Of a DNA stretch of 64,000 nucleotides, positions 1 to 64,000 are shown one piece after another. This DNA comes from Prolixibacteraceae bacterium (GTDB taxonomy: Bacteria; Bacteroidota; Bacteroidia; Bacteroidales; Prolixibacteraceae), in assembly GCA_019459525.1 (NCBI GenBank), contig JAIBEY010000033.1, positions 1 through 64,000 on the forward strand, in the 5' to 3' direction. The position numbers were made by a program, and so were the translations under genes. Below the pieces are notes generated by a model. The model was not told the DNA's origin. It did no database searches and saw only the letters and a program-made list of their open reading frames with translations. The number at the start of each line of letters is the position of its first letter. Positions within the stretch are counted from its first letter, which is position 1.

Positions 1-171
1 GCCGGGCGCGCTCGTCAGTTGGCCGGGGCATCAGCCTGGGAACGGTATCTCCATTTATTGTCCACCCATCCGGGTATCGAATTAAGTATCTCCAAAGAGA
101 TCATAGCTTCCTATCTGAATATTACCCCGCAGACCCTTAGCAAATTGATCAGGGAGAGGGGGCATCCCTGA
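1..171 (+). CDS. Crp/Fnr-family transcriptional regulator, C-terminal end (partial)
   Basis: Only the last 56 codons are present; the gene begins left of the window. The frame reads ERYLHLLSTHPGIELSISKE followed by IIASYLNITPQTLSKLIRER and ends in TGA. This matches the C-terminal helix-turn-helix of Bacteroidota Crp/Fnr proteins, where the recognition helix falls on the ITPQTLSKLIRER stretch. Proteins of this class usually carry an N-terminal cyclic-nucleotide-type sensor domain that is not visible here. The next gene starts about 260 bases downstream on the same strand. Whether the two are functionally linked cannot be judged from this end piece. Confidence 0.75.
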   Translation, partial: AGRARQLAGASAWERYLHLLSTHPGIELSISKEIIASYLNITPQTLSKLIRERGHP

Positions 172-380
172 ATTTTCGTGCCGGCCCTTGTCTATGCTTA
201 TCTTGTCCCCTTTTAGGATTTGATAACTTCTTTACTACATCCCGGTTTCTGTGAGGTAATCTTTCCTGTGTGTTTTCCCTGCAACAGGTTCTGTGAATCC
301 TTATCCATGCTTAAGGATTTTCTTAATCAGTGTTCAGTCATTTGTTAATCCCCATTCAGAAGAAAGGGCGGGCGCCCATC

Positions 381-388
381 TAATTTTG
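381..388 (+). promoter_or_regulatory. Candidate Bacteroidota -7 element (TAATTTTG)
   Basis: TAATTTTG fits the Bacteroidota sigma-ABfr -7 consensus TAnnTTTG and lies 41 bases before the ATG of the MauE-like gene. No good -33 TTTG is seen at the expected distance, so the call rests on the -7 box and position alone. Confidence 0.35.
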
Positions 389-429
389 GTACTGCACTGA
401 AATTATAAAACGGCCATAGAAGTTAACCC

Positions 430-1962
430 ATGCAAAAGTTTCTTCAGAAATATTACTCTTTCCTTGTTCCGGTAACCTGCTACCTGTATATCCTGCTTTT
501 TGTGTATGCTGCAATAAGCAAGCTCCTGGATTTTGAGGACTTCCGGGTACAGTTGGCGCAATCGCCATTGTTGGGCGCTTATGCCGGCCTGACCGCCCCG
601 GCAGTGATTAGCCTGGAATTGCTGATCGTCCTGCTCCTGAGCTTCAAAACCTCCCGGCTTACCGGCCTGTATGCTTCTTTCTTTTTAATGGTTGCTTTCA
701 CGGTCTATATTTACCTGATCCTGAATTACAGCGAATTTGTCCCCTGTTCGTGTGGTGGCATTATTGAAAAGTTAGGCTGGACGGAACATTTGATTTTTAA
801 TACTGCCTTTGCTTCACTGGCAATGCTTGCTATTGTCATTTTAGAAAAGGGGAAAGGCACCGGCACAAGCAAGATGGTTATTAAAAGCATATTACCCTCT
901 CTTGCGACAGTAAGCGTGGTAACAGGACTATTCCTGTCTTCAGAACATATCATAAAAAAGGGAAACAACTTTATCCGGAAGTTTGGCCAACACCAGATCC
1001 GGGATGAGAAGGCATTTGATCTGGGTGTAAACTCCTATTATTTTGCCGGGATGGCCGACGGGCGAATCTACCTGGGAAATGTAACCGCCCCGCTGGTACT
1101 TACCAGCATAGACACCGCTTTGACAGCAAAAAAGGCTGTTAAAATAAAGCTTGATGATGCTACCCACCCCTTCCGTTTTATACAGTTACAGGTTAATCCA
1201 CCCCATTTTTATCTTTATGATGGTACGGTGCCGGTGATTTACCGGGGACTGCTGGGCGATTTGTTTGCCCACACCATCAGTCTTGAAGACTGTTATTTTT
1301 CCCAACTGCAGGTGATTGACTCCGTGAGTTTTGCTTTCAGAGCACAAAATAGCCAGACAAAATCATGGGTACTGGGCACATTGGAAATTAAACGGGACCC
1401 AAAGGTAAAGCTTTACCACCATTTGCTTGAAAAGCAGGTGGACGGAATATTCGATACGGACGGGCAATTGATGCGGGACGGGGGAAATGGAGAACTCATT
1501 TATATTTATACCTACCGCAACCAGTTCCTGGTGATGAGCCGGGATCTGGCACTATTGCGGGAACTGCATACCATCGACACTACAACCACGGCACAGGTAA
1601 AGGTGCGTTTGCTCCCAGACGGGCAGCATAAAATGGACGCCCCGCCTTTGTTGGTCAATAAAACATCGGCGTTACACGGGCAGGTGCTGTTTAATGCCTC
1701 CATGCTCATGGGAAAATTCGAATCCCGGGAGCAATGGAGACAGTCAGTGGTTGTTGATATGTACCAAACCGGAATGCAGGAATACCTCGGCAGCTTTTAT
1801 ATCTATCACCGCGGGAAAAACAAGATGGCCCGGATGTTTGCCACGGACAGGCACTTGTTTGTTTTGTCCGGCAGCGAACTGGTGCGTTACCGTTTTGCTC
1901 AGTCAGTGACCATACATTTTCAAACAGGGGAAGCCGAAAACCTGGAACAGAGTAGGCATTAA
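430..1962 (+). CDS. MauE/DoxX-like redox-associated membrane protein with large extracytoplasmic domain
   Basis: 510 residues. The first ~140 residues form four hydrophobic segments of the MauE/DoxX type, with the cysteine motif CSCGG near residue 107 in the loop before the last pair of helices. MauE-like proteins are thought to work with thiol-disulfide chemistry in the envelope. A fifth hydrophobic stretch near residues 148-168 precedes a ~330-residue domain of repeated beta-rich stretches (for example DGRIYLGNVTAP and GELIYIYTYRNQFLVMSRDL), which resembles a six-bladed propeller and probably lies outside the membrane. The DUF6520 peptide gene follows after 17 bases, so the two are probably co-transcribed. 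I infer that this protein handles or senses the cysteine peptide. The membrane-domain assignment is firm; the propeller and the role are not. Confidence 0.7.
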   Translation: MQKFLQKYYSFLVPVTCYLYILLFVYAAISKLLDFEDFRVQLAQSPLLGAYAGLTAPAVISLELLIVLLLSFKTSRLTGLYASFFLMVAFTVYIYLILNYSEFVPCSCGGIIEKLGWTEHLIFNTAFASLAMLAIVILEKGKGTGTSKMVIKSILPSLATVSVVTGLFLSSEHIIKKGNNFIRKFGQHQIRDEKAFDLGVNSYYFAGMADGRIYLGNVTAPLVLTSIDTALTAKKAVKIKLDDATHPFRFIQLQVNPPHFYLYDGTVPVIYRGLLGDLFAHTISLEDCYFSQLQVIDSVSFAFRAQNSQTKSWVLGTLEIKRDPKVKLYHHLLEKQVDGIFDTDGQLMRDGGNGELIYIYTYRNQFLVMSRDLALLRELHTIDTTTTAQVKVRLLPDGQHKMDAPPLLVNKTSALHGQVLFNASMLMGKFESREQWRQSVVVDMYQTGMQEYLGSFYIYHRGKNKMARMFATDRHLFVLSGSELVRYRFAQSVTIHFQTGEAENLEQSRH

Positions 1963-1979
1963 ATTTAATTTTTACAGGC

Positions 1980-2246
1980 ATGAAAAAGTTAAGAAGTATC
2001 TTTCTTCCAGCCGTTGTTGTACTGTTAGGGGTTGGTGCAGCCCTTGCAAGCCATGCTGCAAAAAGTTCGGATTCACTGGAAACCGGCTATTATTTTGACA
2101 GCTCCACGAGCCAGTGTGTATCATCTGGCGTTCAGTGCAGTACGAATCCGGGTCCGGCATGTACCTGGACTGATGAGAGTAACATTTCTCACAACCTGAG
2201 CCGCTCTGGCGAAACCATGTGCGGCGCCCCGCTGTACAAGCCGTAG
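1980..2246 (+). CDS. DUF6520 family small secreted cysteine-containing protein
   Basis: 88 residues. A signal peptide (MKKLRSIFLPAVVVLLGVGA, then ALASHA) precedes a mature part of about 60 residues with four cysteines (in SQCVSSGVQC, PACTW and MCGAP). This organisation is that of the Bacteroidota family DUF6520, whose function is unknown. The four cysteines could form two disulfides. The gene lies 17 bases after the MauE-like membrane protein gene and ends at a hairpin terminator shared with the convergent peptidase gene. A role as a secreted peptide matured by the neighbouring redox protein is inference. Confidence 0.7.
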   Translation: MKKLRSIFLPAVVVLLGVGAALASHAAKSSDSLETGYYFDSSTSQCVSSGVQCSTNPGPACTWTDESNISHNLSRSGETMCGAPLYKP

Positions 2247-2256
2247 CAAAAGTGAA

Positions 2257-2276
2257 GGGTGCCCTACGGGGCATCC
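2257..2276. terminator. Bidirectional hairpin terminator between convergent operons
   Basis: GGGTGCCC, loop TACG, GGGCATCC form an 8-bp stem with one G-T pair, lying 10 bases after the DUF6520 stop and overlapping the last codons of the convergent peptidase gene. It is followed on the plus strand by a pyrimidine-rich stretch. Placement at the meeting point of two operons supports a shared terminator. Confidence 0.6.
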
Positions 2277-4765
2277 TTCTTGCTTATCCCTTCATTTACC
2301 CATCCGGATTTCGTATCCCCTTTTAAAAAATAGCCGAACCATTCGAGTGTCCTGCAAGTCAGGTCAAATTGTGCCTGTTGCTGTTGGAGGTCGTGTCCTC
2401 CGCCTTTATAAAACAGGGCGATGACTTCTTTTTTGTTCCGGCAGAGTGCGTTGTAAAAAGCCATGGTGTGATCAGCCGTTACATTTTGATCCTCCAGCCC
2501 CGTCCACAACAATACCGGGGCATTCACTTTTTCCGCATGATAAGCTGGGTTGTTTTTAAAATACAGGCCTTTATCCGCAGAAAAGGGTTTTCCCATTTTA
2601 TACCTGTTGGCTTCAATCCGTACATAATCGGGGATATCGAAATTATAATTGAAGGAGTGGGAATCCCAAACGATGTCGCTGTGGCCGGAGCCGGAAACAA
2701 AAGCGGCAAACCTGCCGGAACGGGTGGCGATATAGTTGGTCTCATACCCGCCAAAAGAATGCCCGGTTAATCCAATCCTGCCCCTGTCAGTCAGCGGATT
2801 GTGAGCCAAAGCATCCAGTGCATGGTTCACACAATCCAGCGCATCCAATCCCGGGCCAGCCTTTCCCTGTATCACAATGTCCGGCAAATACACAAAATAG
2901 CCGTTTTCAAGGAACAACCGGATGTTAAAACCCAGGCTTTCGTAATACGAGGGATAGGGGTACCGGTTGGCAAGCTGGTTTTGCTTTTCGTAAATATGGA
3001 CCACCATGGGATATTTCAGGGAAGGGTCATAACCCAACGGGTAATACAAAATGCCTTTCAGAGGAACCCCGTCGCTGTTGGAGTAGGGGATGATCTCCCG
3101 CCTCAGGGACAGGATGGCTTTATCCTGTTTGTTACTTTGGTACACCACCGTTTCGTCTTTGCCCATTTCGTTGTGAACCAGCCGGGGTGGCAGGTTATAA
3201 TCCTCTTCCAGCCAGGAAAAGCCGGTAAACGACCGGTTGTAGTTCAGCGATTGGATTCGCCTGGTTGTTGGCGGTACAATAACTTGCGTTTTCCCGTTGT
3301 GCCACAAGCTGTAACCGGTCCGGTTTTTCCCCGGATCGTACAGTTCAACCACCAGGGGCTGCGACCGGTTTACCTGTTGCCTGGCAAATATACCCTTGCT
3401 GGTTTTAATGTCACTCCGTTGCCCGTTTACAATACGGGTCTGATATCCCTTGAAAGTGACTAAGGGGGTAAGGGTTGCGGTTTGTATTTCATATTGCCAC
3501 ACGGCTCCTTCACCTCCAAACAGCACGGCGGTGTCATCAGTTGTGAACCAGGGCGTGCCCAGGCCTTTACACTCAATGCGCTTTTTGTTTTTTGAGGGAA
3601 GGTGATACAGGCACCACCCGCTGCTTGCGGGAGTCAGTCCATAAGCCCCGTCCCCCGACAGGTACAGTTCCGGTGCGATGGTATCCAGCAGCGAATAATT
3701 GTCTTCTTTCAGGTCATACACATACAACTGTAACGGCGGGTATTCGTTCCGGTAGTCCTGAAGACCATTCGGGTCAAAGCTTGAAAAATACCGGTCATTG
3801 CCAGTGCTGATACTAACCGGTAAATGATCCGTCCCCACTTGCCGGATGAAATGCTTGCGCGGTTCCCAGACATAGGTCAGGGAATTGATGGGTAGATAAA
3901 ATTTTTCTTCCAACCGGTTGTCGTTGCCGTACCAAATGTTGACATGGGAAGTGTCTTTTTGCTGCCTTTGTGCCTGCAGTTTTAAAAAATAACGACTTCC
4001 GTCGCTGATTGCCTCCGTTAATGCCCGTTGAAAAGCCGCAGGCAACACCTCTTTTAAAGGGAAGTCGGTTTTTGTTTTTAAATCCAGGTATGCCAGGCCG
4101 GGAGAGCCTTCCGGGTTTTGCGCGTGGATCATCATCCCCTGTCCGCCGGGGTCAACATCCAGCGACGAAATTTTACAGGCATCGTTGTACACGCTTTCGG
4201 TGGTGTGTTCCCTGATCAGGAGGACATCAGAGCCATTTTTATCATTTTCGGCAACTGCATAAATATGATCATCTCCGGTGATATAAAACAGGCTCACCCG
4301 GCGGGTTTCATTAAGCAGTTCTCCGTTGATATTCCAAAGTTCGAGCCTGTTCTGCCCTTCTGCATTGTAGTGTAACACGAACCGGCCTTTGTTTTTCAGC
4401 GCCTGTGCTTTTTTTACTCCCGGAAAACAGATGCCTGATTGACTGTCCAGGGTTATCAGTTCGGCCTGGGTTGGATTAGTTATCAGTAATTGACCGGTGC
4501 CGGTAAAGGCCATGCTTCTCACTTTTGTCCGGTAACCCACCGGTTCCCCGGGACGTCTGCTGTCAAAGATCAGGAGTGTGTCCTGGTTCAGGTCATAGGA
4601 TTTCCAGGCGGTAAGCCACCTGCCATCTTCGCTCATCTTCAGCCCTGTGAGCAGGTAATATTTGTTTGCCATCTCTTTCTGTTCATCCGGATGGTTCTGT
4701 GCTGTTAATTCCCGGCCTGCCGCAAGCAGCAGGCACAGGAAGAACAAGAAATATAAGTATCTCAT
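2264..4765 (-). CDS. S9 family serine peptidase (prolyl oligopeptidase type), secreted
   Basis: I take the ATG at 4765, giving 833 residues that begin MRYLYFLFFLCLLLAAGREL, a clear signal peptide. A longer frame exists upstream, but it would put 22 residues before the signal. The start overlaps the stop of the SusD gene by one base (TAATG), implying translational coupling. The N-terminal two thirds looks like the beta-propeller of S9 enzymes. The C-terminal alpha/beta hydrolase domain carries the triad: Ser in GLTGHSFGGYE, Asp in GLEDQNVTAD and His in GGGHDLQQQ. Encoded last in a SusC-SusD operon, it probably cleaves peptides before or after import. Peptide rather than glycan substrates are inferred from this context. 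Confidence 0.85.
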   Translation of the reverse strand: MRYLYFLFFLCLLLAAGRELTAQNHPDEQKEMANKYYLLTGLKMSEDGRWLTAWKSYDLNQDTLLIFDSRRPGEPVGYRTKVRSMAFTGTGQLLITNPTQAELITLDSQSGICFPGVKKAQALKNKGRFVLHYNAEGQNRLELWNINGELLNETRRVSLFYITGDDHIYAVAENDKNGSDVLLIREHTTESVYNDACKISSLDVDPGGQGMMIHAQNPEGSPGLAYLDLKTKTDFPLKEVLPAAFQRALTEAISDGSRYFLKLQAQRQQKDTSHVNIWYGNDNRLEEKFYLPINSLTYVWEPRKHFIRQVGTDHLPVSISTGNDRYFSSFDPNGLQDYRNEYPPLQLYVYDLKEDNYSLLDTIAPELYLSGDGAYGLTPASSGWCLYHLPSKNKKRIECKGLGTPWFTTDDTAVLFGGEGAVWQYEIQTATLTPLVTFKGYQTRIVNGQRSDIKTSKGIFARQQVNRSQPLVVELYDPGKNRTGYSLWHNGKTQVIVPPTTRRIQSLNYNRSFTGFSWLEEDYNLPPRLVHNEMGKDETVVYQSNKQDKAILSLRREIIPYSNSDGVPLKGILYYPLGYDPSLKYPMVVHIYEKQNQLANRYPYPSYYESLGFNIRLFLENGYFVYLPDIVIQGKAGPGLDALDCVNHALDALAHNPLTDRGRIGLTGHSFGGYETNYIATRSGRFAAFVSGSGHSDIVWDSHSFNYNFDIPDYVRIEANRYKMGKPFSADKGLYFKNNPAYHAEKVNAPVLLWTGLEDQNVTADHTMAFYNALCRNKKEVIALFYKGGGHDLQQQQAQFDLTCRTLEWFGYFLKGDTKSGWVNEGISKKDAP

Positions 4766-6132
4766 TAATAGCCGGGGTTTTGCGGGTATAAACTGGTATT
4801 GAGCAACAACTCTTTTTGGGGCAAGGGCCACAGGCTTTTGAAACTCTCCCAGTTGGGTTTCACGGTTTTTAATTCATCCAGGCGGCCCAGGCGTTTCAGG
4901 TCGAAGAAACGGTGCCCAAATTCGGTAAAGAACTCGCGCCGTTTTTCGGCCAGCAGTTCATTCATAAAATCTTCCGTAGATAAAGAATTAAGCGCGGTTA
5001 ACCCGGCCCGTTCGCGGGTGGCGTTCAGGTAAGGCAAAGCTTCACCCGTCCGGTTTTGTTTGGCCAGTGCTTCTGCCAGGATAAAATACACCTCTTCCAG
5101 CCGGAAAACCACGGAATATTCATTGGTGTTGGTGCCGGACAAATTCTTGTATTTGTTGGGCCTGTACCAGGAATCGCCGTTAAAGCTGGCCAGCGCCATC
5201 CAGGACTGTTTGCGCAGGTCACCATCCGCGAAACAGCTGACCAGATCAGGGGTGAGGGTATAGGCATGAGGCGCAGCGCCGGAGAAATAATAGAATGAAG
5301 CTTCCTTTGTGGCATCCCCGCTGTTTTGAGGGCTTAGCTGCCAAAGGATATGGCTGCCTGTTTTGTGAAATACTTCGTTCAGGTCGGGCTGGAAATGGTA
5401 CAAAGGCGATTGCAGTATTCCTAGGGCCAGTTGTTCGGCCTGCTGATACTTTTGCTGGCTTAAATATACCTTAGCCAATACCAGTTCCGCTACTTTGCGG
5501 TTGGGGTAAATACGCTGTGCATCACGGTAATTGTCTTCCAGCAGGGAAACGGCTTCTTTCAGGTCTATCTCCAGCAGCTCCAGCAACGCCTTTGCTCCTG
5601 TTTTGCTTAAATCCCGGTTATGCCCATAGTCGGTGCTGGCGGTATAAGGGATGTCCCCGAAGAAATGTTGCAGGTAAAAATAGAGCAGGGAACGCACCAG
5701 CAGGGCTTCACCCTTCAGCCGGGTTCTGTCCCCGGCGGACAAGGCCGTTGAATTTTCCGCCCCGCGAATGATGGCATTGGCATAATAAACCTGTGTGTAA
5801 GCTGTATTCCAAAGGTTGGCGATCACCGTGTTGGTCTGTTGTTGCTGATTTAGGTAAATGTCCATGATGCCGTTCTGGTCGTTGTTGTAGCAGTCCAGGT
5901 CACCGGCATAAGAGGCGGCCAGGGTACCAGCCGTATAATACCCTGCGCCCGAAACAAGCGACTGGTCGCGCAAACCGGCACAGAGTCCTGCCAGTGCGGC
6001 GTTGGCGGTCTGGGCATCTTCAAAGACCTGCGATGTACCGAGTTGGTTGGTGGGGTTGTCCACTTCCACCAGCGCTTCACAGGAGGTCAGGAGCAGTGCC
6101 CCGAGAAAGGAAAGAAAATATATCTTTTTCAT
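4765..6132 (-). CDS. RagB/SusD family nutrient-uptake lipoprotein
   Basis: 455 residues from the ATG at 6132. The product begins MKKIYFLSFLGALLLTSCEA, a lipoprotein signal with lipobox LTSC, and an upstream in-frame ATG would bury this signal. The middle and C-terminal parts are SusD-like: LKGEALLVRSLLYFYLQHFF (the usual SusD motif), then FRLEEVYFILAEAL and the C-terminal LLAEKRREFFTEFGHRFFDL. SusD proteins sit on the outer face of the outer membrane as a lid over a SusC channel. The SusC partner lies 121 bases upstream on the same strand, and the S9 peptidase gene overlaps its stop. The peptidase suggests that peptides are the cargo. Confidence 0.9.
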   Translation of the reverse strand: MKKIYFLSFLGALLLTSCEALVEVDNPTNQLGTSQVFEDAQTANAALAGLCAGLRDQSLVSGAGYYTAGTLAASYAGDLDCYNNDQNGIMDIYLNQQQQTNTVIANLWNTAYTQVYYANAIIRGAENSTALSAGDRTRLKGEALLVRSLLYFYLQHFFGDIPYTASTDYGHNRDLSKTGAKALLELLEIDLKEAVSLLEDNYRDAQRIYPNRKVAELVLAKVYLSQQKYQQAEQLALGILQSPLYHFQPDLNEVFHKTGSHILWQLSPQNSGDATKEASFYYFSGAAPHAYTLTPDLVSCFADGDLRKQSWMALASFNGDSWYRPNKYKNLSGTNTNEYSVVFRLEEVYFILAEALAKQNRTGEALPYLNATRERAGLTALNSLSTEDFMNELLAEKRREFFTEFGHRFFDLKRLGRLDELKTVKPNWESFKSLWPLPQKELLLNTSLYPQNPGY

Positions 6133-6253
6133 CTGTATGTTGTGTCTAATTTTTTGATTTAAAGTTTCAGGGTTCCAGATAACAGTCTCAGTATTCATTC
6201 ACAGTCACAGTATCCGGTAAAAACCGGTAACTGATACCTGTGACTGGTAACTT

Positions 6254-9200
6254 TTAAAAATCAAACTGGATACCAAATGCCCATGTTTTCAAAGGCGGCA
6301 AAAAGCCGGTCAGGGTGAACTCAGGGTCCAGTCCAAAATAGTTGGTCAGGGTCAGCAGGTTTTGGCCCTGTACGTAAAACCGTACGTTCTGCAGGTATTT
6401 GTTTACCGGCAGTTGGTAACCCAGCCGAATATTTTTGAGTCGGATAAACGATGCGTCACTGACGGCGGCCGTACTGTTGGCAAAATAACCGTGGAGGCGG
6501 TTGATCTGTGCATTTGCGCCTGATGAGTAAGGCATGTACTGTCCGCCGGGATTGCTTTGTGACCATACATCCAGCACTTCCACGGGCTGGTTGTACATGC
6601 TGCCCGGCCGGGGCATCAGGTTGTTGTAGTTCATCTGCCGCTGGCTCACAAACTGGAATAAAAAGGAGAACTCCCATTGCCTGTAAGTAAACTGGTTCGA
6701 CCAGCCCCCGAAGTACCTGACGGCAATATTTTCGATCGCCTGGTTGTCATCGGGGGAAGTGATCTTTCCATCGTTGTTGTAATCGGTGAACCGGTAGAGG
6801 CCGGATTGGGGGTCGATGCCCTCATAATGATATACCTTCACGATAGAGGTGGGGTAACCCGCAACGTATTGGTTGGCATACGTGGAGCCTTCCAGCCCGG
6901 GAAAGGACACCAGCTTGTTTTTGGGGAAGCTGATGTTGAAACTGCTGACCCAGTTGAACCGGTCGGTCTGTACGGGTGTGGCGCTGAATTCCAGTTCCAG
7001 TCCCTTGTTTTCCACCTTGGCGGGCAGGTTGGCCTGTATGCTGCTGAACCCTGTGGTGCCGGGCAGGGGGATGCCCACCAGTTGGTTGCCTGATCGGTTT
7101 CGGTACCAGGCAATATTGAACTGAATGCGGTCCTTGAGAAAACCCAGCTCCAGGGCTGCTTCCAGCTTGGTGGTTTTCTCCCAGCTAAAGGATGGGTTAA
7201 ACAGTCGGGAAGGGTAAAGGCTGGTGTTGCCCCCATACAGCGTGTTGCTTACCGTATAGGTGTCCAGGTACTGGTAATCGCCAATGAGGTCGCTGCCGGT
7301 AATCCCGTAGCTGGCCCGCAGCTTTCCAAAGCTCAGCCAGGGGCTGCCTGCCAGGAAGTTTTCTTTGGAGAACAGCCAGGCGCCGCCAACAGCCCCAAAG
7401 CTGGCGAACCGCCGGTTGGGCCCGAAGCGGCTGGAACCGTCTCTACGGCCGGTGAGGTTCAGAATATACCGTTTTTTGTACTGGTAGTTAATGCGCCCGA
7501 ATACCGCAGCATAACGGTATCCTGTCTTGTTGTCCCCGGTCACGGCAACATTGGCGGCTGCCGCCAGGTTGGTGATCAGCGCATTGCTCTCAAAGCCGTA
7601 GCCCATCACATTCAATGCGGTCCGGTCTGTATGCTGAAGGGTGCCTCCCAGCAATACATCCAACTGATTGCCATTAAACGTGTGCCGGTAGTTCAGCTGG
7701 GGTTCCAGGACCCGTGAAAACTGTTGGTTCAGGTTTTTGAAAGCCTGGGAGTAGGCGGGCGTAAGCCCGTAGGCCGGGTTGTACATGGTATTGGGGCGGA
7801 GCATCAGTTCTTCAAAAGCGGTATAGCTTATCCCGCCGTTTACTTTCACATAAACCGATGGCAGGCATTCGTACTGTATGTTTATATCGGTATTGAAGGT
7901 CTTGCTTTTATAGGAATAGGTGCTTTCGTAAGCGGCAAGCGGATTGGTAAAAGTGTTGTTTTCCCAGTTCAGGCTGCCGTCTTCCCTGTACAGTGCTGGG
8001 GCAACGGGGCTCATTCGGATGGCATCGCTGGTAATCTCGGTCTGTATCAGGTTATTGGACTGGTTGGAGAACAGACCGGAGGCATTCAGGATAAAGCGGT
8101 TGTCTTTAGAACGGTGGCTCAGGTTGCCTGAGAAATTGTCGGTCTTGTACCTGAAATCGTCGGAAAAGACAGTAGTCTGGTCGTTGTGGCTGCCACTGAT
8201 CAGGAAACTGGTGTTTTCACTACCCCCGCTGAGCGAAAGCTGCACCACGGAATTAATGGCTGTCCGGCCAATCAGCTTGTCCTGCCAGTCTGTATAACGG
8301 GTTTCATCCCAGGCACCATTAATATCGTAGGCATTGGCCGGGTAACTGGTTTTGCCGTCATTGGCATAGGCCTGCCGGCGCATGCCCAGGTACTGGGTGG
8401 TGTTCATCATCTCCATCTTTCCAGCAACCTGGCTGATCCCGTAACTGCTGTTGATGGAGAAAACTGTTTTATGGCCTGCCTTTCCCTTTTTTGTGGTGAC
8501 CAGGATGACGCCGTTGGCTCCGCGCGAACCATAGATCGCCGTAGCATCGGCATCTTTTAAAATCTCGATGCTCTCAATGTCGTTGGGATTAATCGCATTG
8601 AGCGGGTCGATCTCTCCGTAGGGAAGAATGGTGCCTCCAAGAGAAGAGGGCGATTGGAGCGTGGCAGGTACCCCGTCAATGATGTACATGGGGTTATTGC
8701 CGTCGTGGCGAAGGCTGTTGCTGCCCCGTATCTGTATGTTGTAACCACCTCCGGGAACCCCGCTGCCCTGGGTAATGCTGACTCCGGCCATACGGCCCTG
8801 TACCGATGACAAGGCGTTGCTCACCGGCTGGTTCTCCAATTCTTTGGCTTTCACCCGGGCAATACTGCCGGTACGTTCACGCTCTTTTACGGTGTAATAT
8901 CCGGCATTGATGGTTACCTCCGGGAGGGCCGTAATGTCTTCCTGAAGTTGGACATCCAGTTGGGTTTGGCCATTAAGCGGGATTTCCTGTGTCTTGAAAC
9001 CGATAAAGGAAAAGGAAAGCATGGCACCGGCCGGTACGCCTTTGAGCGCGTAACGCCCATCGGCCCCGGTGGTGGTCCCGGTGAGGCTCCCCTTAACTAC
9101 AATGGTAACGCCCGGCATAGGCCGATTCTCCGGGTCGGTAACCCGGCCGTTTACGGTATTTGTCTGGGCATTCGCGTGGTTTACAAAGAGTAAAGCCGTC

Positions 9201-9301
9201 AGGCTGACCAGCAGCAAGATTCGCAGCCATTTGCCCGCACCGGGCGGTGTCCCTGGTTCAGACCGGAAAAGCTTTGGTGTGCAGATTTTATCTTTTTGCA
9301 T
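6254..9301 (-). CDS. SusC/RagA family TonB-dependent outer-membrane transporter
   Basis: 1015 residues, the usual SusC length. A basic leader and a hydrophobic signal end at ANAQ near residue 46. Next come a carboxypeptidase-regulatory-like domain (VNGRVTDPENRPMPGVTIVV) and a plug domain with the SusC hallmarks MYIIDGVPA and IESIEILKDADATAIYGSRG. The rest is a TonB-dependent barrel ending in FDF. It takes up oligomers delivered by its SusD lid, using TonB-ExbBD energy. It is first in the SusC-SusD-S9 peptidase operon. Base composition is visibly richer in G+C than the second SusC in this window, pointing to a different origin. The substrate cannot be read from sequence. Confidence 0.93.
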   Translation of the reverse strand: MQKDKICTPKLFRSEPGTPPGAGKWLRILLLVSLTALLFVNHANAQTNTVNGRVTDPENRPMPGVTIVVKGSLTGTTTGADGRYALKGVPAGAMLSFSFIGFKTQEIPLNGQTQLDVQLQEDITALPEVTINAGYYTVKERERTGSIARVKAKELENQPVSNALSSVQGRMAGVSITQGSGVPGGGYNIQIRGSNSLRHDGNNPMYIIDGVPATLQSPSSLGGTILPYGEIDPLNAINPNDIESIEILKDADATAIYGSRGANGVILVTTKKGKAGHKTVFSINSSYGISQVAGKMEMMNTTQYLGMRRQAYANDGKTSYPANAYDINGAWDETRYTDWQDKLIGRTAINSVVQLSLSGGSENTSFLISGSHNDQTTVFSDDFRYKTDNFSGNLSHRSKDNRFILNASGLFSNQSNNLIQTEITSDAIRMSPVAPALYREDGSLNWENNTFTNPLAAYESTYSYKSKTFNTDINIQYECLPSVYVKVNGGISYTAFEELMLRPNTMYNPAYGLTPAYSQAFKNLNQQFSRVLEPQLNYRHTFNGNQLDVLLGGTLQHTDRTALNVMGYGFESNALITNLAAAANVAVTGDNKTGYRYAAVFGRINYQYKKRYILNLTGRRDGSSRFGPNRRFASFGAVGGAWLFSKENFLAGSPWLSFGKLRASYGITGSDLIGDYQYLDTYTVSNTLYGGNTSLYPSRLFNPSFSWEKTTKLEAALELGFLKDRIQFNIAWYRNRSGNQLVGIPLPGTTGFSSIQANLPAKVENKGLELEFSATPVQTDRFNWVSSFNISFPKNKLVSFPGLEGSTYANQYVAGYPTSIVKVYHYEGIDPQSGLYRFTDYNNDGKITSPDDNQAIENIAVRYFGGWSNQFTYRQWEFSFLFQFVSQRQMNYNNLMPRPGSMYNQPVEVLDVWSQSNPGGQYMPYSSGANAQINRLHGYFANSTAAVSDASFIRLKNIRLGYQLPVNKYLQNVRFYVQGQNLLTLTNYFGLDPEFTLTGFLPPLKTWAFGIQFDF

Positions 9302-9766
9302 AAGTATTCATTTTGAAAGTTTGGTAAATAAAGGTTTGTTAATACGAGCGAAGTGCTGCGATTGAATCATGGGAAACTGGTTTGTCACAGCGGCTGATAA
9401 ACGACAGGCCAGCTCACTCAGGCGATTTGATCTTGGATTGATAAAGGATTTGACGGTGGCAAAGGGAAAATACATCAAAAGCTTCAAAATAATGGGTGTA
9501 TCTGACCCATAATGCAATTCCGGATTTGGAAAATTGAATAAAGAAGATGGAATGACTTTGTAATGAAAGCATGACACTTGGTTTTTTGTTAAAAGCTATT
9601 TCGAGCAATGAAGAAACTGTCCTACAAGTATTCCCTTTTACTGTTGTTTAATAAGGGCAAATAAAACTACCTTTGACAAGAACAAGTTTCGGATATAATT
9701 TTTGGGATGTGTTCATATATTTGGTAGTTTTACCTAACGAAAAAGTTGTTTTAAATAACTATTGAC
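9302..9766. other. Intergenic region, 465 bases, between SusC and the XRE gene
   Basis: Divergent upstream region. Short minus-strand frames occur but have no recognisable product, no plausible start and no partner domain. The G+C-rich character of the genes to the left stops here and the A+T-rich accessory region begins, so this may be a junction. Two TAnnTTTG elements lie at its right end (TACCTTTG at 9668-9675 and TATATTTG at 9716-9723). I see no convincing promoter facing SusC. Confidence 0.5.
9716..9723 (+). promoter_or_regulatory. Candidate -7 element (TATATTTG) of the XRE gene
   Basis: TATATTTG is a perfect match to TAnnTTTG, 43 bases before the ATG. A second match, TACCTTTG at 9668-9675, has a TTG about 21 bases upstream and could be an alternative promoter. 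Confidence 0.45.
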
Positions 9767-10159
9767 ATGAGCAATTACGAAGAAAACGATCACTTTACCG
9801 TGTTGGAAAACAAAAGTATTGGCCGCAATCTGGCCTTGTTCCGGAAGCTGCGCGACAAAAAAGCATTGGAAGTAGCCGAACATGTTGGCCTCAGCGAAGC
9901 CGCTTATACCAAATACGAACGGGGCGAAAGCAAAATCACCGTTGAAATGATTCAAAAAGTTGCAGAGTTCCTTCAGGTTGATCCTCTGCAGATTGTTACA
10001 ACCTCTCCTGGTAATTTCTTAGAAAATATTAAGAATTCATCAGTAACAGTAGATTTCAAACAATTCCATAGCACTTATCAGACTGTTAACGAGCAACAGA
10101 CTCAGCTCATGTTAAAGCTGATGGAAAAGGTAATTGAATTGTTAGATAAGAATAAGTAG
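9767..10159 (+). CDS. XRE-family helix-turn-helix regulator
   Basis: 130 residues. Residues about 18-75 form a Cro/CI-type helix-turn-helix (SIGRNLALFRKLRDKKALEV, then AEHVGLSEAAYTKYERGESK and ITVEMIQKVAEFLQVDP). The C-terminal 50 residues are helical (TQLMLKLMEKVIELLDKNK) and probably mediate dimerisation. Such stand-alone regulators are common at the edges of mobile regions. No partner gene is intact beside it: the following 350 bases contain only debris and then a broken RhuM gene. Its target is unknown. Confidence 0.85.
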   Translation: MSNYEENDHFTVLENKSIGRNLALFRKLRDKKALEVAEHVGLSEAAYTKYERGESKITVEMIQKVAEFLQVDPLQIVTTSPGNFLENIKNSSVTVDFKQFHSTYQTVNEQQTQLMLKLMEKVIELLDKNK

Positions 10160-10512
10160 ATTCTTCTGCTATGCATGTCCTTTACCTCCGTACTGACAAA
10201 ATGTTGATGGAGCATTTGATAAATTAGCTTCAAAAAGGAAGAAGTCAGTAGCTTAAAGAAGAAGTGACTCAGTTGAAAAAAAAGTTGATCGGTTGCTGGA
10301 GATGGTTGGGAAGAAATAAGTTTGCCCATTCTTTAGGCATAAACTTTAGAAAATGACAAACCCACACAAAAAGTTTAATTTTACCAGTTAAATATCGATC
10401 ATAATTTGGTCAGAATCAGTCCACTCCGCAAAAATAATTTGGCCGGATTTGTGGATGCTATACTAGCGCTTCAGCTTTCAAAGAACCCGAAACAGAAAAT
10501 TCTCGGATTGAT
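10160..10512 (+). other. 353-base gap with degraded coding debris
   Basis: No intact gene is visible. Around 10228-10318 the plus strand, read across two frame changes, gives LKKEVTQLKKKVDRLLEMVG followed by KK and a stop. This resembles the coiled-coil tail of a second XRE-type regulator. Around 10409-10515 another short frame reads AGFVDAILALQLSKNPKQKI and stops; I do not recognise it. The stretch looks like the remains of at least two genes. Confidence 0.35.
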
Positions 10513-11366
10513 ATGAAGAATGAAATCATTTTGTATCGCACTGACGAGCTTGCCGAACACATTGAGGTAAGAATTGATGATGAAACCGTTTGGTTAACCC
10601 AGTCTCAAATGGCTGAATTGTTTCAGACTACCAGGAATAATATTACCTTACATATTGGTAATATAATTTAAGGAAAAAGAATTAGATGAAGATTCAGTAT
10701 GTAAGGATTCCTTACTAACTGCGTCGGATGGCAAAAAATACAAGACAAAGTTTTATAATCTTGATGTTATCATTTCTGTAGGCTATCGTGTTAAATCAAA
10801 ACAAGGCACACAGTTCCGTATTTGGGCAAACAAAATTTTAAAAGACTATTTACTTAAAGGTTACTCCTTTAATAACCGAATGAACAGGTTGGAAGACGAT
10901 ATGGAGGCCCTGAAACACAAAGTAAATGGAATAGACTTGCAGATAAATGCCCACCTTATACCAACCCAGGGTGTATTCTTTGATGGGCAGGTGTTTGATG
11001 CTTATGGACTGACCTCAAAAATCATTCGCTCCGCAAAGAATACTATATCTTTTGATTGATAATTATATAGATGAAAATACACTGACTCATTTATCAAAGA
11101 AAGAGAAAGGAGTAAACGTACTCTTACTCACTAAAAATCCCGATAAGCGGTTTTTATTGGATGTAAAAAAAGCCAATGAGCAATATGGTAATTTTGTAAT
11201 AAAAGCCTTTGCAAGAAGCCATGACCGCTTTTTGATTATCGACAACGAGGATGTTTACCATCTGGGAGCCTCCCTTAAAGACCTTGGTAAGAAGTGGTTT
11301 GCCTTTTCAAAATTGGAAAGGAGTTCGGTGGAAAATATTATTGATGAAATTGAGAAACTGGGCTGA
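10513..11366 (+). pseudogene. RhuM-family protein, broken by two frameshifts
   Basis: The plus strand starts MKNEIILYRTDELAEHIEVR and WLTQSQMAELFQTTRNN, the DNA-binding start of RhuM-type proteins. It hits a stop at 10669-10671 where one extra A disrupts the expected NIFKEKEL. In the next frame it continues YKTKFYNLDVIISVGYRVKS and KQGTQFRIWANKILKDYLLK, classic RhuM sequence. A second single-base insertion near 11044-11052 moves the frame again into LIDNYIDENTLTHLSKKEKG and ends SHDRFLIIDNEDVYHLGASL...KLG. The whole ~285-residue protein can be read through, so decay is recent or the breaks are sequencing errors. RhuM proteins often accompany restriction-modification or phage-like islands; their biochemical role is unclear. 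Confidence 0.75.
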
Positions 11367-11369
11367 ATG

Positions 11370-11593
11370 CACTGTTGACAGCCTGCCTCGAAAAACACCG
11401 GAAAACGTATGGATGAATTTCAAAATAAATCTAGCCATGGGAAATGTTTAAATCATGGAGTTACAGGTTATTCAAAGCAAAATATACGAGATCAGGGGCC
11501 AGCAGGTCATGCTCGACCGCGATCTGGCCGAAATGTACAATGTAGAAATACGGGTGTGATACCAATTGTTGGAGATGTTGGGCAAAAATGAAA
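11370..11593 (+). repeat. ORF6N leader repeat, copy 1 (truncated ORF6N gene start)
   Basis: A short frame from the ATG at 11455 reads MELQVIQSKIYEIRGQQVML and DRDLAEMYNVEIRV, then a stop at 11557. This is the N-terminus of an ORF6N-domain protein, which in intact genes runs on for well over 100 residues. Upstream about 85 bases (GTTGACAGCCTG..., GAATTTCA-AATAAATC...) are shared with copies near 13460 and 14640. Just after the stop, LLEMLGKNES may be the tail of the same protein, implying an internal deletion. Confidence 0.6.
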
Positions 11594-11687
11594 GTGGGTA
11601 AATGAGTTTTCTCAAAAACTCTGCGAAAAATAACACCTGGTATCCTAATAGTTATTTGTGTTTTAAGTTCTTAATTGTTGATATTTC

Positions 11688-11725
11688 AGTAGTTAAAATT
11701 GTTTACTATATTTGCATTAACTACT
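11688..11725. promoter_or_regulatory. hipBA promoter with palindromic operator
   Basis: A perfect 9-bp inverted repeat, AGTAGTTAA at 11688-11696 and TTAACTACT at 11717-11725, brackets the -7 element TATATTTG at 11707-11714. A TTTC at 11684-11687 stands at the right distance for a -33 box. HipB proteins bind palindromes in their own promoter and repress it, so this is the probable autoregulatory site. It ends 68 bases before the hipB-like ATG. Confidence 0.6.
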
Positions 11726-11793
11726 TAAATATTGGGAGTTAAATGTATTTTACTAGATTAACTTCCTATATTTTAATACTTAAATTAATTAAG

Positions 11794-12111
11794 ATGGATA
11801 ATTGGTTGTTTTTAACAGAGCAGGAAGTATTAACCGAAATTGGCGAAAGGCTTAAGAAAATTCGACTTCAACATAACCTTACTCAAAAAAAAATGAGTGA
11901 AGAAGTTGGATTAAGTGTTTCAACAATCAGCCTGATAGAGCAAGGAAAATCTACGACCGTTGAAAGTTTAATACGGATTTTAATGAGATTAAACCGGATA
12001 AAAGATTTTGAATCGGTATTTAGAGTAGGAGAAAATTTAGAGCTTAAAGCAAAATTTGAAAAAGCAAAATTGAAATCAGAAAGAAAGCGAGCATCTAAAA
12101 AAATAAGATAA
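11794..12111 (+). CDS. HipB-like XRE antitoxin
   Basis: 105 residues from the ATG at 11794. A longer frame begins at 11743 but adds 17 residues without resemblance to the family. Residues about 11-70 form a Cro/CI helix-turn-helix (IGERLKKIRLQHNLTQKKMS and EEVGLSVSTISLIEQGKSTT). The lysine/arginine-rich tail KAKLKSERKRASKKIR is unusual and could contact DNA or the toxin. The hipA-like gene starts 2 bases after the stop, the arrangement of HipBA toxin-antitoxin operons. By family knowledge it neutralises HipA and represses the operon through the upstream palindrome. Confidence 0.85.
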   Translation: MDNWLFLTEQEVLTEIGERLKKIRLQHNLTQKKMSEEVGLSVSTISLIEQGKSTTVESLIRILMRLNRIKDFESVFRVGENLELKAKFEKAKLKSERKRASKKIR

Positions 12112-12113
12112 CT

Positions 12114-13394
12114 ATGATAGTAGAAGTAATGTTGCATGGTCAATTATTAGGCACGGCAGAATGGAATTCTGACAAAAAGAGCGCTACTTTTCAATATAAT
12201 ACGGATAGAATTAATGTTATTGAGCCTTGTCCGATAATAATGCCAACAGAAGGAAGAATATATGAAACAAATAGAGATCACATCAACTTTCACAATTTAC
12301 CCTATTTATTGTCTGATTCAATGCCAGATGATTTTGGCAATATAATGATGAAAGAATGGCTAAAACAAAGAGAATTATCAATTGATGATATAAATCCGGT
12401 TGACAGATTAACTTATGTAGGCAAAAGAGGAATGGGCTCATTGGAATATGTACCAGCGAATCACAGAGAAGATGATAGTAATCTCGTTGATATTGGTGAA
12501 ATATACGAAATTGCTAAAAGCGTTTTAGAAAATAAAAAAGAAATATCTTTCCCTGATTTGGGCAAAGAAAGCCTAACCGAAATATTGCGAATAGGTTCAT
12601 CGGTAGGAGGCGCAAGGGCCAAAGCTTTAATTGCTATAAAAAGAGATAATAACCAAAGAATTATAGAAATAAGACCCGGCGATATTATACAACCCCAAGG
12701 ATATTCGTATTGGCTTTTGAAAATTGATGGAGCAAATGAACAAACTTTAGGGGAAAGCGAAGGAATGGGTAAAATAGAATTCGCATATTATAAATTAGCA
12801 AAAGAAGCTGGGATTGAAATTTCAGAAAGCACCCTCTATGAAGAGAATGGAAGATTCCACTTTTTAACAAAACGATTTGATAGAACAGATAATGGTGATA
12901 AAATTCATATGCAAACATTCAGTGCATTAGCTGGTATAGACTATAAAATTCCAAAGGCCAGCAATTACGAAACTTTATTCAGGGTTATGAAAAGGCTCCA
13001 ATTACCATACATGCAATTTGAACAACAATATAGACGCATGTTATTTAATGTTGTAGCAAGAAATCATGATGACCATGTGAAGAACTTTACATTTTTAATG
13101 AATAAGGATGGAAAATGGCAAATATCTCCCGCCTATGATTTGTGCTTCTCCTATAAACCAGGCGGAACATGGATTAATGAACACCAATCCTCAATTAATG
13201 GTAAATACAACAACTTTACAAAAGACGATTTATTGGAGTTTGCTAAGAAATTTGGAATTAAAAAAGCCAACTCAATTTTAGAGGAAGTTATAACAGCGGT
13301 AAATCAGTGGTCAAAAATAGCATCCGAGATTGAAATACCTGAAGAAAAAATACATTACATTGCTAAAAATCTAAGAATCAAAGAATTGATATAA
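12114..13394 (+). CDS. HipA-like serine/threonine kinase toxin
   Basis: 426 residues, normal HipA length. The N-terminal subdomain has NLPYLLSDSMPDDFGNIMMK. The ATP-loop region is IGSSVGGARAKALIA, and the kinase core has RNHDDHVKNFTFLM (catalytic Asp and Asn) followed by ISPAYDLCFSY (metal-binding Asp). All catalytic motifs look intact. HipA kinases phosphorylate glutamyl-tRNA synthetase or other targets and induce dormancy when free of HipB. It is transcribed 2 bases after the HipB-like gene. It is one of the few complete genes between the ORF6N repeat copies, so it looks like functional cargo in an otherwise decaying region. Confidence 0.9.
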   Translation: MIVEVMLHGQLLGTAEWNSDKKSATFQYNTDRINVIEPCPIIMPTEGRIYETNRDHINFHNLPYLLSDSMPDDFGNIMMKEWLKQRELSIDDINPVDRLTYVGKRGMGSLEYVPANHREDDSNLVDIGEIYEIAKSVLENKKEISFPDLGKESLTEILRIGSSVGGARAKALIAIKRDNNQRIIEIRPGDIIQPQGYSYWLLKIDGANEQTLGESEGMGKIEFAYYKLAKEAGIEISESTLYEENGRFHFLTKRFDRTDNGDKIHMQTFSALAGIDYKIPKASNYETLFRVMKRLQLPYMQFEQQYRRMLFNVVARNHDDHVKNFTFLMNKDGKWQISPAYDLCFSYKPGGTWINEHQSSINGKYNNFTKDDLLEFAKKFGIKKANSILEEVITAVNQWSKIASEIEIPEEKIHYIAKNLRIKELI

Positions 13395-13434
13395 CAAAAG
13401 GTCAGTACCTAAAAAATTAAGTGTTCGAACCGGA

Positions 13435-13610
13435 TGTAGAGCAGAGCTTGAATCCTGGGTTGACAGCCTGTCCCCGAAGAACATCGAAAAATTAGCGAAT
13501 AAATTTCAGAATAAATCCGGTCCGGGAAAATGTTTAAATGATGGAGTTACTGGTTATTCAGAGAAAAATGTTCGGGATCGGGGGCAAGTGGTTATGCTGT
13601 GGTTTGTAAT
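13435..13610 (+). repeat. ORF6N leader repeat, copy 2 (degenerate)
   Basis: Shares with copy 1 the block GTTGACAGCCTG, then GAAAAATTAGCG-AATTTCAGAATAAATCC, and AAATG directly before ATGGAGTTAC-GGTTATTCA-AG. The ORF6N frame reads MELLVIQRKMFGIGGKWLCC and stops, so it is more decayed than copies 1 and 4. It begins just after the hipA stop. Confidence 0.5.
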
Positions 13611-13628
13611 TTGGCAAGGCAACCCCAC

Positions 13629-13754
13629 GCAACGCTTGAGGAGAAATCAGTTGTCGCAAAATTTGTGACAACTCAAAACAAGGAGGGTAGAATAGTAGAA
13701 CGAGAGGTTGTGCAGTACGAGCTTGATGTAATCATTTTCCGTATGTCCAGATAA
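13629..13754 (+). pseudogene. Second RhuM-family fragment
   Basis: A 41-codon open stretch reads TLEEKSVVAKFVTTQNKEGR then IVEREVVQYELDVIIF and stops. This aligns with the central part of RhuM proteins (…VVxYxLDVIISVGYRVNS…), equivalent to the YNLDVIISVGYR region of the pseudogene at 10.7 kb but of a different subtype. Start, DNA-binding region and C-terminus are missing. Confidence 0.5.
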
Positions 13755-13761
13755 AATTTTT

Positions 13762-13945
13762 AACAGGTTATTCAAAGCAAGATTTACGAGATCAGGGGCC
13801 AGCAGGTAGGCAAAACGGGTTGGAAAGTTTAAAATTGTATAGTGAGAGCCGGATGACGGGAGAGTGAGATAACCGGTCCAGATTATTCGGGATACGGTTC
13901 CATGAGAGGCTTAGGGTGAGCTCCCTTTGGCCTCAAGACTAAAAA
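13762..13945 (+). repeat. ORF6N leader copy 3 plus group II intron 3'-end-like tail
   Basis: CAGGTTATTCAAAGCAAGAT-TACGAGATCAGGGGCC-AGCAGGTAGG repeats the ORF6N start without its ATG. It runs into GAGCCGGATGACGGGAG, CGGTTCCATGAGAGG and CTTAGGGTGAGCTCCCTTTGG. The last part folds as a hairpin (AGGC/GCCT outside, AGGG/CCCT inside), as in domain VI of group II introns, and GAGCCGGATGA with CGGTTC resembles domain V. No reverse transcriptase is present. The HAD phosphatase gene follows at once. The segment is homologous over its whole length to 14692-14885. Confidence 0.45.
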
Positions 13946-13965
13946 AGGACGAACAGACAGCAAAA

Positions 13966-14618
13966 ATGAATAACAAAAAGGCAGTAATATTCGATATGGA
14001 TGGGGTCTTAATTGACTCAGAAAAATCTTGGAAACAGGCAGAAAATGAAGTGTTCACCTCTTTAGGAGTTAAGGTAACTGACGAACATTCCAAAATAACG
14101 CGATCAACGACAACTGCTGAGATTACTAAATTCTGGTACGACAAATATCCGTGGACAAATAAAGACTTACATGTTGTAGAACAACTGGTTATTTCACGAG
14201 TTATTGAGTTAATTGATGCCGAGAGTTGCCAAATAAATGGAGTAAAACCATTTATTGAAAACCTTAAAACAAAAATTATAAAATAGGATTAGCAACAAAT
14301 TCACCAAACAGGATTATTGCTGTGGTTTTAAGGAAATTAGATGTTTTGCATTTATTTGGTTCGTTAACGTCAGCGGAGTTTGTAAAAAAGGGAAAGCCTG
14401 ACCCTGCAATCTATTATCAGGCAGCAGAAAAACTAGGTACAAATCCAAAAGATTGCATTGTAGTTGAAGATTCTTATACCGGGATGCTGGCGGCAAAAAA
14501 TGCAGGTATGACTGTTGTTGCTTTTACGAATGGGAATAAAGAAATTGATTTTGAAATAGCGGACTATAAAATAGACAGCTTTGAAGATAACGAATTTGAA
14601 TTAGTGGAATTGAATTAA
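13966..14618 (+). pseudogene. HAD-superfamily phosphatase (beta-phosphoglucomutase-like), one frameshift
   Basis: From the ATG at 13966 the frame reads MNNKKAVIFDMDGVLIDSEK, the HAD motif I with both aspartates. It stops at 14284-14286. Adding one A in the AAAA run near 14268-14272 restores KNYKIGLATNSPNRIIAVVL (motif II Thr/Ser region) and joins the frame that continues FVKKGKPDPAIYYQAAEKLG and CIVVEDSYTGMLAAKNAG (motifs III and IV) to the stop at 14618. The restored product is about 217 residues, a complete HAD-IA enzyme. The break is in a homopolymer, so a sequencing error cannot be excluded. It follows the ORF6N/intron-like tail as apparent cargo. Confidence 0.75.
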
Positions 14619-14639
14619 CAACCTACTGCTAATAAACAT

Positions 14640-14890
14640 TTTGTAAATTGTGAATTTCAGAATAAATCCATCCTGAGAAAATTTTTAAATCATGGAGTTC
14701 CAGGTCATTCAAAGCAAAATTTACGAGATCAGGGGTCAGCAGGTAGCCATAACTGGTTAAAACGTTTTAGATTTGTATAACAAGAACTAGATGACGGGGC
14801 TCCTGTTACTGCTTGTCCCGATTATTCGGATACAAATGGTTCCATGAGCGGTTTAGGGTGAAACTCCCTTTGGCTACATGACCAAATGAC
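14640..14890 (+). repeat. ORF6N leader copy 4 plus group II intron 3'-end-like tail
   Basis: GAATTTCAGAATAAATCC and TTTTTAAATC precede ATGGAGTTCCAGGTCATTC at 14692; the frame reads MEFQVIQSKIYEIRGQQVAI then TG and stop. The downstream part (AGATGACGGGGC, CCCGATTATTCGG, GGTTCCATGAGCGG, TTTAGGGTGAAACTCCC) parallels the tail at 13841-13935 base for base, with scattered differences. It ends GGCTACATGACC, close to the usual 3' boundary of group II introns. The orphan 345-residue gene starts 37 bases later. This is the second leader-plus-cargo unit. Confidence 0.45.
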
Positions 14891-14926
14891 TGATAGTAGC
14901 AAGACTAAAATGAAACTTTCTACAGC

Positions 14927-15964
14927 ATGAGAAAAATTGAAACACAAAAATATATTGCATTACTTGAGGAATTTGAGACTGCCAATAAACTTGTAAGATT
15001 GGGTTTAGGTGAACTTCAAAACATCAATCCTGACAACGATTTTTATTTTCTTCCATTTCAGCTTTTATCTCAAGGATTTGAGAGATTTATGAAAGCATAT
15101 ATTTGTGTTGGACACTTTGAGAATCATAAAAGCTTGCCAAACTCCCAATACCTAAAAAAACTCGGTCACGATTTAGAAATGCTTTTGGCTGATATAAAGG
15201 AAAACTACTACAGTATTGACTATCCTCCTGTGCAGTTTAAAATAGATTGGGAGTTTTTAAATCAAAATACAGATTTAAAAGAACTACTTTTCATTTTATC
15301 TGAGTTCGGAAAGATCTCCAGATATTACAACTTTGACTTCATCACTGACAATTTTAAAATTGGAATTAATCCCAAAGAACATTGGAAGAAATTTGAGAAG
15401 AAAATTATGCCACTTGATGGTAATATGATGAAAAAGCTCATGAATCATGATGTTGACAGGGAAATATATCAGGAAATTACAAACCATATAATTGTTGTTT
15501 TTGAGAAATTTGTCGCGTGTCTTTCGAGACAAATAATTTTTAATACTCTTGGACAAATAGGAAAACAATTGACTATAAGCTCATTTTTTGATTATGGCCT
15601 TTTATATGACGGCGATTTTGGTAAAACAGATTATCGAAAGAATACAACAAAATACAAAGAGACACCAAAATCAATCCATAAAAGGACTATCAGTGATGAG
15701 CTACAACGAAAATACGATCCTGATTTTAAGTCAAAAAAAATTACAAAAAATGAGTACAATGGAGATTGGCCATTTTATGTTGACGAGGTAATAATTGAAT
15801 GCCGGCAGAAACATTGGTGCATAGTTACAATAAATGGCTATGACTATGCATTGAACGGAGCTGCAAAAGGGAGATATAAGCTAGAAAATCTTCATGATGC
15901 AGGAATGGCCGTTTTAGGGAAAAGCATCGGGGATTTTATTCAAATGGCATTAGAATTAAAATAG
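14927..15964 (+). CDS. Protein of unknown function, 345 residues
   Basis: I do not recognise this protein. It is acidic/lysine-rich, mostly helical in the first 220 residues (LLEEFETANKLVRLGLGELQ and FYFLPFQLLSQGFERFMKAY), which resembles the start of HEPN-like or SLATT-like helical bundles. Residues about 270-345 look beta-rich (FYVDEVIIECRQKHWCIVTI then NGYDYALNGAAKGRY). No signal peptide or membrane segment is seen. It is intact while its neighbours are broken, and it sits in a mosaic of toxin-antitoxin and possible defence genes directly behind a repeated leader. A defence or stress role is only inference from position. Confidence 0.75.
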   Translation: MRKIETQKYIALLEEFETANKLVRLGLGELQNINPDNDFYFLPFQLLSQGFERFMKAYICVGHFENHKSLPNSQYLKKLGHDLEMLLADIKENYYSIDYPPVQFKIDWEFLNQNTDLKELLFILSEFGKISRYYNFDFITDNFKIGINPKEHWKKFEKKIMPLDGNMMKKLMNHDVDREIYQEITNHIIVVFEKFVACLSRQIIFNTLGQIGKQLTISSFFDYGLLYDGDFGKTDYRKNTTKYKETPKSIHKRTISDELQRKYDPDFKSKKITKNEYNGDWPFYVDEVIIECRQKHWCIVTINGYDYALNGAAKGRYKLENLHDAGMAVLGKSIGDFIQMALELK

Positions 15965-15971
15965 ATGAAAG

Positions 15972-16191
<220 letters not shown>

Positions 16192-16196
<5 letters not shown>

Positions 16197-16779
16197 CAAA
16201 AAGAATAAAGTAAAAGTAATGGTTGGTTCAACGGTGTATGGATTTGAAGACCAAATCTCTCAGATTGTTGCCCAGCTTAATACATTAGGTTATGATGTGC
16301 TCAATTCACATTACGGCAGCATTAAAGTAAACCCGTATTTGTCAAATTTGGATAATTGCTTAAATGCTGTTGAGGAATGTGATTTGTTTTTAGGAATTAT
16401 TCGTCCTTATTATGGAACTGGAAATATTGGCGACAAAAATATTACGTTTGAGGAAATAACGAAAGCCATCGAATTAAAAAAGCCTTATTGGTTTTTGGTG
16501 CATCGGGATGTAGTTTTTGCCCGTAATCTTTTTAAGAAAATGAAATTGAAAAGCGGTGATGAGATAATTATTGAGGACAACAAGCTTTTTGATAAACGTT
16601 GTATTGATGTGTATGAGTATGTAATTAAAAATCATGTCCCGGTTACACTTCGGAACGGGAACTGGGCTCAGGAGTTTTATCGCTTAGATGAAATGATGGT
16701 GTACATCAATGCACAGTTTACCGACAAGGATTTTATCGATGAAGTATTGAACCCCCAAAAGAACAACAATGGAAAATAG
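16192..16779 (+). CDS. DUF4062 domain protein
   Basis: 195 residues. The N-terminus (KVKVMVGSTVYGFEDQISQI) has the DUF4062 signature: a short strand ending in a G/SST motif and then the start of a helix. Next come NCLNAVEECDLFLGIIRPYY and GNIGDKNITFEEITKAIELK, resembling the Rossmann-like, TIR-related fold often found in defence proteins. The C-terminal third is helical. The last 11 bases overlap the start of the AlbA_2/Schlafen-like gene, so the two are translated together. In other bacteria DUF4062 domains are frequently part of nucleotide-sensing or NTPase defence systems. Pairing with a Schlafen-type protein here suggests a two-gene module; its action is unknown. Confidence 0.8.
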
Positions 16780-18250
16780 TTTTATCATAGAAAATCTTTT
16801 GCAACAGAAGGAAAGCGTTCGATTGGAGTTTAAAGCACAACTCGATATTGATGCCATTGCAAAATCTATAACTTCGTTTATCAATACGCAAGGTGGTGAC
16901 CTCGTGGTCGGTATTGATGATAATAAAAAGCTTTTAGGCATTGAGAACGCACAACAGCAATCTGTTTTAATACAGAATGCATTAGTCGATTTAATAAAAC
17001 CTACTGCACCCATTTCAATTCAAGTAGTTAGCTACAAGAAAAAAGATGTTATTTTAATCAGTGTTTGGGAAGGAGCAAAAAAACCGTATCAATACAAAGG
17101 AGTCATTTATGACAGAATTGGTCAAACAACAAAAACTACTAACCCCGAAAAATTAACCGATCTTATTTCACAACGCAAGCAAGCGGATTTTCATTGGGAA
17201 AGAATGCCTGTATTGGGTGCTGAATTAACAGATTTAGATTTTGTAGAAATAGAACAAACTATTAAGCTATACGCAGAATACAGGAACAACGTTGAAATAG
17301 AAGATATCGAAGATTTTTTAATTCAGGTTGGGTTACTTCAAAATGGTAATATTACCAATGCCTGTATGGTTTTGTTTGGAAAGAATCCGATACGTTTTAT
17401 CCCACAATCAAGAATCAGGCTTACGCTTTATCCCTCTAAAACATCGGGCAATCAGTTTGTCGATGACAAAATATTTGAAGGAAACATTTTTAAAAACATA
17501 ACGGCGATTTTTGAATATTTGGATATTATTTACGGTAAAAGTCTCACAGTTATGGGACTTATAAGAACTGACAGACCCAATTACCCTGTATTGGCTTTGC
17601 GTGAAGGTATTTTAAATGCGATTGTGCATAGGGATTACAATTCTGTAAAAGGATTTCTACAAATTTCGATTTATTCAGATAGAACAGCGATTAGCAATTA
17701 TGGCGCTTTACCAGATGGCATTACCGTTGCTGATTTAAAAGAGGAACACAATTCTATTCTTCGCAATCCAGATATTGCTCAAATGTGTTTTTACAGAAAG
17801 TATATTGAAATGCTGGGAACAGGTACACTGAGAATGATTAGGGATTGCAAGGTAAATAAGTTTAAAGTTCCGGTATGGAAACAAAAAGAGAATACTACAA
17901 CAGTTACTTTTCCTGATGTTGTTCACAATAGAAAGAGTGAGGGTGTAATTAGGGGAATAACTGAGGGAATAAGTAAAGGAGTTATTGCAAAAATTGAGGG
18001 AATAACTGAGGGAATAACTGAGGGAATAACTGATGATGTAAAAGATAAGATTACAAAGATTCTATTAGTGCTTTATAAAGGAAGTGGAGTTAGAACGGTA
18101 GATATTGAAAAACTTATTGACATACCTGCAAAAAGTATAGAGAGATACATAAAGCAATTAAAAGATGCTGGTATAATTGAATTTAAAGGAGCTAATAGGA
18201 CCGGTGGATATTATTTGAGAGAGAAAGCAGAAAGCAAAATAAACAAATAG
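16769..18250 (+). CDS. AlbA_2 (Schlafen-like) ATP-binding protein with variable repeat linker
   Basis: 493 residues. An AlbA_2/Schlafen domain occupies about residues 14-125 (KESVRLEFKAQLDIDAIAKS and FINTQGGDLVVGIDDNK). A GHKL-type ATP-binding domain follows near 270-370 (LREGILNAIVHRDYNSVKGF and MLGTGTLRMI), and a C-terminal winged helix near 430-490 (AKSIERYIKQLKDAGIIEFK). Between the last two domains lies a linker built from EGIT units encoded by 12-base tandem repeats (about 17938-18036). Proteins of this layout are often called transcriptional regulators or divergent-AAA/Schlafen proteins and occur in phage-defence contexts. It overlaps the DUF4062 gene by 11 bases. A homologue with the same layout lies at 58.4 kb. 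Confidence 0.85.
   Translation: MENSFIIENLLQQKESVRLEFKAQLDIDAIAKSITSFINTQGGDLVVGIDDNKKLLGIENAQQQSVLIQNALVDLIKPTAPISIQVVSYKKKDVILISVWEGAKKPYQYKGVIYDRIGQTTKTTNPEKLTDLISQRKQADFHWERMPVLGAELTDLDFVEIEQTIKLYAEYRNNVEIEDIEDFLIQVGLLQNGNITNACMVLFGKNPIRFIPQSRIRLTLYPSKTSGNQFVDDKIFEGNIFKNITAIFEYLDIIYGKSLTVMGLIRTDRPNYPVLALREGILNAIVHRDYNSVKGFLQISIYSDRTAISNYGALPDGITVADLKEEHNSILRNPDIAQMCFYRKYIEMLGTGTLRMIRDCKVNKFKVPVWKQKENTTTVTFPDVVHNRKSEGVIRGITEGISKGVIAKIEGITEGITEGITDDVKDKITKILLVLYKGSGVRTVDIEKLIDIPAKSIERYIKQLKDAGIIEFKGANRTGGYYLREKAESKINK
17938..18036 (+). repeat. In-frame 12-base tandem repeats encoding EGIT units
   Basis: GAGGGAATAACT recurs three times in a row at 17998-18033, with diverged copies just upstream (GGGGAATAACTGAGGGAATAA). 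The repeats give the protein linker EGITEGITEGIT, between the ATP-binding domain and the winged helix. The unit is a multiple of three, so slippage changes linker length without breaking the frame. Confidence 0.85.
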
Positions 18251-18427
18251 CTTAGTAACTAAATGTAAGGCAGAGCAAATTAACTAAAAAAAACTGCCTG
18301 TAATCATGTCGTCTGTACCTCTAGAAAAACACTTGTGGGGAGAGGCCCTCCCCACTGTAGATACACGAGTTACTCCTCCCTTTTAAATTAGGTATTCCCG
18401 GGGGATTTAAAATCTCGTGCTTCAACC
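18251..18427 (+). other. Non-coding structured stretch with strong hairpins
   Basis: GTGGGGAG at 18335-18342 pairs perfectly with CTCCCCAC at 18348-18355 around a 5-base loop. Just beyond, CACGAG at 18364-18369 pairs with CTCGTG at 18414-18419, enclosing a second stem TTTTAAAT/ATTTAAAA (18380-18387 with 18405-18412) and an inner CCC/GGG. Nested stems of this quality suggest a terminator-like element, a transposon end or a small structured RNA. No T-tract follows the first stem. Nothing identifies its family. Confidence 0.4.
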
Positions 18428-18595
18428 ATGACTATCTCAATCACAAATTATGATGACCAATTTTATTACGGAGTTAGCCATGAAGCAAAAACTTGCGACA
18501 ACACACCGCAATCCCAGCGGGTTTATAAAACCCAAAGAATGATTATGAACGGTCACCCTCTTGTCGACACACTTTGTAAGCAAGCCATAATATAA
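18428..18595 (+). CDS. Possible 55-residue small protein
   Basis: An ATG at 18428 opens a 55-codon frame (MTISITNYDDQFYYGVSHEA, KTCDNTPQSQRVYKTQRMIM, NGHPLVDTLCKQAII) closed by TAA. I do not recognise it. It lies between a structured non-coding stretch and an IS630 remnant, has no clear promoter, and may be chance. Confidence 0.2.
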   Translation: MTISITNYDDQFYYGVSHEAKTCDNTPQSQRVYKTQRMIMNGHPLVDTLCKQAII

Positions 18596-18726
18596 AAGTA
18601 TCATTAACCTGGTTATTCAATCGGGTCAAAATAGCCATTTCCGGAGATTTCTTTTCAATATTTATAAGAAAATGTCATTATGAATGGCTAATCTGGTTGG
18701 ATTAGTGCCAACAACAACACATTCCT

Positions 18727-19101
18727 AGACTTAAGTTTGATTTTTTTAGGATTTCACCCACAGCGATGTGTGAGACATACTCACTATAGCTCAGCTCAAC
18801 CGTTTTGTCGGCCAAAAGCCTCAGTGACTATCTTGAAAATCTTTTGGGAGGCTCACTACAACAGAGTGACACCAGTTTTGCTTCAAGATCGCCATCCGTT
18901 TTTTGTATAATTATGTGGCGACACCCGTCGTTCCAAGACACTCTCAAAACCTTCTTTAATGAACTTTTTCATGACTCGGTTAATGGTTCGTTCCCCAACC
19001 CGTAACTTCTGACAGATATCTGAATTCTTGATGTCGGTTTGCGTAGAGAATTCGCCTTTGTCACAATTCAATATAAAATAAGAGGAAAGAAAAGCCCACA
19101 A
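18727..19101 (-). pseudogene. IS630-family transposase remnant
   Basis: Read right to left on the minus strand, the frame gives ILNCDKGEFSTQTDIKNSDI and KLRVGERTINRVMKKFIKEG, then FESVLERRVSP, the N-terminal helix-turn-helix of IS630 transposases. After a frameshift it continues EAKLVSLCCSEPPKRFSR, a stop, SLRLLADKTVELSYSEYVSH and EILKKSNL. This is the conserved SEPP-RW-LRLLADK-VEL and SHETV-LKKNELKPW stretch of the family. The DDE catalytic domain is absent. Upstream debris on the same strand (LLVKEQYLVG near 19110-19150) may be the very start. Confidence 0.75.
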
Positions 19102-19252
19102 GGTATTGCTCCTTTACCAATAACCTTGGTGGGCTCTTGGGCCCTTCAACCTCAAACTTGCTTCGGTTAATTGTGTACAGTACCATGTGGTTTTTTTTAT
19201 ATAATCTTATCACAAAAGCAATGTTTGAACTTTTAATAAAACTCCAATTCAA
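19102..19252. other. Gap between the IS630 remnant and the RteC-like gene
   Basis: About 150 bases. The left part probably holds the frame-shifted start of the IS630 transposase; the right part is A+T rich with a T7 run. No inverted-repeat end of the insertion sequence is recognisable. Confidence 0.3.
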
Positions 19253-19917
19253 TTGAGTATAATGATAACCAGAAACACTAACGACATGGAAAATATATCT
19301 TTAAAGTTATTTTTGAATGAAATAGCGGGCTTGATTGATCAGAAGGAAGAAATCCGGGTGCAGGAAATGGGGGAGTTGATAATGAAATGGAAAAGGTTAT
19401 TGGAAAGCTTTCGACAGTCATGTAAAAGCCAGGCTGACGAATACCGGGAATGGTACTATCTTAAGTTATCTGTCGAATGGATTAAAGAATCGTTGGCTCT
19501 TGAAAAAAAAAGCCCGTTCCTGATTTGATTGTATTTTTAGACCACTTAATTCAATATATAGAAGTCGAAATTGAATGTACAAAATTTAGAAAAAATGAAA
19601 GGATTAATCCAGACTACTTGAATCTGAATGTCTATAATGGTATTCCCCTTAACTGGACTGCCAGCAAAAGGGCCTTGCTAGAGTTGATTTATGCCTTATA
19701 CCTTACCATGAGTATCAATCATGGTAAAATTTCGATAAAAGAACTGGTTGGCTTTTTCAGCCATGCCTTCCATATTCCCCTTCCCGGTTATCATACAGCA
19801 CTAAAAAAAATGACAGATAGGTCGCCTCAAAAGGTTCAATTGGAATCCCGTGCTTTTTTTCTCGACGAATTAGTGACAGCGTTTAATGATAAATTCGAGC
19901 TTCTGGATGAAAATTAG
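19253..19917 (+). pseudogene. RteC-family regulator split by a frameshift in an A9 run
   Basis: The first frame (start near 19253 or at MENISLK a little downstream) runs to a stop at 19526. The second frame is open before that point, and its upstream reading is KKKPVPDLIVFLDHLIQYIE. The two join exactly at a run of nine A at 19503-19511. The joined product, about 220 residues, ends with the RteC C-terminal region LNWTASKRALLELIYALYLT, KELVGFFSHAFHIPLPGYH and the LDELVTAF tail. RteC proteins control excision and transfer of Bacteroides conjugative transposons. The break may be mutation, sequencing error or slippage at A9. Confidence 0.7.
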
Positions 19918-19922
19918 TGGGA

Positions 19923-19938
19923 TACTTACCGGTAAGTA
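19923..19938. promoter_or_regulatory. 16-bp perfect palindrome before the excisionase-like gene
   Basis: TACTTACC directly followed by GGTAAGTA, 6 bases after the RteC stop and 59 bases before the HTH ATG. A T7 run begins about 12 bases later. It could be an operator for the HTH or RteC protein, or a weak terminator of the RteC gene. The lack of a proper loop favours a protein-binding site. Confidence 0.45.
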
Positions 19939-19996
19939 CCCCGTTCGCTTTTTTTACTCTCTTCAATTTTGTGGTATAAATTTAAATACACGAATT

Positions 19997-20272
19997 ATGA
20001 GTATTGATAGGGAAGAATTCGAGAGTTACATGGAACGAATTTTGGAGCAAATTGAGTTACTCCATAAAAAAGCAGACAAACTAATGCCGGACCATGCTGG
20101 TAAAAATCTAAAGTTACTGGATAACCAGGATCTTTGCCAACTTTTGAACGTTAACAAAAGGACACTTCAACGGTATCGCTCAAAAGGGACTTTAAAGTAT
20201 TTAAGGATTGGGGGTAAGACATTTTATACTGCCGATCAAATCAATGATTTCATCAGACAAGGTGATCAGTAA
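19997..20272 (+). CDS. Helix-turn-helix excisionase-like protein of a conjugative/mobilisable element
   Basis: 91 residues from the ATG at 19997; upstream frame extension overlaps the RteC gene and lacks family resemblance. The first 35 residues form a helix (FESYMERILEQIELLHKKAD). The last 50 are a MerR/excisionase-type winged helix: LLDNQDLCQLLNVNKRTLQR then YRSKGTLKYLRIGGKTFYTA and DQINDFI. Proteins of this kind lie beside RteC in Bacteroides conjugative transposons and help recombination or regulate mobilisation genes. Here the mobilisation genes that usually follow are missing. Confidence 0.85.
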   Translation: MSIDREEFESYMERILEQIELLHKKADKLMPDHAGKNLKLLDNQDLCQLLNVNKRTLQRYRSKGTLKYLRIGGKTFYTADQINDFIRQGDQ

Positions 20273-21360
20273 CAGAAAAAACACTGAAAGGAAGGCGTTC
20301 TGCAGTTTCTACCGCACCGTTTAATATTCGATTTATTGGCCGACCTGTGCCTTCGACAGCTTCGTTCCTGTCGTTTTCCCGAATCCATTCTGGAACTCCT
20401 TTCATTCAGCAGTCTACGGCACCGCACACAAGAGTAGCGGTTTTGTTCCACCTTGTTGCATTTAGCCGCCACACTTGTTTTTGCCCATTCCGGCAAAGTA
20501 ATATAGTATCCAGAAAATGTTTACTTGAATTCACTCGGTAACAGTTAATCATTTTCAACCCGTATATTTTCTTTTCCCGGTAGTAATAATTTACGCATGT
20601 GCCTTTCCGTCGGTAGTTGTCTTTAGGGTGGCAAAGGTAATTCGTGTGCCAAGGCAAACAAGTTCAAGCCTCCGGTTTTGCGAAAAATCTCCATCCCTGC
20701 GGGTAGTATTTCCCGCAAAAAACTTGCATACCCTGGCTCACTACCTTTTCAAGCCACCAAAACAACAACGACCGACACGATGGAAAGACGCATAAATTTA
20801 AAATGGAATACTATGAAAAAGAAGAACGAAATTACTGGTTTTTAAAATGTAGTTAATGAAAAACAAAACTCCCCCTCCTCCGGAATCCGCATAAGTTTGA
20901 ATGGAAGTTTCCCAGCTATCAAACAACGGTTTGTCAGGATTAAGGAGGCTGAATATGCCACCGATTTTAACTTTTTTCAGTGTAATCAGGTGCAGGTGGT
21001 ACACCACATGGACAGGACTCCTTCTATTTGCAGCACCGTGGAAAGCCGGTGTTTCATGAAAGATAACATTTCTCTTCTGGATGATGAACCCATCATGGAA
21101 TATCTCAGACAATTCCATTGCGATATTATCTCCCCTAAATACAGAGGGGTGAATGTATTTTAGCGTGCTTATGCGGGTCCGTAATTTAAACTCCAAAATG
21201 CAGGAGGAGATGATGTGTGTAATAGATGTTTTCTTTTTTTTACATTAATTCATCAGACTAATGGAGACAAAATAAGACGTGTGATCTCTTGTTTATTCGT
21301 GTGTTTTTAGTTTTTTGTAGGTTTGTTGGGACTGGCGTAAATGCCAGTCTTTTTCAGCAT
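20273..21360. other. Non-coding or decayed element region, about 1.1 kb
   Basis: Several medium-length frames exist on both strands (for example minus 20798-21196), but none has a recognisable domain, consistent start or partner, so I call no gene. The stretch 20640-20780 includes a hairpin GCGGG/CCCGC (around 20698-20717) and runs on toward the next genes without coding signal. By position it replaces the mobilisation and transfer genes expected after an RteC/HTH pair and may contain a transfer origin relic. This is inference. Confidence 0.4.
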
Positions 21361-21546
21361 ATGCAAAACATGGAAAACAGAGATATTGAACAAGCAAGCC
21401 AGAAGGTTAAGAAAAGAATTCCTCTGGAAAAACTACGCCTTGTCCCCAAATACAAGGATTTGTCTGCTGAAGGTTACGAAAAGCTTATTAAAGATGCAGA
21501 AACCGTTGCCCTTCTGATTTTAAAAACCCTTTTTTTGAAGAAATAA
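21361..21546 (+). CDS. Small hypothetical protein preceding the recombinase
   Basis: 61 residues from ATG 21361 (a second ATG at 21370 is equally possible). The sequence MQNMENRDIEQASQKVKKRI and KYKDLSAEGYEKLIKDAETV then ALLILKTLFLKK is helical and charged with a hydrophobic end. It lies 68 bases before the serine recombinase gene on the same strand. Small proteins at this position often serve as recombination directionality factors or regulators, but there is no recognisable domain and the role is not established. Confidence 0.55.
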   Translation: MQNMENRDIEQASQKVKKRIPLEKLRLVPKYKDLSAEGYEKLIKDAETVALLILKTLFLKK

Positions 21547-21613
21547 TTCTCCATCTTGGTTCAAAATTTGCGGCAAAATTCTATCTCTGATTTTAACTCA
21601 ATTTATTACTGCC

Positions 21614-23224
21614 ATGAATGATTTAAGACTGTTTAAACGGTTTGCCCGCCAAGTTCCCCAGGAATTTAAGGAAGGTAATAATGCGGTTATTTATACTCGC
21701 GTATCATCAGCGGACCAGGAGGATAATACCAGCCTGGCATCACAGAAAAAGCATTGTGAGATGTATGCGAACAGGAGGGGACTGAATATTGTCAGTTATT
21801 TTGGTGGCACTTACGAATCGGCTAAAACAGATGATAGAAAAGAGTTCAACAAGATGCTGACCTTTGTGAAGCGCACGAAGAACATCAACTATGTGATTGT
21901 ATATTCTTATGAACGCTTTTCACGTTCTGGTATTAACGGGGCTTCTATCGCGGAAGATTTATTAAAGAAATATGGAGTGATGACTCTGGCAGCCACACAG
22001 GAACTTGACCCGAGAACCCCAGCCGGTTCATTTCAGCAGAAGATATTGTTCCTTTTTGGGCAAATGGATAATGAGCTACGAAGAGATAAAGTTATTACGG
22101 GTATGAAGGAACATCTTTTGAACGGATATTGGGTGTGGCGAATACCATTTGGATACATAGATTTAAACAAAGGGAAAGCCAATCAGCGTAATCTGGTGGT
22201 CGGTGAACAAGGAAAGTTATTGAAAAGTGCCTTTGAAATGAAAGTTTACAAGCAGCTATCTAATGCCGAAATTGCGAGACATTTGTCCCGAATAGGATTA
22301 AACATTAACGAAAAGCGGCTGAATGAAATATTCTTAAATCCTTTTTATTGCGGGCTTCTCACGAGTAAAATGATCCCCGGACAGGTTATCGAAGGACGGC
22401 ACGAACCATTAGTTTCAAGAGAATTGTTTTTGGCAGTACATAATATTCGGGAGGAAAAGAGAAGTCATGGTTTTGTGCATGACAGGGAAAATGACAATTT
22501 ACCCCTGAAAGTTTTTACCCAGTGCGACAAATGCAAGCAATCTCTAACCGGCTATTTAGTCAAAAAGAAAGGTTTGTACTATTACAAATGCAGCACAAAA
22601 GGTTGCAAAGTAAACCGCAGTGCAGAAGCGATGCATGATTTGTTCCGGAACCTGCTGAAATGTTTCCAAATAGGAAAGGATGAGTTTGAAATAATCAGAT
22701 TCCAGTTAGAGGAACAAATGAATGTTTTTTTTGAATCCAGTATTAAAGACACGAAAGTATTGAAAAGTAACATGGCTGAGGTTAAAAAGAAACTGGAAGC
22801 CATTGAGGAACGATTTGTCATTGGGGAGATTGACCGTAATCTTTACGATAAATTCAGGCCCAAATATGAAAAGGAATATTTTGAGATTGAAAAGGAATTA
22901 AATAAGAGTGACGGATATTTCTCGAACCTCAAAAAAGTGATTGACTTCGCGATGAAAGTGTGTCGTAATCCATTGATAATGTGGGATGATTTGGATTATA
23001 GTGGCAAGAGAATATTTCAAAATTTACTATTCCCAGAAGGAATTATTTATAATCGAGAATTCGATCAATATCGAACCACCAGAGTAAACTCATTTTTCTC
23101 CGCAATCCCACAACTGAAGCGGATTCTGGAACAAAATAAAAGCGGATATTTTGTCAATTTTGACGAAACATCCGCTTTGGTGCCCAGAACAAGACTCGAA
23201 CTTGCACACCCTTACGAGCACTAG
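21614..23224 (+). CDS. Large serine recombinase (site-specific integrase)
   Basis: 536 residues. The resolvase domain at about 24-165 has the catalytic serine in AVIYTRVSSADQ (Ser31) and the arginine motif SYERFSRSG. The recombinase domain at about 180-300 has GYWVWRIPFGYIDL. A zinc-ribbon has CDKCKQS ... YYKCSTKGCKV near 335-370, and a coiled coil follows near 400-450. The last 16 codons (LVPRTRLELAHPYEH) lie within the tRNA-Leu gene of the opposite strand, so the reading frame ends in its attachment site. This suggests that the enzyme integrated the element to its left into the tRNA. A terminator hairpin for the tRNA sits just upstream in the same coding sequence. Confidence 0.92.
   Translation: MNDLRLFKRFARQVPQEFKEGNNAVIYTRVSSADQEDNTSLASQKKHCEMYANRRGLNIVSYFGGTYESAKTDDRKEFNKMLTFVKRTKNINYVIVYSYERFSRSGINGASIAEDLLKKYGVMTLAATQELDPRTPAGSFQQKILFLFGQMDNELRRDKVITGMKEHLLNGYWVWRIPFGYIDLNKGKANQRNLVVGEQGKLLKSAFEMKVYKQLSNAEIARHLSRIGLNINEKRLNEIFLNPFYCGLLTSKMIPGQVIEGRHEPLVSRELFLAVHNIREEKRSHGFVHDRENDNLPLKVFTQCDKCKQSLTGYLVKKKGLYYYKCSTKGCKVNRSAEAMHDLFRNLLKCFQIGKDEFEIIRFQLEEQMNVFFESSIKDTKVLKSNMAEVKKKLEAIEERFVIGEIDRNLYDKFRPKYEKEYFEIEKELNKSDGYFSNLKKVIDFAMKVCRNPLIMWDDLDYSGKRIFQNLLFPEGIIYNREFDQYRTTRVNSFFSAIPQLKRILEQNKSGYFVNFDETSALVPRTRLELAHPYEH
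23139..23178 (-). terminator. Hairpin terminator downstream of tRNA-Leu
   Basis: Read on the minus strand, the CCA end of the tRNA is followed by AAAGCGGAT ... ATCCGCTTT, a 9-bp stem with an inner GTCAA/TTGAC pairing, and then TTATTTTG. It lies entirely inside the 3' end of the recombinase gene, so the sequence serves both as coding sequence and as tRNA terminator. Confidence 0.65.
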
Positions 23225-23264
23225 TCCCTGAAACTAGCGTGTCTACCGATTTCACCATCTGGGC
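23178..23264 (-). tRNA. tRNA-Leu (anticodon CAG)
   Basis: The minus strand gives a full long-variable-arm tRNA: acceptor GCCCAGA paired with TCTGGGC, D-loop with GTGAAATCGGTAGACAC, anticodon stem CTAGT/ACTAG around loop TTCAGGG (anticodon CAG), and T-arm with GTTCGAGTC. CCA is encoded at the 3' end. The size (84 bases plus CCA) and extra arm fit tRNA-Leu. A TATATTTG promoter box lies upstream. Its 3' half overlaps the serine recombinase gene on the plus strand by 47 bases. Confidence 0.95.
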
Positions 23265-23289
23265 ATTCTGCTTTTCGTTTAAAGCGTTG

Positions 23290-23297
23290 CAAATATA
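23290..23297 (-). promoter_or_regulatory. -7 element of the tRNA-Leu gene (TATATTTG)
   Basis: The minus strand reads TATATTTG, a perfect TAnnTTTG box, 26 bases before the 5' end of the tRNA. Confidence 0.5.
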
Positions 23298-23510
23298 GAA
23301 ATTTTTAGATTCGGGAGATTCGTTTAGGTACATAAAATTTGAAAAAAGTGTTTGTGCCGGAAGTCTTGCTATTCTTATCTGATAGCATTCAGTAAGTTAT
23401 CCACCGGCTATCGATCGTTTATCGGCAAAAAACGGATTTTGGTCGTTTTATACAGGAGTTCCGGACTTAAAAATGCGGAACTTGCAGCTTCGTAAACCAA
23501 ACGAATAGTC

Positions 23511-24758
23511 ATGATTCAAAATTACGCAGTGCAATATGCTGAGATCTGGGATAAGTGTTCTTCACAAATGCCCGAATTTCCCAAAATGTATCCTAAAACC
23601 GAAAAGAAGCAAAAGGAGCAGGCATTAGATCAGTTTTTAAGTACGGTTAAAGCTTTCCGCCAAAGGCGTATGCAAAGTAACCCGTTTACTGAAACCGACC
23701 AGCAATTGTTTCTCAACGATGCACGTAATTTTTTGCGTACCGGAATGGATTTTACGGGCGATCAGCTTGAAATGATGTTTTCCGACGAAATGATTGAACT
23801 TACCCGTTCGTTTGTCAGACAGGCGCGCGCTTTCGATGCCGAATTGCCCTTTAACGATATTTTTCAGGCTTGTCGTAACATGTGGATTATGATTGGATTA
23901 CAATTGGTCATGGGAATTCCTAAACAGGTCACCCCGTCGGTGTTTGCTTACAGCATGTTATATCCTTATACTGATAATCTGATTGATGACCCAAAGATTT
24001 CAGGCTTTGAGAAGTTAACTTTTAGCGAGCGCTTTCGCGACCGGCTTTCAGGAGTGCATTTAAGTCCCGAGAATAAAACCGAAAATGCCATCTTCCGTTT
24101 AGTCGCAATGATTGAAAGTGAATATTCCAGAACGGATTTTCCTGATGTTTTTGAAAGTTTGCTTGGTATCCATGATGCGCAAACCAACAGTATGAAACTG
24201 ATGCAGCAAGCTGATTTATTATCGGAACACGACATCCTGAAAATTTGTCTGGCAAAAGGCGGGGCATCTGTTTTAGCCGACGGTTACCTGGTGGCCGGGA
24301 ACTTGCTCCCGGAACAACAATACTTTTTGTACGGGTATGGCGGGTATCTTCAATTGCTGGACGATATTCAGGATGTAAAAGAAGACCATGAATCTGGGTT
24401 GATGACTGTTTTCTCCAGGCCTGCCTTCCGTTTCCCGCTCGACGAAAGACTGAATAAAACCTATTGGTTTGGCGAACGTGTGATGGAAAGCCTGGATTCT
24501 TTCGATGGCCAGCATATGGATTTATTTAAGTCGCTGATGCGAAGGAGTATGGATCTTTTTATTACTGAAGCCATTGCCCAGGTTCCTGAAGCCTATAGCC
24601 CCAAATATGTAATGGAATTCGAGAACTATTCATCCTTTCATTTCTCATACATCAGGAAACAAAAAAAGCAGTTTGCGCCGTACATGGGGTTTTTACTTAC
24701 CCAAATTGAAGAAATGGCTTTGACCATAAGAACAAAACCAGAGCACGCTGATCTGTAA
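23511..24758 (+). CDS. Class I isoprenoid synthase-like protein
   Basis: 415 residues, soluble and helical. Two aspartate-rich motifs stand where class I isoprenoid (terpene/prenyl) synthases hold their Mg-diphosphate: YTDNLIDDP (Asp155, Asp159, Asp160) and LQLLDDIQDVKED (Asp284, Asp285, Asp288). They are about 125 residues apart, as in prenyl synthases and squalene-synthase-like folds. The sequence does not otherwise match farnesyl or geranylgeranyl synthases. There is no isoprenoid gene immediately beside it (UppS is 10 kb away), so product and pathway are unknown. A function in making or modifying a terpenoid is inference. Confidence 0.6.
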   Translation: MIQNYAVQYAEIWDKCSSQMPEFPKMYPKTEKKQKEQALDQFLSTVKAFRQRRMQSNPFTETDQQLFLNDARNFLRTGMDFTGDQLEMMFSDEMIELTRSFVRQARAFDAELPFNDIFQACRNMWIMIGLQLVMGIPKQVTPSVFAYSMLYPYTDNLIDDPKISGFEKLTFSERFRDRLSGVHLSPENKTENAIFRLVAMIESEYSRTDFPDVFESLLGIHDAQTNSMKLMQQADLLSEHDILKICLAKGGASVLADGYLVAGNLLPEQQYFLYGYGGYLQLLDDIQDVKEDHESGLMTVFSRPAFRFPLDERLNKTYWFGERVMESLDSFDGQHMDLFKSLMRRSMDLFITEAIAQVPEAYSPKYVMEFENYSSFHFSYIRKQKKQFAPYMGFLLTQIEEMALTIRTKPEHADL

Positions 24759-24884
24759 ATTACCAATTGTTTTTGCTTAGTTTTTTTGTGTTATAAAAAA
24801 TAAAGTGTTTGAAAGACAATTATTTTTTTGTTGTTTTGAGTTCCGAACTCGGAAACTAATATATAACCAATAAAATTACTAAAA

Positions 24885-26429
24885 ATGAAGAAGTTATCAG
24901 TATTGCTTATTGTTTTGCTTACTGCGTTTTCGGTAAAAGCACAGGTAAATGTGCTCGAAATCGAAGCAACTGGAGGGAAAACTCAAATCAACAAAAATAT
25001 TTATGGCCAGTTTGCAGAGCATCTTGGTCGTTGTATTTACGATGGGATATGGGTAGGAAAAGATTCGCCAATACCCAATGTAAATGGATACCGGAAGGAT
25101 TTACTAGAAGCCCTTCAGGCTCTGAAAGTGCCGGTACTTCGTTGGCCGGGTGGCTGTTTTGCCGATACTTACCACTGGCGTAACGGAATTGGAGCCTTAA
25201 ACGAACGGCCAAAAATTAAAAATGTATTCTGGGGCGGAACCGTTGAGGATAACAGTTTCGGCACGCACGAATTTCTGAACCTGTGCGAATTGTTGGGATG
25301 CGATCCGTATATCTCGGCCAATGTTGGTTCGGGTACTGTTGGCGAAATGGTCGATTGGATCGAATACATGACTTCGGACGATGATGTTCCGATGGCCAAC
25401 CTGCGCAAGAAAAATGGGCGGGCAAAACCCTGGGATGTGAAATTTATTGGTATTGGTAACGAAAGTTGGGGTTGTGGTGGTGATATGACTCCTGAGTTTT
25501 ACGCCGATTTGATGAGACAGTATTCAAACTATGCCAAAATGTATGGTGGCGATAAATTTGATCGCATCGGCTGTGGATCAAACGGAAGCGATTTTAACTG
25601 GACCAAAGTGCTGATGGAAAAGGGCAGGAACAATATGGATGGCTTATCACTTCATTACTACACCATTGCCGGCGAAGGCTGGAATAATAAATCGGCAGCT
25701 ACCGGCTTTGGCGAAGATTTATATTTCAGTGGGTTGAAAAAGGCTTTGTTTATGGACGAGCTGGTTACCAAACATTCGAACATCATGGACCAATACGACA
25801 AAGAAAAACGGGTGCCATTGCTGGTTGATGAATGGGGAATCTGGACCGATGTGGAACCCGGAACTATTCCAGGACACCTTTTTCAGCAAAATTCGATGCG
25901 CGACGCGCTGATTGCTTCGAGTACACTGGATATTTTGAATAAACATTGCGAACGGGTAAAAATGGCTAACATTGCTCAGGTTGTCAATGTTTTGCAGGCC
26001 ATGATCCTTACCCAGGGAAACAAAATGGTGCTGACTCCTACTTACCATGTGTTTAAAATGTTCACCGTACATCAGGATGCTACGTTTTTGCCTTCGAACC
26101 TGATTTGCGAAAAATACGAACTAAACAACGATCAGATTCCTGCTATCAGTAGTTCTTCGTCGATTGATAAAAACGGTAAAATCCACGTGACATTGAGCAA
26201 TCTGAACCCCAACAAGGAAATAAAACTGGATGTTAACCTGAAAGGAAAAGGTTTTTCAAAGGTTAGTTCGGCAACTGTATTGACCGCTTCCGCCTTTAAT
26301 TCCTGCAATACATTCGATAAGCCTGAAACCGTTGTTCCAACTTCATTTAAAAACTTTAAAAAAGCTTCGGATACCAAACTGGAGGTAACTATTCCTTCAA
26401 AATCGGTTATCGTGCTCGAACTTGAATAA
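24885..26429 (+). CDS. Alpha-L-arabinofuranosidase, GH51, secreted
   Basis: 514 residues with a signal peptide of about 20 (MKKLSVLLIVLLTAFSVKAQ). The GH51 TIM-barrel is clear: YGQFAEHLGRCIYDGIWVG, LRWPGGCFADTYHW, the acid/base Glu193 in GIGNESWGCGG and the nucleophile Glu316 in LLVDEWGIW. The C-terminal beta domain follows. The enzyme removes arabinofuranosyl side groups from arabinan, pectin or arabinoxylan in the periplasm or outside. It stands alone here, but its activity matches the pectin locus 18 kb downstream and the AraR-like regulator at the right end of the window. Confidence 0.93.
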   Translation: MKKLSVLLIVLLTAFSVKAQVNVLEIEATGGKTQINKNIYGQFAEHLGRCIYDGIWVGKDSPIPNVNGYRKDLLEALQALKVPVLRWPGGCFADTYHWRNGIGALNERPKIKNVFWGGTVEDNSFGTHEFLNLCELLGCDPYISANVGSGTVGEMVDWIEYMTSDDDVPMANLRKKNGRAKPWDVKFIGIGNESWGCGGDMTPEFYADLMRQYSNYAKMYGGDKFDRIGCGSNGSDFNWTKVLMEKGRNNMDGLSLHYYTIAGEGWNNKSAATGFGEDLYFSGLKKALFMDELVTKHSNIMDQYDKEKRVPLLVDEWGIWTDVEPGTIPGHLFQQNSMRDALIASSTLDILNKHCERVKMANIAQVVNVLQAMILTQGNKMVLTPTYHVFKMFTVHQDATFLPSNLICEKYELNNDQIPAISSSSSIDKNGKIHVTLSNLNPNKEIKLDVNLKGKGFSKVSSATVLTASAFNSCNTFDKPETVVPTSFKNFKKASDTKLEVTIPSKSVIVLELE

Positions 26430-26576
26430 CAACAGTTAATTGTATCTCTTTGCATATCAGCCGGATTGAATTGTCAGTCCGGCTATTTTTTTATAGGGAA
26501 CAATACTTGGCCAATTGCAAGGGTTCATTTCGTTAAAACCATTAATTTTGAACCCTTGATTTTTCACATTACGACT

Positions 26577-27671
26577 ATGACTTCGGAAAAAATGATTGTT
26601 GGCTTTTTGGGTGCTGGTGGAATTGCCCACGCTCATGTTTTTGCTTTAAATTCGTTGAAGTTTTTTTATCCTGAAGTTCCTGAAATACAGCTTGAAGCTG
26701 TTTGTTCGGCCCGAAAGGAAAGTAGCGATGCCTTTGCAACGAAGTTTGGGTTTAAAAAGTCGCTTTCAATCGAAGAATTCAGAAATAATCCTGAAATAAA
26801 TACTGTTTGGATATTAGGACCGAATAAAGTTCATTTTGACCACCTGAAACTGGCATTGGAAATGCCTGCCGTCACCCGGATCTACTTGGAAAAACCGGTG
26901 TGTTCCAATCAGGAAGAAGAAAGGCAAATGGCTCAGATGACTGCTTCGTCAGGGAAACAAATTCAGGTCGGATTTCAGTATCTGCAAACCGCATCGGTGC
27001 GGGAGGCTCTGGCTTTCTGGCGCTCCGGGAAGCTGGGAAAACCGATCCATTTTGACTTGAAATATTATCACGGAGATTATTTGCAGCAATCGTACCGCGA
27101 AAAACGGGTAACGCGCTTGACACCGGCTCCCGATGGCGGTGCCATGGCCGATCTGGGATCGCACGGGATTAGTTTATTGATGGCTTTCCTTGGCGAAAAT
27201 CTGCAAATTACAAGTGCGTATCAGGCTGGTCATTTCAGCGATGTTCCTGCCGATTCTGATTTATTTAGTTCCATTTCACTGGTTCATCCCGAAAATATGG
27301 CCGCCGGATCGATGTCGGCAAGCCGGATTAGTTCGGGTACAGGGGATTTGGTTTCGCTTGAAATTTATGCCGAAAAAGGAATGTTACGGTATTCTTCGCA
27401 TTCGGTCGATTATTTCGAATATTTTCTGGAGGAAACCGGCCAGTGGACCAAACAGGTGGTAGGCAGTAACTATTTGCCAATTACCAGTTTCCCGTCGGGG
27501 CACGTTCCGCCGGGTTGGTTGCGTTCAATGATACATGCACATTATTTGTTCCTTGGGGGCGACGACTCAAAAACTTTTGTGCCTGATCTGAAACATGGTT
27601 TGGCTGTTCAGCGGGTGGTCAGGGAAACTGCCGGTTTTTTGAAAACTTACCGGGATTTTAATCATAAATAA
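26577..27671 (+). CDS. Gfo/Idh/MocA family NAD(P)-dependent oxidoreductase
   Basis: 364 residues from the ATG at 26577; a longer frame exists but its extra residues are not family-like. The Rossmann start is IVGFLGAGGIAHAHVFALNS. The nucleotide-sugar/polyol dehydrogenase core has ILGPNKVHFDHLKLALE, then RIYLEKPVCSNQEEE with the catalytic EKP lysine, and GGAMADLGSHGISLL with the conserved histidine. Such enzymes oxidise or reduce sugars or inositols; the substrate cannot be told. It lies between GH51 and MalQ on the same strand, which suggests a sugar substrate. Confidence 0.88.
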   Translation: MTSEKMIVGFLGAGGIAHAHVFALNSLKFFYPEVPEIQLEAVCSARKESSDAFATKFGFKKSLSIEEFRNNPEINTVWILGPNKVHFDHLKLALEMPAVTRIYLEKPVCSNQEEERQMAQMTASSGKQIQVGFQYLQTASVREALAFWRSGKLGKPIHFDLKYYHGDYLQQSYREKRVTRLTPAPDGGAMADLGSHGISLLMAFLGENLQITSAYQAGHFSDVPADSDLFSSISLVHPENMAAGSMSASRISSGTGDLVSLEIYAEKGMLRYSSHSVDYFEYFLEETGQWTKQVVGSNYLPITSFPSGHVPPGWLRSMIHAHYLFLGGDDSKTFVPDLKHGLAVQRVVRETAGFLKTYRDFNHK

Positions 27672-27723
27672 ACCACAGATTACACCGATTTTCACAGATT
27701 AAGAATCGATATAAATCTGTGGT
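27672..27723. repeat. Inverted repeat of the CCACAGATT type (intergenic palindrome)
   Basis: ACCACAGATT at 27672-27681 and AATCTGTGGT at 27714-27723 are perfect complements, with CACAGATT repeated inside the loop and TAATCT echoed after it. Short CACAGATT-rich palindromes are scattered in many Bacteroidota genomes. It starts at the stop of the oxidoreductase gene and could act as a terminator or mRNA stabiliser. Confidence 0.6.
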
Positions 27724-27756
27724 AATCTGAGTAATCTACGTTGAAAAAAACTAGAA

Positions 27757-29232
27757 ATGGAAAGAAGTAGCGGCATTTTGTTACACATCAGCTCGCTTCC
27801 GGGCGATGACGGTATAGGCAATTTAGGAAAAAGTGCGTTTCAATTTGTCGATTTCCTGGCTCAGACGAAGCAAAAAATATGGCAGATCTTGCCGCTCGGA
27901 CCCGTTGGATATGGCAACTCGCCTTACCAGTGTTATTCGGCCTTTGCCGGAAACCCGATGTTTATTGATGTACAGCAACTGGTGGCAGATCGGATACTCG
28001 CTAAAAATTTGTTGACAGACCAGCATTTCAAGACTAAAACGGTGGAGTTTGATCGGGTAGGAGAGTGGAAAACAGCGCTGTTGCGGGAAGCTTTCTCTGG
28101 TTTTCAAAAGAATTTCGACCGTTTTAAGGACGAATATCATGTGTTTATGGGCCATAACTCTTGGTGGCTCGATGATTATGCCCTGTTTCGGTCGCTAAAG
28201 ACCAAACATAACGAAACGGTTTGGAATACCTGGGAAAAAGAATTGGTCGTCCGCGACAAGCTAATTCTTCATAACGCCTTTCATGAATTACATGCGGAAA
28301 TTGATTTTCACCGCTTTCTGCAATTTGTATTTTTCAGGCAATGGTTTAAACTGAAAGCTTATGCCAATTCGAAAGGCGTAAGGATAATTGGCGATATTCC
28401 GCTTTATGTGTCGCTCGATAGTGCCGATGTTTGGGCTAATCAGGATATTTTTCTGCTTGACGGCGATTCAAAACCAACACAGGTTGGGGGAGTTCCGCCC
28501 GATTATTTCAGCGAAACAGGTCAGTTGTGGGGTAATCCGGTTTTTGATTGGGAAAGGGTTGCCGAGCGTGATTTTGATTGGTGGCTAGCCCGGCTGCACT
28601 TTAATCTTCGTATGTTCGATCAGGTTCGGGTCGATCATTTCCGCGGTTTGGAGTCTTTTTGGGCAGTACCTGCCGAAGAAGAAACTGCCATAGTCGGGGA
28701 GTGGCTTCCGGCAAAAGGACACCTGTTGTTCAGTAAATTGAAAGAACATCTGGGGAATTTGAATGTAATTGCCGAAGATTTAGGCATTATTACCCCGGAG
28801 GTTGAAAAACTGCGCGATGATTTTGATTTGCCCGGAATGAAAGTGCTTCAGTTTGCGTTTGGATCGGGTGCCGCCAATACGAATTTGCCGCACAATTACA
28901 CATCTAATTTCCTGGTTTATACCGGCACTCATGATAACGATACTTCGTTGGGCTGGTTTAATTCGCTAGACAAAAAGGAACGAAGGTTTTTGCATAAGTA
29001 CATTTCCGGGAAAGGGAAACAGTTTGTGCAGAATTTCATAGAAGAAGCCTGGGCATCAGCCGCCCATACAGCTATAATCCCGATGCAGGATGTTTTGGGG
29101 CTCGACTCCGGCGCCCGGATGAATACTCCGGGAGTTGCCACTGGTAATTGGGATTGGCGGTTTACCTGGGCGCAGATTCGTTCCAATCACAAGGTTTTTC
29201 TGAAACAGATAACTGAGAAGTATAACCGGTAA
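27757..29232 (+). CDS. malQ: 4-alpha-glucanotransferase (GH77)
   Basis: 491 residues, full GH77 length. It starts RSSGILLHISSLPGDDGIGN and has QILPLGPVGYGNSPYQCYSA, the catalytic-centre segments RVDHFRGLESFWAVP (nucleophile Asp), VIAEDLGIITPEV (acid/base Glu) and YTGTHDNDTSLGW (third Asp). The enzyme moves alpha-1,4-glucan segments between maltodextrins and belongs to starch/glycogen metabolism in the cytoplasm. It ends just before the REP palindrome that precedes the RAYT gene. Confidence 0.95.
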   Translation: MERSSGILLHISSLPGDDGIGNLGKSAFQFVDFLAQTKQKIWQILPLGPVGYGNSPYQCYSAFAGNPMFIDVQQLVADRILAKNLLTDQHFKTKTVEFDRVGEWKTALLREAFSGFQKNFDRFKDEYHVFMGHNSWWLDDYALFRSLKTKHNETVWNTWEKELVVRDKLILHNAFHELHAEIDFHRFLQFVFFRQWFKLKAYANSKGVRIIGDIPLYVSLDSADVWANQDIFLLDGDSKPTQVGGVPPDYFSETGQLWGNPVFDWERVAERDFDWWLARLHFNLRMFDQVRVDHFRGLESFWAVPAEEETAIVGEWLPAKGHLLFSKLKEHLGNLNVIAEDLGIITPEVEKLRDDFDLPGMKVLQFAFGSGAANTNLPHNYTSNFLVYTGTHDNDTSLGWFNSLDKKERRFLHKYISGKGKQFVQNFIEEAWASAAHTAIIPMQDVLGLDSGARMNTPGVATGNWDWRFTWAQIRSNHKVFLKQITEKYNR

Positions 29233-29246
29233 TCGAGCTCCAAAGC

Positions 29247-29304
29247 AACAAGGGATTCCATCTCTTTTTGAAAGATGGAATCCCTTGTTTTTAGTGGAAT
29301 CCCT
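29247..29304. repeat. REP palindrome 1, upstream of the RAYT gene
   Basis: AACAAGGGATTCCATCT at 29247-29263 pairs perfectly over 17 bp with AGATGGAATCCCTTGTT at 29273-29289, followed by a third GTGGAATCCCTA half-site at 29293-29304. The core GGGATTCCAT recurs downstream of, and inside, the adjacent RAYT gene. Confidence 0.85.
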
Positions 29305-29324
29305 ATTTTTTGTATATTTAGCAC

Positions 29325-29960
29325 ATGCCCGCCATAAAAGTGATTACCCCAATTTTGGGTGACCGTTATTATCATATTTTCAATCGCGGAAATAATGGTC
29401 AGCATGTTTTCTTTACTGAGGAAAACTATAGGTACTTTTTACGTCTGTTCCATCAGTTTATTTATCCTTATGTCGATCTTTTGGCCTATAGTTTAATGCC
29501 AAATCATTTTCACTTCCTGATCAGAACCAAGGATTCCATTTCTTTTTTGAAAGATCGGATCCCTGGTTTTTCACAAGAGATGGAATCCCAAACCAATGAG
29601 GTTGAAATAGGCAAAATAATCAGCAATCAGTTCCGAAAGTTTTTTATTACCTATTCCATGGCCATCAACCTTCAGCAAAACAGAACAGGGAGCTTGTTCT
29701 CCAAAAACTTTAAGCGACTGGAAATTGAAGATGAAGAATATGTCAGGTACTTAGCTTTTTACATTCACTTCAATCCACAAAAACACGGGATTGCTGACGA
29801 TTTTCGGAAATACAGGTTTAGTTCGTGGGCAGCCTATAATTTGGTAAAATCAACTCATTTAAACCGGCAATTACTCATTGATCTTTTCCGAGGACTTGAT
29901 GAATTCATGAAATATCACCGGTATTTTCATGAAGAAAGAGACTTAAATTTGTTGGAATAG
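29325..29960 (+). CDS. REP-associated tyrosine transposase (RAYT, Y1/IS200-like)
   Basis: 211 residues. It has the HUH motif MPNHFHFLI, the N-terminal YYHIFNRGNNGQHVF of RAYTs, the catalytic tyrosine region FITYSMAIN and the C-terminal YIHFNPQKHG with KYRFSSWAAY. RAYTs are single-copy domesticated transposases linked to REP palindromes. REP copies sit upstream (29247-29304), downstream (29958-29995) and, unusually, inside the gene at 29525-29595, where a REP-like block is translated as KDSISFLKDRIPGFSQEMES. The TAG stop itself is the first part of the downstream REP. The gene is intact, so the REPs here may still be mobile. Confidence 0.88.
   Translation: MPAIKVITPILGDRYYHIFNRGNNGQHVFFTEENYRYFLRLFHQFIYPYVDLLAYSLMPNHFHFLIRTKDSISFLKDRIPGFSQEMESQTNEVEIGKIISNQFRKFFITYSMAINLQQNRTGSLFSKNFKRLEIEDEEYVRYLAFYIHFNPQKHGIADDFRKYRFSSWAAYNLVKSTHLNRQLLIDLFRGLDEFMKYHRYFHEERDLNLLE
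29525..29595 (+). repeat. REP-like sequence embedded in the RAYT reading frame
   Basis: AACCAAGGATTCCAT, then TTCTTTTTTGAAAGAT, GGATCCCTGGTTTTT and GATGGAATCCC match REP palindrome 1 (AACAAGGGATTCCAT, CTCTTTTTGAAAGAT, GGAATCCCTTGTTTTT, GTGGAATCCC) element by element, including loop and third half-site. The copy keeps the reading frame open and encodes a ~24-residue insert between the HUH motif and the catalytic tyrosine. Confidence 0.7.
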
Positions 29961-29995
29961 GGATTCCATCCTTCAAAAAAGGGATGGAATCCCTA
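29958..29995. repeat. REP palindrome 2, downstream of the RAYT gene
   Basis: TAGGGATTCCATCC at 29958-29971 pairs perfectly with GGATGGAATCCCTA at 29982-29995 around a TTCAAAAAAG loop. The TAG begins as the stop codon of the RAYT gene. On the other strand the same sequence supplies the final GIPSLF codons and stop of the hydrolase gene. Confidence 0.85.
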
Positions 29996-30794
29996 TAAAG
30001 CTCCAAACAGCATCCATGAAAAGCTGGGGCTGTTCGGCGTGTAGCCAGTGCCCGGCATCGGAGATTTGTATGATTTCGGCATCCGGATAAATGCGGAGAA
30101 TGGATGCAAAATCTTCAGGAAGAATATAATTGGAGTTGGCTCCTTTTAGGAACAATACCGGGTAATTTTTTATTGGCAGTCGGTCGTCGAACCAATGTGC
30201 ATTTACTCCTTTGATAATTTCGTCCAGGTTGTCGTATAGTACCGGGGCATTCATCCGCCATTCGTATTGGTGGTTTTCCTTGTTCCGGTGTACATTCTTC
30301 AGGAGAAACTGTACAATCTGAGTGCTGTCAATTCTTTCCTTCAAAAAATCTTCGACTTGTTTTCGCGATTCAATTCTGCTGAAATCAATTTCGAGCATCG
30401 CCCGCAGAATGTTGTTGTGCAAGTAATACTGGCTTTCGTCGTTCAGTAGAAAATAGTCTTTTGGGGCGATATCAACCACAATCAGTTTTTCGATCCGTTC
30501 GGGGTAATCGGCTGCAAAACACATGGCCGTTTTCCCTCCCATACTGTGCCCGACAACAATAGCCTTGTCAATTTTTTGCTGGTCAAAGAATTCGGCCAGA
30601 TCGTTCTTCATGGCTTCGTAACTGTGTTCTTCAGAATGTGGCGACCGTCCATGATTTCGCTGATCGATCAGGTAAACATGAAACCTGACAGCAAGTTTTT
30701 TTGCAACGGTTAACCAGTTGTCTGACGATCCGTAAAGTCCATGTACGATTACAATAGGAAATCCTTCGCCCTCTTCTCTGAAAAAAAGTTTCAT
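29973..30794 (-). CDS. Alpha/beta hydrolase (YbfF-like esterase)
   Basis: 273 residues. The fold is clear: FPIVIVHGLYGSSDNW (oxyanion hole), LIDQRNHGRSPHS, the nucleophile elbow VVGHSMGGKTA with Ser84, the acid region near YPVLFLKGANSNY and the catalytic His in ISDAGHWLHAEQP. It has no signal peptide, so it is cytoplasmic. Substrate unknown; small acyl esters are likely for the YbfF group. The last six residues (GIPSLF) are encoded by the REP palindrome, so the natural C-terminus was probably altered by REP insertion. The pdxJ gene starts 8 bases upstream of its start, suggesting one operon. Confidence 0.88.
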   Translation of the reverse strand: MKLFFREEGEGFPIVIVHGLYGSSDNWLTVAKKLAVRFHVYLIDQRNHGRSPHSEEHSYEAMKNDLAEFFDQQKIDKAIVVGHSMGGKTAMCFAADYPERIEKLIVVDIAPKDYFLLNDESQYYLHNNILRAMLEIDFSRIESRKQVEDFLKERIDSTQIVQFLLKNVHRNKENHQYEWRMNAPVLYDNLDEIIKGVNAHWFDDRLPIKNYPVLFLKGANSNYILPEDFASILRIYPDAEIIQISDAGHWLHAEQPQLFMDAVWSFIGIPSLF

Positions 30795-30802
30795 TTTGGT
30801 GC

Positions 30803-31516
30803 TTATTGCAAACAGGAAAGATAATCCTGAATAGTACTCCTCAGCCCCATATAAAGGGCATCGGCGATTAATGCGTGGCCAATAGAAACTTCGTCGAGAA
30901 AAGGCACATGGTCGTGAAAAAAGCGAAGATTTTTCAGGCTTAAATCGTGGCCGGCATTAATTCCTAATCCCAGTTCGTGAGCACGTTTGGCGGCTTCTTT
31001 GAATGGCGCAACTGCGCAAATGGGGTCAACCGGATACATTTTGGCAAACGGTTCGGTATATAATTCAATCCGGTCGGTTCCGGTTTCTTTTGCGCCTTCA
31101 ATCATAGCAAGATCCGGATCTACAAAAATGGAAGTTCGGATGCCTGCCGCTTTAAAACGGGCGATCACTTCTTTCAGAAAATCCATGTGTTTGATCGTGT
31201 CCCAGCCATGATCAGATGTCAATTGGTCGTGCGTATCGGGAACAAGGGTTACCTGATGGGCCTTAACTTCAATGACCATCTGTATAAAATCTTCGCTCGG
31301 ATAGCCTTCAATGTTAAATTCTGTTGTGATATGAGGTTTAATTTCAAATACATCCTGGCGGCGAATGTGTCTTTCGTCGGGCCGTGGATGTACTGTAATT
31401 CCTTGAGCACCAAATTTTTGGCAGTTCATTGCTGCATCCAATACATTCGGTGTATTTCCACCACGCGAATTTCGTAATGTTGCTATTTTGTTTATATTTA
31501 CGCTAAGTCTGGTCAT
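30803..31516 (-). CDS. pdxJ: Pyridoxine 5'-phosphate synthase
   Basis: 237 residues, normal for PdxJ. It starts [20 protein letters not shown], with [20 protein letters not shown] (catalytic His and phosphate-binding residues), [31 protein letters not shown] and [15 protein letters not shown]. The enzyme condenses 3-amino-1-hydroxyacetone 1-phosphate with deoxyxylulose 5-phosphate to form pyridoxine 5'-phosphate. It is divergent from the CBS/NAD-kinase genes and co-directional with the hydrolase. Confidence 0.95.
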
Positions 31517-31583
31517 ATTTTGAATTTTACCGGCGCAATTTACGATTTAGATTTGATTCGGGATATACAGAAAACTTAAAAAA

Positions 31584-32249
31584 ATGATAGCTCAAAATCT
31601 TCTTTCTGAAGTTGTTCCTTCATTGCGTCTGACCGATTCGGGTCAGAAAGCGTTAAACTGGATGGAAATTTTCAGAATTTCGCATCTTCCGGTGGTTGAT
31701 GGGAAACGATTGGTTGGATTGATTTCGGACAAGATTATATATGACCTGAATATCATTGACCAGCCGGTTGGTAATTATACCGATCATTTACTCTCACCAC
31801 ATATTCATATCAATCAGCATATTTATGAAGTTTTTTCGGCTATTTCGGTTCTTAAATTAAGTGCTGTTCCGGTACTCGATCTTCATCATGAATACTGTGG
31901 GGTTATTACTGTTTTTGATTTGGCGCAGAAATTTGCCGATTTGGTTGCTGTTCAGGAGCCTGGGGGAGTTATTGTTCTGGAATTGAACGCGATTGATTAT
32001 TCACTTTCGCAGATTGCACAGATTGTGGAAGGCAATGATGCCAAGATTCTTAGTTTTTATATTACTCGCGAACCGGAATCCAATCAGATGTCGGTAACAT
32101 TGAAAATAAATGTGATTGATTTGTCTGCAATAATTCAGACTTTTGTACGGTATGATTACAACATCAAGGCGGTGTACATGGAAGACTCAATGATTCAGAA
32201 CTTGTATGACGACCGGTACCACCAACTGATGAAATATTTGAATATGTAA
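31584..32249 (+). CDS. CBS-domain protein
   Basis: 221 residues. Two CBS domains fill about residues 1-125 (WMEIFRISHLPVVDGKRLVG and VLKLSAVPVLDLHHEYCGVI). The last 85 residues (GVIVLELNAIDYSLSQIAQI and AVYMEDSMIQNLY) look like an ACT-type regulatory domain. CBS pairs bind adenosine nucleotides and sense energy state. NAD kinase starts 23 bases downstream, and the pairing is common in Bacteroidota; a regulatory link to NAD kinase is inference. Confidence 0.88.
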   Translation: MIAQNLLSEVVPSLRLTDSGQKALNWMEIFRISHLPVVDGKRLVGLISDKIIYDLNIIDQPVGNYTDHLLSPHIHINQHIYEVFSAISVLKLSAVPVLDLHHEYCGVITVFDLAQKFADLVAVQEPGGVIVLELNAIDYSLSQIAQIVEGNDAKILSFYITREPESNQMSVTLKINVIDLSAIIQTFVRYDYNIKAVYMEDSMIQNLYDDRYHQLMKYLNM

Positions 32250-32272
32250 TTTTTGGTTTCAACTTTTTATTC

Positions 32273-33154
32273 ATGAAGATAGCACTCTACGGACTCTCTG
32301 TTAATCCCGATTTTATTGATGAATTATTGAGGTTGTTTGATCTTTTTAATGAGAAATCGGTTGAATGTTTGGTTTATCGTCCATTTCTCGAATACCTTCA
32401 ACACGATTGCGGAATGCATCCAACCGTTGCCGGGCAATTCGAAACGGGCAATGATTTACCCGATGACGTATCGTTTTTACTCAGCCTCGGTGGCGATGGA
32501 ACGCTGCTCAAATCATTCATGGCCGCCAAAAACGGTTCTATTCCGTTGGTTGGTATTAATTCAGGAAGACTTGGTTTTTTGTCGGATATTTCGCGCGACG
32601 AAATTGAAAAAGCTTTGGATAATATCCTGGAAGGGAATATTATTATTGACGAGCGCACAGTATTGGAGCTCGAAATTGTAAATAATAACGAATCTCAGTT
32701 CTTGTACGGTTTGAATGAAATTACTGTAACCAAACTCGATTCGTCGGCGATGATTAACATCCATACCTATGTGAATGGCGAATTCCTGAACACCTATTGG
32801 GCCGACGGGTTGATTATTGCAACACCTACCGGCTCAACAGCTTATTCTTTAAGTGTTGGTGGCCCTATTCTTACTCCCGATTCCGAAAATTTTGTAATAA
32901 GTCCTATAGCTCCGCATAACCTTACTGTCAGGCCAATCGTCGTTCCCGACCATCATTCCATTACCTTGCAGGTTGAGGGGCGTGGACTACAGTTTCTTAC
33001 CTCGGTAGATTCCAAATCAGAAGCCATATACTTTTCCGTACTTTTAAAAATCAAGAAGGCTCCTTTTAAAGTCAAGACTATCAGGCTAAAAGATCACAGC
33101 TTTTTTTCAACCCTCCGAAATAAACTCATGTGGGGTGTCGATAAACGGAATTGA
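32273..33154 (+). CDS. nadK: NAD kinase
   Basis: 293 residues. Motifs are intact: LLSLGGDGTLLKSF (GGDG), LVGINSGRLGFLSD (N-G-RLGFL) and GLIIATPTGSTAYSLSVGGP (catalytic/ATP loop). The C-terminal beta domain follows (VVPDHHSITLQVEGRGL). It phosphorylates NAD to NADP in the cytoplasm. It follows the CBS-domain gene by 23 bases. Confidence 0.95.
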   Translation: MKIALYGLSVNPDFIDELLRLFDLFNEKSVECLVYRPFLEYLQHDCGMHPTVAGQFETGNDLPDDVSFLLSLGGDGTLLKSFMAAKNGSIPLVGINSGRLGFLSDISRDEIEKALDNILEGNIIIDERTVLELEIVNNNESQFLYGLNEITVTKLDSSAMINIHTYVNGEFLNTYWADGLIIATPTGSTAYSLSVGGPILTPDSENFVISPIAPHNLTVRPIVVPDHHSITLQVEGRGLQFLTSVDSKSEAIYFSVLLKIKKAPFKVKTIRLKDHSFFSTLRNKLMWGVDKRN

Positions 33155-33234
33155 TTTCTTCATCAGCTTAACAATTTTTAACCTCTATTTGGGTTTTATA
33201 ATATGCATCAGGCATGGATATATAAGAATTGTAT

Positions 33235-33242
33235 TACTTTTG
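33235..33242 (+). promoter_or_regulatory. -7 element (TACTTTTG) before the DUF6089 gene
   Basis: TACTTTTG matches TAnnTTTG exactly and lies 88 bases before the ATG of the DUF6089 gene. No clear -33 box. Confidence 0.35.
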
Positions 33243-33330
33243 TAACCCTTGAAAGGTGTTATGTTCAGAGTGTAAATGTTAGTGCCTGAATGTTTTATAG
33301 AGTTAAATACCCTTTCAAAAATGCATTTCA

Positions 33331-34056
33331 ATGAAGCGATTATTAGTTATTTTTCTGTTCGGATTTTTATCGGTTGTCGCGCTTGGTCAGGAAAGCGTTG
33401 ATGTAGGTATTTTTGGAGGTGGAGGTACTTACTTTGGCGATATGGCAAATGTTGATTTTCAGAAATCGGTAAATCCAGCTTATGGTGGCTTTCTCAGGTA
33501 TAATTTTAACCCCAGGTATGGCATACGCTTTGGTATCTTAAATGGAACTATTGGAGCTGAAGGCGAGTTTGATTCAGATCCGTGGTCATTTAATAAAGAT
33601 GTGATGGATATTTCTCTCCTGTTCGAATTCAATTACCTGAAATATATTGTTGGTGATAAGGAAACTCCCTGGTCAACCTTTATTTACGGGGGGATTGGTA
33701 TGCAAACCTATAAATACAATATTAAAACGGTTGAAGGTTCGGTGATTACACCAACACTACCTTTTGGATTAGGTTTTAAATACAATTTAAGTAAACGTTG
33801 GGGTATAGGTTTGGAGGGTGGCCTTCGCAAGTCGCTTTCCGATAAATTAGACGATTTGGATGACCCGCTTAGCTATACCAATGCAGACAACATAAAGATA
33901 GAATATACAGATGAATGGCACAATAACGATTGGACAGCTTATGCCGGAGTACATCTGGTTTATAAACTGATATACGGAAATCGTGAGTGGACTTTGAGGA
34001 CTCCCAGAAAGAAAATAATCGATTGGGGAATCTGGAATAAAAACAGAAAAGAATAA
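33331..34056 (+). CDS. DUF6089 family outer-membrane beta-barrel protein
   Basis: 241 residues with a signal peptide (MKRLLVIFLFGFLSVVALGQ). The body has repeated barrel strands (VDVGIFGGGGTYFGDMANVD, YGGFLRYNFNPRYGIRFG and TFIYGGIGMQTYKYNI) typical of the Bacteroidota DUF6089 family. Proteins of this family lie beside uppS and bamA in many Bacteroidota, as here. It is probably an outer-membrane protein linked to envelope assembly; its exact role is not known. Confidence 0.8.
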   Translation: MKRLLVIFLFGFLSVVALGQESVDVGIFGGGGTYFGDMANVDFQKSVNPAYGGFLRYNFNPRYGIRFGILNGTIGAEGEFDSDPWSFNKDVMDISLLFEFNYLKYIVGDKETPWSTFIYGGIGMQTYKYNIKTVEGSVITPTLPFGLGFKYNLSKRWGIGLEGGLRKSLSDKLDDLDDPLSYTNADNIKIEYTDEWHNNDWTAYAGVHLVYKLIYGNREWTLRTPRKKIIDWGIWNKNRKE

Positions 34057-34116
34057 ACCGGGGTTTTGATCTTTACAGAATGAAAAAATCGGTTAGCTAG
34101 ATAAAACGAGGTAGCA

Positions 34117-34860
34117 ATGTTATTTAAAGATAAACTGAAAAAGGAAAAAGTACCAAGCCATGTGGCCATTATTATGGATGGAAATGGACGTTGGGCCGCT
34201 CAATTTGGGAATGAACGTACTTTTGGCCACGAACACGGAGTTGAGGCTGTTCGGTCGGTTGTGGAGGGTGCAAGCGAAATAGGAGTTAGGTACTTGACCC
34301 TTTATGCTTTTTCAACTGAAAACTGGTCGAGACCCAAGGCAGAGGTTGATGCGCTCATGGGGCTTTTGGTACAAGCGATTTCTGATGAAACAGATGAACT
34401 CCTGAAAAGTAATGTTCGTTTGCGTGTTATTGGCGACGTTAAAAGCTTACCTCAAAACGTTCAGGAAAAATTGGAATGGTCAATTGAAAAACTCAATAAC
34501 TGCACCGGGTTAACTTTGGTTTTGGCATTGAGCTATAGTTCCAAATGGGAGATAGTTGAAGCCGTAAAACGAATTGCAGAACAGGTCAAATCTGGTACGA
34601 TTGAGCCAACCGAAATCGACTATGACCTGATGAACCGCTTCTTAAATACTTCCGATATGCCCGATCCGGAATTGCTTATTCGTACAAGTGGCGAATGCCG
34701 GATCAGTAATTTTTTATTGTGGCAGATTGCATACAGCGAATTATATTTTACACCCAAATTGTGGCCCGATTTCCGAAAAGAAGATTTATTCGAGGCCATC
34801 TACGACTTCCAAAACAGGGAACGACGGTTTGGTAAAACGAGTCAACAAATAATAAGTTAG
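34117..34860 (+). CDS. uppS: Isoprenyl (undecaprenyl diphosphate) synthase
   Basis: 247 residues. The cis-prenyltransferase motifs are HVAIIMDGNGRWA (catalytic Asp), FGHEHGVEAVR, LTLYAFSTENWSRP and the C-terminal PDPELLIRTSGECRISNFLL and YSELYFTPKLWPD. It makes the C55 carrier lipid for peptidoglycan and surface glycans, at the membrane face. BamA follows 20 bases downstream and the two are likely co-transcribed. Confidence 0.95.
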   Translation: MLFKDKLKKEKVPSHVAIIMDGNGRWAAQFGNERTFGHEHGVEAVRSVVEGASEIGVRYLTLYAFSTENWSRPKAEVDALMGLLVQAISDETDELLKSNVRLRVIGDVKSLPQNVQEKLEWSIEKLNNCTGLTLVLALSYSSKWEIVEAVKRIAEQVKSGTIEPTEIDYDLMNRFLNTSDMPDPELLIRTSGECRISNFLLWQIAYSELYFTPKLWPDFRKEDLFEAIYDFQNRERRFGKTSQQIIS

Positions 34861-34880
34861 CTAATTCAATAAAGAACAGA

Positions 34881-37556
34881 ATGCGAAAAATACAACTGTT
34901 TGTTATTCTGCTGTTAATCAGCGTAAAAATGTTTTCACAGGAAGCTGAAAGCGACAGCACGAACTTCTCCATCTATTATTCGAGTCCAAAGGAATATGTT
35001 ATTGCAGGATTGGATGTACAGGGAATAAGGTATCTGGATACCCAGGTGTTGTTACAGATTTCGGGATTGAATGTAGGTGACCGGATTGTGGTTCCCGGCG
35101 AAGAAATAACCAATTCGATTAAAAAGCTTTGGAATCATGGTTTATTTTCGGATGTAAAGATTGTTGCCGATAAAATTGTTGGTGATAATATTTGGTTGCG
35201 TGTTGTTTTGCAGGAACGTCCGAGATTAGCGGAAGTTAATTTCAGCGGTGTAAGCAAGTCGGAAAAAGATGATATTACCGAAAAGGTTTTGCTTTTAAAA
35301 GGTAGTCAGGTTACTGATCATCAGGTGAATTCAGCCGAAAAGACCATAAAAAATCTGTTTTTTGAGAAAGGGTTTTTAAATACCGAAGTAAACATCATTC
35401 AACGCGACGACACCACACAAAATAACAGTGTCATTCTGGATATTAATGTTGATAAAAAGGAAAAGGTTAAGATTAGTGAAATTGCATTTCACGGAAATGA
35501 AAACCTGAAACCGTTTGTTTTGGAGAAGTCGATGAAAAAAACAAAAGCAAAAAAAATCATCAATTTCTTCAGCTCTAAGAAATTCCTTGCTGAAAAGTAT
35601 TCAGAAGATAAAATTAATCTGATTAAAAAGTATAACGAGAAAGGATACCGTGATGCAACTATCGTAAGGGATTCGGTTTCGAAACTCGAAGACGACCGCG
35701 TGCGGCTCGATATCTGGATTGAAGAAGGAAACAAATATTTCTTCAGGGATATCAAATGGGTGGGAAATACGGTTTATCCGAGCGATTATTTGAATGCCGT
35801 GCTGGGTATTAAAAAAGGTGATGTTTTTGACCAGAAATTGCTGGATAAACGTACCAAAGACGACGAAGATGCCGTGAGCAGTACCTATCTCGATCATGGA
35901 TATTTATTCTTCAATTTATCGCCAATTGAAACCCGGATAGAATCCGACTCGATTGACCTTGAAATGAGAATTTATGAAGGTCGCCAGGCTACTATCGATA
36001 AAATTATTATTTCGGGAAATACCAAAACGAACGAGCACGTGGCCCGCCGCGAACTCAGGACCCTGCCCGGCGATTTATTTAGTAAATCAGATATTATCCG
36101 TACGGTTCGTGAGTTGTCGCAGCTTGGCCATTTCGATCCCGAAGCTATTAATCCCGATGTTCGTCCTCATCCGGAAAACGGAACGGTAGATATTAACTAT
36201 GAATTAGTTGAGAAGGCGAACGACCAGATTGAACTTTCGGGAGGTTGGGGAGCCAAAATGTTTGTGGGAACCGTAGGATTGAAGTTCTCTAATTTTTCTG
36301 TCAGGAATATTTTAAATAAAGAAGCCTGGCGCCCACTGCCTACCGGTGATGGACAATCGTTGAGCTTAAGGGCTCAAACCAGTGGTAAATTTTACAAATC
36401 GTATAGCCTTACCTTTACCGAACCTTGGTTTGGAGGTAAAAAACCGAATTCTTTTACCTTCTCATTCTCTCATTCCAAGGTAAATTATTCGGCTAACAAC
36501 TCATACAGCAGCATGTATAACAATCCGTACAGTGGTTATGGTAGTGGTTATGGCAGCGGTTATGGCAGCAGTTACGGATATTCTCCCTATGGATACGGAT
36601 ATTCTCCTTACGGCTATGGGTATGGTTATGGTACTGGTTACGACTACGGATCGAATTATAACTACGATACTGAAACCGATGAAGATGACCAGATACAGAT
36701 TACTACTGCTTTGGCCCTGGGTTATGGCTATCGTTTAACCTGGCCCGATGATTACTTTACCATGTATCATGAGTTTTCTTTTCAGCACTATAAACTTCAA
36801 AACATGGCTGGTTATTATTACTTCCTGAATGATGGCACAGGAAGCGGTGATGGCGGATTCAACAACTTTAGTTTCAAAACAGCTTTTGGACGAAACTCTT
36901 TGGACAACCCATTATATACCCGTCGCGGATCAAGCTTTACGCTTTCGCTTCAGTTTACTCCCCCATATTCGTTATGGAATGGTGTAGATTATAGTGATCC
37001 GTTATTGACTAACGAAGAACGCTACAAATGGATTGAATACCACAAATGGATGTTTAAAGGCGACTGGTATTCGCCAATTACGAAAAACAATAACCTGGTT
37101 TTGCATACCAAATTTGAATACGGATTTTTAGGATACTACGACAAGAATCGTCAGTCGCCATTCGAAGGGTTCCGTGTTGGGGGATCGGGTATGTCGGGTT
37201 ATAATCTTTACGGAAGTGATATTGTATCGCTCCGTGGGTACAAGGATTATAGTTTGAGTAATTATTATGGATCGAACATATACAACAAATTATCGATGGA
37301 GCTTAGGTATCCTGTTATCCTGAAACCGTCGTCAACCATTTATGTACTTGGATTCCTTGAGGCGGGTAATGCCTGGAATAATTTCGACGATTACAATCCG
37401 TTTAAACTTCACCGTTCGGCTGGAGCCGGAGTCCGGATCTTCCTGCCAATGTTTGGTTTGATGGGTATTGACTGGGGATATGGATTCGATGAAGTATCTG
37501 GCCAAAGTGATGCTGCCGGAAGCCAGTTCCATTTCGTAATCGGACAACAATTCTAA
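34881..37556 (+). CDS. bamA: Outer-membrane assembly factor BamA with a Gly/Tyr-rich barrel insertion
   Basis: 891 residues. A signal peptide (ends MFSQEA) is followed by POTRA repeats over about 45-430 (for example VNFSGVSKSEKDDITEK and IIISGNTKTNEHVARREL). The 16-strand barrel then runs to the C-terminal FVIGQQF, and the motif GFRVGGSGMSGYNLYGSD occupies the position expected for the VRGF/Y lid loop. BamA folds and inserts outer-membrane proteins. An unusual ~60-residue low-complexity insert (about 538-600, repeats of GYGS and YGYSPYG) interrupts the early barrel strands and is probably surface exposed. It follows uppS and precedes two Skp-type chaperones. Confidence 0.93.
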   Translation: MRKIQLFVILLLISVKMFSQEAESDSTNFSIYYSSPKEYVIAGLDVQGIRYLDTQVLLQISGLNVGDRIVVPGEEITNSIKKLWNHGLFSDVKIVADKIVGDNIWLRVVLQERPRLAEVNFSGVSKSEKDDITEKVLLLKGSQVTDHQVNSAEKTIKNLFFEKGFLNTEVNIIQRDDTTQNNSVILDINVDKKEKVKISEIAFHGNENLKPFVLEKSMKKTKAKKIINFFSSKKFLAEKYSEDKINLIKKYNEKGYRDATIVRDSVSKLEDDRVRLDIWIEEGNKYFFRDIKWVGNTVYPSDYLNAVLGIKKGDVFDQKLLDKRTKDDEDAVSSTYLDHGYLFFNLSPIETRIESDSIDLEMRIYEGRQATIDKIIISGNTKTNEHVARRELRTLPGDLFSKSDIIRTVRELSQLGHFDPEAINPDVRPHPENGTVDINYELVEKANDQIELSGGWGAKMFVGTVGLKFSNFSVRNILNKEAWRPLPTGDGQSLSLRAQTSGKFYKSYSLTFTEPWFGGKKPNSFTFSFSHSKVNYSANNSYSSMYNNPYSGYGSGYGSGYGSSYGYSPYGYGYSPYGYGYGYGTGYDYGSNYNYDTETDEDDQIQITTALALGYGYRLTWPDDYFTMYHEFSFQHYKLQNMAGYYYFLNDGTGSGDGGFNNFSFKTAFGRNSLDNPLYTRRGSSFTLSLQFTPPYSLWNGVDYSDPLLTNEERYKWIEYHKWMFKGDWYSPITKNNNLVLHTKFEYGFLGYYDKNRQSPFEGFRVGGSGMSGYNLYGSDIVSLRGYKDYSLSNYYGSNIYNKLSMELRYPVILKPSSTIYVLGFLEAGNAWNNFDDYNPFKLHRSAGAGVRIFLPMFGLMGIDWGYGFDEVSGQSDAAGSQFHFVIGQQF
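36515..36660 (+). repeat. Gly/Tyr-encoding low-complexity tract in bamA
   Basis: GGTTATGG and GGATA-type units repeat (GTGGTTATGGTAG, GGCAGCGGTTATGG, TACGGATATTCTCC twice), giving GYGSGYGSGYGSSYGYSPYG and further copies. The tract is imperfect and in frame throughout. Confidence 0.85.
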
Positions 37557-37620
37557 ATCAATTTGCTTTGGTCTGGTATTTGATAAAACCTCGAAAGAAA
37601 CAAATTTAAAAAAAGACATC

Positions 37621-38136
37621 ATGAGGAAACTAGCTATTATTACAGGTATTTTGTTGCTTGCCACAGCAACAACATTTGCTCAAAAATTTGCGTACGTCGA
37701 TACTGAGTATATTTTGGAAAATATCCCGTCATACAAAGCTGCCCAGGAACAACTTGATCAGCTATCGGGCCAGTATCAGAAAGAACTGGAATCTATGCAT
37801 TCCGAAATTGATCAGATGTACAAAGACTTTCAATCCGAAAGTGTATTGCTCTCAGACGAGATGAAACGTAAACGCGAAGATGTTATCATCACAAAAGAAA
37901 AGGAATACAAAGAATTGCAGCGCAAGTATTTCGGACGCGAAGGAGATCTTTTCAAGAAGCGCCAAGGACTGGTAAAACCTATTCAGGATGATATCTTTAA
38001 TGCCATCCAGGAGCTTTCAACCGAAGGGAATTATGCCGTAATCTTCGATAAAGCCAACGGGGTTACCCTTATCTATACGAACCCGAAATTCGACCTTTCC
38101 GATCAGGTTTTAACCAAACTTGGTTATAAAAATTAA
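37621..38136 (+). CDS. Skp/OmpH-family periplasmic chaperone 1
   Basis: 171 residues. A signal peptide (MRKLAIITGILLLATATTFA) is followed by the OmpH start KFAYVDTEYILENIPSYKAA and a long charged coiled coil (YQKELESMHSEIDQMYKDFQ onward), then the returning strand VTLIYTNPKFDLSDQVLTKL. Skp proteins hold unfolded outer-membrane proteins on their way to BamA. The gene lies 64 bases after bamA and 39 before a second copy; the tandem pair is normal in Bacteroidota. Confidence 0.92.
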   Translation: MRKLAIITGILLLATATTFAQKFAYVDTEYILENIPSYKAAQEQLDQLSGQYQKELESMHSEIDQMYKDFQSESVLLSDEMKRKREDVIITKEKEYKELQRKYFGREGDLFKKRQGLVKPIQDDIFNAIQELSTEGNYAVIFDKANGVTLIYTNPKFDLSDQVLTKLGYKN

Positions 38137-38175
38137 TATTCTAAATTTGTCAAAATAAATTAAATCCAAAAAAGT

Positions 38176-38691
38176 ATGAAAAGTGTTTTCAAAATTTGTG
38201 TTTTAGGAATACTGTTGTTTTCAGCAGGATTTGCCAATGCCCAGGCTCCAAAATTTGGTCATATCGACTTACAGGCACTCTATCAGGTTATGCCCGAAAG
38301 AGCAACTGTTGAGAAGCAAATTACTGCATTTGGAAAAGAACTTGAAGATGCATTGGGCATGATGCAGAAAGAAGCCCAGACCAAATATGTGGAGTATCTT
38401 TCAAAAAGAGATTCATTGTCTGAAACTGCCCGCAAAGTGAAAGAAGAAGATTTGAATTCCATTCAACAACGGATACAAACTTACGAGCAAAGTGCACAAC
38501 AGCAGTTGCAGGCCAAACAGCAGGAACTAATTAAACCGATGCTTGATAAAGCAGATAAAGCGGTAAAAGATGTTGGCGCTGAAAAAGGATTGGTGTATGT
38601 TTTTGATATGAGCTCAAGAGTTATTCTGTATAACTCAAAAGAAAGTCTGGACATCCTTCCGTTGGTGAAAACCAAATTAGGCATTCAGTAG
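38176..38691 (+). CDS. Skp/OmpH-family periplasmic chaperone 2
   Basis: 171 residues, same length and layout as the preceding gene. The signal peptide (ending GFANAQ) is followed by KFGHIDLQALYQVMPERATV, the coiled coil (AQQQLQAKQQELIKPMLDKA) and ILYNSKESLDILPLVKTKLG. The two copies have diverged clearly, so they may serve different clients. A strong terminator follows before murI. Confidence 0.92.
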   Translation: MKSVFKICVLGILLFSAGFANAQAPKFGHIDLQALYQVMPERATVEKQITAFGKELEDALGMMQKEAQTKYVEYLSKRDSLSETARKVKEEDLNSIQQRIQTYEQSAQQQLQAKQQELIKPMLDKADKAVKDVGAEKGLVYVFDMSSRVILYNSKESLDILPLVKTKLGIQ

Positions 38692-38715
38692 TTTAAGCTT
38701 GAAATAAAAATATGC

Positions 38716-38746
38716 AAAAAGCCATCTTATTTAAGATGGCTTTTTT
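38716..38746 (+). terminator. Rho-independent terminator after the bamA-skp-skp cluster
   Basis: AAAAAGCCATCTT, a 4-base loop and AAGATGGCTTTTTT form a 13-bp stem with a U-tract, 24 bases after the second Skp stop. Confidence 0.85.
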
Positions 38747-38766
38747 AATTTTGCTCAAAATTTCAA

Positions 38767-39603
38767 ATGGCTTCCGAATATCAACCGATTGGGGTTTTCG
38801 ATTCAGGATATGGTGGATTAACCATCCTGAAAGAATTTCTAAACGACCTTCCCGGGTACGATTTTATCTATTTGGGCGATAATGCACGTGCGCCTTATGG
38901 CTCGCGCTCTTTTGAGGTGGTGTACGAATACACCCTTCAGGCAGTAAATAAACTGTTTGAAATGGGTTGCCACCTGGTTATTCTGGCATGTAATACCGCA
39001 TCGGCCAAAGCATTGCGCAATATCCAGCAAAACGACTTGCCTCATATTGATCCCGACCGAAGAGTATTGGGAGTTATCCGGCCGGCAGTAGAATCCATCG
39101 GCGACTATACGCGGAATGGCCATGTCGGAATTCTCGGAACGGTTGGTACCGTATTGTCAAATTCGTACCCGATAGAGTTGGAGAAATGGGCTGGGGGAAA
39201 AGTCGTCCGGACGACACAGGAAGCCTGTCCGATTTGGGTTCCGCTGGTAGAAAACAATGAAATTGATTCGCCCGGAACCGAATATTTTGTAGCGAAAAAC
39301 ATTCGCAACCTGTTATCAGCCGATCCGGAAATTGATTCTATTATTTTGGGTTGTACCCATTATCCTTTGTTGCTTCCGGTTATCCGCAAATTCATTCCCG
39401 AAAATATCCAGTTACTCGAACAAGGAAAGCTCGTAAGCTCGAAGTTGACTGAATACCTCATCCGCCACCCGGAAATGGATCAAAAATGTTCAAAATCGGG
39501 TATCGTAACGTACTTTACTACCGAAAACGAAGAGGTATTTGAAAAGAATGCAACCACTTTTTTGGGACGGAACATCAAAAGCAAAAAAATTCTGCTCAAA
39601 TAA
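38767..39603 (+). CDS. murI: Glutamate racemase
   Basis: 278 residues. It has QPIGVFDSGYGGLTILKEF, YLGDNARAPYGSRS, the first catalytic Cys in ILACNTASAKALR and the second in IILGCTHYPLLLPV. It converts L- to D-glutamate for peptidoglycan in the cytoplasm. It follows the Skp genes but behind a terminator, so it probably has its own promoter in the 75-base gap or relies on readthrough. Confidence 0.95.
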   Translation: MASEYQPIGVFDSGYGGLTILKEFLNDLPGYDFIYLGDNARAPYGSRSFEVVYEYTLQAVNKLFEMGCHLVILACNTASAKALRNIQQNDLPHIDPDRRVLGVIRPAVESIGDYTRNGHVGILGTVGTVLSNSYPIELEKWAGGKVVRTTQEACPIWVPLVENNEIDSPGTEYFVAKNIRNLLSADPEIDSIILGCTHYPLLLPVIRKFIPENIQLLEQGKLVSSKLTEYLIRHPEMDQKCSKSGIVTYFTTENEEVFEKNATTFLGRNIKSKKILLK

Positions 39604-39629
39604 TCATTCATTCCTGATTGGCTTGCTGT

Positions 39630-39675
39630 AATTTCAGGCGAAAAAGCTTATAGAACTGCTTTTCTGCCTGAAATT
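39630..39675. terminator. Bidirectional terminator between murI and the convergent nucleotidyltransferase
   Basis: AATTTCAGGC at 39630-39639 pairs with GCCTGAAATT at 39666-39675, with an inner AAAAGC/GCTTTT stem. It lies between two convergent genes. Confidence 0.75.
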
Positions 39676-39682
39676 TTTGGTT

Positions 39683-40573
39683 TTACCAAAGTTTATCCGG
39701 ATAAACTCCCTGATTGGTAAGTTTCTGAATCTGCTCAATGACATAGGGTTTATCTTCCTTATAAGTAACCCCAAACCAGGGAGAGTCGGCAGTTAAAACA
39801 TCAACGCTTGCCTGCCCTTTTAAAATCATTTCGAAAACGACGAAAGGAATGTAAAATTCCGATTTCGGAACCTGAATGTTTTCTTTTAGGAAATCGATGA
39901 ATTGATTTTCGATATTTTGAAAAAGGGAAGGGTGAAATCCCCAGAAATTCATAGAAACGATTTCATTACCGGTTAATTCACCAGTTTCCGATTCACATAA
40001 AATACGATTGCCTTCCTGTCTTATTTTATGTGTTTCAGTAATTTTTGTCAATTGCTTTTCGGCATTGGTTACACAGATACCTCTCGAAACAGAGCCAAAT
40101 TCTGAAAGCGTATTGTTTAGCTGATATCCAACCATGGCATATTGCTTCGGATCGGTCAATTTTCTCAGGTATTTGGCAATAACCTGGTAGGCTTCTGCAC
40201 CATAAAAATCATCGGCATTGATGGCCGCAAATGGTTCGTTTATGACATCTTTGGCCATTAATACGGCGTGCCCGGTTCCCCAGGGTTTTTCGCGGCCTTC
40301 CGGAAGTTTAAATCCTTCAGGTAGTTTATCAATCTCCTGAAAGACGTATTCAATTTCAATTTTTCCGGCTAGTTTGGGTTCGAACCGAGCCTTAAAATCA
40401 TCGGCAAAGCTTTCGCGGATTACGAACACTACTTTCCCAAATCCTGCCCGTATGGCATCAAAAATTGAATATTCCAATATGGTTTCTCCGTTAGGGCCAA
40501 CAGGTTCAACTTGCTTCAGGCCTCCAAAACGACTGCCCATTCCGGCAGCTAAGATTAAAAGAGTTGGTTTCAT
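39683..40573 (-). CDS. Sugar-phosphate nucleotidyltransferase family protein
   Basis: 296 residues. The N-terminal signature LLILAAGMGSRFGGLKQVEP is that of nucleotide-sugar pyrophosphorylases, with GPNGETILEYSIFDAIRAGF and AINADDFYGAEAYQVI (metal-binding Asp pair). It transfers a nucleotidyl group to a sugar phosphate, but activating base and sugar are not determined; the group is usually annotated only as NTP transferase. It is transcribed alone; the MFS gene upstream is co-directional 176 bases away. Confidence 0.85.
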   Translation of the reverse strand: MKPTLLILAAGMGSRFGGLKQVEPVGPNGETILEYSIFDAIRAGFGKVVFVIRESFADDFKARFEPKLAGKIEIEYVFQEIDKLPEGFKLPEGREKPWGTGHAVLMAKDVINEPFAAINADDFYGAEAYQVIAKYLRKLTDPKQYAMVGYQLNNTLSEFGSVSRGICVTNAEKQLTKITETHKIRQEGNRILCESETGELTGNEIVSMNFWGFHPSLFQNIENQFIDFLKENIQVPKSEFYIPFVVFEMILKGQASVDVLTADSPWFGVTYKEDKPYVIEQIQKLTNQGVYPDKLW

Positions 40574-40698
40574 TCTATCTGTTTGTTTGTATTATCGATA
40601 ACTGATGCTGCAAAAATACTTATTTATCGTTATCAATACTGATGTTTATTCTACAGAAGAACCCTATTAAGGTACATTTGTTCGACTGGTAGAAAAAG

Positions 40699-40727
40699 AA
40701 AAAGGATGCTGCAACAGCACCCTTTTT
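40699..40727 (-). terminator. Terminator downstream of the MFS permease
   Basis: AAAAAGG-atGCTG / CAGC-acCCTTTTT forms a GC-containing stem with a short bulge and a T-tract on the minus strand, 23 bases after the permease stop. Confidence 0.7.
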
Positions 40728-40749
40728 CCCTGAAATAACATCGTATTGC

Positions 40750-42078
40750 TTAGATCTGTTTTTTCGATTTGTTTTTTATAATGATGTAAAGCCCGATAAA
40801 TGCAACTATTAAAATGATTGGTAAAACGGTCATGTTGCGAAGGGTAATTTGTGGGCCTGCGGTTTCGATAGATTTACCCATAATTGGTAATACCATTGAC
40901 GTGGCTACAAAACCGGCTCCACCGAGAATCGACATGCCGAGTGCACCGCTTTTGGGTACATATTCCGATGCTACTCCAATCATGGTAGGCCAAAAATAGC
41001 AAACACCAACCGCAAATACTGCTGCCGAAATTAAGGTCATCGTCGCACTATTCGAAAGGCTAAGTAAAAATAGACCAGCCGTTGCAATTACCGACGACCC
41101 CAACAACACTCCGGTCGGGTTCAGGCGATGTATTAAACCTCCTGCAAAAAAACGTCCAACAGCCATAATTCCGGTTACAACTGCCAGAATAATCATTGGC
41201 CCTATCCCGTTTTTGGCAAGCAAGGCATTGATCCATTGTGTTGTACCCAATTCGGTTGATGCGGTGAGCAACATACAAAAGAAGATAAAGGGGAAAAGCA
41301 GCGTAATTTTATTTACAAACCGACCTTCAATAACAATACATACAGCAATTGCACCAACAATTATAAATGGCAGGGCGTTGTTCGATGCAATAAGCTCTGA
41401 TAAGGCTGGTACTGTAGCTACTAAAATCATAAAAATTACGGCAAGGGTTATCGTAAATGGGGCGCCTACATTACGCATCATTTCTTTATAACTAACGCCC
41501 GTTGAAACACGTTCTGTTTCCGGGATCTTTTGTCCAAAAAATAAGAAGCCATAAATAGCCAAAGGAATAAATAATATACTAACCAGTACCTGCCACGGTA
41601 AATTCAACTTATCCATAATTAATGCTGCCAGAAGACTGCCAATAACAATCCCACCGGGGAACCAAACATGAAACCGATTCAGCATTTTAGTTTTTTTGTT
41701 TGGAAATAACGTCGCAATAAGTGGATTACACGCAGCTTCAACACTTCCATTTCCGAATCCAATAAAAACATTGGCAATAAAAAGGGAAGTCATGTCTTTT
41801 GCCAGAAGTAAAAGAATAATGCCAATAAAGTGCATGCCAAAAGCCAACCAAATAATGGTCCTGGTTTTAACGATGTCGATAATAAAACCACCGGCAAACA
41901 TGGCCACTGCAAATCCCCAGAACGCCGGGCCAAATGCATATCCGATTTCTTCTTTGGTTAATCCATAATCGGCAGAGAAAACACCCTCAATTTTAGCCCT
42001 GATTGCAAAGGTAATTGCCGTAACGAGGAGTGCCAGGCAAGCTGCAATGAAAAGTCTTTTTTGATTTACTTGTTCCAT
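40750..42078 (-). CDS. MFS transporter
   Basis: 442 residues with 12 predicted membrane segments (for example LFIAACLALLVTAITFAIR, FWGFAVAMFAGGFIIDIV and PIILIVAFIGLYIIIK). The cytoplasmic loop KTRTIIWLA and the central FFGQKIPETERVST region fit MFS permeases. The N-terminal half resembles sugar-permease-like members, but the substrate cannot be told. It may serve a sugar related to the neighbouring nucleotidyltransferase, which is weak inference. Confidence 0.88.
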   Translation of the reverse strand: MEQVNQKRLFIAACLALLVTAITFAIRAKIEGVFSADYGLTKEEIGYAFGPAFWGFAVAMFAGGFIIDIVKTRTIIWLAFGMHFIGIILLLLAKDMTSLFIANVFIGFGNGSVEAACNPLIATLFPNKKTKMLNRFHVWFPGGIVIGSLLAALIMDKLNLPWQVLVSILFIPLAIYGFLFFGQKIPETERVSTGVSYKEMMRNVGAPFTITLAVIFMILVATVPALSELIASNNALPFIIVGAIAVCIVIEGRFVNKITLLFPFIFFCMLLTASTELGTTQWINALLAKNGIGPMIILAVVTGIMAVGRFFAGGLIHRLNPTGVLLGSSVIATAGLFLLSLSNSATMTLISAAVFAVGVCYFWPTMIGVASEYVPKSGALGMSILGGAGFVATSMVLPIMGKSIETAGPQITLRNMTVLPIILIVAFIGLYIIIKNKSKKQI

Positions 42079-42552
42079 TGAATTAGTTTTAGATAGTTTA
42101 TAAAGAGTTAGATGTGCTAAAGTATTAAAATAGTTTTAAAACTTCTGCCTGAGGAAGAAACACGGCTTAATTATTTTTAACAACCGGAAAAGAGAAAAGC
42201 CAGCGTGTTTTAATTTAATGTATTTACAATCAATCGTATCTGTTCTTCCGCCGAAGGGTGGTGGCTAAAATTATCCCGCATTTTGGGAAATATATCCCTC
42301 TGATGGTACGTCTGTCCTTCCTTTCTGATATGCTTTAATAAGCCGTACAAATCATATTGCAGTAGCTTTGCCCAATGGATTGCTGAATAGCTTATGGAAA
42401 AAATAATCAAAAAACTGAAAGGGGTTTCGTGGAGCATTGTTCTAACGACCGTTGTATTGGCGGCTATCCTTACATTTTTGATTATAACCAGCTTGTGATT
42501 TAGACCATCGTAGCGTATTCTGATGTTCGTTAACTAACAAACTTAACTGTAA
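42079..42552. other. 474-base intergenic region upstream of the pectin locus
   Basis: Divergent region between the MFS gene and the first GH105 gene. Apart from the 34-codon frame listed separately I see no coding signal. It is A+T rich near the MFS side. No regulator gene of the pectin locus is present in the window, so control sites cannot be assigned. Confidence 0.4.
42394..42498 (+). CDS. Possible 34-residue single-pass membrane peptide
   Basis: An ATG at 42394 opens a short frame: basic start MEKIIKKLKGVSW and then SIVLTTVVLAAILTFLIITS, a plausible transmembrane helix, closed by TGA 55 bases before the GH105 gene. The basic-then-hydrophobic pattern is that of small membrane peptides, but chance is possible. 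Confidence 0.3.
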   Translation: MEKIIKKLKGVSWSIVLTTVVLAAILTFLIITSL

Positions 42553-43743
42553 ATGAAAAGATTTTGGATGGCTTCTGTAAGCCTGTTGATATTGTTTCAG
42601 TCTTGTTTTGCACAGACCGAAACCGATCAGCCGAACGGGCTTGAGATGGCTGTGAAAATGTCGGACTCGGAAATTAAACATTTCCCCGAACCATGGACGG
42701 TTGATTTTAATGCTAAGCCCGCATGGAATTATACACAGGGATTAATCGCCTTTTCGATGATGAAGGTTTGGAAAGAAAATAGCAACGAGACCTATTACAA
42801 TTACGCAAAAACGTATGCCGATAAGTTTATTGATGCCGATGGTGTAATCCGTAATTACAATCTGGCGGATTACAATATTGATGCAGTAAACTCGGGGAAA
42901 TTTCTGTTCGATCTGTATGATCACAGCAAAGATGAACGCTACCTGAAAGCCATCAAACAACTGCGCGAACAACTGAAAACTCATCCGCGTACTTCCGAAG
43001 GAGGTTTCTGGCACAAAAAGCGTTATCCGCATCAGATGTGGCTGGACGGGTTGTATATGGGCGCTCCGTTTTATGCCCAGTATGCCCAATTCTTCAACGA
43101 ACCCGAACTTTTCGACGATGTAATTAAACAATTTTTATTGGTGCATAAATACACCTATAATCCTGAAGCTGGATTGAATTACCACGGCTGGGACGAAAGC
43201 CGCAAGCAAAAATGGTCGAATCCGGAAACGGGCTGTTCCCCGAATTACTGGGGGCGTGCCGAAGGCTGGTATGCTATGGCTTTGGTTGATGTGCTCGATT
43301 TTATTCCGGAAAATCATACCGGACGTAATAAAATTCTGGAAATTCTGAAACAGGTTGCGGCTGGTATCAAAAAGCATCAGGATGCCAAAACCGGTTTGTG
43401 GTATCAGGTTCTTGATAAGGGAACCCATGACGGAAACTACCTGGAAGCAACTGCTTCGTCCATGTTTTCTTACGCCTTACTGAAAGCTGTCAGGAAAGGT
43501 TATATCAGCAATGATTATAAGGCAGTTGCCGAAAAAGGATACACCGGGATGGTAGAATGGTTGGTTAAAAAGAATGAAAATGGAACGATAAGTCTGACGA
43601 AATGCTGTGCAGTGGCCGGTTTGGGCGGAAACCCCTATCGCGATGGTACTTATAAATACTATATTAATGAAACAGTGCGCGACAACGATCCGAAAGGAGT
43701 GGGGCCATTTATCATGGCGTCATTGGAATACAGTATGAAATAG
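42553..43743 (+). CDS. GH105 unsaturated rhamnogalacturonyl/glucuronyl hydrolase, copy 1
   Basis: 396 residues. The signal region MKRFWMASVSLLILFQSCFA has a possible lipobox. The alpha/alpha-barrel motifs of GH105 are YTQGLIAFSMMKVWKEN, GGFWHKKRYPHQMWLDGLYM (containing the catalytic aspartate region), NYHGWDESRKQKW and YWGRAEGWYAMALVDVLDF. GH105 enzymes remove the unsaturated uronic acid left by pectate or rhamnogalacturonan lyases. A close paralogue follows after 281 bases, then SusC/SusD; this is the start of the pectin locus. Confidence 0.93.
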   Translation: MKRFWMASVSLLILFQSCFAQTETDQPNGLEMAVKMSDSEIKHFPEPWTVDFNAKPAWNYTQGLIAFSMMKVWKENSNETYYNYAKTYADKFIDADGVIRNYNLADYNIDAVNSGKFLFDLYDHSKDERYLKAIKQLREQLKTHPRTSEGGFWHKKRYPHQMWLDGLYMGAPFYAQYAQFFNEPELFDDVIKQFLLVHKYTYNPEAGLNYHGWDESRKQKWSNPETGCSPNYWGRAEGWYAMALVDVLDFIPENHTGRNKILEILKQVAAGIKKHQDAKTGLWYQVLDKGTHDGNYLEATASSMFSYALLKAVRKGYISNDYKAVAEKGYTGMVEWLVKKNENGTISLTKCCAVAGLGGNPYRDGTYKYYINETVRDNDPKGVGPFIMASLEYSMK

Positions 43744-44024
43744 AACGATATGAAGAAATAAGTCTATTCGATAAGCTGTTTGTAATGAGAGGATAAAGGT
43801 TTGTGTCTTATTTGGTGTGGGAAAATAACCCTCGTATTTTGGGAATTCTGACACGCTCTGAGAATTAAACACTTCTATTCTGATACTTTTTAAATGGCTT
43901 GATTATGGTGGAATAAGTAATTTTACGGAGAGACAGTTCAAGTTGTCAAATTCTTTTTTTTTCGGGCAACAATTTTATTTGGCTCTTTCTAAACGAATAA
44001 CTAACAAAATTTAAACTGACACTA

Positions 44025-45218
44025 ATGAAAAGTCAAGGTCTGATTATTCTTGTTTTTCTGATTATTTTCCAGTCATGTTCTTCTCCGGAGAAGGTTAAAT
44101 CAATTAACGGACTTGAGGTGGCTGCTCAAATGGCCAATTCGGAAATCAGGCATTTCCCCGATCCCTGGACGGTTGACTTTAATCCGGAACCCATTTGGAA
44201 TTATACTCAGGGTTTGATTGCCCAATCGATGATTCAGATATGGAAAGTGAATGGAGACGAGGTTTTTTATAATTATGCAAAATTATATGCCGATAAAATG
44301 ATTGATTCTACCGGGTTTATCTCCGGATATAGGGTTGAAGATTATAACATCGACTGTGTAAATTCAGGAAAGTTTCTTTTTGACTTGTATGAAAAAACCA
44401 AAGATGACCGGTATCTGAAAGCCATTCATCAGATGCGCGATCAGCTTAAAACACATCCACGCACCTCGGAAGGTGGTTTCTGGCACAAGCAACGTTATCC
44501 GCACCAAATGTGGCTCGATGGGCTGTACATGGGCGCTCCTTTTTATGCACAGTATGCCCGGTATTTCAATGAACCGGAGCTTTTTGATGATGTGGTAAAT
44601 CAATTTCGGTTGGTTCATAAATACACTTATAATCCTGCAACTGGCCTGAATTACCATGGCTGGGACGAAAGCAAAACGCAAAAATGGGCCGACCCGGTTA
44701 CCGGATGTTCTCCAAATTACTGGGGAAGGGCAATGGGCTGGTATGCTATGGCTTTGGTTGATGTGCTCGATTTTATTCCGTCAGAACATCCGGGTCGTAT
44801 TGTGATATTGGAAATTCTGAATCAGGTTACTGAAGGGCTTAAAAAATATCAGGATCCGAAAACCGGATTGTGGTATCAGGTGCTCGACCAGGGTACGCGC
44901 GAAGGAAACTATTTGGAGGCGACAGCTTCATCGATGTTTACATATGCCTTGCTGAAAGCTTCCCGAAAAGGTTATGTTGGTAAAGATTACAAAACATTAG
45001 CTGAAAAAGCATACCGGGGAATACTCGAAAATTTTATACACGACAACGGTGATGGAACCATCAGCCTTACGAAATGCTGCTCAGTTGCTGGTTTGGGCGG
45101 AAACCCGTATCGGGATGGTTCATACCAATATTACATCAGCGAACCGGTGCGTGATAACGATCCGAAAGGTGTTGGCCCTTTTATAATGGCATCTCTCGAA
45201 TTCAATTTGAATGAATAA
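44025..45218 (+). CDS. GH105 unsaturated rhamnogalacturonyl/glucuronyl hydrolase, copy 2
   Basis: 397 residues, strongly similar over the whole length to the upstream copy (same GGFWHKQRYPHQMWLDGLYM, NYHGWDESKTQKWADPVT and GWYAMALVDVLDFIPS blocks). It has a clearer lipoprotein signal (IILVFLIIFQSCSSPEK), so it may be tethered in the outer membrane or periplasm. Tandem paralogues suggest duplication and division of labour on different uronyl substrates. The SusC gene starts 32 bases downstream, so this copy is likely in the SusC operon. Confidence 0.93.
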   Translation: MKSQGLIILVFLIIFQSCSSPEKVKSINGLEVAAQMANSEIRHFPDPWTVDFNPEPIWNYTQGLIAQSMIQIWKVNGDEVFYNYAKLYADKMIDSTGFISGYRVEDYNIDCVNSGKFLFDLYEKTKDDRYLKAIHQMRDQLKTHPRTSEGGFWHKQRYPHQMWLDGLYMGAPFYAQYARYFNEPELFDDVVNQFRLVHKYTYNPATGLNYHGWDESKTQKWADPVTGCSPNYWGRAMGWYAMALVDVLDFIPSEHPGRIVILEILNQVTEGLKKYQDPKTGLWYQVLDQGTREGNYLEATASSMFTYALLKASRKGYVGKDYKTLAEKAYRGILENFIHDNGDGTISLTKCCSVAGLGGNPYRDGSYQYYISEPVRDNDPKGVGPFIMASLEFNLNE

Positions 45219-45250
45219 ATATAATACTCTAACAAACTTAACAATTATCT

Positions 45251-48200
45251 ATGATGAAAATGAAGCAAAGTTTTCCTGTAAAAGTTTGCCTGTTAGCACT
45301 GTTTGTACTTTTATTGGGTGCGCAATCGTTTGCCCAAAAAGTTACCGGTGTAGTAGTTGATGAGTTGAATACTCCAATTCCAGGCGTTAATGTAGTTATT
45401 AAAGGAACTACAAATGGTGTGATAACCAATGGTGACGGTAGTTATTCAATTATTCCTGCCGATATGCGGAAGGATGTGATATCGTTCTCTTTCATTGGCT
45501 TTGAAACGAAGGAGATAGAAATCAACGGGCAAACTGTAATTAATGTACAGTTAGCAAACAGTACGCTCGAAATTGATGAAGTGGTAGCCATTGGGTATGG
45601 AACTGTTAAAAAAAGAGATTTGACTGGTTCTGTGTCATCTGTTAAAGCCGACGACATCGCTAAAACGACATCAAGTAATGCCATGCAATCCATGCAGGCC
45701 CGCGTTCCTGGTCTCGACATTCAGCAATCAAGCGGAGAATCAGGATCAGGACTAAAGATGAACCTTAGGGGAAACCGTTCTATTACTGCATCCAACAATC
45801 CTTTGATTTTAGTTGACGGTGTGGAATATGGATCGACTCTCGACATTAATTCATCTGACATTGAATCGATGGAAGTGTTGAAAGACGCTTCTTCTACAGC
45901 TATTTACGGTACAAAAGGTGCGAATGGGGTCGTAATTATTACGACTAAGCGTGGTAAAGCAGGTAAAACAAAAGTGAATTTCAATTCATTTATATCTTCT
46001 AACCAGCCAACCAATGTTCCTAAAGTAATGTATGGCGAAACTGAAGTAACGCGTCGAATCAATGCTGAACGGTACAAAAGAGACCAGAAACTGGTAGCTG
46101 CAGGCACCGGTGCCTGGGGCGATACGAAAGTTGGCGATGTTAAGGTTACTGATGTACTTAGTAGTTCTGCTGCCAATAACCTTCCATACGCCGAAATGGA
46201 AATTTATAATGATGGTTCTTATACCGATTGGGCTGACCTTATTCTGCAAAACGGATTAACACAGAATTACGAAGTTTCTGTATCGGGTGGTAGCGAAAAA
46301 ACAAATTTTAACCTCTCTTTAGGAACGATGGCTGAAGAAGGTTTACTTCGGAACGACGCTATGGATCGTTATAATGTAAAAGCCAATGTTGATCACAAAG
46401 TCAGTAGCATATTCAAGGTTGGAACCAGCCTGTTATATACTTATAAAAATCATGACCGGCGAACCAATGTTTTTGGACAGGCATTAAAAATGACTTCTAT
46501 TGCGCATCCTTATAATGAAGATGGCAGCATCATACTGAAACCATCTCCCACTTATGAGGCTCATGCCAATCCTTTGTTAGACGAAGTTGATGGTAATTTC
46601 CAGCACAATATTGAATCGACCCGTTTTTTCGGAAATGCCTATTTGGAAATTAATCCGATGAAAAACATGACTTTCAAATCAATGTTTGCTTTGGATCGGA
46701 ACGACTCACGCGATGGACTTTATCAGGATTACCAAAGTGTCGGACGGCTTCAGGCTGCTGCAGGTAGTTACATTTCTGCTGAAAACAGAGCTCAAACAGG
46801 CTTTACCTGGGAAAATACATTGAATTATACAACAAATTTTGGCGGTTCTAAATCCAATCTGACTGCTTTGTTAGGTCATAGCATGAGCCAGGGTGTTACA
46901 GAATATCGCAGTGTATCCGGAAATACAGCTGCAGAGCATTATTATGTCAGTTCATTCTATGATTTAAGAAACATCACCACTCCGGTACTGGCCAATGGAT
47001 ATACCAAGAGTTCGATGCTTTCTTATTTTGGCCGTGTGAATTATAAGTTTACCGAAAAATACCTTTTAACTGCTTCTGTCCGTGCCGATGGTTCATCTGT
47101 TTTGGCCGATAGTCATAAATGGGGATATTTTCCTTCGGTAGCAGGTGCATGGCGCGTTAACGAAGAATCATTCCTGAAAGATACCGAGTGGCTCGAGAAC
47201 TTAAAACTTCGTGCTTCATGGGGTTTGTCTGGAAATGCAGCCGTTGATGCGTACGGAACATTGACCGTATTGAGTGATTTCCCGGTTTATTACAATTTGG
47301 ATGGTAAAGAATTTTCAAGCAAAATTCCTAGTAAACTTGGAAACGAAGAACTGGAGTGGGAAAAAACTTCGGCATTGAACTTCGGTTTAGATTTTGGCGT
47401 TCTGAAAAATCGCATTTCGGGTAGTGTCGATGTATATTTCAGCAATACCTACGATTTGCTTTACATGCGAAGCCTTCCTGCCTCGAATGTTTATACTCAG
47501 GTACTCGACAATATCGGTGAAACCAAAGGGTCAGGTATCGAGCTGTCTTTAAATACGTTGATTGTTGATTCCAAGAAATTTCAATGGGATGTAAACTGGT
47601 CAGCAGCTTTTGCTAAAGATGAAATCACAAAACTTTCAGGAGGAATAACGAAAAATATTAGCGGAACTACCGGGCAGATTATCGGTGAGCCGGTAAGCAT
47701 TTTCTATAACTATGAAGCCGATGGTTGTTGGGGAATTGGTGAGTTTGATACCTATAAAGCAGAATGGCTGGCTCGTCATCCTGGAGAAACTATGACCATA
47801 ACCGGAGATCCTGGAACTGTCAAAGTATTGGATATGAATGATGATGGAAAGATTAATGACGATGATAAACGGGTTTTCAACCGTAGCCCAAAGGCTATTC
47901 TAGGAATGAACAATACCTTCACATACAAAGACCTTTCGTTATCGGTATTGCTTTATGCCCGTTTGGGTGGCTATATTGCTTATGATTTTAATAGCCTGGT
48001 TACTTACGAACCTGCCAACTGGGGCGATTTGGATTACTGGACTCCGGAGAACCAGAATGCAAAATTTCCGACTCCAGGAAACCAAACGAACTGGGGTAAC
48101 TATGGCACAGCCACTTTGTATGAAGATGCTTCTTATTTAAAAGTGAAAGATATCACGTTAGCCTATAATTTGCCTAAAGGTCTGCTTGGAAAAGTTGGTA

Positions 48201-48340
48201 TTGGTAGCGCTAAGTTATATGGTTCAATGAAAAACTATTTCACTTTCAGCAGTATCGATAATTACGACCCTGAACGTGGAGGTGCAATAACCTTCCCATT
48301 GGCAAAACAGCTTGTATTTGGTATAAATGTCGAATTTTAA
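45251..48340 (+). CDS. SusC/RagA TonB-dependent transporter of the pectin locus
   Basis: 1029 residues. Signal peptide (to QSFAQ, about residue 29), carboxypeptidase-like domain VTGVVVDELNTPIPGVNVVI, plug with NPLILVDGVEYGSTLDINSS and IESMEVLKDASSTAIYGTKG, and a barrel ending NVEF. It imports pectic oligosaccharides together with its SusD partner. It is translated 32 bases after the second GH105, and the SusD gene starts 13 bases later, so they form one operon. Confidence 0.95.
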   Translation: MMKMKQSFPVKVCLLALFVLLLGAQSFAQKVTGVVVDELNTPIPGVNVVIKGTTNGVITNGDGSYSIIPADMRKDVISFSFIGFETKEIEINGQTVINVQLANSTLEIDEVVAIGYGTVKKRDLTGSVSSVKADDIAKTTSSNAMQSMQARVPGLDIQQSSGESGSGLKMNLRGNRSITASNNPLILVDGVEYGSTLDINSSDIESMEVLKDASSTAIYGTKGANGVVIITTKRGKAGKTKVNFNSFISSNQPTNVPKVMYGETEVTRRINAERYKRDQKLVAAGTGAWGDTKVGDVKVTDVLSSSAANNLPYAEMEIYNDGSYTDWADLILQNGLTQNYEVSVSGGSEKTNFNLSLGTMAEEGLLRNDAMDRYNVKANVDHKVSSIFKVGTSLLYTYKNHDRRTNVFGQALKMTSIAHPYNEDGSIILKPSPTYEAHANPLLDEVDGNFQHNIESTRFFGNAYLEINPMKNMTFKSMFALDRNDSRDGLYQDYQSVGRLQAAAGSYISAENRAQTGFTWENTLNYTTNFGGSKSNLTALLGHSMSQGVTEYRSVSGNTAAEHYYVSSFYDLRNITTPVLANGYTKSSMLSYFGRVNYKFTEKYLLTASVRADGSSVLADSHKWGYFPSVAGAWRVNEESFLKDTEWLENLKLRASWGLSGNAAVDAYGTLTVLSDFPVYYNLDGKEFSSKIPSKLGNEELEWEKTSALNFGLDFGVLKNRISGSVDVYFSNTYDLLYMRSLPASNVYTQVLDNIGETKGSGIELSLNTLIVDSKKFQWDVNWSAAFAKDEITKLSGGITKNISGTTGQIIGEPVSIFYNYEADGCWGIGEFDTYKAEWLARHPGETMTITGDPGTVKVLDMNDDGKINDDDKRVFNRSPKAILGMNNTFTYKDLSLSVLLYARLGGYIAYDFNSLVTYEPANWGDLDYWTPENQNAKFPTPGNQTNWGNYGTATLYEDASYLKVKDITLAYNLPKGLLGKVGIGSAKLYGSMKNYFTFSSIDNYDPERGGAITFPLAKQLVFGINVEF

Positions 48341-48353
48341 AGAGATTAGAATC

Positions 48354-50351
48354 ATGAAAAATAAAATATATACAATCCTTTTGTCCACCGCATTTATGCT
48401 GGGTGCCGGTTCATGTACCGATTTTCTTGAAGAAGAAAACAAGGTAGGACAAACAGCAGATTTGCTTTATGCTACCGAAACTGGAATTGAGAGCCTGGTC
48501 GCTTCGTCTTATGCCTATACCCGCACGTGGTATGGCAAAGAAGCTGGTCTGGGTCTTTCTGAAATGGGTTCCGACTTGTTTTATTCTGGTTTTGACAACA
48601 AGCAAAAGAGTTTAAATTCCTATAAACTTACCGCTGAAAGTCTGGACGGTAATGCCAACGATAATCCCTGTCTGGATCAGTATTGGGAAGCATTCTTTGC
48701 CGCTGTAAATGTTTGTAACACGGCACTGGAATATATCCCAAAGAACTTGCTCCTTGCTGAAACAAAGAAAACTCAACACTTGGGAGAAGCTCATTTCCTT
48801 CGTGCTTTTTACTATTGGCATCTGGTAAATATCTGGGGACCGGTTCCATATTATAAAACAGCAATAAATGTTGCTTCTACCGAAAGTTTCCGTGATTCAG
48901 AAGAGTTGGTGTACAGTAATATATTAGCCGATCTGGATACCGCTGCTATTCAGCTAGAGAGCAATAAAGCAAAATCGGCCCGTGCACACTACTGGGCAGT
49001 TCGGGCATTTAAAGCCCGTGTACTTCTTTATGCCGCATCGTGGTTAGGCGAAACAAGTATCAGCTCCAATGCTACTTATGCCGGTCAAAACCTATATGCC
49101 CTTGCAAAAACTGAAGCCGATGCTGTTATTGGTAGCGGAGTTGCCACTTTCTATAACAATTATGCTGATGTTTGGACGATGACAAACGAAGATGTCACTA
49201 AAAACAGCGAGTCGATCTGGGGTGTTAATTATACATCTCCTTTTTCGCTCAATGTATTGCCATACCGAATTAAAACAAATGCAAGCGGCGAGCCGCTGGA
49301 TTTTGTAAATCTGATTTCCCGTACAGGCCGTTCTATTGGTGGAGGTAACGCAATGCTTCTCATGTTTGTTCCAAAATGGAACAATGCAGGTAGCGATTTG
49401 TCTGATGTGTTTACACGCGTTACCAGCTTAACTGCAACACTAACAAACAGCGTAACCAAAGCTGTTGTTCCGGTTGGTCCAACCTATTCGAAATACGGAC
49501 GCGGTTTTACCCGTTACGTGCCTACCCTGTATTTGGTTAATCTGTTCACAAAAAACAAAGAAACCGATCAGCGCTATGCCGCAACCATTCGCGATGTATA
49601 TACGATAGCGCCAGGATTAGAAGGCTCGTCGAAGAAATATACTATGATGAAAGATACCGGTCTTTATTATATGCCAGTTGACGGAAGCACTGCTGCGGCA
49701 CAAGCCAAAATTGCCTGGGCAAAAAATCGATATCGTATTCACACACTGGTTGGTGGTCACCTTCCATTATACACTTCATTAGATCCGGCAAAGGCACTTC
49801 CAACGAATACTATGCCTACCGCTGATCCATATGGCGATGGAAGATACAAGAACGTTGCTTATGCAGGCGATCAATCATTTCTGTCAATCAAAAAATTTGA
49901 ATCGGATGTATATTCCCGTTCCGATAACGATAAAGTAACTCCTGAAATTTATGACCGTGATGTGATGGTACTTCGGTTGTCTGAAATGTACCTCATCAAA
50001 GCAGAAGCTGAGTTGAAAACAGGTGCGAGTGGTGCTGCGCTTACAACATTGAATGCACTCCGCGCTAAACGGGCTATTGCCGGAAAAGACAATTCATTGA
50101 CCGGACCGGTTACCCTGGAAACAATTCTGGATGAACGTGCACTCGAACTTTGTGGCGAACAACAGCGTTGGTTCGACCTGAAACGTACCAAAACGTTGGT
50201 TAGCCGTGTTAAAGCTTACAATGCACAGGCATCAGGAACTATCCAGGATTTTCATCTTTATCGTCCTATTCCTCAGGCTCAATTAGATGCTGTTACCAAT
50301 AAAACCGACGCATCCGATCCGAAAGGTTTCTGGCAAAATGCAGGTTACTAA
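48354..50351 (+). CDS. RagB/SusD glycan-binding lipoprotein of the pectin locus
   Basis: 665 residues from the ATG at 48354; an upstream frame start would add nine residues before the signal. The lipobox is GAGSC within FMLGAGSCTDFLEEE. SusD motifs are GEAHFLRAFYYWHLVNIWGP, DVMVLRLSEMYLIKAEAELK and the C-terminal LDERALELCGEQQRWFDLKR. It is long for a SusD because of inserts in the middle. Placed 13 bases after SusC, it forms the lid of that transporter. Confidence 0.95.
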   Translation: MKNKIYTILLSTAFMLGAGSCTDFLEEENKVGQTADLLYATETGIESLVASSYAYTRTWYGKEAGLGLSEMGSDLFYSGFDNKQKSLNSYKLTAESLDGNANDNPCLDQYWEAFFAAVNVCNTALEYIPKNLLLAETKKTQHLGEAHFLRAFYYWHLVNIWGPVPYYKTAINVASTESFRDSEELVYSNILADLDTAAIQLESNKAKSARAHYWAVRAFKARVLLYAASWLGETSISSNATYAGQNLYALAKTEADAVIGSGVATFYNNYADVWTMTNEDVTKNSESIWGVNYTSPFSLNVLPYRIKTNASGEPLDFVNLISRTGRSIGGGNAMLLMFVPKWNNAGSDLSDVFTRVTSLTATLTNSVTKAVVPVGPTYSKYGRGFTRYVPTLYLVNLFTKNKETDQRYAATIRDVYTIAPGLEGSSKKYTMMKDTGLYYMPVDGSTAAAQAKIAWAKNRYRIHTLVGGHLPLYTSLDPAKALPTNTMPTADPYGDGRYKNVAYAGDQSFLSIKKFESDVYSRSDNDKVTPEIYDRDVMVLRLSEMYLIKAEAELKTGASGAALTTLNALRAKRAIAGKDNSLTGPVTLETILDERALELCGEQQRWFDLKRTKTLVSRVKAYNAQASGTIQDFHLYRPIPQAQLDAVTNKTDASDPKGFWQNAGY

Positions 50352-50385
50352 AGATTGGTGGCGTACTGCCGTATAGCTTAGTTCC

Positions 50386-50425
50386 AAATATTAGAGAAGC
50401 GAAATCATCCGCTTCTCTAATATTT
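50386..50425 (+). terminator. Rho-independent terminator after SusD
   Basis: AAATATTAGAGAAGCG at 50386-50401 pairs perfectly over 16 bp with CGCTTCTCTAATATTT at 50410-50425 around an 8-base loop. It ends the SusCD transcript before the CE8 gene. Confidence 0.85.
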
Positions 50426-50460
50426 TTAAATCAGTTCTCGTCTATTTTTTAATAAATCAG

Positions 50461-51462
50461 TTGATGTTGAATGCTTTTATAAAAGTTGCCCTGTTCGTAA
50501 TTCTGTTGTTGCCCGGATATGCTTTGTTTTCTGCTAATGCCGATTTCGTGGTGGCTCAAGATGGTTCAGGAAATTACACCTCCATTCAAAAAGCTATTGA
50601 TGCCTGTAAAGCATTTCCCGAAAGTAGGGTAACTATTTTTGTGAAAAATGGAGTCTATCACGAAAAGGTGCAGGTACCTTCGTGCAACAGTCAGCTAACC
50701 ATCATTGGCGAAAGTGCTGCAGAAACGATTATTTCGTACGACGACTATTTCGATAAAATCAATCGCGGCCGCAACAGTACCTTTTATACCTCTACCTTGT
50801 TGGTACAAGCCAACGATTTCATGCTGGAAAATATTACCGTTGAAAATACCGCCGGGCCGGTTGGGCAAGCAGTTGCCCTGCATGTGGAAGGCGATCGCTG
50901 TGTGTTCCGGAATTGCCGTTTCCTCGGAAACCAGGATACCGTTTATGCTGCCGGAAGATTTAGCCGCCAGTATTTCATAAATTGTTACGTGGAAGGGACA
51001 ACAGATTTTATTTTTGGCGAGGCAACCGCCCTTTTTGAAAAATGCACCATTCATGCAAAAGCCAATTCATTTTTAACGGCGGCCAGCACTCCCGAAGGAA
51101 AACCTTTCGGGTTGGTATTCCTGAAGTGCAAAATCACAGCCCATTCCGGAGTAAACAAGGTTTACCTGGGGCGCCCCTGGCGTAAATTTGCCAAAACGGC
51201 TTTCCTGAATTGTGAGATGGGTTCGTTCATTGTTCCTGAAGGCTGGGACAACTGGTCGAATCCGGAAAATGAAAAAACTGCTCAATTTGTAGAATTTAAG
51301 AATAACGGTTTGGGTGCCGATACCAGTAAACGGGTAAGATGGTCGGCACAGCTTGGTAATGATGAGGCTTTGAAGTTTACCATTGAAAATATATTTGCCC
51401 CTTTGAGCTGGGAAGTTTTTTCGGGGGGGGAAATGGTGCGAGTTATAAAACTAAAAATATGA
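50461..51462 (+). CDS. Pectin methylesterase (CE8)
   Basis: 333 residues with a signal peptide (FVILLLPGYALFSANA). CE8 beta-helix motifs are DFVVAQDGSGNYTSIQKAID, GNQDTVYAAG, YVEGTTDFIFGEATALFEKC (two catalytic aspartates) and KVYLGRPWRKFAKT. The enzyme removes methyl esters from homogalacturonan outside the cytoplasm, preparing it for GH28. It follows the SusD terminator and precedes a GH43 relic and the GH28 gene. Confidence 0.93.
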   Translation: MMLNAFIKVALFVILLLPGYALFSANADFVVAQDGSGNYTSIQKAIDACKAFPESRVTIFVKNGVYHEKVQVPSCNSQLTIIGESAAETIISYDDYFDKINRGRNSTFYTSTLLVQANDFMLENITVENTAGPVGQAVALHVEGDRCVFRNCRFLGNQDTVYAAGRFSRQYFINCYVEGTTDFIFGEATALFEKCTIHAKANSFLTAASTPEGKPFGLVFLKCKITAHSGVNKVYLGRPWRKFAKTAFLNCEMGSFIVPEGWDNWSNPENEKTAQFVEFKNNGLGADTSKRVRWSAQLGNDEALKFTIENIFAPLSWEVFSGGEMVRVIKLKI

Positions 51463-51489
51463 ACCGGTTTTTGATGTGTTTAGCACGAT

Positions 51490-51625
51490 TTGCCTGATGG
51501 GGGCGCGTCGGCGCCATAAAAACGAATTTTACATTTATTTCCCCGATCCTGATTTGGGTATTTACACGGTAAACGCTTCCAATCCGAAAGATCGGTGGTC
51601 GAATCTGGTGTTGGTTCAGGTGGGA
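51490..51625 (+). pseudogene. GH43 glycosidase fragment
   Basis: A 45-codon stretch reads RHKNEFYIYFPDPDLGIYTV then NASNPKDRWSNLVLVQVGKA LS. GH43 enzymes have the same local layout (YYIYYPDPDYGIYxxxAxNPxGPWSxPxLVxxGKG). Start, the remainder of the propeller and the second catalytic residues are gone. It lies between CE8 and GH28, where an arabinan/galactan GH43 gene is usual in pectin loci. Confidence 0.55.
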
Positions 51626-51733
51626 AAGGCGCTGAGTGTACTCTCAGTTACGAGGAACAAAAAGGAGTCGGAAGTCTGAAGACGGAAGTCCGAAGTAATG
51701 CTCCCTGAAGTATCAAATTAAAAATCAAAGGAT

Positions 51734-53428
51734 ATGAATTTGCGAAAATCAATAATCACATTGCTTTCAGTAGCATTTGTTACAGTCGGAGCGGTTTCTC
51801 AACCTTTAGGAAAAGCCGGCCAGACTGAAGATTTGTACAAAGGCATTGAATTCCAGATGCCACGGGTTCATGAACCGGTGATTCCGAACAATACGGTCTC
51901 AATCGCCGATTTTGGCGCCAAAAGCGGTGGGCAGGAGCTCAATACACGGGCTTTTGCTGAAGCAATTGACGCTGTTTCCCGAAAAGGCGGTGGAAAAGTG
52001 ATTATCCCTCGGGGAACTTGGTTAACGGGGCCAATTACACTGAAAAGTAATATAGAACTATATACAGAGAAGGGGGCAATGGTTATTTTTAGCACCAACA
52101 AAGATTTGTATCCGTTGGTTGAAACGAATTTTGAAGGGTTTAACACCGTGAGGTGTACTTCGCCAATTAATGGCCGTAACCTCGAAAATGTGGCGTTTAC
52201 CGGACATGGCATTTTTGATGGCTCGGGCGAGGCCTGGCGCGCCGTGAAAAAAGAAAAGCTGACCGAATCACAATGGAAAAAGCTGGTTGCTTCAGGAGGA
52301 ATTGTAAGCGAAAACGGGAAAACCTGGTATCCTTCGCAACAGTTTCGTGATGGTGAAAAACTGGCAGAAATGAATGTGCCACGCAATTTAAAAACGATTA
52401 AAGAATTTGAGCCGATCCGTGATTTCCTGCGGCCGGTAATGGTCAGCCTTATTTCATGCAAAAAAGTACTGATTGATGGCCCAACTTTCCAGAACTCCCC
52501 GGCCTGGTGTATTCACCCGCTGATGTGCGAAGATTTCATCCTCAGGAATTCAGCAGTCCGTAATCCGTGGTACTCACAAAATGGCGACGGAATTGACATT
52601 GAATCGTGCAAAAACAGTATTATCCACGATTGCAGTTTCGATGTGGGCGATGATGCGGTTTGCATTAAATCGGGCAAGGATAAAGATGGCCGCGACCGAA
52701 AGATGCCCAACGAAAACCTGATTGTGAAAAACTGTATCGTATTTCATGGTCATGGCGGGGTAACTGTTGGAAGCGAAATGTCGGGTGGTGTGAAAAATCT
52801 GCACGTTTCCAATTGCACTTTTATTGGTACCGATGTAGGCTTGCGGTTCAAAAGTAACCGGGGCAGGGGCGGGGTAGTCGAGCATATTTATATCTCGAAT
52901 ATAGAAATGATGAACATTCCAACTCAGGCGATTTCATTTAACCTTTTCTACAGCGGAAGATCGGCTTCTGAAGATTTGGAAGCCGGAGCCGGAGGGACAG
53001 TTGCTAACCTTTTACCAGTTACCGAGGAAACACCTCAGTTCAAGAATATTTTTATCAGGAATGTCAACTGCAAAGGCGCTATGTTAGGTGTTCAGTTGCA
53101 GGGTTTGCCTGAAATGAATCTCGAAAATGTAGTACTTGAAAACATCCGGATGGAAGCCGATTATGGAATGACCTGTAGTGATGCTACCGGGGTTAAAATA
53201 AAAAATCTGACACTGATTACGAAAAAAACACCGGTTGTAGATTTCAAAGATAGCCGCGATGTTACTGTTGACGGACTTTATACCCAATCTGTAGTTTTTC
53301 CGGTCATTCAGGTATCGGGCCCGGCAACAGCAAATACCATTTTAAAAAACGTGGGGCTGACAAATCCTGATAAGCAAATGCTGATAGGAAAAGAAGTGCC
53401 TGAAAATGCTGTTAAGATGGTGAAATAG
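51734..53428 (+). CDS. Polygalacturonase (GH28)
   Basis: 564 residues, with a signal peptide ending at VSQ near residue 22. The parallel beta-helix has the GH28 catalytic set: NGDGIDIESC, VGDDAVCIKSGKD (Asp pair), FHGHGGVTVGSE (His) and GLRFKSNRGRGG (Arg-Lys). The enzyme hydrolyses galacturonan; the long N-terminal part (SIADFGAKSGGQELNT) is typical of Bacteroidota exo-acting members. It completes the pectin locus together with CE8 and the GH105 pair. Confidence 0.95.
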   Translation: MNLRKSIITLLSVAFVTVGAVSQPLGKAGQTEDLYKGIEFQMPRVHEPVIPNNTVSIADFGAKSGGQELNTRAFAEAIDAVSRKGGGKVIIPRGTWLTGPITLKSNIELYTEKGAMVIFSTNKDLYPLVETNFEGFNTVRCTSPINGRNLENVAFTGHGIFDGSGEAWRAVKKEKLTESQWKKLVASGGIVSENGKTWYPSQQFRDGEKLAEMNVPRNLKTIKEFEPIRDFLRPVMVSLISCKKVLIDGPTFQNSPAWCIHPLMCEDFILRNSAVRNPWYSQNGDGIDIESCKNSIIHDCSFDVGDDAVCIKSGKDKDGRDRKMPNENLIVKNCIVFHGHGGVTVGSEMSGGVKNLHVSNCTFIGTDVGLRFKSNRGRGGVVEHIYISNIEMMNIPTQAISFNLFYSGRSASEDLEAGAGGTVANLLPVTEETPQFKNIFIRNVNCKGAMLGVQLQGLPEMNLENVVLENIRMEADYGMTCSDATGVKIKNLTLITKKTPVVDFKDSRDVTVDGLYTQSVVFPVIQVSGPATANTILKNVGLTNPDKQMLIGKEVPENAVKMVK

Positions 53429-53491
53429 TGATAGCAGGAAGTCGAAAGTCTTAATTCACTGGTTGATTGCCTGAATTCAAACCTGAGAAGT

Positions 53492-53536
53492 ATGACTAGT
53501 CCTATAAATCCGTAGCGCTTATTTCGGACTAGTCAT
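53492..53536. repeat. 11-bp inverted repeat, possible terminator/palindrome
   Basis: ATGACTAGTCC at 53492-53502 and GGACTAGTCAT at 53526-53536 are perfect complements separated by 23 bases. They lie between the GH28 stop and the convergent beta-barrel gene; no T-tract follows directly. Confidence 0.6.
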
Positions 53537-53559
53537 TGTTTGAGCAGGTTAAAACGGTT

Positions 53560-54096
53560 TTATTTTTTCTTCTTATATAACGAATACCGAAAATTAAGGA
53601 TGAGCGGGAATTCTTCGAAGAGTTCGGTCCCAATAGGAAGATGATTGAGAGGGCTGAAAACTTCATATTCCTTTACAGCATATTGGTATCCGAGCTCAAT
53701 CGCAAAACCTTTTCGTTTGATGCGTTTGCTGTACCATTCTTTCCCAACAAATATACCGGGAACAGGCAGGCTGGTTGACCTGTTCGAATCATATACATCC
53801 ACCCATCTCCATTTTCCCATAAGCCCGATATAAGTTCGGTCGGTCCGTTTGTATTGTACGGTTTTCAGAAATTTAAAACCAGCCTCCAGGTCATCTGGCT
53901 TGAAATTTTCCAGATCAGCGGCAGGCCCGGCAAAAAATTCAAATCCGGTATTTTTAGTAACCCACATTCGCAGGTTGGGTTTTATACTTAGTACCGAAAG
54001 TTCAACACCATAGCCATTCAGTTTATATTTATTCTTTTGGGCAGAAGTACTGAGTCCGAAGGCAACCATCAGTATAAAAAGTAGAGTTGAGCGCAT
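53560..54096 (-). CDS. Putative secreted outer-membrane beta-barrel protein
   Basis: 178 residues with a signal peptide (MRSTLLFILMVAFGLSTSAQ). The rest alternates polar and hydrophobic residues in strand-like fashion (YGVELSVLSIKPNLRMWVTK, YIGLMGKWRWVDVYD and FPLILNFRYSLYKKKK), as in small barrels. I do not recognise a family. It is convergent with the GH28 gene and probably not part of the pectin locus. Confidence 0.7.
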   Translation of the reverse strand: MRSTLLFILMVAFGLSTSAQKNKYKLNGYGVELSVLSIKPNLRMWVTKNTGFEFFAGPAADLENFKPDDLEAGFKFLKTVQYKRTDRTYIGLMGKWRWVDVYDSNRSTSLPVPGIFVGKEWYSKRIKRKGFAIELGYQYAVKEYEVFSPLNHLPIGTELFEEFPLILNFRYSLYKKKK

Positions 54097-54167
54097 AGTT
54101 TTTTTGTAAGATTGTTAGTGATGAAATGTCGTTCCCTTTTTCAGTCATGCAATCTTTCAGTTCATAT

Positions 54168-56075
54168 TTAATTTTTCCATTTCTTTAGAGCGTTTATATT
54201 CCGCTGATTGACAATGTTCTTTGCTTCGGGAGTATATAAAAAGTCTAGTTCTCCCTTAAAATATTCATTGATTTTTCCGCGCACCATTTTCATGGTTGAG
54301 TTCAGTAAATGATTTTGTTCGGTGAATGCTTCGGGCAAAACGGCAATGGTAGCCGGGAGCCATCTTTCCGGATAGGAATTTTCGAATTTTCCGCCTGCCT
54401 TATAGGCATCAACTTCCTGTTGTATCAGTAATAAGGCTTCTGTAAAAGCTTCATCAGTTCCTGGTTTTAGTCCCCGCTTTTCAATTTCCCGGTTAATGGC
54501 TGCCAGGTTAGGAACAATCATGCCGGAGGTGTACGCGTTTTGGTTATTGTATAACATGCACTGATCGATATACGGAGATTGATCGACCAGCGATTCTTCA
54601 ATGCCTTCCGGGCTGAATTTTTCGCCATCGCTGCCAATCAGCAAACTTTTAAAACGTCCGAGTACGCATAAAAAACCGTCGTTATCCATGTATCCCATAT
54701 CGCCGGTATAGAGCCACCCGTCTTTTACAGTATCGGCCGAAGCTTTCGGGTTGTTCCAATATCCTTTCATTACGTTTTCACCCCTCACCACAATTTCACC
54801 CTTTTCGCCCTGCGGAAGCTGATTCCCATCCGTATCACAAATCTTCAGGTCGAGGTGTTTAACGAGCCGGCCCGATGTGCCAAACTTAACCGCTTTTACC
54901 GTGTTCGAAGAAATAACCGGCGATGCTTCCGAGAGTCCGTAACCCTGGCACATGGGTATTCCAATGGCATAGAAAAAGCGTTGCAACTCAATATCGAGCA
55001 AGGCACCGCCACCAATAAAGAATTCGAGATTCCCGCCAAAACTTTCACGTATTTTTTTGAAAAGAATCTTGTCGTAAAGATTAAGCAAAGGTTTATAAAC
55101 AGCGGTGGCGCCTTTACCGCGGTCCCAGCCCGAACCGTTGTATTCATAGGCAATTTTAAGGGCATGTTTAAAGAGTTTCTCGATAACCGGACCTTTTTGC
55201 CTGATGCCAGATTCGATCCCTTTCCTGAAATTTTTTGCCACAGCCGGTACGCTCATCAGGATATTGGGTTGAATTTCCTTAATGTTTTTCGGGATATTCT
55301 TTAAGGTTTCCATGGGCGTTTTACCCAATTCGAGCGAAGCAACACTTGCGCCAAAGTACATGAAACAATACAAACAGGCGGTGTGCGCAAAAGAATGGTC
55401 CCAGGGAAGGAAAGCAAGTGTTTTCCAGTTTTCACCAATATTTAGCAGCGAGCTCGATTGTTGTACATTCGCAGCATAATTCAGGTGGGTAAGCATAATT
55501 CCTTTCGGATCGGCTGTTGTTCCTGAAGTGTACGAGATGTTGGCAACATCGTCGGGTTGAACTGTTTTGTAAATGGTTTCAAATTCGGCAGGTTTTGCTT
55601 TTAGAAATTCGTCACCCAAGGCAAGAACCTGATCGTAGGAAAGGTCATTTTCTCCCTGATCCTTCTTTCCGTCCAGGTAAATAACTTTTTCAAGATCGGG
55701 CAATTGGTCACGGATTTCCTCCATTTTTGTCGCTTGCCCTTTCGAAACAATAATCATTTTACAACCGGAATGTTGCAGCCTGAATTTAAATTCGATACTT
55801 GAATCCAGTTTTACCGATAAAGGAACATTGATTCCCCCGGCATATAAAATGCCCAATTCCGAAATGATCCAGGCATTGCGGCCTTCTGAAATTAAACCGA
55901 TACGATCACCTTTCTGAAGTCCGAGAGAAACAAGCCCTGCACCAAATCGAAGCACCAAATCGTGGGTTTGACTATAGGTTGTGCCTTCGTATTTGCCGTT
56001 TTGTTTTTCCCACAGGTACACGTTGGTTGGGAATTTTGCAACACTGGTCTCAAAAAGTTCGATGATCGTTCTCAT
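54168..56075 (-). CDS. Long-chain acyl-CoA synthetase/AMP-binding enzyme
   Basis: 635 residues. It has the ANL-superfamily motifs ISYTSGTTADPKGIMLTH (P-loop), YGLSEASPVISSNTVK, LYTGDMGYMDNDGFLCVLGR (adenylate-binding Asp) and FKSLLIGSDGEKFSPEGIEE. It activates fatty acids as acyl-AMP and then acyl-CoA, usually membrane associated. It is transcribed alone. The region upstream (56076-56138) separates it from galM. Confidence 0.92.
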   Translation of the reverse strand: MRTIIELFETSVAKFPTNVYLWEKQNGKYEGTTYSQTHDLVLRFGAGLVSLGLQKGDRIGLISEGRNAWIISELGILYAGGINVPLSVKLDSSIEFKFRLQHSGCKMIIVSKGQATKMEEIRDQLPDLEKVIYLDGKKDQGENDLSYDQVLALGDEFLKAKPAEFETIYKTVQPDDVANISYTSGTTADPKGIMLTHLNYAANVQQSSSLLNIGENWKTLAFLPWDHSFAHTACLYCFMYFGASVASLELGKTPMETLKNIPKNIKEIQPNILMSVPAVAKNFRKGIESGIRQKGPVIEKLFKHALKIAYEYNGSGWDRGKGATAVYKPLLNLYDKILFKKIRESFGGNLEFFIGGGALLDIELQRFFYAIGIPMCQGYGLSEASPVISSNTVKAVKFGTSGRLVKHLDLKICDTDGNQLPQGEKGEIVVRGENVMKGYWNNPKASADTVKDGWLYTGDMGYMDNDGFLCVLGRFKSLLIGSDGEKFSPEGIEESLVDQSPYIDQCMLYNNQNAYTSGMIVPNLAAINREIEKRGLKPGTDEAFTEALLLIQQEVDAYKAGGKFENSYPERWLPATIAVLPEAFTEQNHLLNSTMKMVRGKINEYFKGELDFLYTPEAKNIVNQRNINALKKWKN

Positions 56076-56139
56076 AGTTTAAATTAATTTGGTCAATGGA
56101 TTCCAAATGTACAAATTTTATTTCTCCGGCCTTCAACAA

Positions 56140-56159
56140 AAAAGGGCCGAAGCCCTTTT
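56140..56159 (-). terminator. Terminator of galM
   Basis: AAAAGGGC, loop CGAA, GCCCTTTT: an 8-bp stem just after the galM stop on the minus strand, followed by TTTGTTGAAGG. Confidence 0.7.
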
Positions 56160-56161
56160 AG

Positions 56162-57205
<1,044 letters not shown>

Positions 57206-57313
57206 GTTTAGATATTTTAGTTTTATAAAATGTTGTGAGTTCCTGGGTTCCGTGTTTCGAGTTGGAAAACTGTCAACTGAGACTGAACACTGGTGACTTG
57301 AATAAATGGTTTA

Positions 57314-57321
57314 CAAATTTA
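57314..57321 (-). promoter_or_regulatory. -7 element of galM (TAAATTTG)
   Basis: The minus strand reads TAAATTTG, a perfect TAnnTTTG box, 109 bases upstream of the galM start. Its expected -33 position falls within the tandem ACTGGT site at 57336-57355. Confidence 0.5.
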
Positions 57322-57335
57322 ATTTTTCTGTTCAT

Positions 57336-57355
57336 ACTGGTGGGTACTGGTTGTG
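57336..57355 (+). promoter_or_regulatory. Tandem ACTGGT operator between galM and the GntR regulator
   Basis: ACTGGTGGGT followed by ACTGGTTGTG: two direct ACTGGT repeats with a 10-base period. The same site (ACTGGTAGGT + ACTGGTTGGT) lies in reverse orientation before galT at 59781-59800. It covers the -33 region of both divergent promoters, so a bound repressor would block both. Confidence 0.7.
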
Positions 57356-57375
57356 TAATTATTCCAATTTATTTT

Positions 57376-57383
57376 TACTTTTG
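57376..57383 (+). promoter_or_regulatory. -7 element of the GntR regulator gene (TACTTTTG)
   Basis: TACTTTTG is a perfect TAnnTTTG box 33 bases before the GTG start; a TTG at 57351-57353, within the operator, is about 22 bases upstream and could be the -33 part. Confidence 0.55.
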
Positions 57384-57415
57384 AGAACAATTAACCCAAC
57401 TTAAAATCGGAACCT

Positions 57416-58414
57416 GTGAAGAACATTCAGATTGATGATACCCTAGGTGTGCCCAAATACCGGCAAATTATTAATTCCATCTACACAGCTATTTCGATTG
57501 GTGAATTGAAACTGGGTGATAAAATACCTTCACTGAACCAGATTTGTTCCGAGTTTGACTTGTCGCGCGATACCGTTATGGTTGCTTTTAATGAATTAAA
57601 GGCGAAAGGAATTATCAATTCTATTCCCGGTAAAGGATATTACATCAACAGCACCGAAATTAATCTGGACCAGAAAATATTTGTGCTTTTCGACGAGTTA
57701 AACGCTTTTAAAGAGGATTTATATACTTCGGTACTGAATAGCCTGGATGCCAAATCAAACGTTGATATTTATTTTCATCATTTTAATTATCAGGTCTTTA
57801 AAGATTTGATTTCGGAGAGTGTTGGTAAATATACGTCGTATGTAATTATGCCGGCCACTTTTGACTATACTGCTGATATTATCGGGAAACTTCCGAAGGA
57901 CAAAGTATATATTCTCGATCGTAAAAAGGACGATTTAGCTGATTATCCTGTTGTTTATCAGGATTTTGAACAGGACGTTTACGATGCCTTGAATGATGGC
58001 CTTGATTTACTACAGAAATATACGAAGCTGATTATGATTTTTCCCGGAGGGAAAGAGCCGGAAGGACGGATGATTGGTTTTCAGCGTTTCTGCAAGGAAA
58101 AGGGTTTTCAGTCGGAAATTATTCGGAACGTAGTGAATAAAGAAATGAAAAGTGGTGAAGCTTATTTCGTTCCTTCCGACCGAAATTTGGTGCGCTTGGT
58201 GAAAATGGCTGCTGAAAAAGATTTTCAATTGGGAAAGGATGTGGGTATTGTTTCGTTTAACGATACGGTATTAAAAGAAGTGGTGGCAGGAGGAATTACC
58301 ACTATTTCAACTGATTTTCAGTTGATGGGGCAAACGTTAGCCCGGATAATTCAGGAAAGAAGCGCCGAAAAGCTCAGAAACCAGTCGTCGCTTATCAGGC
58401 GAAACTCTTTGTAA
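57416..58414 (+). CDS. GntR-type regulator with periplasmic-binding-like effector domain
   Basis: 332 residues from a GTG start. Residues about 10-75 are a GntR winged helix (LGVPKYRQIINSIYTAISIG, LNQICSEFDLSRDTVMVAFN and LKAKGIINSIPGKGYYIN). Residues about 88-320 are a LacI-like ligand-binding fold (FVLFDELNAFKEDLYTSVLN, GIVSFNDTVLKEVVAGGITT), ending SSLIRRNSL. It lies between galM and galT, and the ACTGGT operator occurs at both. I infer a galactose- or related-sugar-responsive repressor of this locus and of its own gene. An AlbA_2 gene starts directly after its stop. Confidence 0.85.
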   Translation: MKNIQIDDTLGVPKYRQIINSIYTAISIGELKLGDKIPSLNQICSEFDLSRDTVMVAFNELKAKGIINSIPGKGYYINSTEINLDQKIFVLFDELNAFKEDLYTSVLNSLDAKSNVDIYFHHFNYQVFKDLISESVGKYTSYVIMPATFDYTADIIGKLPKDKVYILDRKKDDLADYPVVYQDFEQDVYDALNDGLDLLQKYTKLIMIFPGGKEPEGRMIGFQRFCKEKGFQSEIIRNVVNKEMKSGEAYFVPSDRNLVRLVKMAAEKDFQLGKDVGIVSFNDTVLKEVVAGGITTISTDFQLMGQTLARIIQERSAEKLRNQSSLIRRNSL

Positions 58415-59755
58415 ATGATAATTAAAATGATCGAAACCAATCGCATAGAATTTAAAAGCGAACTTACCGATAATATGGAAAGAGAAGTGGTTGCTTTTCT
58501 CAATTATCGGGAAGGTGGTTTTGTATATATAGGAGTAGATAAACTCGGTAATAGTATTGGTGTAAAAGATTCAGATAGCGATCAACTCAAAATAAAAGAT
58601 CGTCTGAAGCATAACATTTCGCCATCATGTTTGGGTTTGTTTGATGTTGTTTCAGAACAAAAGGAAGGTAAGTCAATCATAAAAGTAATTGTGGCCAGCG
58701 GGTCAGAAAAACCTTATTCGTTGAAGAAATTTGGAATGACGGAAAAGGGATGTTTTATTCGTGTTGGTTCGGCGACAGAGCCGATGCAACAAAAAATGAT
58801 TGATGAGTTGTTTTCGAAGAGAGTTAGGAATTCGATTAGTAAAATAAAATCGAATCGCCAGGACTTAACTTTTGAACAACTTAAAATCTATTATGAGGTT
58901 ACCGGCAGTAAACTGAATACCCGGTTTGCCCAGAATCTGGAATTGATTACCGATGAAGGTTTTTACAATTATGTGGCTTATCTGTTGGCCGACAATAACG
59001 GTACATCTATAAAAGTAGCCAAATATAAAGGTACAAGCAGGGTAGATTTGATCGAGAATAATGAATATGGATATTGTTCTTTGGTTAAGGCTACCAAACA
59101 AGTACTTGATAAGCTTGCACTCGAAAACAAGACACTAACCAAAATAACTTCGAAAGAAAGGGAGGAAAAGCGGTTGTGGAGCCCGATTGCCTTACGTGAA
59201 GCAGTCATTAATGCAATAGTTCACAACGATTACACCAATGAAGTCCCTCCAAAATTTGAAATCTTTGATGATCGGATTGAAATCACTTCAGCAGGGGGAT
59301 TGCCTGATGCTTTAAGTCAGGAAGAATTCTTCGATGGTGTTTCTGTCCCCCGAAACAAAGAACTGATGAGGGTTTTCAACGATTTGGACATGGTAGAGCA
59401 ATTAGGCTCCGGTATTCCAAGGATTCTGGAAACCTATGATAGAGCATGTTTTTCTTTTACTCAAAATTTTTTGAAAATGACTTTCCTGAAAGAGAGTGAT
59501 ATAGAAACAGGTGGTCCAATAGGTGGTCCAATGGGTGGTCCAATAGGTGGTCCAATGGAAGATTTGACTGAAAGACAAAAAGAAGTTTTGATCCTTATAA
59601 AAACGGATCAAAAATTAACTAAAAGAAAACTTGCCAAAATGTTGAAAATTAATGTATCGGCTGCGCAGGAGCATATTAGTGTGCTAAAAGAAAAAGGAAT
59701 AATTGAAAGAGTTGGGGGAACACGTGGTTATTGGAAAATTTTAGGCGGAGCATAA
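58415..59755 (+). CDS. AlbA_2 (Schlafen-like) ATP-binding protein inside the galactose locus
   Basis: 446 residues; the ATG follows the regulator's TAA directly, and an internal ATG at 58427 (MIETNRIEF) is an alternative start. The AlbA_2 domain covers about 5-120 (TNRIEFKSELTDNMEREVVA and LNYREGGFVYIGVDK). A GHKL-type ATP-binding domain lies near 260-355 (LREAVINAIVHNDYTNEVPP and MVEQLGSGIPRILETY), and a winged helix at the end (KRKLAKMLKINVSAAQEHIS). Between them the linker is GGPIGGPMGGPI..., encoded by 12-base repeats. It separates the GntR regulator from galT and is not needed for galactose use, so it looks like an insertion; role unknown. Confidence 0.85.
   Translation: MIIKMIETNRIEFKSELTDNMEREVVAFLNYREGGFVYIGVDKLGNSIGVKDSDSDQLKIKDRLKHNISPSCLGLFDVVSEQKEGKSIIKVIVASGSEKPYSLKKFGMTEKGCFIRVGSATEPMQQKMIDELFSKRVRNSISKIKSNRQDLTFEQLKIYYEVTGSKLNTRFAQNLELITDEGFYNYVAYLLADNNGTSIKVAKYKGTSRVDLIENNEYGYCSLVKATKQVLDKLALENKTLTKITSKEREEKRLWSPIALREAVINAIVHNDYTNEVPPKFEIFDDRIEITSAGGLPDALSQEEFFDGVSVPRNKELMRVFNDLDMVEQLGSGIPRILETYDRACFSFTQNFLKMTFLKESDIETGGPIGGPMGGPIGGPMEDLTERQKEVLILIKTDQKLTKRKLAKMLKINVSAAQEHISVLKEKGIIERVGGTRGYWKILGGA
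59511..59558 (+). repeat. In-frame 12-base tandem repeats encoding GGPI/GGPM units
   Basis: GGTGGTCCAATA and GGTGGTCCAATG alternate for four units. They lie at the same position (ATPase-winged helix linker) as the EGIT repeats of the homologue at 16.8 kb but have an unrelated sequence. Confidence 0.9.
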
Positions 59756-59780
59756 AAATCTCCAAAAATTATATATTTTT

Positions 59781-59800
59781 ACCAACCAGTACCTACCAGT
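59781..59800 (-). promoter_or_regulatory. Tandem ACTGGT operator before galT
   Basis: The minus strand reads ACTGGTAGGT followed by ACTGGTTGGT, matching the site at 57336-57355 at 18 of 20 positions. It starts 8 bases after a TATATTTT box at 59772-59779 (an imperfect -7 element) and 16 bases before the galT ATG, so binding would block initiation. Confidence 0.7.
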
Positions 59801-59816
59801 TAGAAAAACTAAGTAA

Positions 59817-60872
59817 ATGAACAATTTTAATATCGAAGATCATCCGCACAAGCGGTTAAATCCGTTGACAGGCGACTGGATTTTAGTATCGCCACACCGG
59901 GCAAAAAGGCCCTGGCAAGGACAAGTTGAAAAGGCTGTTTCTGATGAACGTCCAGCCTACGATCCCACGTGTTATTTATGCGCCGGAAACGAAAGGGCAG
60001 GAGGGAAGTACAATCCGCAGTACAAAGGAACTTTCGTATTTACGAACGATTTTAGCGCACTATTAACCGATTCACCGTTCGGAATTGTTGATGAAGGCAA
60101 TCTTTTTCAGGCCAAAAGCGAAACCGGCATTTGTAAGGTCATTTGCTTCAGCGAAAACCATAGCCTGACCATTCCTGAAATGGAATTGGAAGATATTCGG
60201 AAAGTGGTTGACGTTTGGTGCGATGAATTTGCTGAACTAGCCAGCAATCCGATGATTAACTATGTCCAGATCTTTGAAAATAAGGGCGCGATTATGGGTT
60301 GTTCAAACCCGCATCCACACGGGCAAATCTGGTCATCGTCGTCGGTTCCCACCGAGCCTGAAAAGGAATCGAAAACTCAAAAGGAGTATTTCGAAAAACA
60401 TGGGACTACGCTGCTGGGCGATTACCTGAAAGCCGAATTGGTGAAAAAAGATCGCATTCTGGTTGAAAACGAGCATTTTGTTGCCCTTGTTCCGTACTGG
60501 GCTGTCTGGCCTTTCGAAACCATGATTATCAGCAAGCGTGCGGTTCAAAATATTACCTTGTTAACCGATGACGAAAGAACCGCTTTAGCTGATATTTACC
60601 AGAAGCTGACCATTAAATACGATAATCTTTTCGAGGTTTCATTTGCCTATTCGGCCGGTCTTCACCAGACACCAACCGATGGCGTAGATTATCCGGAGTG
60701 GCATTTACACATGCACTTTTATCCGCCTTTATTGCGTTCTGCTTCAGTAAAGAAATTTATGGTGGGCTACGAAATGCTGGCAACGCCTCAGCGCGATATT
60801 ACTGCCGAACAGGCTGCCCAACGGTTACGTGACCTTTCTGGCGTACATTATAAGAAACAAACCAATAAATAA
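59817..60872 (+). CDS. galT: Galactose-1-phosphate uridylyltransferase
   Basis: 351 residues. Motifs: [35 protein letters not shown] (zinc-site cysteines), the catalytic loop [16 protein letters not shown] with His-Pro-His, and [16 protein letters not shown] (second histidine cluster). It exchanges UMP between UDP-glucose and galactose 1-phosphate, the second step of the Leloir pathway. It is followed 19 bases later by galK and preceded by the ACTGGT operator. Confidence 0.96.
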
Positions 60873-60891
60873 TTAAATACAACAAAAAACT

Positions 60892-62181
60892 ATGGCAAAA
60901 ATTAATGCTTTAATTGAAAAAATTGCCAATGGAAAAAATCCATTGTTTCAGGAATTATATGGTGTAAACGAAGTGATACTGAAAGAACAGGCCGATCGTT
61001 ATGCCGCTTTGATGAGCGAATTTCAGCAGGTTTACGGAACCGATGATGTTTCCTTATTCAGTTCTCCGGGACGTACCGAAATTGGCGGTAACCATACCGA
61101 CCACAACTACGGACGTGTTTTGGCAGGTGCAGTGAACCTCGATAATATTGCTGTTGCAGCTCAAAACGGTACCAATGTTATCCGCATAAAATCGGTAGGT
61201 TATCCTGAATTTCAGGTTGATTTGAGTGCTATGGAAATTGACCCGGCTCAATTCTATACTTCGTCGTCGCTGGTAAAAGGTATCTGTGTCCGCATGAAAG
61301 AAAAAGGCTATGCCATTGGTGGTTTTGATGCCTGTATCGAAGGTCGCGTGCCAAAGGGTTCAGGTTTAAGTTCTTCCGCATCATTCGAAGTGTTGATTGG
61401 TGCCATCATCAATCATTTGTTCAACGATGGCAAAATGAGCGCTGTGGAAAATGGAATCATTGGCCAGTGGTCGGAAAACAATTACTTCGGAAAACCTTGT
61501 GGACTGATGGATCAAACGGCTTGTTCGGTTGGTGGATTAATTACAATCGATTTTGAAGATCCTTCGAAACCTATCGTGAAAGAAGTTGATTTTGATTTTG
61601 TTAGAACCGGGTTTGCTTTGGTAATTACCGATGTGGGTGGCGGACACGACGATGCTGCATCGCAGGCCGAATATGCCTCGCTTCCGACAGAAATGAAAGC
61701 CGTTGCCGCAGTGCTTGGCGCTAAAGTTTTGAGAGAAGTAACTTTGGAGCAAATTGTAGATAAAATTCCTGAAATCCGCAAAGTAACCGGCGATCGTGCT
61801 ATTCTTCGCGCCTATCACTTTCAGGGCGATAACCAACGCGTAGTTGAACAGGTGGCAGCTTTGGAAAACAACGATTTTCAAGCCTTCCTGAAAATGGTCG
61901 TTGAATCGGGATACAGCTCTTACATGTACAATCAGAATATTTTTGATGTGGTTCATAAAGATGAGCAGGTAGTTTCGCTGGCTTTAGCTTTAAGCGAAAT
62001 GATTTTGAAAGGAAAAGGCGCCTGGCGCGTTCATGGCGGCGGTTTTGGCGGAACCATTCAGGCATTTGTGCCACAGGATTTGCTGGATAAATATGTTGAA
62101 ACGCTTGAACATGTTTATGGAAAAGGTAGTTGCCACAAGTTGTTTATCCGTGCCAAAGGATCAATCAAGCTTGATTTATAA
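60892..62181 (+). CDS. galK: Galactokinase
   Basis: 429 residues. GHMP motifs: SSPGRTEIGGNHTDHNYGRV (galactose-binding), VPKGSGLSSSASFEVLIG (ATP loop), CGLMDQTACSVGG (catalytic Asp) and RVHGGGFGGTIQAFVPQ. It phosphorylates galactose using ATP. It lies 19 bases after galT, so the two are one transcript. A hairpin terminator follows before the permease gene. Confidence 0.96.
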   Translation: MAKINALIEKIANGKNPLFQELYGVNEVILKEQADRYAALMSEFQQVYGTDDVSLFSSPGRTEIGGNHTDHNYGRVLAGAVNLDNIAVAAQNGTNVIRIKSVGYPEFQVDLSAMEIDPAQFYTSSSLVKGICVRMKEKGYAIGGFDACIEGRVPKGSGLSSSASFEVLIGAIINHLFNDGKMSAVENGIIGQWSENNYFGKPCGLMDQTACSVGGLITIDFEDPSKPIVKEVDFDFVRTGFALVITDVGGGHDDAASQAEYASLPTEMKAVAAVLGAKVLREVTLEQIVDKIPEIRKVTGDRAILRAYHFQGDNQRVVEQVAALENNDFQAFLKMVVESGYSSYMYNQNIFDVVHKDEQVVSLALALSEMILKGKGAWRVHGGGFGGTIQAFVPQDLLDKYVETLEHVYGKGSCHKLFIRAKGSIKLDL

Positions 62182-62193
62182 TTACATATCATT

Positions 62194-62245
62194 GGGGTGA
62201 TGACAGTTCATTCAGTTCTGTTAGAAAGAATGAGCTGCCGTCACC
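62194..62245 (+). terminator. Terminator after galK
   Basis: GGTGATGACAGTTCATTC pairs with GAATGAGCTGCCGTCACC with a few mismatches and bulges, followed by ACCTTTTTTG. It separates galTK from the permease gene. Confidence 0.65.
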
Positions 62246-62374
62246 ACCTTTTTTGTCCTTTTTTATAAGTTATGCAGAAATAATAAGTTATTTTTTGCAA
62301 ATTCGGGGACTTAAAATTTAAACGTAACACACAAACTTAATCTTCATCAATTAATAATCAAATTACCTTAAATT

Positions 62375-63664
62375 ATGACACAAAACAAAAATTACACCGT
62401 GCCAATTATTATGATGATCATGCTTTTTGGTATGATTTCATTCGTAACTAACCTTGCGGCCCCTATGGGGATTGTGCTAAAAAGCCAGTTTGCTGTAACT
62501 AATCTCCTGGGACTTCTTGGAAATGCAGCCAACTTTATTGCTTATGCAGTAATGGGTATTCCAAGCGGTATTTTGCTTCAGAGAATAGGCTACAAGAAAA
62601 CAGCTTTGATTGCTATCGCAGTTGGCTTCGTAGGCGTTGGTATCCAGTTCCTGTCAGGACATGTAGGACAGGATTCAGCATTTGCCGTGTATCTGATTGG
62701 TGCATTCGTTGCTGGTTTTTCTATGTGTTTGCTGAACACCGTTGTTAACCCAATGTTGAACACGCTTGGTGGTGGTGGTAATACAGGTAATCAACTGATT
62801 CAGGTTGGTGGATCTTTTAACTCTGTAATGGCAACTGCTACTCCTATGATTGTAGGTATGTTGATTGGCGATGCAACTAAAGCACAGATTACTAATATCT
62901 TTCCGTTCATGTACGCAGCAATGGCTGTCTTTGCAACTGTATTTGTTGTATTGTATTTCGTTAGCATACCGGAACCACATGCAGAGGCATCTTCTGAACC
63001 ACTGGGAAATCTGATGGCTGGTGCTATGAAGTTTCGCCATTTCATTTTGGGTGCTGTCGGTATCTTCGTATATGTTGGGGTTGAAGTTGGTACTCCCGGA
63101 GTATTAAATTATTTTCTGGTTGATCCGGCTACTCCAAATGCATTGAATGCTACTACTGCAGGATTCGTTGCAGGTACGTATTGGTTCCTGATGTTGATTG
63201 GCCGTTTGGTTGGAGCCTCAATCGGAGCAAAAGTATCAAGTAAAACGATGCTTACTTTTGCATCAGGTTTAGGTTTGGTTCTTGTCCTTGCGGCTATGTT
63301 TTCTTCAGCCTCTACCTTGGTTTCATTGCCAGTTTTGAAAAGTATTGATGGTGTAACCTCTTTTGGTTTGTTGGAAGTTCCAATCAATGCAGCATTCCTT
63401 GTATTAGTTGGCCTATGTACCTCGATTATGTGGGGTGGTATCTTCAATCTTGCTGTTGAAGGCTTAGGAAAATATCTGGCAGCAGCTTCAGGAATTTTCA
63501 TGGTCATGGTTTGTGGTGGAGGTATCCTTCCTGCACTTCAGGGTTGGGTAGCCGATTTCGCTGGTTATATGCCTAGTTATTGGGTGATTGTTGCTGGTCT
63601 TGCCTATTTACTGTTCTATGCTTTAATCGGAAGCAAGAATGTAAACAAAGATATTGTTGTATAA
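62375..63664 (+). CDS. Sugar MFS permease (probable galactose/glucose transporter)
   Basis: 429 residues with 12 hydrophobic segments (PIIMMIMLFGMISFVTNLAA onward). MFS signs are GIPSGILLQRIGYKKTALIA (loop 2-3 motif) and FNSVMATATPMIVGMLIG. It resembles Bacteroidota glucose/galactose (FHS-like) transporters and sits directly after galTK, supporting galactose uptake. It may be separately transcribed, since a terminator lies in front of it; a poor TAnnTTTG-like box (TATTTTTTG) lies near 62289. Confidence 0.88.
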   Translation: MTQNKNYTVPIIMMIMLFGMISFVTNLAAPMGIVLKSQFAVTNLLGLLGNAANFIAYAVMGIPSGILLQRIGYKKTALIAIAVGFVGVGIQFLSGHVGQDSAFAVYLIGAFVAGFSMCLLNTVVNPMLNTLGGGGNTGNQLIQVGGSFNSVMATATPMIVGMLIGDATKAQITNIFPFMYAAMAVFATVFVVLYFVSIPEPHAEASSEPLGNLMAGAMKFRHFILGAVGIFVYVGVEVGTPGVLNYFLVDPATPNALNATTAGFVAGTYWFLMLIGRLVGASIGAKVSSKTMLTFASGLGLVLVLAAMFSSASTLVSLPVLKSIDGVTSFGLLEVPINAAFLVLVGLCTSIMWGGIFNLAVEGLGKYLAAASGIFMVMVCGGGILPALQGWVADFAGYMPSYWVIVAGLAYLLFYALIGSKNVNKDIVV

Positions 63665-63699
63665 TGCTGTAAAAGGCTTATTTAGTATTGTTTTTTCAT

Positions 63700-63732
63700 A
63701 AAATGGCAGAAGAGTTTTTCTTCTGCCATTTT
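63700..63732 (+). terminator. Rho-independent terminator after the sugar permease
   Basis: AAAATGGCAGAAGA pairs over 14 bp with TCTTCTGCCATTTT around loop GTTTT, followed by TTATTAAAAA. Confidence 0.9.
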
Positions 63733-63779
63733 TTATTAAAAATGTTTTCCAACAGAAAACTGTCTTTTGTACACTTCTG

Positions 63780-63808
63780 AGTATAAAAGTAAATAATACT
63801 TTTATACT
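63780..63808. promoter_or_regulatory. Perfect palindrome upstream of the NUDIX-type regulator
   Basis: AGTATAAAAGTA at 63780-63791 and TACTTTTATACT at 63797-63808 are perfect 12-bp complements around AATAA, 29 bases before the ATG. The position and symmetry suggest the regulator's own operator. Confidence 0.65.
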
Positions 63809-63837
63809 TTAGCCAATATTATTTTCAGAATTCTTCT

Positions 63838-64000
63838 ATGGAATTGTATAAAATACATCCACAACATTACGTGGCAGTCGATTGTGTGATACTGGGTTAT
63901 CAGGATGAAGAGATTAAACTTCTGCTTTATCCGCGTAGCTTCGAACCATACAAGGGTAAATGGTCGTTGCTGGGTGGATTTGTTCAGGACGATGAATCGG
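63838..64000 (+). CDS. NUDIX-domain transcriptional regulator (AraR/NrtR-like), N-terminal part
   Basis: Only 54 codons are in the window. The sequence MELYKIHPQHYVAVDCVILG, YQDEEIKLLLYPRSF and WSLLGGFVQDDES matches the N-terminal NUDIX-like domain of NrtR-family regulators. In Bacteroidota these include AraR, a regulator of arabinose use. The start of the NUDIX box (GGF) is just reached. Its DNA-binding domain lies beyond the window. A 12-bp palindrome stands in front of it. Regulation of arabinose or galactose genes is inferred from family and position. Confidence 0.75.
   Translation, partial: MELYKIHPQHYVAVDCVILGYQDEEIKLLLYPRSFEPYKGKWSLLGGFVQDDES

Follow-up and report, generated by a model that had tools for sequence, protein, structure and literature searches.

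Why would a transposase gene carry, within its own reading frame, a copy of the palindrome that flanks it? The question is raised by a RAYT gene in the window, the stretch of 64,000 nucleotides from a Prolixibacteraceae bacterium analyzed here, and it has two parts: whether the internal REP copy is conserved as DNA or as protein, and what could account for its presence in this place.

The RAYT gene of the window and its palindromes

The protein encoded by this gene combines an HUH motif, a single catalytic tyrosine in a Y-x-x-x-N-P context and an IS200-like fold, the features by which a RAYT is recognized. H61, H63, Y146, N150 and P151 are invariant across the 17 rows of alignment A1. The NCBIfam model of the REP-associated tyrosine transposases (NF047646) matches the protein with an E-value of 8.8e-14 and 51.6 bits, below the model cut-off of 80, and Pfam Y1_Tnp reaches 18.1 bits (cut-off 23). 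An AlphaFold2 model based on the 17-row alignment has a mean pLDDT of 87.3, and its top match among solved structures is 4er8, the E. coli RAYT-REP complex (E = 1.7e-7, TM 0.49/0.61). The poor internal stretch of this model comprises residues 71-90 (block pLDDT 58 and 53), between a strand at 61-68 and a helix at 87-117, and is overlapped by the internal REP and its half-site, which code for approximately residues 67-89. The loop holding the internal copy is variable, lies between the post-HUH strand and the next long helix, and is predicted by the model to be flexible.

Table 1. Palindromic elements and RAYT gene of the locus (window positions).
Feature	Position	Strand	Remarks
Upstream REP palindrome	29247..29289	+	17-bp perfect arms 29247-29263/29273-29289; 9-nt loop
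Half-site after upstream REP	29294..29307	-	
RAYT / TnpA_REP-like Y1 HUH transposase gene	29325..29960	+	211 aa; HUH = NHFH, residues 60-63; Y146 in YIHFNP
Internal REP copy, in frame (KDSISFLKDRIP...)	29523..29571	+	Oriented as upstream copy
Internal half-site	29575..29589	-	Pairs with left arm of internal REP
Downstream REP palindrome	29957..29996	-	15-bp perfect arms 29957-29971/29982-29996; inverted relative to upstream copy; contains RAYT stop codon 29958-29960

A sequence-only reading of this DNA had described palindromes on both sides of the gene, and both are present with perfect arms (17 bp upstream, 15 bp downstream; Table 1). It had also described a third REP copy with a half-site, matching the upstream REP and translated as part of the protein, after the HUH motif and before the catalytic tyrosine. 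This copy is real and its parts sit inside the open frame 29325-29960, but the match to the upstream REP is imperfect (73% identity across 49 nt) and its palindrome is degraded, with CGGATCCC as the right arm and a left arm for which the half-site is the better partner in single-stranded DNA folding. DNA folding z-scores were -6.8 for the upstream, -6.0 for the downstream and -2.6 for the internal palindrome, the last being equaled by 3 of 200 shuffles. The internal half-site may be what is left of another internal REP, one that is still complete in a close relative (L005).

Across the window, the GGGATTCCAT motif (at most one mismatch) occurs 8 times against 5.7 expected, a number that is uninformative alone, as 18 of 100 shuffles reach it; 7 of these 8 matches fall within the 750-bp RAYT locus. 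In the window genome as a whole, a search with profile R1 reported at least 3 sites at E<1e-9 among its best 150 candidates, all of them at the RAYT locus. The REP family of the window is 95% paired, with weak covariation. None of the three window palindromes has a GT[AG]G at its foot, and one GTGG is located at 29294, at the half-site. The downstream REP also serves as the end of two convergent genes: its left arm contains the TAG stop of the RAYT, and it supplies both the C-terminal residues (GIPSLF) and the stop codon of a minus-strand ORF at 29973-30794, which is hydrolase-like by eye only.

Among the nearest relatives, the loop of L005 (77% identity) contains two complete REPs, and that of L006 (the same as L143, Prolixibacteraceae UBA6029, grouped in the genus of the window; 74% identity) contains one. 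A more distant gene, L007 (53% identity), carries a different REP core (GGATGTCATC), which occupies the corresponding position and is read in the same frame, together with the GATGTCATC core in its flanks; these differing cores indicate a joint change of internal copy and flanks between the window clade and L007. Finally, L008 (the same as L144, Prolixibacter denitrificans; 53% identity) has GGATGTCATC flanks and no insert, so that an empty site exists, as anticipated by the proposal to look for homologues lacking the insert; its flanks are nevertheless REP-like. The HUH motif and the catalytic tyrosine are 86 aa apart in the window protein and 69 aa apart in an insert-free relative. The insert is therefore located where the earlier reading placed it, but it amounts to 17 aa and not to the claimed 24 or so.

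Two further RAYTs of the window genome (C15 and C50) bear different REP types. One of them (G000 C50:140979-141533) has REPs of an unrelated type, ACAGGTTT, both within the loop and downstream of the gene, and NF047646 has five weaker matches elsewhere in the same genome. Tandem arrangements were also observed: L031 and L033 each have, by eye, two different palindromes in tandem within the RAYT loop, a pair which in L031 is repeated in the same order downstream of the gene, and L142 (G636 C1:1209366-1213700) consists of two tandem RAYT genes with bodies 95% identical and the same internal palindrome.

Prevalence and DNA-level conservation of the internal REP

The wider family was sampled as 251 loci, which include the best 80 of 556 confirmed stretches and 80 more regions fetched from longer lists of places. 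From these loci we took 230 non-redundant full-length genes, after removal of 13 partial, 12 identical, 3 near-identical and 1 long or N-bearing gene; three of the 230 had no locatable HUH motif or tyrosine, leaving a set of 227. An internal hairpin with a score of at least 11 was found in 102/230 genes, compared with 2.6% of 4600 synonymous-codon shuffles, although this proportion is not an unbiased frequency because the query profile was built mostly from REP-bearing genes (the 17 rows of A1, mostly with an internal REP by eye). Nearly all placeable strong hairpins (97 of 100) lie between the HUH motif and a point 45 residues before the tyrosine, an interval covering 17% of the protein. When coding sequences were compared with their own flanks (400 bp on either side of the gene, with any other RAYT masked), 72/230 genes scored at least 20, against 2.0% of 5750 comparisons with the flanks of other loci, and 67 of the 71 placeable matches were in the loop. 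The window gene passes this own-flank test (score 28) and fails the hairpin test. Earlier hairpin and flank tests on 132 genes were replaced by these, since tandem RAYTs in the flanks gave false matches.

An internal copy is present in about half of the family (112/227 genes); in a first set of relatives, it was present in 20 of 25 evaluable genes. The uniqueness of the in-gene REP that the earlier reading implied is thus lost, and in-frame REPs within tnpA_REP genes had in fact been reported (Quentin et al., 2018; PMC6006769). On a tree of the 227 genes, presence and absence require 36 parsimony changes, compared with a mean of 75.7 and a minimum of 66 after shuffling; on this tree, internal copies are inherited within clades, yet the 36 changes required imply that gain and loss are frequent. 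Taking into account that half of the family is without one, the internal copy is dispensable. As a control, we analyzed W-motif RAYTs of the same phylum (20 loci hand-picked among the top rows, 9 of them without a qualifying ORF by script): a hairpin of at least 11 was present in 0 of 11 readable genes (largest 9), and no own-flank match exceeded 12.5.

The internal palindromes vary widely in sequence among relatives and occupy the same loop position. The CCTGACAGG palindrome is read in phase 2 (15 occurrences, LTGF...) and in phase 0 (7 occurrences, PDRV...), and this two-frame reading occurs among genes whose bodies are 78-84% identical. In residues that agree between genes, codon identity is 90-98% in the REP and 42-47% in the body (LTGF group, 629/698 vs 3548/8385 codons; PDRV group, 250/255 vs 1622/3454), a contrast that is inflated by the fact that both groups were picked for holding CCTG[AT]CAGG. 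The same measure in the adjoining loop is 0.40-0.51, and all independent pairs agree on the higher codon identity of the REP (7/7 in the LTGF and 4/4 in the PDRV group). In the window trio, which was not picked by motif, the sum of the three pairs gives 20/24 identical same-residue codons in the REP and 206/398 in the body, and the raw nucleotide identity of the REP (32, 27 and 29 of 36) is only slightly above that of the body (394, 386 and 405 of 525). The arms also covary. In a set of 15 internal copies, 14 of them distinct, every one of the 15 pairs is formed; double changes number 21, whereas shuffles predict 8.8 and slid registers yield no more than 5. This effect is inflated by the choice of hairpins holding CCTG[AT]CAGG for this set.

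Since the palindrome is read in two frames and its codons are far more identical than those of the body, the match lies at the level of DNA. As compared here codon by codon, the internal REP is shown to be conserved as DNA, in either of two frames, and the reason for its retention appears to lie in the DNA sequence rather than in the protein. The earlier reading had named homologues with the same amino acids and unrelated nucleotides as the finding that would speak for protein conservation. The converse was found, namely similar nucleotides that give different amino acids in two frames, with REP codons more conserved than the rest of the gene.

Flanking and dispersed copies and the origin of the internal REP

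The relation of the internal copy to the flanks of its gene was real but partial. The internal core matches the own flanks with a score of at least 14 in 53/92 genes (null 9.5%), with 36 genes matching on both sides and 39 on neither. Compared with the flanks of the nearest relative, the own flanks score higher in 49 cases, equal in 10 and lower in 23 (of 82), and among the 53 cases in which gene and relative have different cores, 38 give the higher score with the own flanks; yet mutually matching flanks are rarer in genes with an internal copy (49/104) than in those without (86/109). Flank hairpins were not associated with an internal copy (67/104 genes with a copy and 70/109 without), and a restriction of internal copies to REP-flanked genes was therefore dropped. 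Orientation is shared with the upstream copy in 30/40 informative cases; no polarity rule is claimed, given that the downstream copy shows no bias (29 against 22).

Regarding the structure of the element, 55 of 86 distinct internal left arms form a hairpin of at least 4 bp by themselves (e.g., AAACCT GAC AGGTTT), compared with 9.1% of shuffled arms. Because the arms are often small palindromes, the unit looks like two inverted small REPs back to back, and we infer that it would represent a compact REPIN in which the two are fused.

Dispersed copies were searched for with profiles R1 and R2, which scored the best 150 candidates per genome, so that site counts are lower bounds. At E<1e-9, R1 reported at least 24 sites in G021 (5 at its RAYT) and at least 22 in G006 (3 at its RAYT), with at least 19 elsewhere in each. 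From 40 fetched regions, four of which (L274, L278, L293 and L297) held no site by a strict pattern, 44 REP sites away from RAYT loci were read, 43 in G006 and G021 and one in the window genome. For 41 of these, no ORF of at least 100 aa encloses the site; the other three are embedded in such ORFs, none of which has a Pfam match. In the two nearest relatives, the sampled REPs are thus shown to be rarely inside genes. In the R2 search (13 genomes, E<=0.001, best 150 candidates), 2 of the 13 genomes had all reported sites inside RAYT genes: both sites of G583 (97% complete) and the single one of G675 (66% complete). The remaining 11 had more sites, and an exact-pattern search of 8 of the 13 genomes gave the same sites for G583 and G675. 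It should be noted that in G583 a REP-like palindrome interrupted by Ns, which the R2 profile did not report, is located downstream of L064; this long palindrome lies about 13 nt after the gene and is broken by NN. As assemblies can break at such elements, the absence of copies in draft genomes needs care.

The explanation that we favor, and hold with about even confidence, is a putative REPtron (a RAYT gene flanked by a repeat family dispersed in the genome) whose RAYT gene bears one of its own REPs in frame, owing to a cis-biased REP insertion into a permissive loop, followed by retention as a putative cognate site. The RAYT would place REPs near its own gene by cis-biased insertion or replacement, insertions elsewhere in the gene would be purged, and the loop copy would be retained since the RAYT would bind its own REP. 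Such binding could dampen the expression of the RAYT, or could ensure that a cognate REP stays with the gene after the loss of flanking or dispersed copies. The earlier reading had raised the possibility that a transposase with its own substrate in frame would cut its own gene or regulate itself. Retention may serve autoregulation or seeding, or may merely mirror frequent renewal. In favor of this explanation we count the loop position of the internal hairpins, their matches to the own flanks, the two frames, the codon identity and covariation, the rarity of embedded REPs elsewhere, the two genomes with R2 sites reported only in RAYT genes and the W-motif control; for the cis bias we count the suggestion that REPs multiplied near a newly arrived RAYT in Marinomonas (PMC8266576). 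Against it we count the 39/92 hairpin genes without a flank match, the fewer matching flanks of copy-bearing genes, the half of the family without a copy, the frequent gains and losses on the tree, the choice of the codon and covariation groups by motif or hairpin and the degraded copy of the window itself.

A second explanation, possible but in our estimate rather unlikely, is that REPs land randomly, survive only in the flexible loop and then decay. This is the published reading: Quentin et al. (2018; PMC6006769) view in-gene REPs of subclass 2.4 as tolerated insertions that may affect the protein little. A passive origin would fit the predicted flexibility of the loop, the half of the family without a copy, the frequent gains and losses and the degradation of the window copy. 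However, given that 41/44 REP sites elsewhere are not embedded in ORFs, the RAYT gene is a much more frequent target than the remaining genes; the codons of the REP have hardly changed in genes whose other silent sites diverged; and in 2/13 genomes the internal copies are the only ones reported among the best 150 candidates, so that nothing detected there could re-seed them.

Quite unlikely, in our view, is a role of the palindrome in RNA, in which the RAYT transcript would form a hairpin that impedes translation or targets the transcript for degradation, with RAYT binding playing no part. The covarying arms, which remain paired in coding sequence (in a set picked as hairpins), are consistent with it, and REP hairpins have been suggested to down-regulate RAYTs (PMC3733652). 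A pure hairpin, in contrast, need not resemble the flanking REPs, as 53/92 do, and the codon conservation exceeds what pairing demands (in groups picked by motif). That the peptide is what is conserved, the DNA match being a mere consequence, is very improbable: a peptide is common to one clade (LTGFENLSG; KDSI..KDGI), but the frame switch already contradicts this account, as the same palindrome type gives LTGFENLSG or PDRVLNPVR in genes with bodies 78-84% identical, even in L054 and L064, which belong to one genome and are 81% identical. An assembly or binning artifact has a negligible probability: many loci come from metagenome bins, some labeled as other phyla and open to binning errors (e.g., Methylobacter L153 and Roseilinea L149), and the flank palindrome of L064 is broken by NN, but the element is also present in records not labeled as bins (Adhaeribacter soli L148, Niabella ginsengisoli L221 and Hydrotalea flava L215).

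Extending the idea of insertion followed by retention, we tentatively suggest, while considering it doubtful, that this RAYT family keeps its own recognition element in the coding sequence as a built-in seed and sensor. The internal copy would lock the specificity of the RAYT to a REP sequence if flanks and dispersed copies disappear or the gene travels by itself, and would be swapped for a new REP type, in whichever frame is open, when specificity changes. A putative cognate REP locked in the coding sequence would make RAYT specificity readable from the gene alone. The co-evolution of RAYTs and REPs and the use of RAYTs to their hosts are open questions of the field, and a family with a REP in the loop offers a clean test bed for RAYT regulation or REP spread.

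Comparison with known systems

Subclass assignments are discussed here against the motifs given in the available part of Quentin et al. (2018; PMC6006769). In TnpA_REP subclass 2.4 (Bertels RAYT group 4), REPs are inserted within tnpA_REP genes with the frame kept, generally between HuH and Y. The present family shares with this subclass the in-frame REP, the variable beta3-alphaC region that holds it and the occurrence in Bacteroidetes, and the NHFH of the window protein fits its NH[IFV]H. In contrast, the WQ motif of subclass 2.4 is replaced (F in 211/227 family genes and W in none by regex; FS in the window), the SS tail motif that subclass 2.4 lacks in Table 1 of that article is present ([WFYI][ST]S in 191/227; SS in the window), and the GT[AG]G foot of its REPs is found in 6/97 cores, which equals shuffles (6.4%). 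The key motifs of TnpA_Y1 subclass 2.1 (Bertels group 1), NH[YF]H, FQ and an SS tail motif, resemble those of the family, although that subclass, with a median length of 238 aa, is reported there as REP-free. Compared by published motifs alone, the family leans towards subclass 2.1. Subclass 2.6, another Bacteroidetes group, has WQ and NH[LIV]H where the window has FS and NHFH.

The E. coli TnpA_REP/RAYT (subclass 2.2; PDB 4ER8) is similar in fold, in catalytic layout and in the REPs that flank the gene, whereas it is described in the same source with DHLH, WE and GTAG-footed REPs. Rickettsia palindromic elements (RPE) and other intragenic REPs are likewise palindromic repeats in frame in protein genes; in the examples given in the accessible part of PMC3733652, however, the hosts are unrelated genes and not the gene of the own transposase. 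Quentin et al. call in-gene REPs unique to subclass 2.4, and also state that some 2.7/2.8 genes carry one.

The case of the window, a REP in frame within a tnpA_REP gene, belongs to this already reported kind. DNA-level constraint, frame switching and sole copies are mentioned neither in the available part of Quentin et al. (2018; PMC6006769) nor in the opening lines of abstracts of the RAYT papers found by literature searches. By this comparison, what is new here is the DNA-level constraint on the internal REP, its switching between frames and the genomes in which a REP type was detected solely within RAYT genes.
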